This document shows, in pieces, positions 1-42,352 of a stretch of 42,352 nt of DNA. This stretch comes from Bifidobacterium vansinderenii. GTDB lineage: Bacteria; Actinomycetota; Actinomycetes; Actinomycetales; Bifidobacteriaceae. The stretch is taken from the NCBI RefSeq assembly GCF_002234915.1, contig NZ_NEWD01000010.1, positions 1-42,352 of the forward strand, read 5' to 3'. Numbering within the stretch: position 1 is the first letter of the stretch; every line of letters starts with the position of its first letter. Made by a program: the position numbers and the translations under genes. The notes beneath the pieces were generated by a model, which ran no database searches, had not been told where the DNA came from, and worked only from the letters and a program-made list of their open reading frames with translations.

Positions 1-479
1 CCGCGCAGCCCGTCCGTGACCAGCACGTCGGGCGAGGGGATGCGCGAGAACAGCGCAACGTAGGCCGCCTTCGACTCATGCGGGCACCACTGGGAACCCA
101 GCACCTCGCCGCTTTCGCCGTCGACCGCCGTGATCAGGCACCAGCCGTGGCTCATGTACGTGCCGTCCGCCATCACCGTGTGATGCTTCACCGTGCACGG
201 GGGAATCTCGGGCCGGATGTTCCAGCACCACGCTGTCCGCTTGCGCAATGCCCGCGCATCGCCGTGCGCGTCGCATGAGGACTGGGACGCGCGGCCGAGC
301 AGCCAGCCGAGGAACGCGTCGAGCTGCCTGCCACGTTCCGCGTCCTGCTGACGCATGACCCCGGTCAGCGAACACGCGACGCACATCCACCGCTGGGTTC
401 CCGCCCTCGTCCTGCCGTTCCGCTTCATCGCCGACCCGCACACGGGGCATTTCTTCGCCTTGCTGGATTTCGTCCTCAT
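1..479 (-). CDS. IS1249-like (IS256-group) transposase, N-terminal part, cut by window edge
   Basis: The frame reading leftwards from the ATG at 479-477 stays open for 159 codons to the window edge. The protein begins with a zinc-ribbon: CPVCGSAMKRNG at about residues 11-22, then RWMCVAC about 18 residues further on. Later come VMADGTYMSHGW and LVTDGLRG, which look like the first two acidic positions of a DDE transposase core of the IS256/MULE type. This pattern fits IS1249-like elements that are common in bifidobacteria. No frameshift or stop is seen in the visible part, so it may be intact; the C-terminal catalytic Glu region lies outside the window. A longer-looking reading frame on the same strand (76-492) is a shadow rich in Arg and His. 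Confidence 0.8.
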   Translation of the reverse strand, partial: MRTKSSKAKKCPVCGSAMKRNGRTRAGTQRWMCVACSLTGVMRQQDAERGRQLDAFLGWLLGRASQSSCDAHGDARALRKRTAWCWNIRPEIPPCTVKHHTVMADGTYMSHGWCLITAVDGESGEVLGSQWCPHESKAAYVALFSRIPSPDVLVTDGLR

Positions 480-572
480 GCATCCAGCCCACCAGAGGAA
501 CGCCCCTATTTTTTCACGCGGAAAAATAACACCCCGACACGCCTACTGCCGTAAGGCCAAACCCGGAACATA
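1..572 (-). mobile_element. Insertion sequence of IS1249 type, one end only
   Basis: The transposase start lies about 90 bp from what is probably the element end. The stretch at 505-570 contains short inverted A/T-rich segments around 509-530 and no further coding, as expected for an IS terminus. The other end is outside the window, so the inverted-repeat boundaries and target-site duplication cannot be defined; the right limit given is a guess. Confidence 0.4.
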
Positions 573-696
573 AGCAACACTCTTGTTCCTATAGCCCTTC
601 GCATCCAACGCTGGCTCCACGCTCGCATCCGAGCCCGCATCCAGAACCAACGTCTCGCATTCGTCTCATATTCCGAGACCACGACCCGCATTAGCC

Positions 697-813
697 CACT
701 ATGCGGAAACATCTGCTCTTTGGGGCGTCAACATCCCGTTTTCAGGCCGTTTTTCGGGTATTCAACGCCCCAAAGAGCGGAATTCGGGTATTTGGCGCCC
801 CAAACAAGCAGAA
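697..813 (-). repeat. Palindromic dispersed repeat, family A copy 1
   Basis: A perfect 14-bp inverted pair (715-728 with 765-778, core CTCTTTGGGGCG) is followed by a partial direct copy of the arm, CGGGTATTTGGCGCCCC, at 785-801. The same architecture occurs on the other strand at 19605-19717 and 39994-40112. Conserved sequence continues past the stem (AGCAGATGTT on the element strand). It sits between the IS end and the stop of the deacetylase gene. Reading frames through it on both strands give repetitive FGA(P/S)(K/N) peptides that are products of the repeat, not genes. Confidence 0.8.
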
Positions 814-865
814 GCCGCCGGCAGTGGAGTCAGTCGAAGCCTCCCCCGCCACGTCCGCACGGCGC

Positions 866-2818
866 CTACCACTGCACGCGCATATCGCGCGAGTACACCA
901 CCTCGCCGGGGGCCGGGTACCCGTCGAGCAGCTGCGGCACAGTCACGAGCGTGAAGCCCAATCGACGCAGGTCGTGAATCACGTCGGGCAGTGCGTCGGC
1001 AGTGCTCTGATGAATGTCGTGCATGAGCACGATCGACCCCGGCCGCACCTGCGCCAGAATCTTCTCCCGAGTCTTCAACGCGTTCAGGCTCTTCCAATCG
1101 TATGAATCCACGTCGTAGTCGACCAAGCCGAGATTCATCGCCACGGCAGTGCGCCGCGACGCCTCATCGAACGCGCCATGCGGCGGACGCAGCAAACGCA
1201 CCGGCTGACCGGTGGCCGACTGCACGGCACGGTTTGTGTCGACGAGCTGCTGCGCACGATCGGCGGAACTCATCGACGGCAGATCCGTGTGATTCCACGT
1301 ATGATCGCCGATCACGCTGCCCGTAGCCAATGCCTTGGCCATCGTGGAGTCGTCATCACCGCTTCCGGCACCCGAATTCACGGTCTGGCCGACGGCGAAG
1401 AACGTGGCCTGCACACCCTCGTGCTGCAACGTCTGCACCACCTGCGGGCTCACCTCGTTCGGACCGTCGTCGAACGTGAGCGCCACGCACTTCTGCACGC
1501 TGCAGTCGATGCCGAGCTTGCGGTTCTGCGACTTGATCACCGCGTTCACCGCTTTGTTCAACGCCTTCACATGGCCGGCACGGGCTCGCACGGCGCTGCT
1601 TTCGATTTGCAAGGGCAGTGAGCCGGAGGCGGTGTCGGCGGATTTGGCTACGGCCGTTGCGTCGAGCGCGGGATTCGCGGTGTCGGCCGCGGCATCTCGC
1701 GTGGCCAGATCGGTGTCGGCGGAAAGTTGCGTTCCCTGCACGGCCGTGGCATCGGCGAGCGCGGATTCGATGGCGCGTTGGAGTTTGATGCGCGTGGACG
1801 AGTCGGCCACTGTGTCCTTGGATGAATCCAGCGTCCACTGGGCGGTGGCGATCGCGTTGGCGAAGGCCGTGGTGCTGCCGGAGAGGTTGAGATCCATGGG
1901 AAGGAGTCCCGTGCCGGCGGCGGATGACGAGGTCGTGCCGGAGGTTGTGCTCGTGGAGTCCGACGAGGCCTGTTTGCGAAGATCGGTGATTTCGGTTTCC
2001 ACCTGCTGCCATGCCGTCTTGAACTTGTGCGCGCGGCCGGCGAGCGTGGTGGGCAGCTGCTTCGCGTTGCAGGACGAGTCGTCGTAGATGCCGGACGGCT
2101 CGCTGACCGTGATGTCGCCTGCGTTGTCGATTTCGGCGGCCACGGCCTCCAGATGCGCACGGCTCTGCTGGTACGCGTACTGGTAGTGCATACAGTCGGA
2201 GATGGCGAGGCGATAGTACCGGTAGCCGGCGAGCGCACCGCCCGTGATGAGCACCAGGGCCAGGATCACCACGATGGCGATGATTGCGACGAATCGTTTG
2301 CCGTGGCGACGCCGGGATGCCTGATTGACGGTGTGATGGCGGCGAGGCGAGCCCGAGGACGCTCGACGGGAGCGATGGGGAAGATCAGGGCGGGAAGTGG
2401 CGGCGTCGGCTGATGCAGTGGTTGCGGCAGCAGCATCGGCTGCATCAGTCTTCCGCGCGGACGACCCACCCTGAGAGGAGGAATCGGCGAGAAAAGCTGA
2501 ATCGAGATCGACGAATTCGGCGGCGAGGTCGATGACTTCGGTTTCCGCCGCGTGAGTGTGCAGGTGAGCGTGATGCGCGTGAGAATGAGCATGCGCCGGT
2601 TCTTCAGTGGGAGACACTTCGAACGCCGCATCCTCCGGGTATGAGGGAGAGGAAATGGGAACCGCGGCGGCGGCTTCAACAGCTTCGATGGCGACACCTT
2701 CACGAATGTCAGCTGAAGAAGCGCGGGGATCCTCAAACGCCTCGGGCGTTTTTTCATCCCATGCGAACAGAGGCCCGGTGTACTCGGTTTCCTTGCGCGT
2801 TCTGAAGCCCCGTGCCAT
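866..2818 (-). CDS. Membrane-anchored polysaccharide deacetylase (NodB family, CE4)
   Basis: Predicted metal-dependent N- or O-deacetylase acting on cell-wall or capsule glycan outside the membrane. The C-terminal third holds the NodB motifs in order: TFDDGP near residue 446, HTWNH near 506 (metal ligands), RPPHG near 543 and LMHDIH near 597 (catalytic His). One membrane segment lies at about 175-200 (KRFVAIIAIVVILALVLITG), giving a cytoplasmic head of about 170 residues and a 240-residue linker before the catalytic domain. The head is acidic, Ser/Ala-rich and has a His-rich patch (AHAHSHAHHAHLHTH). ATG at 2818 is preferred because GGAG lies 6 nt upstream; a GTG one codon earlier is also possible. 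It is monocistronic in view. The 650-residue length is long for the family owing to the head and linker. Substrate cannot be told from sequence. Confidence 0.88.
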   Translation of the reverse strand: MARGFRTRKETEYTGPLFAWDEKTPEAFEDPRASSADIREGVAIEAVEAAAAVPISSPSYPEDAAFEVSPTEEPAHAHSHAHHAHLHTHAAETEVIDLAAEFVDLDSAFLADSSSQGGSSARKTDAADAAAATTASADAATSRPDLPHRSRRASSGSPRRHHTVNQASRRRHGKRFVAIIAIVVILALVLITGGALAGYRYYRLAISDCMHYQYAYQQSRAHLEAVAAEIDNAGDITVSEPSGIYDDSSCNAKQLPTTLAGRAHKFKTAWQQVETEITDLRKQASSDSTSTTSGTTSSSAAGTGLLPMDLNLSGSTTAFANAIATAQWTLDSSKDTVADSSTRIKLQRAIESALADATAVQGTQLSADTDLATRDAAADTANPALDATAVAKSADTASGSLPLQIESSAVRARAGHVKALNKAVNAVIKSQNRKLGIDCSVQKCVALTFDDGPNEVSPQVVQTLQHEGVQATFFAVGQTVNSGAGSGDDDSTMAKALATGSVIGDHTWNHTDLPSMSSADRAQQLVDTNRAVQSATGQPVRLLRPPHGAFDEASRRTAVAMNLGLVDYDVDSYDWKSLNALKTREKILAQVRPGSIVLMHDIHQSTADALPDVIHDLRRLGFTLVTVPQLLDGYPAPGEVVYSRDMRVQW

Positions 2819-3549
2819 CACGATCTCCTATGTCTCCGCTCCGGCGTCTCCACCACCAGCCCTCAACTGAACAGCACAAGCATACCGGCAGGTCTGGCGC
2901 AGCGGCGGCGGGATGGTTCCGACGTTGGATTCAGCCTTAGACTCCTTCACCACCAACAATCCGGTATCCCTCGTTCCCTAGGCGCTTGGTCATCACCGCA
3001 ACCATCTATCCGCGCTTCCTTAGGTTGTCGCCAATGTAGCCGGAATCATGAAAAGCTAGCTTTACAGGCAAATATGCCCCGTATCTCCCATGCCAGGGCA
3101 GAAACGTGACCGAATACGGCAAAGGCTACTTGGGCAGGAACCTAGCGAAGCGTGGTTATGTCGGCACCGCCCACGCAATTCCACCTAGGGAAGGCCCGAT
3201 AGCCGTCCCTCCTCCCGCCGTGCACTCCCCCGACCGGTCTATCCCCCGGTTTGGAGGTCCTTCACACACGATGCATGGAGCTAACCCTCAATTGGGAGGT
3301 CCTTGTCCAAGTAGCTCCAATTCCCGGAATCGGCGCCCACACCCAAAATCCCCTGCATAAGACTCTCAAAAACAGAGTTATCGAGCCATTCCGATCATAA
3401 TGAGCAGCAACCGCCTAAGTCTCTTCCCAGCAAAGAACCTCCAAATCGAAGGTTAGCTTCGTGCAAGACCTTCCAAGAACCTCCAAACCAAAGGTTAGCC
3501 CAGCAACAACGCCAAGCCCCCGATTCGGCGGGCACGATAGGGTGGGCGT
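2819..3549. other. Gene-free interval between divergent genes
   Basis: About 730 bp separate the deacetylase start from the start of the large membrane protein. Short open frames here (for example 3106-3360) have no ribosome site, family resemblance or codon bias. Apart from the repeat pair at 3240-3500 I see no RNA gene or clear promoter. Promoters for both flanking genes must lie here. Confidence 0.6.
3240..3500. repeat. Inverted pair of short repeats based on GGTTTGGAGGT
   Basis: The right arm contains two direct copies, AGAACCTCCAAATCGAAGG at about 3433 and AGAACCTCCAAACCAAAGG at about 3475, each followed by TTAGC. The left arm holds the reverse-complement pattern twice: GGTTTGGAGGTCCTT near 3248 and GCTAACCCTCAATTGGGAGG near 3280. 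The arms flank about 120 bp. The right arm ends 50 bp before the start of the 3550 gene, so it lies in its promoter or leader. Confidence 0.65.
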
Positions 3550-5769
3550 ATGACTTCGACGCAGGCTTCCGAAATCCCAGACATCCCGAACGAGACATCC
3601 CAAGCGAATTCCCGCGCCACGGATCCCGATCAGGTCCCGTTCGCGGGGGAAAGCCCCGACGCCTCCGCCCGGACCGCCAGCAGCTTTCAGACACCCGGCA
3701 GCTCTGATCCCAAGGTCCACACCCATAACGGGGAAGATAGCGGAAGAGCGCCGATTCCCCTGCCCGCAGCGCCAGCAACCACAGCCGCAGCAGCAACCAC
3801 AACCACGGCTCCCGCAACACCCGCGTCCACCGCAACAACACCCGCAAACCCAGCAACCAAGCCGGCAGCTGCCACGGCAAAACTCACCCTAGCCGCCCGT
3901 ATCTCGGGAATCCTAGGAGTCGCGCTTGCGTTCGCCATCGTGCTGGCATGGTTCCCCCGCGGCATCTGGAACAGCCCGATCCAGGGCATCGACGCCCCGG
4001 CCCACTACTACTTCATCCGCGAGCTGCTGGAACAGGGGCCGGCCAAGGCCCTCTCGCTCCTGCCGAACGGCGGCTACTATCCCCCGCTGTTCCATCTGCT
4101 CGCCGCCGTCATCGTCAAGCTGACCGCCCTGTTCGGCATGCATCTCAGCGTCTTCACCGCACTGGACGTGGTGTGGCTCGTCTCGTCCGGCATCCTCTGG
4201 CCCACCGGCATGCTGCTCCTCTGCTCGTACTTCCTGCGCAGCACCACCCCGATCACGCGCATCTTCACCAACCTGATGATCCCGCTGCTCGCCGTGGCCT
4301 CGGCCTCGCACCCCTTCCACATGCTGTATTCGGGCCCGCTGATCGCGTTCGGCCTAGCCAGCACGCTGCTGCCGTTCCTGCTGCATCGCTCGCTGCATCT
4401 CCTCGACGCGCTCGTCGCCCTGATCCACGCCCCTCGCGGCCATCGCATCGAGCACATCCGCGCCCTGCTGTGGGAAGCCTTGGCCACGGCGGCGCTCGGC
4501 CTGCTGTGCGTGGCGGCCCATCCCCGCGTGGTCTTCACCTACGCGCTGCTCATTCTGCCGTTCATTCTCACGCGCCTGCCGTGGAAGTTCATTCTCGCCG
4601 TATTCGTGGCGATGGTGGCCGGTGCGGGCGCGTTCCTCGTGTTCATGATCAGCTTCTACCCGTCGAACCGATACGCCGATCCGGACGCGTGGTTCCACAC
4701 GTTCGTACCGACCAAGACCGTGCCGGAGGCGCTGTGGACCGCGTTCAGCGACCACCTGTCGTCGCTCGCCAACGGCGTGATCGGCGGCAATCCCGTGGCC
4801 GGCGCGTTCGCGTTCCTCGCCCTGATCGCGGCGACGATCGCCGCGCTTGGTTTCGCCGGCAGCCGCCTGCGCGACGGCATTGCGCTGGTGATGGCCTACG
4901 CGTTCGTGATCGTGGTGTACGTGTGCAGCGCCTCGCTCACCGGCGCGATCCCGAACATCCTCGCCGCGCCCTGGTACCGTTCGGACGCCCGCACGGTGAC
5001 GATGTTCCCGTTCGTGCTGCTGCCGCTGCTCGCGTTCGGATTGTCGTGTGTAGAACGCGCCGTGACCGAGGCGAAGATGACGACCGCGCCGAATGGTACC
5101 GGCAAGTGGGACCTGCATATCGGCGATATCACCGCGCCCGCCAGCAGACACGCCAACAAACCGACGCGCAACGTCATCGCCTTCGTGACCGCGATCGTGC
5201 TGGCCGTGTCGATGACCGCGACGATGGCGCTCGCGCAGACATACAATCCCATCCGCTCCACGATGAGCGAGGAGATCACGCGCAACGCCGGCTACGACAA
5301 GAGCGACCCGTATGAGCAGCTCACCGCCGACAAGGTGGACGTGATGCGACGCATGATCGAAAAGACCGGCACCCGTGCCGCGATCATCTCCGACCCGATG
5401 AACGGTTCGATGTACGCGAGCACGATGTTCGACGCGAACATGCTCTACCCGGTGTACAACCCGCAGCACACCAAGAACGGCGCAATCTTCGGCGCTGTGG
5501 AGGACGCGTTCGCGTCGGGCGACGGCCGACGCGTGCTGGATACGGTCTGCCCGGTCGGCGGCGACGATGGCGCGTACTTCCTGGCGATGGGCCCACAGGC
5601 GGCCAGTCTGCAGCTGTTCACGTTCAAGCAGCAGTACGATCCGTTCCACGATCAGCGGCTGATCGACCAGTATGTACAAAGCGGAACGATGACCATGGTT
5701 CAGGATTACAGCGGCTACGGCGAGCACGCACAGGGCTGGGCGCTGTACCGGTTTGCGTGCGGACGGTGA
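3550..5769 (+). CDS. Large multi-pass membrane protein, DUF6541/GT-C-like
   Basis: A 739-residue protein. Residues 1-115 are cytoplasmic and low-complexity (Ala/Thr/Pro runs such as PATTAAAATTTTAP). From about 118 to 580 there are roughly ten hydrophobic segments. The first loop after TM1 holds GIDAPAHYYFIRELLEQGP and GGYYPPLFH, where acidic residues soon after TM1 and a tyrosine/proline-rich loop recall GT-C membrane glycosyltransferases. The last 160 residues form a soluble, probably outer domain. The layout resembles the large bifidobacterial membrane proteins grouped as DUF6541; I infer a role in cell-surface glycan assembly but no catalytic motif is certain. The ribosome site is weak (GGGTGGGCGT before ATG). 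It is transcribed alone and converges with the permease gene downstream. Confidence 0.6.
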   Translation: MTSTQASEIPDIPNETSQANSRATDPDQVPFAGESPDASARTASSFQTPGSSDPKVHTHNGEDSGRAPIPLPAAPATTAAAATTTTAPATPASTATTPANPATKPAAATAKLTLAARISGILGVALAFAIVLAWFPRGIWNSPIQGIDAPAHYYFIRELLEQGPAKALSLLPNGGYYPPLFHLLAAVIVKLTALFGMHLSVFTALDVVWLVSSGILWPTGMLLLCSYFLRSTTPITRIFTNLMIPLLAVASASHPFHMLYSGPLIAFGLASTLLPFLLHRSLHLLDALVALIHAPRGHRIEHIRALLWEALATAALGLLCVAAHPRVVFTYALLILPFILTRLPWKFILAVFVAMVAGAGAFLVFMISFYPSNRYADPDAWFHTFVPTKTVPEALWTAFSDHLSSLANGVIGGNPVAGAFAFLALIAATIAALGFAGSRLRDGIALVMAYAFVIVVYVCSASLTGAIPNILAAPWYRSDARTVTMFPFVLLPLLAFGLSCVERAVTEAKMTTAPNGTGKWDLHIGDITAPASRHANKPTRNVIAFVTAIVLAVSMTATMALAQTYNPIRSTMSEEITRNAGYDKSDPYEQLTADKVDVMRRMIEKTGTRAAIISDPMNGSMYASTMFDANMLYPVYNPQHTKNGAIFGAVEDAFASGDGRRVLDTVCPVGGDDGAYFLAMGPQAASLQLFTFKQQYDPFHDQRLIDQYVQSGTMTMVQDYSGYGEHAQGWALYRFACGR

Positions 5770-5809
5770 CCGGTGGCGACTTTCCAGACCGGACAAGAGA
5801 TACAGTCGG

Positions 5810-5938
5810 CTCCCCTCGCTGAGGGGAGCTGTCGGCCACAAGGCTGACTGAGGGGAGAACGCCGCCTCCAGCCCCTGCCGCTAGGTTCCCTCCCTCAGTC
5901 CGGCTTCGCCGGACAGCTCCCTCCCATGGAGGGAGCAC
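5810..5938. repeat. Modular GGGAGG hairpin repeat, locus 1
   Basis: Two palindromic modules (CTCCCCTCGCTGAGGGGAG and CTCCCTCCCATGGAGGGAG) are joined to CCGGC-TTCG-CCGG-type core hairpins with CAG..CAGC/GTC flanks. It lies between the ends of two convergent genes (3550-5769 and 5988-7508), where a bidirectional termination role is possible. Confidence 0.8.
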
Positions 5939-5987
5939 GACGGCGGCTCGTTCGCTCGACGACCGCTAACCGGCCACTAACTGACCA

Positions 5988-7508
5988 CTAGTTCTTGGCG
6001 ACCCAGGGCTTGTCGTCGGGAACATCGACGACATCGACCTTGCGGTTTCGTTCAATACGCTGGCGCAGGAAGTAGATGCCGTAGCAGGCGGCCAGGAAGA
6101 TCAACTCCGCGATCAGCGCGAATCGCTGCTCCACATCGAAGAACACGAGGAAGAACGAGACCGTGCACAGGATGAACGCCGCCCACGACGTCCACGGATA
6201 ACCGGGCGTACGGTATTTGAGCTCGTCCACGGTGTGCCCCTCGGCGATCCAACGCTTGCGGAACACGATCTGACAGTAGGCGATGGCGATCCACACCACC
6301 ACGGCCGACAGGCCGGAGATGCCCACCAGCACCAGATACACCGTGCTCGCCGCCACCACGGAAGACAGCAGCGCAAGCAGACCGCCGGCCATGGAGGCAC
6401 ACAACGCCAGCATCGGCACGCCGCGACGATTCGTCTTGGCGAACCACACGGGGATCATACGTTCGTGGCCCAGCGACCACACCATGCGCGTGGTGGCGTA
6501 CAGGCCCGAATTCGCCGCGGACAGCACAGCCGTGAGCACCACGAAGTTCATGATGTCGCCGGCGAACGGCAGACCGATGCTGTTGAACACGAGCACGAAC
6601 GGGCTTTCGTCCACGCCCGCGTCCTGCCACGGAATCAGCGCCGACATGACCACGATCGAACCGATGAAGAACAGCACCAGACGCCACAGCGTGGTGTGGA
6701 TCGCCTTGGGCACCGCCACCTCGGGGTTGCGGGTCTCACCCGCGGTCACGCCGATCAGCTCGGTGCCGGAGAACGCGAAGTTCACGGTGAGGATCGTGGC
6801 GAACACCGGCATGAATCCGTTCGGGAAGATGCCGTCCTTCACCAGATTGTGGAACAGCGGCGCGGAATCATAGCCGTGCACGGGCAGCACGCCGAAGATC
6901 GCCAGACCACCGATGAGGATGAACGCGCAGATGGCCACCACCTTGATCGACGCGAACCAGAACTCCGTCTCCGCGAAGAACCGCACCGACAGCGCGTTGG
7001 ACGTAAAGATCAGAATGATGCAGGCCGCGCTCCATATCCATGTGGGTGTGCCGGGGAACCAGCGCTGCATGAGCAGACCGGCCGCGGTGAACTCCGAACC
7101 GAGCGCCACCGTCCAAGTAAGCCAGTACTGGATCGCGACCACAAAGCCCGTGGCCGGTCCGATGAACTTGTCCGCGTAGACGTGGAATGATCCGGTGACC
7201 GGCATGGCCACCGACAGTTCGCCCAGCGTAAGCATGACCAGATACACGATCACCGCGCCGATCGCATACGCGAGGATCGTGCCGATCGGGCCGGCCTGAT
7301 GGATCGTATAGCCGGAGCTGAGGAACAGACCCGTGCCGATCACGCCGCCGAGCGAGATCATCTGCAGGTGGCGGGCCTCCATGCCACGCTTGAGGCTGGT
7401 GTGGATGGCGTGGGTATGCGGTCCCTTGGGGGTTGCGCCGGCGGCATCGGCATTGGACGCTCCCCCGGATTCGGTTATGGTTTCTTCGCCAGATTCACTG
7501 GTTGTCAT
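5988..7508 (-). CDS. Amino-acid permease, APC superfamily
   Basis: Twelve hydrophobic segments in 506 residues, typical length for the amino-acid transporter (AAT) branch. The N-terminal signature [21 protein letters not shown] at about residue 45 is the APC TM1 substrate-binding hinge (GGVIGTG), and [18 protein letters not shown] near 245 is the conserved TM6 region. It is a proton-coupled importer of one or more amino acids; the type resembles permeases for S-methylmethionine, lysine/arginine or GABA, and the exact substrate cannot be assigned. ATG at 7508 is chosen because AGAGAG precedes it; an upstream in-frame extension to 7586 lacks a ribosome site and is compositionally foreign. The N-terminal 40 residues are Ser/Thr/Glu-rich. 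The HD-domain gene lies upstream on the same strand, separated by a repeat cluster, so an operon is unlikely. Confidence 0.88.
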
Positions 7509-7646
7509 TGTGTTCTCTCTTCGTTGTACAGATGCATGGGGCCTTTCCCCGGCCGCGCTTGACCGTGTCCTCATAAAGGAGGACATGACCGCAGAATCGG
7601 ATGTTCTCCCCCGAGGAGGCCGATCCAGTCAAGAGCGCCCTTTGTT

Positions 7647-7823
7647 CTCCCTCCGAGGGAGGGAGATGTCATGACGAAAGTCATGACAGAGGGAGGGATT
7701 GGCTACCTTTGCGGCGCGCATTCCCTCCCTCAGTCACGCTATGCGTGCCAGCTCCCTCCCTCGGAGGGAGCACGCAGACGCGTTGCGTACAGGTCGTCGG
7801 TCCCGCCAGAGGGACGGGAGCAC
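7647..7823. repeat. Modular GGGAGG hairpin repeat, locus 2
   Basis: Module CTCCCTCCGAGGGAGGGAG is followed by a 9-bp stem closed by a GAAA loop (TGTCATGAC-GAAA-GTCATGACA), then a second module with a GTCACGC-TATG core and CTCCCTCCCTCGGAGGGAG. A shorter hairpin (GTCCCGCCAGAGGGACGGGA) follows at about 7800-7820. It lies between two co-directional genes, after the HD-domain gene. Confidence 0.8.
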
Positions 7824-7841
7824 GCAGATGCGGAAAGACGC

Positions 7842-8543
7842 CTACTTAGCGTCGATGAGCACCATATGGTACTGCTCGGCCATCTCCTTGAGGTTCTTCG
7901 GCTCGCCGTAGATGCCCACCAGCTCGCGCATACGCTGCTCGTTGGCCTCGCCGAACTTGGCGCAACGCTGGATCGCCTTGGCGGCGGTCACGAAGCGCGG
8001 CGGCTCGGACTTGCTGTTGAAGTTGTCGGCGTACATCACGATCTCCTGCTCGGTGGTACGCGGCACGTAGTCGGCCACGGGCAGCGGCAGATGCTGCTGT
8101 TCCACCATCTCCTTGGTGATGCCCACGCCCGTGTGGTTGCGGCAGAACTGGGCGATCTCCTCGTCCACGCCCTCCGCCTTGAGAAGGTCGTAGCCGGCCA
8201 GACCGTGCAGAATGTAGCGGTCGCGGTTGAACGAGACGGGCTCGCCGTTGGAGCCGTCATTGTCGATGACCTCGTACGTGCCGATGTCGTGCAGCAGCGC
8301 GCCCACCACGGCCTTGTCGGTGTCGAGCAGACGGGTGGGGGCCTTGGTCGTGTACTGCTGGATCATGTCCTTGCCCAGCACGTCGGCCTGTACGAACAGA
8401 CGGTTGCGGAAGACGCAGATCTCACGCACCATCTTCGCCACGATCATGCAGTGGCGGTACACCAGCTCGTAGGCCTCCTGCGAGGGCGCATACTTGCGGT
8501 GCAGATCATCGATATCGTCATAGCTTGGAATCATATCGCCCAT
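7842..8543 (-). CDS. HD-domain (metal-dependent phosphohydrolase) protein
   Basis: A 233-residue protein with HD-superfamily residues in order: YRHCMIVAKM (first His), GALLHDIGTYEV (HD pair), ILHGLAGYDLL and FCRNHTGVGITK (further His ligands), then VMYADNFNSKSEPP (final Asp). Such proteins hydrolyse phosphoester or nucleotide bonds with a bound divalent metal; the substrate here is unknown. It is a single-domain cytoplasmic protein without a partner synthetase domain. The start at 8543 is supported by AGGTGG about 7 nt upstream; the longer upstream frame carries no initiation signal. Upstream is a 281-bp divergent promoter region shared with the permease gene at 8825. Confidence 0.83.
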   Translation of the reverse strand: MGDMIPSYDDIDDLHRKYAPSQEAYELVYRHCMIVAKMVREICVFRNRLFVQADVLGKDMIQQYTTKAPTRLLDTDKAVVGALLHDIGTYEVIDNDGSNGEPVSFNRDRYILHGLAGYDLLKAEGVDEEIAQFCRNHTGVGITKEMVEQQHLPLPVADYVPRTTEQEIVMYADNFNSKSEPPRFVTAAKAIQRCAKFGEANEQRMRELVGIYGEPKNLKEMAEQYHMVLIDAK

Positions 8544-8824
8544 ATTAGAACCACCTATGCGCGCAAAGGCCCTCGCGCATACGTAGTGTGACCACGCTAA
8601 CAGCAGGTATTGCAGGACCCCGACCACCCCTACCCTCAGAAATCTCCCAGTTTTTCCACAGGAGTAGCCTAGAAAGGGAACAGTGAACGCACACATACTG
8701 TGCCCATAGTGAACAGGGGCCGTATTTTGCCTTGACATCGCGCGCGTGCATGCCATTCGTTGTCAGCACGCGAGCGCGACGTCGTCGAGCCGGCCCGACA
8801 CTGTAAACGGAACTGGAGAAGTAC

Positions 8825-10123
8825 ATGTTCGTCCTGAAGAACACATGGGCCGCGATGGGGCGCCACAAGGCGCAGACCATACTGCTGGCCCTGACCGCCG
8901 TGGCCGTATCGTTCGGCTCGGTCGTGGGTCTGTCCATCCTCGACGCCGCGAACACGGCGACCACGACCACCTACAATGCGCTTACACCGTCGGTCATGTT
9001 CCGCGCCGACCGCACGCGCATCATCAACGAGGCGGGCGGCGACGCCAGCAAGGTGGACTGGACGAAGTACAACCTGTCGTGGGAGAACTATTCGACGTAC
9101 GTGGAGAAGGCCACGAACGCCGGTGTGCAGCTGGCGAACGCGCATTCCGCCGAGACCGCGAAGGTGAACGTCGACGGCGTGAGCGCCACCAAGGACGGCG
9201 CCCAGCTGGCGATCACCGGCTTCTCCGACGCCGACGCCATCGCCGACAGCCTCAACGGCTCGTACACCGTGGTGAAGGGCAAGGATCTCAGCTACGACAC
9301 CAACAACGACGAGAACGCGGCAAGCACCGTGCTCGTGCCGCAGGCGCTGGCCACCAAGAACAATCTCAAGGTGGGAGACACGATCAAGCTCGTCAACCCG
9401 AGCGATTCCAGCCAGACGCTGGAGGTGAAGATCTCGGGCATATATAAGACCAAGTCCAAGTCGTCCGAGGCGCAGACCGGCATCGACCAAGACAATACGA
9501 TCCTCGCGTCCACGGCCGTGACGATGTCGGCCGGTCTGACCGGCACGGACACCTCCAGCACCGCGAATCTGCTCGACATTGCGATGGTGCTGCAGAGCCC
9601 GTCCGACTACACGAAGTTCGAGAAGGCCGTGCGCAAGGCCGGCCTGAGCAAGGACTACATGATCACGTCGCCGACGATCAACAAGTACAACGACAAGATC
9701 GAACCGCTGAAGAACGGTGCCGCCAAGGTGCGCGTGGGCGTGATCGCCATGTATGTGGCGGGTGGCGTGATCGCGCTGCTGCTGCTCGTGTGGGGCATCG
9801 GCCGCGCACGTACCGGCGAGGTGAGCTTCCTGACCATGGTCGGCGTGACGCGCGGCCGTATCGGATGGCAGTTCTCGTTGGAGAACCTGCTGCCGATCCT
9901 CGTCGGCTGGCTTGCCGGCGCGGCCGGCGGATTCTTCTCCGCCAAGCCGCTATCGAACGCGCTGGCCGCCGGCACGAACGCCACGGTGAGCGCCGGAACC
10001 ATATGGACGGTCGTGTGGATCGGTCTGGGCGCGCTTGTGGCGACAATGGTGATCTGCCTGGTGCGTGCGAACCTGACCACGGCGACGACGATGCTCGGAT
10101 CGCGAATGGAGGAGACCCGATGA
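8825..10123 (+). CDS. FtsX/MacB-like ABC transporter permease
   Basis: A 432-residue protein. One hydrophobic segment lies near residues 18-42 (QTILLALTAVAVSFGSVVGLS), followed by an outer domain of about 260 residues (MacB periplasmic-core-like, Asp/Lys/Thr-rich), then three membrane segments between about 305 and 420. This is the classic FtsX-like order. VGVTRGRIGWQFSLENLLPILVG near 345 matches the conserved cytoplasmic coupling segment between the second and third helices. The start is supported by GGAGAAG 4 nt upstream. It overlaps the next gene by the tetranucleotide ATGA, so the two are translationally coupled. Role: probably mechanical work on envelope proteins or lipids, or export, driven or regulated by the partner. 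Confidence 0.82.
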   Translation: MFVLKNTWAAMGRHKAQTILLALTAVAVSFGSVVGLSILDAANTATTTTYNALTPSVMFRADRTRIINEAGGDASKVDWTKYNLSWENYSTYVEKATNAGVQLANAHSAETAKVNVDGVSATKDGAQLAITGFSDADAIADSLNGSYTVVKGKDLSYDTNNDENAASTVLVPQALATKNNLKVGDTIKLVNPSDSSQTLEVKISGIYKTKSKSSEAQTGIDQDNTILASTAVTMSAGLTGTDTSSTANLLDIAMVLQSPSDYTKFEKAVRKAGLSKDYMITSPTINKYNDKIEPLKNGAAKVRVGVIAMYVAGGVIALLLLVWGIGRARTGEVSFLTMVGVTRGRIGWQFSLENLLPILVGWLAGAAGGFFSAKPLSNALAAGTNATVSAGTIWTVVWIGLGALVATMVICLVRANLTTATTMLGSRMEETR

Positions 10124-11175
10124 GCGACGACAAGAAGACGACCAAGCCGGACAAGGATCTCGATGGCAAGGATCTCGAGAAGACCGAGACGGTCGACGAG
10201 ACGACAACGGTCGGTACCGATGCGGACGACGTGATCACCAAGTTCGACATCGTGTTCGACGACGCGGACGACACCGTCGACGCCGCCTCCGACGATCATT
10301 CGGACGATTCCGATGACATCGACGAGGCCGACGATAAGACCGACGCCACGGACGCGACGACGGACACGGACAAGACCGATGCCACGGGCGCCGAACCCGC
10401 CGATTCCAAATCCACCGATGCCAAGCCGGCCGCCAAGCCCACTACCAAGCCCGTCGAGGTGGTGGAGGCCGAGTCTACGGCCAAGCACATCGATCGCGAG
10501 ATCCGTCACAGGAACGAGTTCAAGTTCAAGACGTATCCGACGCTCGCGCTCAAGCATGCGTCGTACGCGTCGGACCGCAAGGGCGGCGACGTGCTGCACG
10601 ACGTAAACATGGAGTTCTATGCGCGCAAGACGCACGCGGTGCTGGTGGACGCCGAGAACGAGCACGCGGCCGTGATGGGTCTGCTGTCCGGTCTCATGCG
10701 CCCGACCGACGGCAAGGTGATGTTCAAGAGCCAGGAGCTGCTCGAGCTCATGCCGCAGGAGTATCGCGGGCACTTCGTCGGCATGATTCCGCAACGGTAC
10801 GCGCTGCTGCCGTATCTGAGCGCGGTGCAGAACATCGTGATGACGATGGAGGCGTCGGGACGCAACTTCCTCAAGGCCAAGCCGATCCTGGCCACGGAGC
10901 TGCTGGAAGGCGTGGGATTCCCGGACGAGAAGAACGACGTTCCGGTGAGCGAACTGCTGGAGATCGACCGCCGCAAGGCGGCCATCGCACGTGCACTGGC
11001 CTGCGAGCCGGCGGTGATCCTCGCCGACGAGCCGGTCGCCCAGTTGGGCGATGACGGTCGCGATGAGGTGATGAAGCTGCTGCGCTCCCTCACCCGCAAG
11101 GACGACCACTGCGTGGTGATCGTGACCGAGGACCGCGAGCTGGCCAAGTCCTGCGACTACACCTACACGCTATAG
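10120..11175 (+). CDS. Degenerate ABC ATPase-like subunit with acidic N-terminal tail
   Basis: 351 residues. Residues 1 to about 125 are disordered-looking and rich in Asp, Thr and Lys. The remaining part aligns with an ABC nucleotide-binding domain: LKHASY and VLHDVNMEFYA at the front, then a Q-loop-like GMIPQRYALLPYLSAVQNIV, and a Walker-B-like AVILADEPVAQLG near 299-305. Key catalytic elements are missing. Where the P-loop should be (about 177-186) the sequence is VDAENEHAAV with no Gly-Lys-Ser/Thr; the signature is ELLEIDRRKAAIARAL instead of LSGGQ; the switch His is replaced (VIVTEDREL). GGAGGA precedes the start, which overlaps the permease stop. It is most likely a structural or regulatory partner of the permease rather than an ATPase. 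Confidence 0.75.
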   Translation: MSDDKKTTKPDKDLDGKDLEKTETVDETTTVGTDADDVITKFDIVFDDADDTVDAASDDHSDDSDDIDEADDKTDATDATTDTDKTDATGAEPADSKSTDAKPAAKPTTKPVEVVEAESTAKHIDREIRHRNEFKFKTYPTLALKHASYASDRKGGDVLHDVNMEFYARKTHAVLVDAENEHAAVMGLLSGLMRPTDGKVMFKSQELLELMPQEYRGHFVGMIPQRYALLPYLSAVQNIVMTMEASGRNFLKAKPILATELLEGVGFPDEKNDVPVSELLEIDRRKAAIARALACEPAVILADEPVAQLGDDGRDEVMKLLRSLTRKDDHCVVIVTEDRELAKSCDYTYTL

Positions 11176-11197
11176 AGCCCGCCGCGGTAGTGTGCGT

Positions 11198-11324
11198 GCT
11201 CCCTCCGGGGAAGGAGCTGTCAGCCAACGGCTGACTGAGGGAGGGGTCGGAATCCATAGGGGTGCCTGATCCCTCCCTTTGTCACGACATGTGTCGTGAC
11301 ATCTCCCTCCCTCGGAGGGAGAAC
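11198..11324. repeat. Modular GGGAGG hairpin repeat, locus 3
   Basis: Contains CTCCCTCCGGGGAAGGAG, a CAGCC-AAC-GGCTG core, then a 10-bp stem TGTCACGACA/TGTCGTGACA and CTCCCTCCCTCGGAGGGAG. It lies between the convergent ends of the degenerate ABC gene and the CDF gene. The TGTCACGAC stem differs from TGTCATGAC at other loci by a paired change. Confidence 0.8.
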
Positions 11325-11371
11325 AAAAGAGATGGGCTCAGCTTCCCAAGGAGGGGAGCCAGGGAGACCGG

Positions 11372-12352
11372 CTAGTCGTGGAATACGCCGTCGCGGATGT
11401 TGGTGTATCCCTCGGGCTCGATCTGGAAGGTGGAGTGTTCCACCGAAACGGGGAAATGGTCGCGTACGCAACGCTGCAGCGACTTGAGAATCGCCTCGTA
11501 GTCGCCGATCGTGTCGGCGTCCACCACCACGTGCGCACTCAGCGTGGGCATGCCCGTGGCCACGGTGCTCGCATGCAGGTCATGAACGTTCACCACATGC
11601 TCCACGTTGCTCAGATGCGTACGCACCTCCTCAAGGTCCAGTCCCTCCGGGGTCTCCTCGAGCAGCACCTTCATGCTGGAGTGCAATAGCTTACCGGCGC
11701 GCGGAATCATGAGCAGCGCGATGATCGCACCGGCGATCGAATCGAAGTTCCCCCAGCCGGTGGTCATGACCAGCACGGCGGAGACGACGACCGCCACCGA
11801 GCCGAGCGCGTCGTTGGCCACCTCCAGGAACGCGGCCTTCATGTTCATGTTCGCCTTGCGGTCGCTCATCAGAATGAACAGCGATCCCAGGTTCGCGGCC
11901 AAGCCGATGATGCCGAAGATGAGCAGCAGGACCGGATCCTGCACCTCCTCGCCGTTGCCGAACAGACGCATGCACGCCTCGATCAGCGCGTACAGGCCCA
12001 CGGCAAGCAGGGCGAGCGCACCGCCGGCGGCCGTGATCACCTCGAGACGAGCCCATCCCCACGTGCGTTCGGAGTTGGGTTTGCGCCGCATCAGAATGGC
12101 GGTGACGGTGGATGCGGCGAGCACCGAGATGTCGGTGAGCATGTGACCGGCGTCGACCATCAGGGCGAGGCTGCCCGTGATGATCGCGCCGACCACCTCG
12201 GCGAGGAACACCGTGCCGGTGAGGCTGAGCGTGGCGATGAGCCGGCGTGCATGACCCGGATCAGAGACGTCGCCGCCGTGCGAGTGCACGTGACCGGAGG
12301 TGCCTCCCTGCACGGGAGTCATGCCATTGTTCTTCGTATCCTTCGTACCCAT
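11372..12352 (-). CDS. Cation diffusion facilitator (CDF) metal exporter
   Basis: 326 residues with six membrane segments and a C-terminal cytoplasmic domain of about 90 residues (ferredoxin-like, typical dimerisation domain). The TM2 motif DAGHMLTD places His70 and Asp74 at the transport site. In TM5 the usual HxxxD reads EVANDALGS, so Glu177 and Asp181 stand in for His-Asp. The N-terminus has a short His patch (HVHSHGG) common in zinc-handling CDFs. It exchanges cytosolic Zn2+, Cd2+, Co2+ or Mn2+ for protons; the His-to-Glu replacement makes specificity uncertain. The whole frame from ATG 12352 is used, with no better internal start. It is transcribed alone; repeat clusters flank both sides. 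Confidence 0.9.
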   Translation of the reverse strand: MGTKDTKNNGMTPVQGGTSGHVHSHGGDVSDPGHARRLIATLSLTGTVFLAEVVGAIITGSLALMVDAGHMLTDISVLAASTVTAILMRRKPNSERTWGWARLEVITAAGGALALLAVGLYALIEACMRLFGNGEEVQDPVLLLIFGIIGLAANLGSLFILMSDRKANMNMKAAFLEVANDALGSVAVVVSAVLVMTTGWGNFDSIAGAIIALLMIPRAGKLLHSSMKVLLEETPEGLDLEEVRTHLSNVEHVVNVHDLHASTVATGMPTLSAHVVVDADTIGDYEAILKSLQRCVRDHFPVSVEHSTFQIEPEGYTNIRDGVFHD

Positions 12353-12389
12353 ACCCCATACTGTAGTCGCGGCGGTATTTCGGCCGCCA

Positions 12390-12593
12390 TCACCTCATCC
12401 GTCAGCCTTCGGCTGCCACCTTCCCCTCAAGGGGAAGGCCGCATGCTAGGGCTTCCCCTTAGGCTGAGGCCGTAAGCAAACGCCAGAGGCGTTTGTAGGA
12501 CTCAGACGAGCCGACAGGCGAGTAGGAAAATGTCGGACGAAGCCCGTCAATTCTTACCGAAGAAGCTGTCGGCGCAGCCGACTGATGAGGTGA
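12390..12593. repeat. MITE-like composite of the hairpin repeat with terminal inverted ends, locus 4
   Basis: The ends are inverted copies of TCACCTCATC(C/A)GTC(A/G)GC, at about 12390 and 12593. Inside are TTCCCCTCAAGGGGAAGG, CAAACGCCAGAGGCGTTTG and GCTGTCGGCGCAGCCGAC hairpins. This is the longest single unit in the window, about 204 bp, and fills the gap between two co-directional genes. It contains no coding frame with a start signal. Confidence 0.75.
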
Positions 12594-12631
12594 CCGGCCT
12601 TGGTAGCCCTCGAGAGAACCGGAAACGCGCG

Positions 12632-13894
12632 TCAGTTCTGGAAGACGTCGGGGCGTTTGGGGTCGCCGGGCTCGGTGTCGAGCGTGCCCTCGGCGTGCAG
12701 GAACTCGCGCCAGAAGTCGAGGCTCTGACCGTACGGGTGCGCGTCGGCGCCGTGCGCCTGCAGATCGGCCTTGGCGGCGCGCACGTCGAGCGCGGTCAGT
12801 CCGTCGAAGTACGTCAGCAGACCGGAGAACTCCTCCGGCGAGTAGAACAGTCCCGACACGATCTCGGTGAGTCGCTGCGCACGTTCAACAGGCAGCGAAT
12901 CCCAGTGACGCAGCTCCACGAAGTTCTTCAGACGTACGTCGTTGAAGTGCGTGGAGATCAGATGGTTGATCTCCGCCTGGTTGAGCTCACGGTCCGGGTA
13001 GATCGCGGCCGCATCATCGTACGGCGCGGCGAACACCGGACGGTCGCCCGTGTACTCGGGCGTGTGCGACAGGTCGGCGATGAATACGGGCGTAGTGAGC
13101 ACGTCGGTGGCGTAATGCTCCCAGTCGTAGTTGTCGTCGTACAGTCCCCACAGCTGGTTGGTGCGCTGCGGGTCGATCCAGTCCCACATCTCCTGACGCA
13201 GCAGCGGGAACGGGTTCGGCTCCTTCTCGAAGAACGGGGTGTTGCGGAAGAACCAGGCGAGGATCGGGCCGACGGCCGTACCGATGCGCAGCTTGTCGAT
13301 CGAATCCTTCTCGCTGAAGTAGTCGATGCTCACCTGCGTGGACGCGGACGCGCGCATCATGCAGTAGCCGTAGCGGGCGATGCGGGCGAAGTACTTCTGC
13401 ATCGCGTGGTAGCGATGCTTGGGGATGATCTCGATCTCCTTGTAGGAGGTGTCGGGCTGGTAGCCGTAGTTGATCAGACGGATGTCGAATCGGTCGAGGA
13501 TCGGGTCGAGATCACGGCGGAACTCGGCGTACAGCACGTCGAGATCGTCGGCGTGACGCAGCACGCCCAGCGAGCATTCGATCTGGCCGCCCGGCTCGAG
13601 CGAAACGGAGATGCCGGGCTTGCCCAGACCCAGCAGATGGCCGTCCTCGTAGTATTCACGCGTGGGATCGTAATGCGAGGCGAGCGCCTGCAGCACGTTG
13701 CGGATGCCGTGCGGTTCGGCGTAGGTCACCGCCTTACCGGTGGACTTGCGGACGGGAAGATGCTCGATCTCCACGCCGAAGCCGTAGTCGTCGGGACTTT
13801 TGATGCCGGACTCGAAGAATTTCAGCAGGCTCTGCACATGCTTGGGGTTCGGCTTGGTGCCCTGATGGGCAAAATCAAAGGCTCGTATCGTCAT
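12632..13894 (-). CDS. Glutamate-cysteine ligase family 2 protein (GshA/EgtA-like)
   Basis: 420 residues, the usual size of actinobacterial GCS2 proteins. FGVEIEHLPV near residue 40 is the family metal/ATP-binding EхE strand, and LEPGGQIECSLG near 100 matches the EPGGQxE(L/C)S motif of plant-type and EgtA ligases. MRASASTQVSIDY near 186 matches the MxxTAxxQVxxD pattern. It should ligate glutamate through its gamma-carboxyl to an amine such as cysteine using ATP. The EgtC-like gene starts upstream on the same strand and its stop is 67 bp from this start, so the two may be cotranscribed. The ribosome site is weak. Glutathione, ergothioneine or another gamma-glutamyl product cannot be decided here. 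Confidence 0.82.
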   Translation of the reverse strand: MTIRAFDFAHQGTKPNPKHVQSLLKFFESGIKSPDDYGFGVEIEHLPVRKSTGKAVTYAEPHGIRNVLQALASHYDPTREYYEDGHLLGLGKPGISVSLEPGGQIECSLGVLRHADDLDVLYAEFRRDLDPILDRFDIRLINYGYQPDTSYKEIEIIPKHRYHAMQKYFARIARYGYCMMRASASTQVSIDYFSEKDSIDKLRIGTAVGPILAWFFRNTPFFEKEPNPFPLLRQEMWDWIDPQRTNQLWGLYDDNYDWEHYATDVLTTPVFIADLSHTPEYTGDRPVFAAPYDDAAAIYPDRELNQAEINHLISTHFNDVRLKNFVELRHWDSLPVERAQRLTEIVSGLFYSPEEFSGLLTYFDGLTALDVRAAKADLQAHGADAHPYGQSLDFWREFLHAEGTLDTEPGDPKRPDVFQN

Positions 13895-13961
13895 GGTTTG
13901 AGCCTACTGCAACCCACTCCCCCGACATGTGGCGGCGGGTATACGAATAATCGATAGGCCG

Positions 13962-14816
13962 TCACAGCTCTTCGATCGCGTATTCCCCGGTCTTGTTGGA
14001 GGCGATGATCATGTGGTTGTTCGGCAGGGTCTTCCAGCCGTCGCGCTCACGCTGTTCGAAGCCCGAACTGGCCGCCACTACGCCGCCGTTCTTCAACTCA
14101 CGGTAGCGGATGCGACGATAGTCGGCCGCATGCTCGACCTGACCGTAGCGCGCGTACAGTTCCTCGATTTCCTTCTCGGGCTTGAGACTACCGACCGCGT
14201 GCACGCAGATGTACGTGTCGCCGGTCTGGATCATGCAGTTGTACGACGAACGCGGGTACTGTGCGCGCAGATCGCGGATTGCCTCGCGTACGGCGTCGTG
14301 CAGCGCAAGACCCTTGTGATGGTAGGACAGTACGAGCGCGAAGTACACGGCGGAGTCGCTCTTGCCGCCCGTGCGCAGCATGTCGAGTTCGGAGACGGGC
14401 TTCTTGGGGGCGCGCACGATGTTGCGCTGGTTGAGATCGCTGATATCGCCGTTGTGGATGAACGAGACGCCGTCGGCGAAGAACGGCTGCTGGTTCTCCA
14501 TGATCAGCGGCAGGCCGGATGATGCGAGACGCAGATGGTAGAGCGCGCCGCGCGCGCCCTGGCATTCAATGGAACGGAACACGGGATCGGCGTACGCGGA
14601 CGACGTGGACTTGTAGACGCTCACGTTCGCGGACGGCGACGGCGCGCCGCCGTCCTTGGTGCCGGCGGGTTCGTACGGATCGGTGACGAGCGCGGCTCCC
14701 CAGCCGTCGTTGTGAATGATCGCCATCTGCTGGAACGTTTCCAGCTGCGAAGACGTCAGCACGTCGTCAAGGCTCTGATTATCACCCGAAGTAGCGTATC
14801 CCAACAGTCTGCACAT
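13962..14816 (-). CDS. Class II glutamine amidotransferase, EgtC-like
   Basis: 284 residues starting MCRLLGY; after removal of Met the Cys2 becomes the N-terminal nucleophile of Ntn/GATase-II enzymes. IHNDGWGAAL near residue 35 and FIHNGDISD near 127 match the conserved GATase-II substrate-binding loops, and ARGALYHLRLASSG near 90 the R-x-S/A-G loop. EgtC removes the gamma-glutamyl group in ergothioneine synthesis; this protein probably hydrolyses or transfers glutamine/gamma-glutamyl amides. GGAG lies 4 nt before the start. The gene precedes the GCS2 gene, the same pairing as EgtA and EgtC, but EgtB and EgtD are not in the window. Confidence 0.82.
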   Translation of the reverse strand: MCRLLGYATSGDNQSLDDVLTSSQLETFQQMAIIHNDGWGAALVTDPYEPAGTKDGGAPSPSANVSVYKSTSSAYADPVFRSIECQGARGALYHLRLASSGLPLIMENQQPFFADGVSFIHNGDISDLNQRNIVRAPKKPVSELDMLRTGGKSDSAVYFALVLSYHHKGLALHDAVREAIRDLRAQYPRSSYNCMIQTGDTYICVHAVGSLKPEKEIEELYARYGQVEHAADYRRIRYRELKNGGVVAASSGFEQRERDGWKTLPNNHMIIASNKTGEYAIEEL

Positions 14817-14858
14817 AGTTCTCCACCATACCGGGTACGGTCGGCGACTTGCCCACGA

Positions 14859-14935
14859 TGTTATAGAACGTGGCTATAACGTCGCCGCGCGCGCCCGAGT
14901 CATGCGCACGCCCCGCGTTCGAGTCATGCGCACGC
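14859..14935. promoter_or_regulatory. Candidate operator region upstream of the EgtC-like gene
   Basis: A perfect inverted repeat GTTATAG-N7-CTATAAC lies at 14859-14879, 43 bp from the start codon; the TATAAC could also be a -10 element. Upstream are two identical 16-bp direct copies of CGAGTCATGCGCACGC (14896-14911 and 14920-14935), 24 bp apart. Regulator unknown. Confidence 0.4.
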
Positions 14936-14950
14936 ACTCGTCCATACGCG

Positions 14951-18097
<3,147 letters not shown>

Positions 18098-18310
18098 TTG
18101 GAACCTCCAACAATTCCGCACGTCAAAGGCGTGCAAAACCTTGTGAATATCTTGTGACCTTCAAGTCAAGATACACACAGTACCACCGCGAAAAGCATTT
18201 GGTAAATCAGTTGAGATGAATGTGAGGGAGGATACAGGAAGTGTTCATCTAGTGGGTTTTCGGCGGAAAACCGCGGTTTTCCGCCTATCAGACGTCATAT
18301 CAATCAACGA

Positions 18311-19261
18311 TCAGATGCCGTAGACGCGGCGTGCGTTCTCACGGGTCAGCGCCGCCGTCTCGTCGACCGTCAGATCAAGCACGTCGGCCATGGCGGCGAG
18401 CGTGTACGGGATCATGTACGGCGCGTTCGTGCGGCCACGGTACGGCATTGACGTGAGATACGGCGCGTCGGTCTCCACAAGAATATGGTCGCGCGGAATC
18501 AGGGCGAGCGATTCGCGAATGCCCTCGTTGCCCTTGTAACTCACCGTGCCGGAGAAGCTCAGATACCAGCCGTTGTCGCGCGCGATACGGCCCATTTCGG
18601 CGTCGCCGGAGTAGGAGTGGAACACGGTCCGATCGGGAGCGCCGTCCTTGAGCAGGATGTCGATGCAGTCGGCGTGGGCGTCACGGTCGTGGATCTGCAT
18701 GGGCAGGTCGAGTTCCTTGGCAAGCGCGATGTGCGCGCGGAACGCCTCGCGTTGATAGTCGCGCGCGGCGTCGCCGGTGCGAAAGAAATCAAGGCCGGTC
18801 TCGCCGATCGCCACGACGATGTCCGGATACGCGACGGCCAGACGATGCACCTCGGCGAGCGCGTCGTCAAAACTGATGTCGTGCCACGGCTTGTACTTGA
18901 TTTCGAGACCGTCGGGCCCCTTCGCTCCGCGGTGACCGTGCAGCACGGCCTCGTTGGGGTGGATGGCCAGGGCGGCGTGCACGCGGTCGGGAAACTCCTC
19001 GGCCAGACTGACGGCACGGGCGAGGTTCGGATATTCGCAGCCGACGTCGACGATCTGCCGGACGCCCACCGCGGCGGCCATGTCGAGCAGTTCGCCTTCG
19101 GAATACACGGGTACGTACGGCTGCCCCTTGACTTCGGCCTCGTGGCTCATGGCCTTGGAGAACGGGACAACGGACCTTACGTGCGTATGGTTGTCGATCG
19201 TCCATTCGTTGAGGGGTTCGGGCGCCGGAGCCCAGCTTCTGTCGCGATGATGTTTGGCCAT
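18311..19261 (-). CDS. tatD: TatD family metal-dependent deoxyribonuclease
   Basis: 316 residues with the TatD ligands in order: DNHTHV (HxH) near the N-terminus, GETGLDFF (metal-bridging Glu), MQIHDRDAH, VFHSYSGD and VETDAPYLTSMPYRG. These proteins are 3'-5' exonucleases acting on DNA or RNA, and in quality control of D-aminoacyl or damaged ends in some species. Length is slightly above the usual 260 owing to an N-terminal stretch. ATG 19261 has GGAG 3 nt upstream; the frame extends further to 19297 without an initiation signal. It lies downstream of two small RNA units that carry their own terminators, and near metG, a common TatD neighbourhood (metG-tatD-rsmA/ksgA in many Gram-positives). 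Confidence 0.9.
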   Translation of the reverse strand: MAKHHRDRSWAPAPEPLNEWTIDNHTHVRSVVPFSKAMSHEAEVKGQPYVPVYSEGELLDMAAAVGVRQIVDVGCEYPNLARAVSLAEEFPDRVHAALAIHPNEAVLHGHRGAKGPDGLEIKYKPWHDISFDDALAEVHRLAVAYPDIVVAIGETGLDFFRTGDAARDYQREAFRAHIALAKELDLPMQIHDRDAHADCIDILLKDGAPDRTVFHSYSGDAEMGRIARDNGWYLSFSGTVSYKGNEGIRESLALIPRDHILVETDAPYLTSMPYRGRTNAPYMIPYTLAAMADVLDLTVDETAALTRENARRVYGI

Positions 19262-19322
19262 ACGCTCCAGTATGCACGCCCGCCTGACCGATGGCACGAA
19301 AACGATTGCGTGGAAAATGCGC

Positions 19323-19359
19323 GAAAAAAGAGAAACCCGGCGGGGACTGGCCGCCGGGT
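19323..19359 (-). terminator. Intrinsic terminator of small RNA 1
   Basis: ACCCGGCGG and CCGCCGGGT form a 9-bp GC stem with a 7-nt loop, followed on the minus strand by TTCTCTTTTTTC. Confidence 0.85.
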
Positions 19360-19468
19360 AATCAGAGAAAGGAAGAGAGAAGAAGGGTTCAGTTATCCGA
19401 TTCGCTTACCGAGTGACTCGACGTTGCCGTGCCATCCGAGGAACCGTACCAGCGGTGTCATCCGCTGA
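19323..19468 (-). ncRNA. Candidate small RNA 1 of a twin pair, CU-rich
   Basis: A promoter-like TTGCAT-17-TATAAG (19502 to 19474) and a strong intrinsic terminator delimit about 146 nt. The RNA would begin with a hairpin CAGCGG-N6-CCGCTG, have a variable middle, then a shared segment GATAACTGAACCC followed by an unpaired CU-rich run (CUUCUUCUCUCUUCC), then the terminator. A related unit lies at 19791-19902. The CU-rich run is complementary to purine-rich ribosome sites, as in known CU-rich antisense sRNAs. A tiny frame starting at 19461 is open for 22 codons but is not conserved in the twin. Confidence 0.55.
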
Positions 19469-19473
19469 CATTT

Positions 19474-19502
19474 CTTATATAACCACCGCTTTCTGGATGC
19501 AA
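19474..19502 (-). promoter_or_regulatory. Promoter of small RNA 1
   Basis: TTGCAT (19502-19497) and TATAAG (19479-19474) are spaced by exactly 17 nt. Transcription would start near 19467, just inside the 5' hairpin. Confidence 0.5.
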
Positions 19503-19604
19503 CGATGCAATAACCTTGGAGTTACCTAAAAATGCGAACGCTCAGGTGAAGTTCCGATGAACTCTCCCCATAGCCGCCTGCCTCAGGTACATGATCATTC
19601 GAAT

Positions 19605-19717
19605 TTGGGGCACCAACTACCCGAATTCCGCTCTTCGGGGCGCCAAATACCCGTTTTCGCGTCGATTTTCGGGCATTTGACGCCCCAAAGAGCAGATGTT
19701 CCTGCATAGTGAGACAG
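19605..19717 (+). repeat. Palindromic dispersed repeat, family A copy 2
   Basis: Two direct half-copies (GGGGCACCAACTACCCG and GGGGCGCCAAATACCCG) lead into an inverted stem GCTCTTCGGGGCG (19630-19642) with CGCCCCAAAGAGC (19681-19693), one mismatch. Beyond the stem AGCAGATGTTCCTGCATAGTG and GAGACAGAT are shared with copy 3. It lies between the twin small RNA units. Confidence 0.8.
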
Positions 19718-19790
19718 ATCCGACGATCGATTCCGCGATATGAGCAGCCGTCTTCGGCCACGCGACCGCCGCAATCCAGGATTTGCCTGC

Positions 19791-19828
19791 AGAAAAGAAG
19801 AAACCCGGTGGGAGAGAAGACCACCGGG
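19791..19828 (-). terminator. Intrinsic terminator of small RNA 2
   Basis: CCCGGTGG and CCACCGGG form the stem; the minus strand continues TTTCTTCTTTTCT. Confidence 0.8.
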
Positions 19829-19902
19829 CTAGAGAGAGAAGAGAGAAGAAGGGTTCAGTTATCAGATTCGATTGGAATCTCACCAGCGGGTTCAACCGCT
19901 GA
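19791..19902 (-). ncRNA. Candidate small RNA 2 of a twin pair, CU-rich
   Basis: About 112 nt from a TATAAG -10 element (19913-19908, -35 poor) to an intrinsic terminator. The 5' hairpin CAGCGG-TTGAAC-CCGCTG matches that of unit 1 with a different loop; a second small hairpin AGATTC-CAATC-GAATCT follows, then GATAACTGAACCC shared with unit 1 and a CU-rich run. Similarity outside any shared reading frame suggests an RNA product. It lies downstream of metG on the same strand, separated by repeat loci. Confidence 0.55.
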
Positions 19903-20050
19903 CATGTCTTATATAAGCAGCCGTTCCTTGGAAAGATGATGCGGGAACCTGAATCTTTCCTGAGAATGTGTGAGAGATTTGTGACGGCTCACATAAGTTG
20001 AACATCGCAGGGTTCGAGAGGATGGGATTCGTTGGGCGAAGCAGCTCGGC

Positions 20051-20103
20051 CCCTCCCTCAGTCCGACTACGTCGGCCAGCTCCCTCCCATGGAGGGAGCA
20101 CGC
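20051..20103. repeat. Modular GGGAGG hairpin repeat, locus 5
   Basis: CCTCCCTCAGTCCGACTACG core hairpin followed by CTCCCTCCCATGGAGGGAG. It is a single module 85 bp from locus 6. Confidence 0.8.
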
Positions 20104-20189
20104 GGATGCCGGGCCATTTTGGCATCGGACAGCCCCTTACCGCGAAGGGAAAGAACACGATGACCGACCGACATGACCGAACAGAACGT

Positions 20190-20316
20190 TCTCCCTCCAT
20201 GGGAGGGAGATGTCATGACGAAAGTCATGACAAAGGGAGGGACCGGAAACCTTCAAGGATCCAATCCCTCCCCCAGTCCGACTACGTCGGCCAGCTCCCT
20301 CCCCCGGAGGGAGCAC
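20190..20316. repeat. Modular GGGAGG hairpin repeat, locus 6
   Basis: CTCCCTCCATGGGAGGGAG, the GAAA-loop stem TGTCATGAC/GTCATGACA, then a TCCGAC-TAC-GTCGG core and CTCCCTCCCCCGGAGGGAG. It lies 27 bp after the metG stop on the metG strand. Confidence 0.8.
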
Positions 20317-20343
20317 ATAGGTGACAGCCGTCGGCCAACAGAA

Positions 20344-22203
20344 TCAGGCGAGCTTGGCCTTTTCGGCGGCGAGGCGCTCGGCCTCCTTGGCACGACGGGC
20401 GTCAAGCTCGGCCTGGAAGCGCTCGAGCTCCTCGGCCACGGCCTCCTTCGGGATCTTGGCGAAGATCGGCTTCGGCTTCGGCACCACGGCGCCCACGGTG
20501 ATCGGCTCGCTCTTCCACGGGTGCACGTTCACGCCCAGCTTGTAGTCGCCGGTGATGATCGGATAGCTGAAGCCGGGCTTGTCGAGATCCTCGACCTCCT
20601 CGATGTGCGGCAGCGGCGAGAACACGCCCTCGCCGCCCAGGGCCTCCCACACCTTCTGCGCGGAGTGCGGCAGGAACGGCGCGAGCAGGTGGTTGGCGTC
20701 GGACACGGCCTGTGCGGCCACGTGCAGCACGGTGCCCAGTCGAGCCTCGTCGTCCTTGATCTTCCACGGCTCCACGGCGGAGATGTACTTGTTGATCTCG
20801 CCGACGATGCGCATCGCCTCGGCCAGGGCGGCCTTCTGGTGGTGCTTCTCGAGGAAGTTGCCCACGGTGTCGAACGCGGCGTTGGTCTGCTCGAGCAGCG
20901 CGCGCTCCTGATCGGTCATCTTGGACTCATCAATGGCCGGGATCGCGCCGAAGTTCTTGGCGATCAGGTTGGCCACACGGTTGACGAGGTTGCCCCACGC
21001 GGCGGCCAGCTCCTCGTTGTTGTGGCGCACGAACTCGGCCCACGTGAAGTCGGAGTCGGAGCTTTCCGGACCTGCCACGGAGATGTAGTAACGCACGGCG
21101 TCCACGGGGTAGCGGGCGAGGATGTCCTTCACGTAGATCACGATGCCGCGCGAGGAGGAGAACTTCTTGCCCTCCATGGTCATGAACTCGCTGGCCACCA
21201 CCTGCTCGGGCATGTTCAGCGGGCCGAGTTCGCCGGTCTCGCCGCCCTTGGAGCCCTGGCCGTTGTAGGCGAGCATCTCGGAGGGCCAGATCTGCGAGTG
21301 GAAGGTGATGTTGTCCTTGCCCATGAAGTAGTAGGCGGGGGTGGACGGGTCGTTCCACCAGGCGCGCCACGCCTCCGGGTCGCCCTTGCGGCGGGCCCAT
21401 TCGATGGACGCCGACAGGTAGCCGATCACGGCGTCGAACCACACGTAGAGCTTCTTGTTCGGGTTGTCGATCCAGCCATCCACCGGCACGGGGATGCCCC
21501 AGTCGATGTCGCGGGTGATGGCGCGCGGCTTGACTTCCTTGAACAGGCCGATGGAGAAGTTGATGACGTTGGTGCGCCAGCCTTCGCGGGTCTTGAGCCA
21601 TGCGAGGTTCGCCTCGGCGAGCGCGGGCAGGTCGAGGAAGTAGTGCTCGGTCTCCTCGAAGCGCGGGGTTTCGCCGTTGATCTTGGAGACGGGGTTGATC
21701 AGATCGATCGGGTCGAGCTCGTTGCCACAGGCGTCGCACTGGTCGCCACGCGCGCCGTCGGTGTGGCAGATCGGGCATTCGCCTTCGATGTAGCGGTCGG
21801 GCAGGGTGCGGCCGGTGGACGGGCTGATGGCCACCTGCTGCGTGCCCTTGTAGATGTAGCCGTTCTTGAGGCACTGCTTGAACAGCTCCTGCACCACGTG
21901 CTCGTGGTTGCCGGTGGTGGTGCGGGTGAACAGATCGTAGCTCAGGCCGAGATCGCACAGGTCCTTGGCGATCACGCGGTTGTAGCGGTTGGCGAGCTCC
22001 TGGGCGGTCAGGCCTTCCTTTTCGGCCTCGACCAGGATCGGGGTGCCGTGCTCGTCGGTGCCGGAGACCATGAGCACGTCGTTGCCCTTCATGCGCTCGT
22101 AGCGCGCGTAGACATCCGAGGGGACGCCGAAACCGGCCACGTGGCCGATATGGCGGGGGCCGTTCGCATACGGCCAGGCGACGTTAACAAGAATATGACT
22201 CAT
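20344..22203 (-). CDS. metG: Methionyl-tRNA synthetase
   Basis: 619 residues. The class I HIGH motif is GPRHIGH near residue 15-21 and the KMSKS loop is KKFSSSRG near 347. A knuckle [18 protein letters not shown] near 141-158 binds zinc, marking the MetG1-type. The C-terminal region is the anticodon-binding helical domain with a charged tail; no separate EMAP/Arc1p-like tRNA-binding domain is present. It charges tRNA-Met for initiation and elongation. The start ATG is followed by [12 protein letters not shown], the usual N-terminus; the ribosome site is weak. It is divergent from the AbiEi-like gene with a DnaA-box-like cluster between them. Confidence 0.97.
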
Positions 22204-22248
22204 AAACCCCGATTATCCGTACGGGCATTGACGTTTTCTGTCGTGGAT

Positions 22249-22314
22249 TGTGGACAATCCGCGGAGTTGTCCACATGGGTGTCGTTTTAAGCGCGAGTTA
22301 TCCACTTTTCCACA
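22249..22314. promoter_or_regulatory. Cluster of four DnaA-box-like 9-mers
   Basis: TGTGGACAA (22249-22257), TTGTCCACA (22267-22275), TTATCCACT (22298-22306) and TTTTCCACA (22306-22314). The first two form a perfect inverted pair. All fit the actinobacterial DnaA box TT(G/A/T)TCCACA with at most one change. They lie in the divergent region between metG and the AbiEi-like gene. Confidence 0.55.
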
Positions 22315-22340
22315 TTTTTCGTTGCCGTCTGAGCGGGATT

Positions 22341-23162
22341 ATGCGTCGCGGCCTACCGTCGGAAGACATGAGCGACATTACATGCGGTACGGTCGTTCGT
22401 CAGAGTCGACGGGCGAGGAGAAAACAGGTCATTCGGAATGGCTCGCGGTCTATGCCGGGCGAGGGCCCGTCGCTGATTCACAGCACGGACGTAACCGGTC
22501 ATATGGCACTGCACCGACTGGTCGCCATGGGCGTGCTGACCCGTCTGGATGACACGTGCGGCTATCGCAACGACTATGCGGATACGCCACTTGGTCGCGC
22601 ACTGATCGTGGAGCCGATGATTCCGTACGGCGCCACGGCGGCGGGCAAACTGGCGTTGTGGGTATGGGTGGGCGGACGGTTTCCCGCCTGTTTCGATCTG
22701 ATATCGACATCGCATTATCGGGCGCGCGTACACGGCCGCGACATGCATGTGCACAACCGACGCATGCTGACGAATCATATGGTGCTGCTGGCCGGCCTGC
22801 GGATCACCTCTCCCATACGCACGGCATGTGATCTGGCGTGCATGGAGCCCGCAGAACGGCAGGGATGCGATGTGAACCAACTGCTGGCCGTGCTGATGAC
22901 CAAGTACGAGATCAGCCCCGACGATTGTTTGAACATGCTGTGGCGCAACCAGCGGTGGCCGCGGCACAGTCTGGGCATCACCACGTTCATCGCGCTGAAG
23001 AGACGGAGGAAGTCATGGCCGGGAGTGGACGACGACGGAACCGGATGGGGCGCCGCGAGCGCGGCGGACGGGGACGGCATGGTCGGAAGCGCTCATCCGG
23101 ACGTGCAGTATGGTTCCGCAAGGCCGACAAACGTCTTCGTACACTGCGACGGCTCGGCGTGA
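22341..23162 (+). CDS. AbiEi-antitoxin-like protein (actinobacterial type IV TA-related family)
   Basis: About 273 residues from ATG 22341. An N-terminal helical part could be a weak winged helix (HMALHRLVAMGVLTRL), followed by ALWVWVGGRFPACFDLIS and HYRARVHGRDMHVHNRR, then RITSPIRTACDLAC, a pattern typical of actinobacterial AbiEi-like regulators (SPxRTAxDLA). No AbiEii nucleotidyltransferase toxin gene lies next to it, so a toxin-antitoxin role is not supported. The start is uncertain (ATG 22341 or 22368; both with poor ribosome sites). The last 50 codons overlap the next gene in another frame and look unlike coding sequence, so the true C-terminus may be altered or lost. Confidence 0.5.
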   Translation: MRRGLPSEDMSDITCGTVVRQSRRARRKQVIRNGSRSMPGEGPSLIHSTDVTGHMALHRLVAMGVLTRLDDTCGYRNDYADTPLGRALIVEPMIPYGATAAGKLALWVWVGGRFPACFDLISTSHYRARVHGRDMHVHNRRMLTNHMVLLAGLRITSPIRTACDLACMEPAERQGCDVNQLLAVLMTKYEISPDDCLNMLWRNQRWPRHSLGITTFIALKRRRKSWPGVDDDGTGWGAASAADGDGMVGSAHPDVQYGSARPTNVFVHCDGSA

Positions 23163-23428
23163 AACGTACGGCCGCACCGCACGAACGTGGCCCCAAGCCG
23201 CCCGAACCGCCGATGCGTCTGACCGCTCAGGTGGCGTGCGATCCGAATACCGACGAAGATGTGCTGTGGACGATCGCCGAGCGTGCGCCGGAGCTGCGCA
23301 TGTGGCTGATCGCGAACCCGTCGGCGAGCGCAGAACTGCTTGAGTACGTGGCTCAGCGTGGCGGCCCGGGTGTGGCACGCGGGTTCGAGGTGCTGTTCGG
23401 TGCGATGGACGACAGGATCACTGCTTGA
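23015..23428 (+). CDS. Small Arg-rich protein with variant leucine-rich repeats
   Basis: 137 residues. GGAGGA lies 4 nt before ATG 23015, the best initiation signal in this area. Residues 1-65 are highly basic (GRRRNRMGRRERGGRGRHGRK). Residues 70-130 show two variant-LRR units (CDPNTDEDVLWTIAERAPEL and RMWLIANPSASAELLEYVAQ), a fold known from bifidobacterial hypothetical proteins with unknown partners. It overlaps the AbiEi-like frame by 148 bp at its 5' end and the rsmI 3' end by 11 bp (convergent). Confidence 0.6.
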   Translation: MAGSGRRRNRMGRRERGGRGRHGRKRSSGRAVWFRKADKRLRTLRRLGVKRTAAPHERGPKPPEPPMRLTAQVACDPNTDEDVLWTIAERAPELRMWLIANPSASAELLEYVAQRGGPGVARGFEVLFGAMDDRITA

Positions 23429-24437
23429 TCTTGAGGACGGCGTTGTAGACCTGCTTGCGGTTGGCGAGCGAGCCGTCGGGCATCGGATGCTCCTCGATCA
23501 CTTCGGCGATCGCGTCCTTGATGCGCAGGCCGTCTTCGAGCGCACGGTCGATGGCGAGTACGGCCAGTTCGTCCACGCTCAGTACGGACGACGACGCCTC
23601 GCGCGCCTCGTCTTCGGACGCGCCGCCGATCACGAGCACGATCTCGCCGCGGGGCGGCTCGTCGATCACGCTCTGCCGGATCTTGCCGATGCCGCCGCGG
23701 CGGATCTCTTCGAAGTCCTTGGTCAGTTCGCGGGCCAACGCCATCGGACGGTCGGGGCCGAACGCGGAGAGCAGGTCGTCCATCGAATCGGCGATGCGGT
23801 GCGGGGTCTCGTAGAACACGATCGTGCGGCGTTCGGACTGCAGCGCGCGCAGACGCTGCACACGTTCGGAGTGCTTGCGCGGCAGGAATCCTTCGTAGCA
23901 GAAACGGTCGGTGGGCAGTCCGGACAGGGCGAGCGCGTCGAGAACGGCGGAGGGGCCGGGTGCGCACGTGACGGGCAGACCGCGTTCGATGGCACGACGC
24001 ACGATCGACAGGCCCGGATCGTTGATCGTGGGCATGCCGGCGTCGGAGACGACGAGCACGCAGGCGCCGGTCTCCACTTCGTCGAGCAGACCGTCGGATT
24101 TGGAACGCTCGTTGTGGTCGTGGAACGCCACCACGCGTCCGTTGACGTGCACGCCGAGGCGACGAGCGAGATCGTAGAGGCGACGGGTGTCCTCCGCGGC
24201 CACGATGTCGGCCTGCTCCATGAGCGCCACGAGTCGGGCGGACGCGTCGAGGGTATTGCCGATGGGCGTGGCGGCGAGCACCACCGTGCCGCGCGGAATG
24301 GTCAGCGTGCGCTGTGCGCTGGCGGACGCGGCTGCCGCAGACGGCGCATCCGATGCGGTCTGGGTGGCCGGCGCGGACTGGGCCTCAACGCTGGCCTGAT
24401 CGTCGGGATTCATGGTTTCCGAGGTTTCCGATTGCAT
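23418..24437 (-). CDS. rsmI: 16S rRNA (cytidine1402-2'-O)-methyltransferase
   Basis: 339 residues of the tetrapyrrole-methylase fold. [19 protein letters not shown] near the start and [13 protein letters not shown] near 135 are the RsmI SAM/substrate loops, with [16 protein letters not shown] and FYETPHRI further on. It 2'-O-methylates C1402 in the decoding centre of 16S rRNA. The first 45 residues are an Ala/Ser/Thr-rich tail not usual in the family. Start is ATG 24437 (MQSETS); ATG 24413 is an alternative, and the frame continues upstream to 24506 without signal. It is divergent from ppk1, with repeat locus 7 between them. Confidence 0.93.
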
Positions 24438-24515
24438 GCCTTCAGTATTGCCTACGGCGGTTACATCGGCGACGCAGGGCAGGCAGACCCCGGCCTTCCC
24501 GATCATCCGGCATCG

Positions 24516-24624
24516 TCACCTCATCAGTCACGCTGCGCGTGACAGCTTCCCCTCGAGGGGAAGCCGGCATCACCGGATACGAGCGACCAACGCCATGCGG
24601 CCTTTCCCTCGAGGGGAAGCCGGG
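24516..24624. repeat. Modular hairpin repeat, locus 7 (GGGGAAG variant)
   Basis: TCACCTCATCAGTCACGCTG end, GTCACGCTGCGCGTGAC hairpin, CTTCCCCTCGAGGGGAAG, and a second CCCTCGAGGGG module about 70 bp on. The first end matches the terminal sequence of locus 4. It lies in the divergent promoter region of rsmI and ppk1. Confidence 0.75.
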
Positions 24625-24751
24625 AGAAAGGCCGGGTGAGCGATCACAATTCAGACGGGGTTTACCGTGCCGACAGACAGAATATGAATTGCCGTTGAAT
24701 TCTGTCGTTTCGGAGCCCCAAACTGGCCGCAACAATAATAAAGTGGTAAGC

Positions 24752-26989
24752 ATGGCCCAGATATTCAATGAACCCTCAAAGGCGATCCTGAAAAGCCAGA
24801 TCGCCGAGCATATCGCGGAGACCCCCAAGGACAACCGCGAAGACCCCAACGCCTCCCTCTACGAGCCGTTGCCGAAGGACCGGTTCTTCGATCGCGAACT
24901 CAGCTGGCTGAAGTTCAACAAGCGAGTGCTGGAACTGGCCGAGGACGACTCCCTCCCCGTGATCGAACGCGCCAACTTCGCCGCGATCTTCGCGTCGAAC
25001 CTCGACGAGTTCTTCATGGTCCGCGTGGCCGGCCTCAAGCGTCGTATCGACACCGGTCTGGCAGTCACGTCGGCGAGCGGCCTGAGCCCGCGTCAGACGC
25101 TGCGCGCCATCTCCGATCAGGCCCACCGTCTGCAGGACGAGCACGCCCACTACGTCGTGGAGCACATCCTGCCCGACCTGGCCAAGGAGAACATCGTCCT
25201 GCTCAAGTGGAGCCAGCTGACCATCGCCGAGCAGGAGCGCCTGAGCAAGTTCTTCCGCATGCAGGTGTTCCCCGTGCTCACCCCGCTGGCCGTGGATCCC
25301 GCCCACCCGTTCCCCTACATCTCCGGCAACTCGCTGAACCTCGCCGTGATCGTGGAGAACCCGACGTCCGGCAAGTCGCACTTCGCCCGTGTGAAGATCC
25401 CGGACAACCTGTCCCGTCTTGTGCCGGTCGACGACATGACCGAAGACGAGCACGGCGACGTGCGCTACGGCTTCATCACCATGGAGAACCTGATCATCGC
25501 GCACCTCGAATCCCTGTTCCCGGGCATGATCATCAAGGAGGCGCGTTCGTTCCGCGTCACCCGTAACGAGGACATCGACGTCGAAGAGGACGATGCCGAG
25601 AACCTGCTCAACGCGATGGAGAAGGAGCTGCTGCGCCGCCGCTTCGGACCGCCGATCCGCCTTGAGCTCTCCGACACCACCTCCCCGTTCCTCTCGCACC
25701 TGCTGGCCGACCAGCTGGGCGTGAACGACGAGGAAGTGTACCGTCTGCCCGCTCCGCTCGACTTCACCGTGCTGTTCGAGCTCGGCGGCGTGGATCGCCC
25801 GGATCTCAAGTTCCACAAGTTCATCCCCACGACCAACCGTCAGATCGCCGAGGTCGAGTCGAGCCGTGCGCAGGACATCTTCGCCGCCATCCGCGAGCGC
25901 GACATCCTGCTGCACCACCCCTACGATTCCTTCTCCACCTCCGTGCAGGCGTTCCTGGCGCAGGCCGCCGCCGATCCGAAGGTGCTGGCCATCAAGCAGA
26001 CCCTGTACCGTACGTCCAGCAACTCGCCGATCATCGACGCGCTGGTCGACGCCGCGCAGGCCGGCAAGCAGGTGCTCGCCCTGGTGGAGATCAAGGCCCG
26101 CTTCGACGAGGACGCGAACATCGCGTGGGCCCGCAAGCTCGAACGAGCCGGCGTGCACGTGGTGTACGGCATCGTGGGTCTGAAGACGCACTGCAAGCTC
26201 TCGCTCGTGGTCCGTCAGGAGGCCGACGGCCTTCGTCGCTACTGCCACGTGGGCACGGGTAACTACAACCCGAAGACCGCTCGAATCTACACCGATCTCG
26301 GTCTGCTCACCTGCGATCCGGTGGTCGGACAGGATCTCACCCGCCTGTTCAACCAGCTGTCCGGCTACGCGCCCAAGTCCACGTTCCACCGTCTGCTGGT
26401 GGCGCCGCGCGGCATCCGCTCCGGCCTGATCGAGCGCATCCGCCGCGAGGAGGACGCCGCCCGCGCTGGCAAGGAGGCCTGGATCAAGATCAAGGTCAAC
26501 TCGATCGTGGACGAGAAGACGATCGACGCGCTGTACCGCGCCTCGCAGGCCGGCGTGAAGATCGACATCGTGGAGCGCGGCATCTGCTCGCTCAAGCCCG
26601 GCGTGCCCGGCATGAGCGAGAACATCCGTGTGCGTTCCATCCTCGGCCGCTTCCTGGAGCACAGCCGCATCTACGCCTTCGCGAACTCGCAGGGCCCTCA
26701 GATCGGCGAAGGCCCCTCCTCCGGTCCGGAGGTCTGGATCGGTTCGGCCGATCTGATGCACCGCAACCTCGACCGTCGAGTCGAGGCGCTGATCCGCATC
26801 ACCGCGCCCGAGCAGATCGAGGAGCTCATCAAGTACGTCGACCTGCAGATGGCCGACACCACCAGCTCCTGGCACATGCAGCCGGACGGCACCTACGTGC
26901 GTCACTCCCGCGACGCCGAGGGCAAGCCGCTCGTCGACTGCCAGGAGGCGCTGATCAAGAAGCATACGCGTCGTCCGCGCAACAGCTGA
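24752..26989 (+). CDS. ppk1: Polyphosphate kinase 1
   Basis: 745 residues, close to actinobacterial PPK1. The N-terminal domain begins [20 protein letters not shown]; the catalytic half has two phospholipase-D-like domains. His480 in [13 protein letters not shown] is the autophosphorylated residue by position, His499 lies in [26 protein letters not shown] near the end is the conserved C2-domain motif. It polymerises the ATP gamma-phosphate into polyphosphate and runs in reverse. Start is ATG 24752 (MAQIFNEP); a long in-frame upstream extension is not coding-like. A terminator follows the stop by about 100 bp. Confidence 0.96.
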
Positions 26990-27092
26990 TCGGATTCGTC
27001 CGATCGATTCGGTCGATCCGGTCGGGTCATCGACGCGTGCATGACGGTGCCACGGGAGCGTCATCAACTCCCGGCCGCACCCACACAGCCGG

Positions 27093-27130
27093 AACGGGCA
27101 TCCTCAACGGGATGCCCGTTTCGTCGTTTT
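27093..27130 (+). terminator. Intrinsic terminator after ppk1
   Basis: An 11-bp stem AACGGGCATCC/GGATGCCCGTT (one-base slip) with a TCAAC loop, then TCGTCGTTTT. It separates ppk1 from the following gene. The rest of the 320-bp gap to 27312 shows only a possible -10 GATAAT near 27270. Confidence 0.8.
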
Positions 27131-27311
27131 CACGCCGGCGTTTCCCTTGTCTATGATGGATTTCAGCGCTGGTCTGCCGTTGCCCGACGTATGACGATGT
27201 CCAAAGACGGGCACTCGTACATGGGCAATTTATGTCATCGCTAACATTCATCTGTCATACCGAGCGATAATGGAGCCGTAAATGCACAACTCCAAACACA
27301 AAGGAACCACT

Positions 27312-28373
27312 ATGAACACAGTCGTCGAGGCAGCCGGCGGCATCGTGTACCGTTGGCGCGACGGAGTCGAACTACTGGGCGACGCCCAGAACGATCCCGA
27401 TCTGATACTGGAGAACATCGAGGTCTGTGTGATCCACAGGCCCAAATACAACGACTGGAGCTGGCCGAAGGGCAAACTCGAGATCAACGAATCGCACCGC
27501 CACGCGGCCGTACGCGAGATCGGCGAGGAGACCGGACTGGCAATCGCGCTCGGCGCCTACATCGGCGACGTCGAATACCCCCTCGAGGACGAGGGCAAGC
27601 GTGGCAAGCGCCGCACCGATCCACGCAAGCCCAGTAAACACGTGTGCTACTGGATCGCATCGATCATCGACGACGAGACCGCCATGAAACGCCGGTACGC
27701 GTTCGGACCGATCAACGCCGACAAGCACGAGGTCGACAACGTACTGTGGATGTCGCCCGCCGACGCGCGACACAAGCTCACCCACGTGCTCGACCGCGAC
27801 ATTCTCGACGAATTCGTACGCAAGGTCAAGGCAGGCATCCTGCGATCCAAGATGTTCCTGCTTATCCGCCATGGCAAGGCCGAAGGACGCAAGTTCTGGG
27901 GCGGCACCGACGCCGACCGGCCGATCACGCCGCTCGGATCCGCAGCCGCATACGCACTCACCCGTGAAATCGCCTGCTTCGGCGTGAACCGACTCGTCAC
28001 CTCGCCCTGGCGACGCTGCGTCGGCACCATCCAGACGTTCGCGTGGCAGACCGGACTGCCCGTGAACATGGCCGACGATCTGACCGAGGACGCCTACGCG
28101 TCGCAGCCCGACTCCGCATGGGAATGCCTGCGTCACGAAATGGAGATCACGCTGCGCACCGGACAGATCACCGCCGTATGCATGCACCGGCCCGTGATCG
28201 GCGGCGTGTTCGAACACATGCGGGCGCTGTGCGACCGCAAGTCGCTGGCCAAGCAGCTGCCTGCGAAAACGCCGTACATGGCAACCGGACATGCGGTAGC
28301 CTTTAATATCGTCAACACGGACAACGGTCCGGCAATCATCGACATTCAGAAGGTAAGCCCCATTGTCTACTAG
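27312..28373 (+). CDS. MutT1-type Nudix hydrolase fused to a histidine-phosphatase domain
   Basis: 353 residues. The Nudix box occupies residues 54-76 (GKLEINE..REIGEETGL, all consensus acids present). A histidine-phosphatase domain starts at about 180 with LLIRHGKAEGRKFWGG (catalytic His187) and ends with CMHRPVIGG, holding the second catalytic His region. Mycobacterial MutT1 has the same two domains, cleaving 8-oxo-(d)GTP and diadenosine polyphosphates, and is also next to ppk. AAGGAA precedes ATG 27312; the in-frame ATG 27282 has no ribosome site. Its 3' end overlaps the next gene by 11 bp. Confidence 0.9.
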   Translation: MNTVVEAAGGIVYRWRDGVELLGDAQNDPDLILENIEVCVIHRPKYNDWSWPKGKLEINESHRHAAVREIGEETGLAIALGAYIGDVEYPLEDEGKRGKRRTDPRKPSKHVCYWIASIIDDETAMKRRYAFGPINADKHEVDNVLWMSPADARHKLTHVLDRDILDEFVRKVKAGILRSKMFLLIRHGKAEGRKFWGGTDADRPITPLGSAAAYALTREIACFGVNRLVTSPWRRCVGTIQTFAWQTGLPVNMADDLTEDAYASQPDSAWECLRHEMEITLRTGQITAVCMHRPVIGGVFEHMRALCDRKSLAKQLPAKTPYMATGHAVAFNIVNTDNGPAIIDIQKVSPIVY

Positions 28374-29088
28374 CTCCTCCTCTTACGGTTCCTCCTCCAT
28401 TCGCGCGGCGGGCTCGGGATTCGCGGCGTCCGGACGATTCACGCGGCCGGCACAGCTCGACCCGGCGCTCGTGGAACACCTCTCCGGCGGCGTGGACCCG
28501 CAGCAGCTCAGCGAGATCAGCCACACCACGGCCGCCTCGCTGCTCGACCGCGTGCACCACACGCAGGATCCGCAGACGGTGGAGCGCGTGCTCACGCTCG
28601 TGGAGCACGAGGGCGTGGACCTGGTGGCGGAACTGTGGAGCGGCGGCGACCCCGACTCGCTGCCCGGCGTGCTGTGGCGACTGTACATGCTGCGCACGTG
28701 GATGCGCCGCAACCGTGAGTCCATCTCCCGGCTGTGGCGCATCGGCGAACCGGTGGCGGGCGCGTCGTCGGCGATCGCAGGCGTGGATCAGGCGCCGAAC
28801 GCGGAGGACATCGCGCGCACGGCGGACTCGATCCTCTCCGGCGCGTTCGTGGGCGACTTCGCCGTGGCCATGGAGCGAGCGAGCGCGTTCTGCGCGGTGA
28901 TCTCGGCAGGGCTCGTGGCCGAGGCGCGACGCCGTCAGGAGCGCGACGCGGAGCTGGGCGGCGCCGGATCCGACCGGATCGTCAGCTCGGGCGCGGCGCA
29001 TCTGCTGAAGACCGCGCGCTCGCTGCACTCAACGTCCAAGGATTTCAAGGCCGGCGCGCGTCTGTGGCGCGAGGGGCGACTGGAGTAA
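28363..29088 (+). CDS. Conserved hypothetical, helical, TTG start
   Basis: 241 residues, not recognised beyond a probable actinobacterial/bifidobacterial hypothetical family. The frame opens with TTG at 28363, overlapping the stop of the MutT1-type gene, with AAGG about 9 nt upstream; no ATG lies near, so coupling to the upstream gene is likely. The protein starts with a Ser/Gly-rich stretch (STSSSSYGSSS), then is mostly alpha-helical: DPQQLSEISHTTAASLLDRVHH and VERVLTLVEHEGVDLVAELW. WRLYMLRTWMRRN is the most hydrophobic-aromatic stretch. No membrane segment or catalytic motif is evident. Cotranscription hints at a link with the nucleotide-pool/polyphosphate genes. Confidence 0.75.
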   Translation: MSTSSSSYGSSSIRAAGSGFAASGRFTRPAQLDPALVEHLSGGVDPQQLSEISHTTAASLLDRVHHTQDPQTVERVLTLVEHEGVDLVAELWSGGDPDSLPGVLWRLYMLRTWMRRNRESISRLWRIGEPVAGASSAIAGVDQAPNAEDIARTADSILSGAFVGDFAVAMERASAFCAVISAGLVAEARRRQERDAELGGAGSDRIVSSGAAHLLKTARSLHSTSKDFKAGARLWREGRLE

Positions 29089-29763
29089 GCTGCAACGGTT
29101 GCATCGGGCACGTCCGTACATTCCGCGTTTGTCCGATGAAGAAGTACTGCCGGGCGGGGTTCGGTTAATCCTCGATGCTTGTTTTACGCACGCTTGCGAT
29201 AAATGAGCACCGCGGGGAGCTCTTCGGTGCTCATATGACGCACGCTTACGTCAAATACGCACTGTAGAGAATCCTCGATGCTTGTTTGACGCAGACGTAC
29301 GGCAAACACACCGCGGATGAGGACCGGCCGCAACAGCCAACCCGTCTCCGCCCGCGAACACACCGGCATCGGCCGGTTTGGCGGACCGGGGAAAATGCCG
29401 TACAGTAGTAGCCGCGTCGGGCCGTGCATTGCCCCGGGCTCCATTTTTTGCCGCCGCGAGCGGCCCTTGCGCCGACAGGCGCATTCACGGTCCGGCGTTT
29501 TCTTTTATTTTCCCTACGTCGTGTGATTCACGCGTCGTGTAGTTCACGCCGCTATCAATGCCGCACCATCGTCCTTGACCTATGCCCGTACGATAAATGC
29601 GCGCCGTACTGCGACCGTACTGCGATATAGATGTTCCCCGCCACCGAGAACGGTAACGGGGAACAGGACTCATACGCACGATGTGCGTCCGGACGTCACC
29701 ACCTCGGTAAATACGGGATCGCGTCCTTTTAATCGTTCGGACGCGGCTTGCGATGGAAATGAG
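29089..29763. other. Gene-free interval with degenerate repeats
   Basis: About 675 bp contain no frame with a ribosome site or family resemblance. Seen here: a TGCAAC-G-GTTGCA palindrome just after the stop at 29088, the repeat block at 29167-29313, a small GCCGC-CGCGA-GCGGC hairpin near 29451, and a tandem (CGTCGTGT.A.TTCACG) twice near 29518-29550. Confidence 0.6.
29167..29313. repeat. Degenerate direct repeats with central hairpin
   Basis: AATCCTCGATGCTTGTTT occurs twice exactly (29167 and 29270), each followed by (T/G)ACGCA and about 20 nt later CACCGCGG. A partial third copy (ATGACGCACGCTTACGTCAAA) lies between. The centre holds a perfect 10-bp hairpin ATGAGCACCG/CGGTGCTCAT (29203-29212 with 29225-29234). 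Confidence 0.65.
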
Positions 29764-29764
29764 A

Positions 29765-29802
29765 AAGCCTCGAAACCGTTGGGATCATTGGTTTCGAGGC
29801 TT
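29765..29802 (-). terminator. Terminator downstream of tRNA-Lys
   Basis: A perfect 13-bp stem AAGCCTCGAAACC/GGTTTCGAGGCTT starts about 9 nt after the tRNA 3' end. The T-tract on the minus strand is short (TTTCTCATTT), so efficiency is uncertain. Confidence 0.65.
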
Positions 29803-29810
29803 GTTCGCGG

Positions 29811-29883
29811 TGCCCCCCGTGGGATTCGAACCCACAACCCACGACTTAAAAGGACGCTGCTCTAACCGTTGAGCTAGAGGGGC
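29811..29883 (-). tRNA. tRNA-Lys (anticodon UUU)
   Basis: 73 nt folding as a cloverleaf: acceptor GCCCCTC/GGGGGGC, D stem GCTC/GAGC with loop AACGGTTA, anticodon loop CTTTTAA (UUU at 34-36), T arm GTGGG-TTCGAAT-CCCAC, discriminator A. CCA is not encoded. The anticodon stem GCGTC/GTCGT has a T-T mismatch at position 30-40. It reads Lys AAA/AAG codons. Confidence 0.93.
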
Positions 29884-29892
29884 AACATTTCT

Positions 29893-29921
29893 AAGATACA
29901 CGGCATCGGTGGACAACGCAA
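29893..29921 (-). promoter_or_regulatory. Promoter of tRNA-Lys
   Basis: TTGCGT (29921-29916), 17-nt spacer, TATCTT (29898-29893). The expected start is about 3-4 nt before the mature tRNA 5' end. Confidence 0.55.
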
Positions 29922-29930
29922 ACAGCGGTG

Positions 29931-29968
29931 CGATCCGCTTCGGTTCATACGATCCGCTTCGGTTCATA
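29931..29968. repeat. Perfect 19-bp tandem duplication
   Basis: CGATCCGCTTCGGTTCATA occurs twice without a gap, at 29931-29949 and 29950-29968, immediately upstream of the methyltransferase start at 29979. TACAAT at its right edge could be a -10 element, which would make that transcript nearly leaderless. Confidence 0.85.
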
Positions 29969-29978
29969 CAATGAACGA

Positions 29979-31400
29979 ATGAGGATCAGCGCGCAGACTT
30001 GGGAATTCATTCGGGAGCATCGGAACGGCGACGTGCGGGATCTGGCGTTGCACGCGCATCGTGACGACGAGGTCGATCTGCCGTTCGCGCTCGATCAGAT
30101 CGACGGATGGCAGCGGGCGCGCACCAAACTGCCGGAGTGGGCGGCGCACGACGGGGTGATCTACCCGCCGCATATTTCCATGGAACAGTGTTCGTCGCAG
30201 TCGACCGCGCAGTACAAGGCGGGCGTGGCGGCACGGCTCGTGAACGCTCAAACGGAAACGGCCTCCGTCCCTCGCGGCACGCTCGTGGATCTGACCGGCG
30301 GGTTCGGCGTGGACTTCTCGTACATGGTGAGTGGATTCCGACGCGGAGTCTACGTGGAACGGCAGCCGCACCTGTGCGAGATCGCCGAGCACAACATGCG
30401 CGCACTCGGACTGGATCACGTCACGGTCGTGAACGGGAACGCCGAGGAGTATCTGACGGAACTGCCCGATCGCGCGGTGGGAGATACGAAGAGCGGATCG
30501 GCAAGCGACAAGACGGACGGCACAGCGAACGGTTCGGTCAGCGGTCCAACAAACGAAACGACCAACGCCTCGTCTGAGCCCACGCTGATCTTCCTCGATC
30601 CGGCGCGACGCGACGCGCACGGAGCACGCACGTATGCGATCGCCGACTGCACGCCGGACGTGCTCGCGCTCAAGGAATCGCTACTCGCCAAGGCGGACTG
30701 GGTGATGGTCAAGCTCTCCCCCATGCTCGACTGGCGCAAGACCGTGGCCGATCTGGGCGACTGCGTTCGCGAGGTGCACATCGTGTCCACCGGCAACGAA
30801 TGCAAGGAACTGCTGGTCGTGATGAGCGGCGACAGGCCGAGCGACAACACAGGCACCGGCATCCGCATGGTCTGCGTGAACGACAGCGATGTGCTGGACT
30901 ATCGGATCGGCGCCGACGGGCAGGTTCTCGAAACGGCCGATGCGGCAGCCGACAGGAACGACGATGACGACAGAAACACTGACAGCGGGAACACCGACGG
31001 CAGGAACGATAACGACGGAAACACCGAGCCGGCGTATCTGTACGAACCGAACGCGTCGATCATGAAGGCGGGGTGTTTCGACCTGCTTGAACGACGATAC
31101 GCACGGCACGGACTGCGGCAGATCGGGCCGAACAGTCATCTGTTCACGTCTGGTTCGATGATCGAACGATTCCCCGGACGGGCGTTCGAGATCGACGCCG
31201 TCACCGGCATGGGCAAGAAGGAACTCAAGACGGCACTCAGCGGAATCACGCGCGCGAACATCGCGGTACGCAACTTCCCGATGCCGGTGGCGGCGCTGAG
31301 GAAGAAGCTCAAGCTCAAGGACGGCGGCGATGCGTATATCTTCGCCACCACCACGGCGAGGGGACGGCATGTGCTGATGGTGGCGAGGAAGGCGCAGTAG
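29979..31400 (+). CDS. Class I SAM-dependent methyltransferase with C-terminal THUMP-like domain
   Basis: 473 residues. The SAM-binding motif is TLVDLTGGFGVDFSYM near 100 with the acidic end of strand 2 at VYVERQPH; the post-II region LIFLDPARRD near 207 resembles catalytic DPPR-type motifs. The C-terminal 110 residues (YLYEPNASIMKAGCFDLL to the end) match the THUMP-like domain found in these bacterial proteins, so a nucleic-acid, probably RNA, substrate is inferred. Two hydrophilic inserts, one at about 170-200 (Gly/Ser/Thr/Asn) and one at about 328-348 (Asp/Asn), look lineage-specific. ATG 29979 has no ribosome site but a possible -10 six bases upstream suggests leaderless initiation; the frame runs upstream to 29928 inside the tandem duplication. 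Confidence 0.8.
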   Translation: MRISAQTWEFIREHRNGDVRDLALHAHRDDEVDLPFALDQIDGWQRARTKLPEWAAHDGVIYPPHISMEQCSSQSTAQYKAGVAARLVNAQTETASVPRGTLVDLTGGFGVDFSYMVSGFRRGVYVERQPHLCEIAEHNMRALGLDHVTVVNGNAEEYLTELPDRAVGDTKSGSASDKTDGTANGSVSGPTNETTNASSEPTLIFLDPARRDAHGARTYAIADCTPDVLALKESLLAKADWVMVKLSPMLDWRKTVADLGDCVREVHIVSTGNECKELLVVMSGDRPSDNTGTGIRMVCVNDSDVLDYRIGADGQVLETADAAADRNDDDDRNTDSGNTDGRNDNDGNTEPAYLYEPNASIMKAGCFDLLERRYARHGLRQIGPNSHLFTSGSMIERFPGRAFEIDAVTGMGKKELKTALSGITRANIAVRNFPMPVAALRKKLKLKDGGDAYIFATTTARGRHVLMVARKAQ

Positions 31401-31434
31401 GCGTCTCACCGACATGACGGGAAGACGCGCGCAC

Positions 31435-31483
31435 GCTCCCCTCAGTCGGCGTTCGCCGACAGCTCCCCTCAGAGAGGGGAGCC
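31435..31483. repeat. Modular hairpin repeat, locus 8
   Basis: CTCCCCTCAGTCGGCGTTCG-CCGAC core and CTCCCCTCAGAGAGGGGAG. It lies between two co-directional genes (methyltransferase and aminotransferase). Confidence 0.75.
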
Positions 31484-31592
31484 GGATATGGGGAAGGCGC
31501 GGTAGGCGTCTCACCGTTGCGGCGCGGGGGTGCGGGACCTCTCCGCGTCATGGTAAAACGGCAATCATCAAGCGAAAAGGAGCGAAAGAACA

Positions 31593-32783
31593 ATGATCAA
31601 CGAGGATTACAAGGCGATGCTGGGCGGCAAGTCCGTGATTCGCGAGCTGAGCGAATACGCGACCTCCCGCGGCGCCGAAATCGGCTACGAGAACGTGTTC
31701 GACTACAGTCTCGGCAATCCGAGCGTACCCGCGCCGAAGAGCTTCACCAACGCGATGGTCGACCTGTACGAGCACGGCGACCCGGTGGCGATCCACGGCT
31801 ACTCCCCCTCGCTGGGCATCCCCTCGGTGAAGGACGCGATCGCCGACTCGCTCAACCGTCGCTTCGACATGGACTACACCGGCAACCACATCTTCCCCAC
31901 CACGGGTGCGGCCGGCGCGCTCGCTCACGCCATGCGTGCGGTGACCAAGCCCGGCGACGAGATCATCACGTTCGCCCCGTACTTCCCCGAATACCAGCCG
32001 TACGTGAAGGGCACGGGCGCGAAGCTCACCATCGTGCCGGCCGACACGGAGAACTTCCAGATCAACTTCGAGGCGTTCGAGGCCGCCCTCAACCCGAACG
32101 TGCAGGCCGTGCTCATCAACACGCCGAACAACCCGTCTGGCGCCGTGTATTCGGCGGAGACGCTGCGGAAGCTGGCCGCGATCCTCACCGCCAAGCAGTC
32201 GGAGTACGGCCACGACATCTTCCTGATCAGCGACGAGCCGTACCGCGAGATCGTGTTCGACGGCGGCACCCAGCCCTACCCGGCCAAGTTCTACGCAAAC
32301 ACGCTCACCTGCTACTCGTGGTCCAAGTCGCTGAGCCTGCCGGGTGAGCGCATCGGCTACGTGGCGGTGAACCCGGCCGCCACCGACGCCGATCTGCTCG
32401 TGCCGATGATGGGTCAGATCTCGCGCGGCACCGGCCACAACTGCCCGCCGAGCTCGATCCAGCTGGGCGTGGCGAAGGTTCTCGACGAGACGAGCGACCT
32501 CGGCGTGTACGAGACGAACATGAACCTGCTGTACGACGCGCTGACCGGCATCGGCTTCGACGTGGTGCGCCCCGGCGGCACGTTCTACATCTTCCCGAAG
32601 GCGCTGGAGGACGACGCGACCGCGTTCTGCCTCAAGGCCAAGGAGTACGACCTGATTCTGGTGCCGTCGGAGAGCTTCGGCGTGCCCGGATACTTCCGTA
32701 TGGCGTACTGCATCGACACGGAGAAGGTGAAGCGCTCGATCCCGGTGCTGGAGAAGTTCGCGCACGAGGTGTACGGCCTGTAG
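31593..32783 (+). CDS. PLP-dependent aminotransferase, class I/II
   Basis: 396 residues, fold type I. TTGAAGALAHAMRAV near 104 binds the PLP phosphate, NTPNNPSG near 177 is the family NPxNPTG loop, ISDEPYREIVF near 210 holds the Asp that pairs with the pyridine nitrogen, and SWSKSLSLPGERIGY near 246 contains the Schiff-base Lys. RMAYCI near the end has the carboxylate-binding Arg. AAAAGGAG lies upstream of ATG 31593. The amino donor is probably aspartate, alanine or an aromatic amino acid; not decidable here. It stands alone, flanked by repeat loci on both sides. Confidence 0.93.
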   Translation: MINEDYKAMLGGKSVIRELSEYATSRGAEIGYENVFDYSLGNPSVPAPKSFTNAMVDLYEHGDPVAIHGYSPSLGIPSVKDAIADSLNRRFDMDYTGNHIFPTTGAAGALAHAMRAVTKPGDEIITFAPYFPEYQPYVKGTGAKLTIVPADTENFQINFEAFEAALNPNVQAVLINTPNNPSGAVYSAETLRKLAAILTAKQSEYGHDIFLISDEPYREIVFDGGTQPYPAKFYANTLTCYSWSKSLSLPGERIGYVAVNPAATDADLLVPMMGQISRGTGHNCPPSSIQLGVAKVLDETSDLGVYETNMNLLYDALTGIGFDVVRPGGTFYIFPKALEDDATAFCLKAKEYDLILVPSESFGVPGYFRMAYCIDTEKVKRSIPVLEKFAHEVYGL

Positions 32784-32792
32784 TTGCTGGCG

Positions 32793-32913
32793 GCTCCCCT
32801 CTTTGTGAGGGGAGCTGTCGGGCCGCCGGCACGTTTATGACCCGTTCTGGGGGTACGGGATCCCTCCCTCTGTCACGACATTGTCGTGACATCTCCCTCC
32901 CAAGGAGGGAGAA
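32793..32913. repeat. Modular GGGAGG hairpin repeat, locus 9
   Basis: CTCCCCTCTTTGTGAGGGGAG, then TGTCACGACATTGTCGTGACA (9-bp stem, 3-nt loop) and CTCCCTCCCAAGGAGGGAG. It lies between convergent genes. Confidence 0.8.
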
Positions 32914-32933
32914 CGCTGGAAGACGGGTGCTGG

Positions 32934-33734
32934 TTAGTTGATGTTGCTGATGGTGCCGCCCCAGGTCTTCTGCAGGTTCTCGATGCCGGAACGCTCGCCC
33001 ACGAGAATCCACTGCTTGCCGGTGAGCATGGCGTACTGCGCGCTGCCGGCCTGATCCTGATACTGGGCGAGCACCTCGCTTGCCTTGGATGCGATCGGCG
33101 CCTTGTAGATGCCCACGGACGACGAATTGTCGAACACGGCATACACCACGCGCGTATCAGTGCACATCTGGATCGACGTGACGCCGGGATACGAGCTGGC
33201 ATCCATGCCCTGCCATCCGCTCGTGCACGTGCCGAATGCGTTGTCCACATCCTTCTGCATGGCCGTCGGCGTCGACGTGGGCGCGGCGTCGGCGACCTTC
33301 TCCTCCACCACGCCTTCCGGGAACAGCGTGTTCGCGGCCCATCCGCATCCGGCGAGCATGAGGGCCAGCACCAGGGCGATGATGCCCCACGTGCTGGCGA
33401 TGCCATGTCCCACACCGGCACGGCGCGCACGCAGCCGTGCCACGATCACCAGGATCAGAGTGACCACGGAGAGCGCGACGGTGAGAATGATCAGCGTATT
33501 GACGGGAATGTTGGCGAGTGCTTCGGGCATACGCGCGGGGGCGATGGCACGGGCCGCGGTGACGCAGCCGGCAAGCACGGCGAGAACGCCGGCGATGGCG
33601 CACAGCGGATTCCACGGTCCGAGGGAGACTCGCCCGTTGCGGTCGAGTCCGTTGCGGTTGTTGCGTCCGCCGTTGCCGCGTTGACCTCCACGACGTGAAT
33701 GCTTGCGATAGTCCCCTGCGTGGTACACCGTCAT
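32934..33734 (-). CDS. Small membrane protein with extracytoplasmic domain, unknown function
   Basis: 266 residues. The N-terminus is Arg/Gly/Asn-rich (RKHSRRGGQRGNGGRNNRNG), followed by three membrane segments at about 44-65, 76-100 and 110-135, then an outer domain of about 120 residues (FGTCTSGWQGMDASSYPGV and WILVGERSGIENLQKTWGG) with two Cys residues that could pair (TCTSG and QMCTD). Function not recognised. GGGGGC precedes ATG 33734 by 6 nt; the frame extends to 33827 without signal. Confidence 0.75.
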   Translation of the reverse strand: MTVYHAGDYRKHSRRGGQRGNGGRNNRNGLDRNGRVSLGPWNPLCAIAGVLAVLAGCVTAARAIAPARMPEALANIPVNTLIILTVALSVVTLILVIVARLRARRAGVGHGIASTWGIIALVLALMLAGCGWAANTLFPEGVVEEKVADAAPTSTPTAMQKDVDNAFGTCTSGWQGMDASSYPGVTSIQMCTDTRVVYAVFDNSSSVGIYKAPIASKASEVLAQYQDQAGSAQYAMLTGKQWILVGERSGIENLQKTWGGTISNIN

Positions 33735-33901
33735 GTTCAGCCCCCTTCGGTTTGATCCGGTCGGCCGCCCGCGCTCGCGACCGCCGGCCGATGCTTGTTC
33801 CCAGTGTAGTGCGGAGAGCAAGCGCATGGGATAGTTCGGGGGAATGAGGTGTTCGCATTATGGGGGACATGATGGGCGCGCTGCGGGACTTGTGACTGTT
33901 C

Positions 33902-34040
33902 TTCCCTCCCTCGGTTCTTCCCTCCCTCAGTCCGGCTGCGCCGGCCAGCTCCCTCCCTCGGAGGGAGCACGAGGATGTTGAGCGTGTGCTCCCTCCGTGG
34001 GAGGGAGCTGGCCGACCTCGTGTCGGCCTGAGGGAGGGAT
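33902..34040. repeat. Modular GGGAGG hairpin repeat, locus 10
   Basis: Two modules head to head: CCTCCCTCAGTCCGGCTGCG core with CTCCCTCCCTCGGAGGGAG, and CTCCCTCCGTGGGAGGGAG with a GGCCGAC-CTCGT-GTCGGCC hairpin. It lies in the divergent region before the YhgE/Pip operon. Confidence 0.8.
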
Positions 34041-34183
34041 ACACACCAAGGGAGGGGTCAGGCACCAACCAAGGCCCCACAATCAACAACGACCGCATAG
34101 CGCTACGGATGTCGTAGTGCTACGGTAAACGTAGTGGTTTGGAATTTGACGGGATGACCGACCGAACATGACGAGGGGTTGTT

Positions 34184-36916
34184 ATGAGGAATGTTCTCCG
34201 GCTGGTGAAACGCGATCTGCTGCGCCTGGCCAAGGTGCCGGCGGCATGGGTGATCTGCGTGGGCCTGGTCGTCATCCCATCGCTGTACGCATGGGTCAAC
34301 ATCTACGGCTTCTGGGACCCGTACGGCAACACCAGCAAGATTCAGGTGGCCGTCGCCAACGAGGACAAGGGCACGACGAACGATCTGCTCGGCAAGCTCA
34401 ATCTGGGCGATCAGATCGTCCAGGCCATGAAAAGCAACACCCAGCTCGGCTGGCATTACGTGAGCCGAGAACAGGCGCTGGACGAGGTGCGTTCGGGCAA
34501 GAGCTACGCAGCGTTCGTGATTCCCAAGGACTTCAGCAAGGATCTGGCCACGCTGCTGTCCGGCGATTTCCAGCAGCCGAAACTGCAGTATTACGTCAAC
34601 GAGAAGGCGAACGCGGTGGCTCCCAAGATCACCGACGTCGGCTCCACCACGCTTGACACGACGATCAACAACACGTTCGTGTCGACGGCGAGTCAGGTGA
34701 TCGTCTCGCAGCTCAACGGCAAGCTCGACGACGCGTCCCAGAAGATCACGCAGGCGCAGACCGACGCGTCCGGCTCGCTCGACAGCACGGTGGACAAGCT
34801 CGATACCGCACGCAACTCGATCAAGGACCTCCACGACACGGTGGACAAGGCGAAGGCCAAGGCGCAGAATGCCAAGTCCACGCTCGCCGACGTGGAGACG
34901 CAGACCGGACTGCTCACCGACGGGCTCAAGCAGACGTCGTCGCTGCTCACCAGCACCGGCGACTCGATCAACACGTTCGCGGCGAACGCGTCGGGCACGC
35001 TCGACAAGGGATCGTCGCTGATCTCGACCACGTCGTCGAAGGCGAACGTGTCGGTGGGCAAGGTGGCGGGAACCATCACCACGGCCAGCGGCACGGTGGC
35101 GGGCGCCATCGAGACCGGCAAGTCGATCACCGACCAGAACGCGCAGACGATCAGCTCGCTCGAATCGGTCATCAACACGCTGCCCGCCGACTCGCAGCTG
35201 CGCACACGACTCAACGAGATCGTCAACGGCAAGACCGGCAGCGCCGGACTCAAGCAGCGCAACCAGTCGCTCGCCCAGACGCTGAACAATCTGGACACGA
35301 TCAACACCGACACCGTGAACACGGCCAACACCGTGGCCGGCGCGACCGACACGCTCGACACGACCGTGCAGAACACGCTGAACAACGTGAACGACTATCG
35401 CGGCACGCTTACCGGCACCACGATCCCGCAGATCAACTCTGGCCTCACGCAGCTGGCCGGCGTGACCGGCAACCTCGCGGGAGGCATCACCAGCCAGTCG
35501 AATCTGCTCGACCAGACCGATACGATCCTCGACCAGCTGTCGTCCACGCTCGACGCCACCGGCAAGGCGCTCGACCAGACCGACGCCGGCATCAAGACGC
35601 TGCGCGACGACGTGGACACCGTGCGCACCGACGTGAACGCGCTCGTCGATTCCGACGCGTGGAGCAAAATCACGTCCGGCGGCAAGCTCGACGCGGAGAA
35701 GATCTCCGACTTCATGTTCTCCCCCACCACGCTGAAGACCACCACGCTCTACCCGATCAACTCGTACGGTTCGGGCATGGCGCCGCTGTTCACCGACCTG
35801 TCGCTGTGGGTGGGCGCGTTCGTGCTCATGGTGATCGTCAAGCTCGAGGTGGACGACGAGGGCATCGCCGGCCTCACCGTGCGTCAGGCGTACATGGGCC
35901 GCTGGCTGCTGCTGGCGATCCTGGCCGTGCTGCAGGCGATCGTGTGCTGCGTGGGAGACCTGATCATCGGCGTGCAGGCGGCGAACGTGCCCGCGTTCAT
36001 CGGCACCGGCGTGATCACGTCGCTCACGTATCTGAGTATCACGTACGCGCTGTCGGTCACGTTCCAGCACGTGGGCAAGGCGCTGTGCGTGGTGCTGGTG
36101 ATCGTGCAGATCCCCGGCGCGTCCGGCCTGTATCCGATCGAGATGATGCCCGGATTCTTCCGCAGGCTCTACCCGTTCTTCCCGTTCACGTACAGCATCG
36201 ACGCGATCCGCGAGACGATCGGCGGCTTCTACGACGGACTGTACGCGAACGCGGTGGGCCACCTGCTGCTGTTCGTGGCGGCGAGCTTCATTCTGGGCCT
36301 CGTGCTGCGCCCGTACCTGACGAACCTCAACCGACTGTTCGCCAAGGAGATCGAGGAAAGCGACATCATCATCGGCGAGCAGGCCGAAGTGCCGTTCCGC
36401 ACGTACCGCTTCTCGCAGGCCATGCGCGCCATGGCCGATCACGCCGGCTACCGCACCGGAGTGCACCGTCGCGCGATGCGGTTCGCACACCATTATCCGC
36501 GGCTCAAGCTCGGCGGCCTGATCGCCGGATTCGTGGTGCCGTTCGCGCTCACGCTGCTGTTCTCGCTCAACCCCGCGTTCGAGGACACCAGTCGCAAGGC
36601 CGTGATGCTGGGCGCATGGGTGACGTGGGTGCTGATCATCATCGGCTTCCTGATCGCCATCGAATACATTCGCGACAACATCGAACGGCAGATGCGGCTC
36701 GGCGCGATGAGCGATGACGAGATCCGCGACCTGTTCTCCATGCGCAAGTATCTGAAGACGATTCCGCTGCCGTCGTTCGGTCTGCCGGTTCGTCCGGTGC
36801 GCACGGCGGCCGGCGGCGGCAGGCACGGCGGTGGTGCGGCATCCGGTACGACATCCGGCCCGGCGGCGGGCGATGGCACATCCGGCAACGACACCCACAC
36901 GAATTCGGCGAACTAG
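34184..36916 (+). CDS. YhgE/Pip-domain membrane protein (first of pair)
   Basis: 910 residues. The N-terminus VKRDLLRLAKVPAAWVICVGLVVIPSLYAWVNIYGFWDPYGN is the YhgE/Pip first membrane helix and following motif. Residues 50-530 are an outer domain rich in coiled-coil-like, Ala/Thr/Asp-rich helices. The C-terminal half has the ABC-2-like membrane block from LSLWVGAFVLMVIVK. Unlike many relatives, two more helices and a Gly/Ser-rich tail follow (about 760-910). The family includes EsaA of type VIIb secretion and phage-infection proteins, and probably moves or exports envelope material; no WXG100 or EccC gene is nearby. GAGGGG lies 6 nt before the start; the next gene begins 22 bp after the stop. 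Confidence 0.85.
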   Translation: MRNVLRLVKRDLLRLAKVPAAWVICVGLVVIPSLYAWVNIYGFWDPYGNTSKIQVAVANEDKGTTNDLLGKLNLGDQIVQAMKSNTQLGWHYVSREQALDEVRSGKSYAAFVIPKDFSKDLATLLSGDFQQPKLQYYVNEKANAVAPKITDVGSTTLDTTINNTFVSTASQVIVSQLNGKLDDASQKITQAQTDASGSLDSTVDKLDTARNSIKDLHDTVDKAKAKAQNAKSTLADVETQTGLLTDGLKQTSSLLTSTGDSINTFAANASGTLDKGSSLISTTSSKANVSVGKVAGTITTASGTVAGAIETGKSITDQNAQTISSLESVINTLPADSQLRTRLNEIVNGKTGSAGLKQRNQSLAQTLNNLDTINTDTVNTANTVAGATDTLDTTVQNTLNNVNDYRGTLTGTTIPQINSGLTQLAGVTGNLAGGITSQSNLLDQTDTILDQLSSTLDATGKALDQTDAGIKTLRDDVDTVRTDVNALVDSDAWSKITSGGKLDAEKISDFMFSPTTLKTTTLYPINSYGSGMAPLFTDLSLWVGAFVLMVIVKLEVDDEGIAGLTVRQAYMGRWLLLAILAVLQAIVCCVGDLIIGVQAANVPAFIGTGVITSLTYLSITYALSVTFQHVGKALCVVLVIVQIPGASGLYPIEMMPGFFRRLYPFFPFTYSIDAIRETIGGFYDGLYANAVGHLLLFVAASFILGLVLRPYLTNLNRLFAKEIEESDIIIGEQAEVPFRTYRFSQAMRAMADHAGYRTGVHRRAMRFAHHYPRLKLGGLIAGFVVPFALTLLFSLNPAFEDTSRKAVMLGAWVTWVLIIIGFLIAIEYIRDNIERQMRLGAMSDDEIRDLFSMRKYLKTIPLPSFGLPVRPVRTAAGGGRHGGGAASGTTSGPAAGDGTSGNDTHTNSAN

Positions 36917-36938
36917 GAATCAGGAGAAGGAGGCAATC

Positions 36939-39299
36939 ATGAGGCAGATCTGGCGACTGTTCATCGGCGACGTCAAGCGCATCACCAGCAACGTGGTGTC
37001 GATCATCATCGTGATCGGCCTGGTGGCGATCCCCTCGCTGTTCACCTGGTTCAACGTGGTAGCCAGCTGGGATCCGTTCAGCAACACGAAGAACCTCAAG
37101 TTCGCCGTGGCCAGCGTGGACGACGGATACAAGAGCGATCTGGTGCCGCTGAAGGTCAACGTGGGCGATCAGGTGCTCAACGCGCTGCGCGCCAACGACC
37201 AGCTCGACTGGACGATCACCACCAAGGACGACGCCGTGGACGGCGTGAAATCCGGCAAATACTACGCGTCCGTAGTGATCCCCAAGTCGTTCAGCAAGGA
37301 CATGATGACGTTCTTCGACTCCGACGTGAAGCACGCAAAGCTCACGTACTACACGAACGAGAAGAAGAACGCACTCGCCCCCAAGGTGACCGGTCAGGGC
37401 GCCGACCAGGTGGCCGCACAGATCAACAACATGTTCGCCAGCACGCTCAGCGACGTGGCGCTCAACATCGTCTCGTCGCTGTCGGACTATCTTGACGACG
37501 CGGACGTGCAGAGCCGGCTCGGCAACGTGAACGACCACATCGGCAAGCTCTCCGATCAGATGGCCGACGCGTCGACCATGCTCACCACATACTCGTCGCT
37601 CACCGATTCCGCGCAGTCGCTGATCAACAACTCGTCGAAACTGCTCACGCAGGCGGCAGGCGCGGCGAACGACGCCAAGGACGCGGTGGGAAGCACCAAG
37701 GCGGCCGGCGGCACGATCACCGACGCGCTGAAGGACTCCGCCTCATCCCTGTCGAAGGCGCTGAAGAGCTCGGCGAACAGCTACGGGGCCGTGGCCAGCG
37801 GTGTGGACACGGTATTCGACTCGGTCAACACGCAGGCCGCCGACAGCGCCAAATCACTGCGCGACGAAGCCACGAGCATCGACAAGCAGATCGCCGAATA
37901 CCAGCTGATCGTCAAGGATCTGGGCCAGTTCCGCAGCGACATCGCCGCCACGCAGCCGAGCACGCAGATCGGGCAGGACGTGATCGACACCGTCACCCGT
38001 CAGACCGACGCCGTGATCGGCCAGCTCAACAGTGTGATCGCATTGCAGCAGGGGCTGCGCGACAAGCTCAACGACGCGGCCGGCAAGATCGAATCCGGCA
38101 ACAGCTCGGCGCAGCAGGAGCGCGACGAGATCAAGGCGCTCGCCACTCAGGCGAAGAACGACGTCGCATCGCTGAAGACCGACTACGACACCAATCTCAA
38201 GCCGCAGATCAACTCGATCGCCGGCACCGTGGCCAACGCCGCGCAGACGTTGAGCGGCGGCGCGACCCAGCTGGAAAGCGCGGTCAAGGACCTGTCGGGC
38301 GCAAGCGGATCGGCATCCAAGCAGCTGGGCAACATGCGCACCATGCTCACCGACGTGGCCAAGGATCTCACCGACGCGTCGGACAAGCTGCGCACCGTGC
38401 ACGACTCGCTCGGCAGCGCACTGTCCAGCGGCGACACCGAGATGATCAAGCAGGCGCTGGGAACGGACGCCGAGCAGCTGGCCGACTACATCGCCGCGCC
38501 CGTGGGCGTCACGCGTCACGCGGTGTTCAAGGCGGAGAACTTCGGTTCGGCGCTCAGCCCGTTCTACACCACGCTGCCGCTGTGGGTGGGATCGCTGCTC
38601 ATGGCGGTCACGCTGAAGACGGCGGTGTCGCGGCGGATCCGTGTGGGGCTGGCCCGCGGCGGCGTGCGTGGCGGAGTGCGTGGCGGGGGCGTGCGGTCCG
38701 GCGAGAATCCGGAATCCACAGGCCGGACGGAATCCGCGGCGGCTGCGAAAACCGGTAAGGGGAAGAAACCCAACCGGAAGGCCAAGACCGGCGAGGTGAA
38801 GCCGTATCAGATGTATCTGGGACGATTCGGCATCTTCGCACTGATCTCGCTCATGCAGACCACCTGTCTGTTCCTTGGCAATCTGCTGTTCCTGCGCGTG
38901 CAGTGCGAGCATCCGTTCCTGTACATGCTCACCGGATGGCTGAGCGGACTCGTGTTCATCTTCATGATCTACACGCTCGTCGTGTCGTTCGGCAATGTGG
39001 GCAAGGCGATCGGCGTACTGTTCCTGGTGCTGCAGATCTCCGGATCGGGCGGCGCATACCCGCTGGTCGTGATGCCGGACATCTTCACCACGATCAGCCC
39101 GTTCCTGCCCGCCACGCACACGATCAACGCCATCCGCGCGTCCATGTTCGGCATCTACGACAACGACTACTGGAGGGCGATCGGCGCGCTGCTGCTGTTC
39201 ATCGTGCCGACGCTGCTGCTCGGCCTGGTGCTGCGTAAACCGCTCGTGAAGTTCAACACGTGGTACGTGGCGCAGGTGGAGAGCACCAAGCTGCTGTAG
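36939..39299 (+). CDS. YhgE/Pip-domain membrane protein (second of pair)
   Basis: 786 residues; paralogue of its neighbour with the same N-terminus (FIGDVKRITSNVVSIIIVIGLVAIPSLFTWFNVVASWDPF) and C-terminal membrane block (LPLWVGSLLMAVTLK..., QISGSGGAYPLVVMPDIF). The outer domain has coiled-coil-like helices. A cytoplasmic loop near residues 565-620 carries an unusual Gly/Arg stretch (ARGGVRGGVRGGGVRSG) then Lys-rich residues. AGAAGGAGGC precedes ATG 36939; a longer upstream frame has no signal and overlaps the first gene. The tandem arrangement suggests a heteromeric complex. Confidence 0.85.
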   Translation: MRQIWRLFIGDVKRITSNVVSIIIVIGLVAIPSLFTWFNVVASWDPFSNTKNLKFAVASVDDGYKSDLVPLKVNVGDQVLNALRANDQLDWTITTKDDAVDGVKSGKYYASVVIPKSFSKDMMTFFDSDVKHAKLTYYTNEKKNALAPKVTGQGADQVAAQINNMFASTLSDVALNIVSSLSDYLDDADVQSRLGNVNDHIGKLSDQMADASTMLTTYSSLTDSAQSLINNSSKLLTQAAGAANDAKDAVGSTKAAGGTITDALKDSASSLSKALKSSANSYGAVASGVDTVFDSVNTQAADSAKSLRDEATSIDKQIAEYQLIVKDLGQFRSDIAATQPSTQIGQDVIDTVTRQTDAVIGQLNSVIALQQGLRDKLNDAAGKIESGNSSAQQERDEIKALATQAKNDVASLKTDYDTNLKPQINSIAGTVANAAQTLSGGATQLESAVKDLSGASGSASKQLGNMRTMLTDVAKDLTDASDKLRTVHDSLGSALSSGDTEMIKQALGTDAEQLADYIAAPVGVTRHAVFKAENFGSALSPFYTTLPLWVGSLLMAVTLKTAVSRRIRVGLARGGVRGGVRGGGVRSGENPESTGRTESAAAAKTGKGKKPNRKAKTGEVKPYQMYLGRFGIFALISLMQTTCLFLGNLLFLRVQCEHPFLYMLTGWLSGLVFIFMIYTLVVSFGNVGKAIGVLFLVLQISGSGGAYPLVVMPDIFTTISPFLPATHTINAIRASMFGIYDNDYWRAIGALLLFIVPTLLLGLVLRKPLVKFNTWYVAQVESTKLL

Positions 39300-39381
39300 G
39301 CGTGCGGCAACGACCAACGGTTTAGTTCAACGAAAAAATAAACAAAGATACGTGAGTTGCGAGTGACAACAGGAGGGTACG

Positions 39382-39951
39382 ATGACATCGCAACGCGGAG
39401 AGAAGACGCGAAAGGAAACAGATCGCAAGATCATGCAGGCGACGCTCGAGATCGCCATGACCAAGGGCATCGGCGGCATCTCGATCGAGGAGATCGCACG
39501 ACGCAGCGGCGTGGCCAAGACCACGATCTACCGCCGTTACGAGAACACCTCCGACCTGCTCAGCAAGATGAGCACACTGGAAGTGTCGTCGTCGCCCGAA
39601 CTTGCCGATCTGGAACCCACGCGCGACAATCTGGAGCTCATGATGCGCAAGATGGTGGAGCGGTTCGTCAGTGGCATCGGCGTAAAGGCCGTGGGCATCA
39701 TCCTCTCGTCGGAGGAAGCGTTCTTCCAGCCGCTCGTGAAGCAGGCGATCGCGCCGGAGGAACAGACGCTCGAATCGTTCTTCGATCGGGGTGTGCAGGC
39801 CGGGCTGTTCCGGTCGGGCATCGACGCGAAGTTCCTGTTCGGCACGATCCTCGGTTCGATGATCGCCTGCGAGGCGCTGGCCGGCGCGATCGACGACGGA
39901 TGGCCGGAGCGCATGACGAACCTGATCTGGCCCACGATCGTCGCGGCGTAG
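39382..39951 (+). CDS. TetR/AcrR family transcriptional regulator
   Basis: 189 residues. The N-terminal helix-turn-helix is IEEIARRSGVAKTTIYRRYENTSDLL at about 36-61, typical TetR. The C-terminal ligand domain (about 130 residues) is not assignable to a ligand. AGGAGGG precedes ATG. It is the third gene of the YhgE operon, 82 bp after the second, so it probably represses the operon or a pump; its operator was not located. A TAGTGCTAC-like repeat near 34100-34130 before the operon (TACGGATGTCGTAGTGCTACGG) is a possible site. Confidence 0.88.
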   Translation: MTSQRGEKTRKETDRKIMQATLEIAMTKGIGGISIEEIARRSGVAKTTIYRRYENTSDLLSKMSTLEVSSSPELADLEPTRDNLELMMRKMVERFVSGIGVKAVGIILSSEEAFFQPLVKQAIAPEEQTLESFFDRGVQAGLFRSGIDAKFLFGTILGSMIACEALAGAIDDGWPERMTNLIWPTIVAA

Positions 39952-39993
39952 CAGCCGGCTGCGTGGCATGGCGCGGGCTGGCGCGGATTGGCA

Positions 39994-40112
39994 TTGGGGG
40001 CACCAAATACCCGAATTCTGCTCTTTACAGCGCCAAATGGACGAAAATCGACGTCGAAACGTCCATTTGGCGCTGTAAAGAGCAGATGTTCTCGCACTGT
40101 GAGACAGATTTG
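39994..40112 (+). repeat. Palindromic dispersed repeat, family A copy 3
   Basis: A perfect 24-bp inverted repeat (40020-40043 with 40060-40083) with 16-nt centre holding TCGACGTCGA. Relative to copies 1 and 2 both arms changed together: GGGGCG/CGCCCC became ACAGCG/CGCTGT. The upstream direct half-copy GGGGCACCAAATACCCG and downstream AGCAGATGTT and GAGACAGATT match copy 2. It lies between the TetR stop and the convergent gene. Confidence 0.85.
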
Positions 40113-40199
40113 GCGTCCGATTCCACGATGCGTACGCGCTCGGTTGCGGTGCGCTATACGAGGGACGCCCAAGCGAGTCCTCTAGGCCGCACCCCTTCG

Positions 40200-40251
40200 T
40201 GCTCCCTCCAAGGGAGGGAGCTGGACGACGCAGTCGGACTGAGGGAGGGTT
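40200..40251. repeat. Modular GGGAGG hairpin repeat, locus 11
   Basis: CTCCCTCCAAGGGAGGGAG joined to an imperfect GTCC/GGAC core (GGACGACGCAGTCGGACTG) and GAGGGAGGG. It lies 10 bp from the stop of the convergent gene at 40261. Confidence 0.75.
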
Positions 40252-40260
40252 CTCATCCCC

Positions 40261-41973
40261 CTATGCGTTCAATACGCCATCCATCCGCTCATACGCGGAC
40301 CTGATCGACGCCTGAATGTTGTCGTCCGGCGTGGATCCACTGTCGTCGTAGCCGTACGGGCTGTCGCCGGAGTCGAAACCGTACGGGTCGTTCATCATGG
40401 AATCGATCGAGCCGAATATCGCTCCAATGAAGAACAGGACCGCCGCGATCAGCGCAATCACCGCCACCACGATCACGGCGATGATCACGCCCGTGTGGCT
40501 CTTGGGCTGCTGCTGAGGATAGGGACTCGCATACGGGGTCTGGGTCGGCGGCTGGGCTGGGAACGGAGCCGGCGTGTACGGGTTCCGGTTCTGCGGCGCG
40601 GTGTATGGCTGGGGGCCATACGGCTGTGGCGTGGCATACGGCTGACGGGGAGGCTGCTGGTTCTGCGGCGCATACGCGTAGGGCGCGGAGTTCGGCAGCG
40701 GCTGGTAGGGAGATCGCGGGGATTGCGACTGCGCGGGCTGCGCCGGCGCGGCAGACTGGGCAGACTGGGTGGGAGCCGGTTGGGCAGACGCGGCGGGCTG
40801 TGTGGTTTGGACAGGAGCAGGTTGGCCGGAAGCCGGCTGAGATGGCGTTGGCTGAGCTGCCGTGGGCTGAGCCGACACAGACTGGACCGACGCAGCCGAC
40901 TGCGCGGACGCCGACGGATACGGGTTGGTGGGCTGCGCAGGCTGTGAAGGCTGCGCGTAACCAGACTGGAATGGCCACGACTGCTGTGAAGACGCATACG
41001 GCTGCCGGCCATACTGGCCGTACGGCCCAGGCTGCGATTGCGAGGTCGACGGCTGCTGGCCCGCCTGGGATTGGCCCGCGGGATTCGGCAGGTTCTGTGC
41101 CGAAGCAGCCGGGGTCGGAGTATAGGACGGGCTTCCATAGGTCGGCTGCGGGTTTGGAGCAGACGAGGTCTGGGTCGGCGACTGGGTCGCGGTCGGCACG
41201 GTGGGAACGGCCGAAGAAGTCGGAGAATACATGGGAACGGTGGGAGCCGGGTTGTCGGGCAGGATCAGATTGCCCTTGCGATCGTAGAATCCGGCCTGTT
41301 GCACGTCGTTCGGGGAGGCCGGAGAAGGCGCGGGAGCCGGCTGGGCCACCGGGGACGGCTGTGCAGAGGGCTGGCCGAACGGCTGGGTGGAAGACTGGTC
41401 GTACCCCGGATAGGTGCCGGGAGACATGGCGGGAGCACCTGCAGACGACGATGATCCCGAAGCTGCCGCGGCCGGCTGCGAGGCGAAGGAATGCGACAAC
41501 GAATCCGCCGAGGGCATGGTCTGCGACGGCGAATCCGACCCGAGCTGCTGCTCCTGAGTCGGCTGGGTCGAATGATCCGGTCGAACAGTCGCATCCGAAG
41601 CGGAGAAGGAAGAAGACTCACCCGAGCCATATATGCTCGCATGGCGTGCGTTCGCACTATGCCCGTCTGTATTCCCCGCACTGCCGGCATTGCTTGCTTT
41701 GTCAGAATCCGCGCCGTCGCCGGCGCCTGTGGCCGCGGTGCCATTGCCCCACTCCGCGCGCGGCGACGACAATGCGTGGTCGAACCAGTCCTCCTGAGCG
41801 AAGCGCTCGTGTTTGGCCGCCGATTCATCCCCGTTTACAGATGCATTCTCGTTCGCGGCCAGTTGCGCGTCGTTGCTCGCAATACCGTCGCTCACGGTAT
41901 CGAGCCGCGTTCCCGCGTCGTCCGGCTGTGCCCCCACGCCGTCGATCTGCGGCTCGTTCTCGGAATTCGTCAT
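40261..41973 (-). CDS. Pro/Gln/Ser/Ala-rich protein with one C-terminal membrane segment
   Basis: 570 residues. Residues 1-490 are low-complexity: acidic and Ser/Asn-rich first, then Gln/Pro/Ala/Ser repeats (AQPAPTQSAQSAAPAQPAQ) with a short conserved-looking island FYDRKGNLILPDNPAPTVPM near 230. One membrane segment HTGVIIAVIVVAVIALIAAV lies near 497-516, followed by an acidic tail (PYGFDSGDSPYGYDDSGS). Such Pro/Gln-rich single-pass proteins in actinobacteria often sit at the cell pole or wall, but function is unknown here. Start ATG 41973 with weak GGCTGGAATC. Confidence 0.75.
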   Translation of the reverse strand: MTNSENEPQIDGVGAQPDDAGTRLDTVSDGIASNDAQLAANENASVNGDESAAKHERFAQEDWFDHALSSPRAEWGNGTAATGAGDGADSDKASNAGSAGNTDGHSANARHASIYGSGESSSFSASDATVRPDHSTQPTQEQQLGSDSPSQTMPSADSLSHSFASQPAAAASGSSSSAGAPAMSPGTYPGYDQSSTQPFGQPSAQPSPVAQPAPAPSPASPNDVQQAGFYDRKGNLILPDNPAPTVPMYSPTSSAVPTVPTATQSPTQTSSAPNPQPTYGSPSYTPTPAASAQNLPNPAGQSQAGQQPSTSQSQPGPYGQYGRQPYASSQQSWPFQSGYAQPSQPAQPTNPYPSASAQSAASVQSVSAQPTAAQPTPSQPASGQPAPVQTTQPAASAQPAPTQSAQSAAPAQPAQSQSPRSPYQPLPNSAPYAYAPQNQQPPRQPYATPQPYGPQPYTAPQNRNPYTPAPFPAQPPTQTPYASPYPQQQPKSHTGVIIAVIVVAVIALIAAVLFFIGAIFGSIDSMMNDPYGFDSGDSPYGYDDSGSTPDDNIQASIRSAYERMDGVLNA

Positions 41974-42352
41974 GATTCCAGCCTAGTCCCCGACGGTGTC
42001 AACGGCCCCGCCATCAGGAGAGCGCACCCCATAATGCACTTCTGTGCGTTTGTGATGGGTTGCGAGCGCTTTTGTTACCGCTGATATTGAGGTGCTTTTT
42101 CGCGGCGGTACACAAATCGAAGATACCCTACGTCGCAACTATGAAGAACGTTGAAATTCCAACGGTTTCTCAAGCACCGATTTCAGGTATCTTCGAGTTG
42201 TGAACCGCCGCTTCTCGAGACCCCATCAGAGCCTCAAATTCCACATCACATTCCCCTACAAGATCGATCACAATCCGAACAACGGATCCTTCCGCCATGC
42301 CGAATCATCGGAACGGCCGCCCCGGCCCCTTTATCGAACCGGATGGTTGACC
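41974..42352. other. Gene-free right edge
   Basis: Nothing coding is convincing here. A frame opening with GTG at 42200 stays open to the edge (51 codons), but it starts inside the inverted repeat with no ribosome site, so I do not call it. Promoters for the gene at 41973 and for an unseen rightward gene probably lie here. Confidence 0.5.
42102..42211. repeat. 26-bp inverted repeat flanking 58 bp
   Basis: The arms at 42102-42127 and 42186-42211 match at 24 of 26 positions (core TCGAAGATACC/GGTATCTTCGA). The centre contains a second hairpin AACGTTG/CAACGGTT. It could be a MITE-like remnant, an operator, or a hairpin leader. Confidence 0.8.

Follow-up and report, generated by a model that had tools for sequence, protein, structure and literature searches.

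Twin units between metG and tatD of Bifidobacterium vansinderenii: predicted members of a multicopy small-RNA family of bifidobacteria

On the minus strand of a Bifidobacterium vansinderenii contig, two short units, here called B and A, are flanked by metG and a tatD-type gene. This raises the question of whether they are small RNA (sRNA) genes and, if so, how such RNAs would be controlled and what they would act on. Within the window, that is, the whole stretch of 42,352 nucleotides analyzed, unit B is predicted to give an RNA of about 110 nt (about 19903-19793) and unit A one of about 145 nt (about 19469-19325); the gap of about 300 bp between them belongs to neither. The first-pass annotation had described twin short units on one strand, and this description is correct: both have their own promoter, a 5' hairpin, the AUAACUGAACCC block, a CU-rich run and an intrinsic terminator, the 3' end being in each case a GC stem followed by a T-rich tract (Table 1). 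The -10 box of unit B (19916-19908) and its upstream repeats fall outside the range proposed at the time, 19323..19902.

The TTATATAAG string starts at 19916 in unit B and at 19482 in unit A, both on the minus strand, and its one occurrence on the plus strand, at 19909, belongs to the same palindromic stretch. The hairpin arms CAGCGG/CCGCTG enclose TTGAAC in unit B and ATGACA in unit A. GATAACTGAACCC starts at 19863 and 19397, respectively, with no further occurrence on either strand of the window, and together with part of the CU run it is spanned by a 36-nt direct repeat that is 94% identical between the units. In unit B this block shares its initial bases with the foot of hairpin 2; unit A has a longer structured middle at about 19448-19398. 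A terminator scan permitting loops of 3 to 8 nt detected the terminator of unit A and missed that of unit B, probably because of the 9-nt loop of the latter.

Table 1. Predicted features of units B and A and their neighbors in the window. A1, alignment of 16 units; A2, alignment of 8 subtype II units.
Feature	Position	Strand	Basis
Unit B upstream array, direct repeats about 11 bp apart (TCACA, TCACA, TCAGG, TCAGG, CATCA, CAAGG); putative activator site	19925..19984	-	95 family upstreams; weight matrix 40.5 bits (matrix built from the same family upstreams that it scores at units A and B)
Unit B -10 region TTATATAAG	19908..19916	-	Sequence; all 16 A1 units have an unchanged TTATAT
Unit B hairpin 1, CAGCGG-TTGAAC-CCGCTG, predicted 5' end near 19903	19884..19901	-	Fold, covariation
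Unit B hairpin 2, AGATTC/GAATCT core	19861..19883	-	Fold; A-U to G-C on both sides in 3/16 units
Unit B GATAACTGAACCC and CU-rich run, predicted mostly unpaired	19831..19863	-	Fold; nearly invariant in A1
Unit B intrinsic terminator, 10-bp stem, 9-nt loop, U-rich tail	19793..19830	-	Fold; A1 helix
Unit A upstream repeat array, proximal part	19490..19533	-	Weight matrix 40.4 bits (same matrix); sequence
Unit A -10 region TTATATAAG	19474..19482	-	Sequence; A2
Unit A hairpin 1, predicted 5' end near 19469	19449..19468	-	Fold
Unit A GATAACTGAACCC and CU-rich run, predicted partly paired	19360..19397	-	A2; fold
Unit A intrinsic terminator and T tract	19325..19359	-	Terminator scan
metG, upstream neighbor, same strand	20344..22203	-	TIGR00398 above cut-off
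tatD-type hydrolase gene, downstream neighbor, start codon probably 19261	18311..19297	-	TIGR00010 above cut-off

The intergenic DNA around the units carries other repeats. Between metG and unit B, at 20051-20316, a repeat that contains a palindrome, CCCTCCC...GTCCGACTACGTCGGCC...GGAGGGAGCAC, occurs as two 51-nt copies with 94% identity, along with related inverted arms; this is perhaps a dispersed intergenic repeat. Between the units, at 19605-19695, strings resembling GGGGC.CCAA.TACCCG recur with an inverted counterpart, as judged by eye; they are absent from a search for repeats of at least 18 nt.

We assessed the predicted structure at the level of the single units and of the alignment. 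The fold of unit B stood out from dinucleotide shuffles (z = -3.88, 1/200 as good); for unit A, 46/200 shuffles were as good (z = -0.73). The three helices assessed in A1 were paired in 95.5% of cells, compared to 90.5% in shuffled controls and at most 46% when the helices were slid, and 18 cells had changed on both sides, a number that none of 500 shuffles reached (mean, 6.4). Helix 1 was the weakest (85.4% paired), and the terminator helix of 9 pairs was paired in 100% of cells, with both-side changes at 3 pairs. In a complementary analysis, the arms of hairpin 1 formed 5.66 of 7 pairs with their own partner versus 5.21 with the arms of other units (P = 1.8e-5, n = 62; P = 0.014, n = 29), and those of hairpin 2 formed 4.77 versus 4.25 of 6 pairs (P = 2.0e-8, n = 62; P = 0.0003, n = 29); with many units having arms in common, these effects are modest, and since the sequences are related and hence not independent, the P values are optimistic. 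When 63 diverse units were aligned by sequence alone, almost no consensus fold emerged apart from four pairs of hairpin 2. The hairpins thus covary, in agreement with the earlier impression of an sRNA pair whose stems are retained while the loops differ. The resulting architecture is a 5' hairpin, usually a second hairpin, then AUAACUGAACCC and the CU-rich segment, and finally the terminator.

How far does this architecture extend? The exact 24-base core occurs three times in the B. vansinderenii genome, in which the covariance model has four matches, the fourth on contig C10. An 18-base pattern with up to two mismatches matched all nine genomes of the genus set. The units fall into three subtypes, namely, I (unit B), II (unit A, with the longer middle) and III (copy L003). 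Subtypes I and II form a pair on one contig in 6 of the 9 genus genomes, 267 to 712 bp apart from start to start; in two genomes (G004 and G008) contig ends are no more than about 1.5 kb away from the two copies, and in one (G003) the matches are on separate contigs. Given these six genomes and the contig-end cases, the twin arrangement is probably old within the genus.

On a larger scale, a covariance search of the kind that the first-pass annotation had proposed revealed a multicopy RNA across the taxonomic family: model R1, built from 16 units, matched 129 of 151 genomes at E ≤ 0.01, with 1 to 11 matches per matched genome, and 121 of the 130 good-quality ones. With the architecture recurring so widely, the likeness of the two units exceeds what chance would give. 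When R1 was run on the order, 21 of 297 genomes matched, all from the bifidobacterial family; three listed nonmatching genomes also belong to it, and there is no match among the remaining genomes. Model R2, built from 98 units, had no match in 393 other genomes of the class; the strict filters of such large searches can lose weak copies. With laxer filters, R2 was applied to 20 of the 22 R1-negative family genomes and gave one weak match each in G041 (E = 0.005) and G025 (E = 0.095, chance level). The 20 R1-negative genomes that were listed are small (0.7 to 1.8 Mb), and many of them are incomplete. Among named genomes, the exact core was found in 63 stretches, 62 from Bifidobacterium and 1 from Scardovia wiggsiae; the culturable strain B. 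catenulatum subsp. kashiwanohense JCM 15439 carries a copy of this core. One genome of another genus (G010) carries three family matches about 1.3 kb apart on its contig C6 (L309, L316 and L319; E = 1.1e-9, 2.9e-4 and 5.1e-4). The family is found in most sampled bifidobacteria, often in several copies, and judging from sequence conservation, units A and B are very probably members of a real sRNA family.

The same units could in principle be read as something other than stand-alone sRNA genes. Small-protein genes starting at AUGUCAGCGG are barely credible: unit B contains a possible frame of 17 residues, and near-leaderless translation is conceivable given that 79 of 137 units share the position of the ATG, but 58 units lack that ATG, 42 have no start codon at all at the 5' end, and the frames of the remaining units with a start range from 4 to 42 codons. 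The distance to the conserved block is spread over the three phases (modulo 3) with 58, 41 and 36 units. We consider the small-protein reading unlikely as no frame is kept over the 137 units, which bears out the earlier statement that no reading frame is conserved. The neighboring genes suggest two further readings. The end of unit A is about 65 nt upstream of the likely start of tatD, on the same strand, and the unit might be taken as a cis-acting leader or attenuator of this gene. We regard such cis-regulation as very improbable because, among the loci examined by simple open reading frame calling, other copies adjoin unrelated genes in both orientations; moreover, tatD lies within 2.5 kb downstream of just 8 of the 64 exact-core copies in named stretches, some of which end early. 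In the same set, metG is upstream on the same strand of 44 of the 64 copies, within 2.5 kb in 41, so that the metG-linked copy could chiefly derive from the 3' untranslated region of metG and serve mainly in processing or termination. This is highly unlikely as well, since the units bear a conserved promoter region and 20 of the 64 copies have no metG in their stretch (some stretches ending early). Considering the metG-linked setting, which is the most frequent one, and the unrelated neighbors elsewhere, one copy looks ancestral and the others dispersed. What the units do display are the features of stand-alone sRNA genes, i.e., a promoter region (judged by its conservation), a terminator and no conserved frame.

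We then turned to the promoter, using 95 nonredundant upstream regions of the family. Their self-match was 0.337 at a lag of 11 and 0.311 at a lag of 22, compared to 0.257 (standard deviation, 0.005) in shuffles, an excess that is less significant than the shuffle spread suggests because the upstream sequences are homologous; at lags 10 and 12 the self-match was slightly raised (0.278 and 0.270). Counted from the first T of TTATAT, A and G recur at an 11-bp phase at -45/-44, -34/-33 and -12/-11, with an intermediate unit that is offset by one base. Repeats near -67 and -56 are weaker, and the two distal repeats show low conservation. A promoter scan found no sigma-70-type promoter with a -35 box, and the array ends where the -35 box would lie. 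An array ending at this position is typical of OmpR/PhoB-type activation. The direct repeats about 11 bp apart suggest that an OmpR-type response regulator acts on them, and the eight B. vansinderenii proteins matching Trans_reg_C, the OmpR-type DNA-binding domain, are candidates.

Over 475,149 bases (the window plus B. vansinderenii stretches and loci, with overlaps), the weight matrix gave no score above 12.0 outside the sRNA promoters, while one shuffled and one reversed control reached 13.6 and 16.5, respectively. The fourth B. vansinderenii copy scored just 9.1, so that divergent members escape this matrix. With up to three mismatches allowed, a degenerate pattern of the repeat had one site in this genome, that of unit B. 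The phosphate regulator was considered as activator and rejected: the repeat of the pstS region is a different one, GTTCAC, and there the sRNA matrix does not exceed 5.8. These pstS repeats (L157:1150-1250) resemble actinobacterial PHO boxes. Elsewhere in the window, at 8632-8690, a CTCAG/CCCAG/CACAG/CCTAG chain in 11-bp steps precedes the open frame 8825-10123; the matrix score of the chain, 11.4, is within noise. By eye this frame is ABC permease-like, and it has no NCBIfam match.

What would the RNAs act on? The conserved unpaired part consists of AUAACUGAACCC followed by CUUCUUCUCUC (123 of 135 segments), with 97% pyrimidines after the anchor. The first-pass annotation had proposed that the CU run pairs with AGGAG-type ribosome sites. 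This was not supported, since, of the 135 single-stranded segments, just 21 contain the complement CUCCU and a single one contains CCUCC. In a pairing test with 300 genes called by a simple script in part of the B. vansinderenii genome, some of them surely spurious, the unit B segment reached -12.9 kcal/mol with start regions versus -10.1 kcal/mol with coding sequence; shuffled segments paired more strongly with start regions (-14.8 kcal/mol) and reversed ones about equally (-12.6 kcal/mol). Generic pairing with purine-rich start regions is therefore allowed and no specific design is seen, so that start-region pairing looks like a matter of composition. Similarly, a 17-base antisense pattern had no conserved site besides the sRNA genes in nine genomes, and with a looser pattern, control patterns were as frequent.

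On balance, we lean towards reading units A and B as paralogous, stand-alone, trans-acting multicopy sRNAs that would be controlled by a response regulator and would pair through their CU segment with several mRNAs. A winged-helix response regulator would occupy the repeats of roughly 11 bp, which would stand in for a -35 element, and would turn on all copies jointly in response to some stress or nutrient signal. The RNAs would then reduce the translation of several mRNAs through imperfect pairing of their CU-rich segment with purine-rich ribosome-binding regions, with the copies having additive effects or operating at different levels. The main rival, rather unlikely in our opinion, is a protein-binding RNA, in which the AUAACUGAA block and the pyrimidine tract capture and titrate an RNA-binding protein, such as one of the cold-shock or KH type, with no pairing to mRNA. 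A plain anti-Shine-Dalgarno reading leaves the AUAACUGAA part, which is conserved but not CU-rich, unexplained; the AUAACUGAAC block and the CU run show about the same degree of conservation, and the order of the CU run is kept though it does not improve start-region pairing. In addition, the AUAACUGAA block is present two or three times at 14-nt spacing in 4 of 137 units, a hint that it is itself a binding module: the fourth B. vansinderenii copy (L057:2375-2563) and its relative L136:445-633 have three such blocks, and two other units have two. However, these repeats may be local tandem duplications, the L057 and L136 units are near-identical and come from two genomes of one genus, and CU-rich sRNAs elsewhere pair with mRNAs, as described in the Listeria LhrC paper (PMC4132741). 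We also raise, as an unlikely and tentative version, a family-specific RNA of 1 to 11 copies per genome whose composite AUAACUGAA plus CUUCUUCUCUC module would be an RNA-binding-protein site, a sponge under response-regulator control, rather than an anti-Shine-Dalgarno seed.

We recognized no published report of this CU-rich family in the literature searched (article texts without supplements, few of them from subscription journals). Table 2 of a promoter-mapping study in B. breve contains RNase P, tmRNA, 4.5S RNA and three riboswitch-type elements, and the family is absent from the sections of this transcriptome paper that were covered (PMC5746004). None of 11 B. animalis sRNA candidates, whose sequences are in a supplement and which were compared by neighbor names from the main text sections, has metG as named neighbor, and the covered sections of that paper do not mention the family either (PMC4338058); those of PMC2864571 name no bifidobacterial motif. 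Trans-acting sRNAs of bifidobacteria thus seem hardly described in this literature. The family, with its occurrence in most sampled genomes, its shared promoter signature and its fixed seed-like segment, offers a concrete starting point for studying how RNA exerts control in one of the major genera of the human gut, and the shared signature makes the regulator findable. To our knowledge, no Hfq-type helper is expected in bifidobacteria.

Finally, we compared the family with known RNAs. In agreement with the earlier view that no named family fits, only a tRNA reached its gathering score when the whole window was scanned with Rfam 15. At 19200-20050 no LhrC entry appeared at E ≤ 5, the LhrC model being assumed present in the library, and 6C RNA had no match over the window or this region. 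The alphaproteobacterial ar14 (RF02344) over unit B was rejected, as its 19.5 bits (E = 0.29) are far under the gathering score of 58.8 and such matches are mostly due to chance. Among other systems, the CiaR-controlled csRNAs of streptococci are multicopy sRNAs behind response-regulator repeats with a pyrimidine-rich seed, and RsaE-type sRNAs have a C-rich, pyrimidine-rich seed; both belong to another phylum, and their sequences were compared through the Rfam scan alone. 6C RNA is, like our units, an actinobacterial sRNA with pyrimidine-rich unpaired parts. However, its two hairpins carry loops with at least six C, no such loops are present in the folds of units A and B, and in the bifidobacterial units it is the linear CUUCUUCUCUC run that is conserved.

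The likeness to LhrC1-5 of Listeria monocytogenes goes further. These RNAs are multicopy and have CU-rich motifs, one of them in a single strand between hairpins; all five copies depend on a two-component system for expression, and there are three redundant UCCC-type motifs (PMC4132741). In LhrC such motifs lie in a loop, in the single strand and in the terminator loop, and the RNA pairs with ribosome-binding sites and blocks them. The bifidobacterial units likewise occur in several copies per genome and have a CU-rich motif in a single strand. However, they come from another phylum, and UCCC is present in just 8 of 135 of their single-stranded segments. Since UCCC is not their conserved element and no Rfam model fits, we did not assign them to LhrC. 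By analogy, the bifidobacterial family likely works like LhrC, without kinship being implied.
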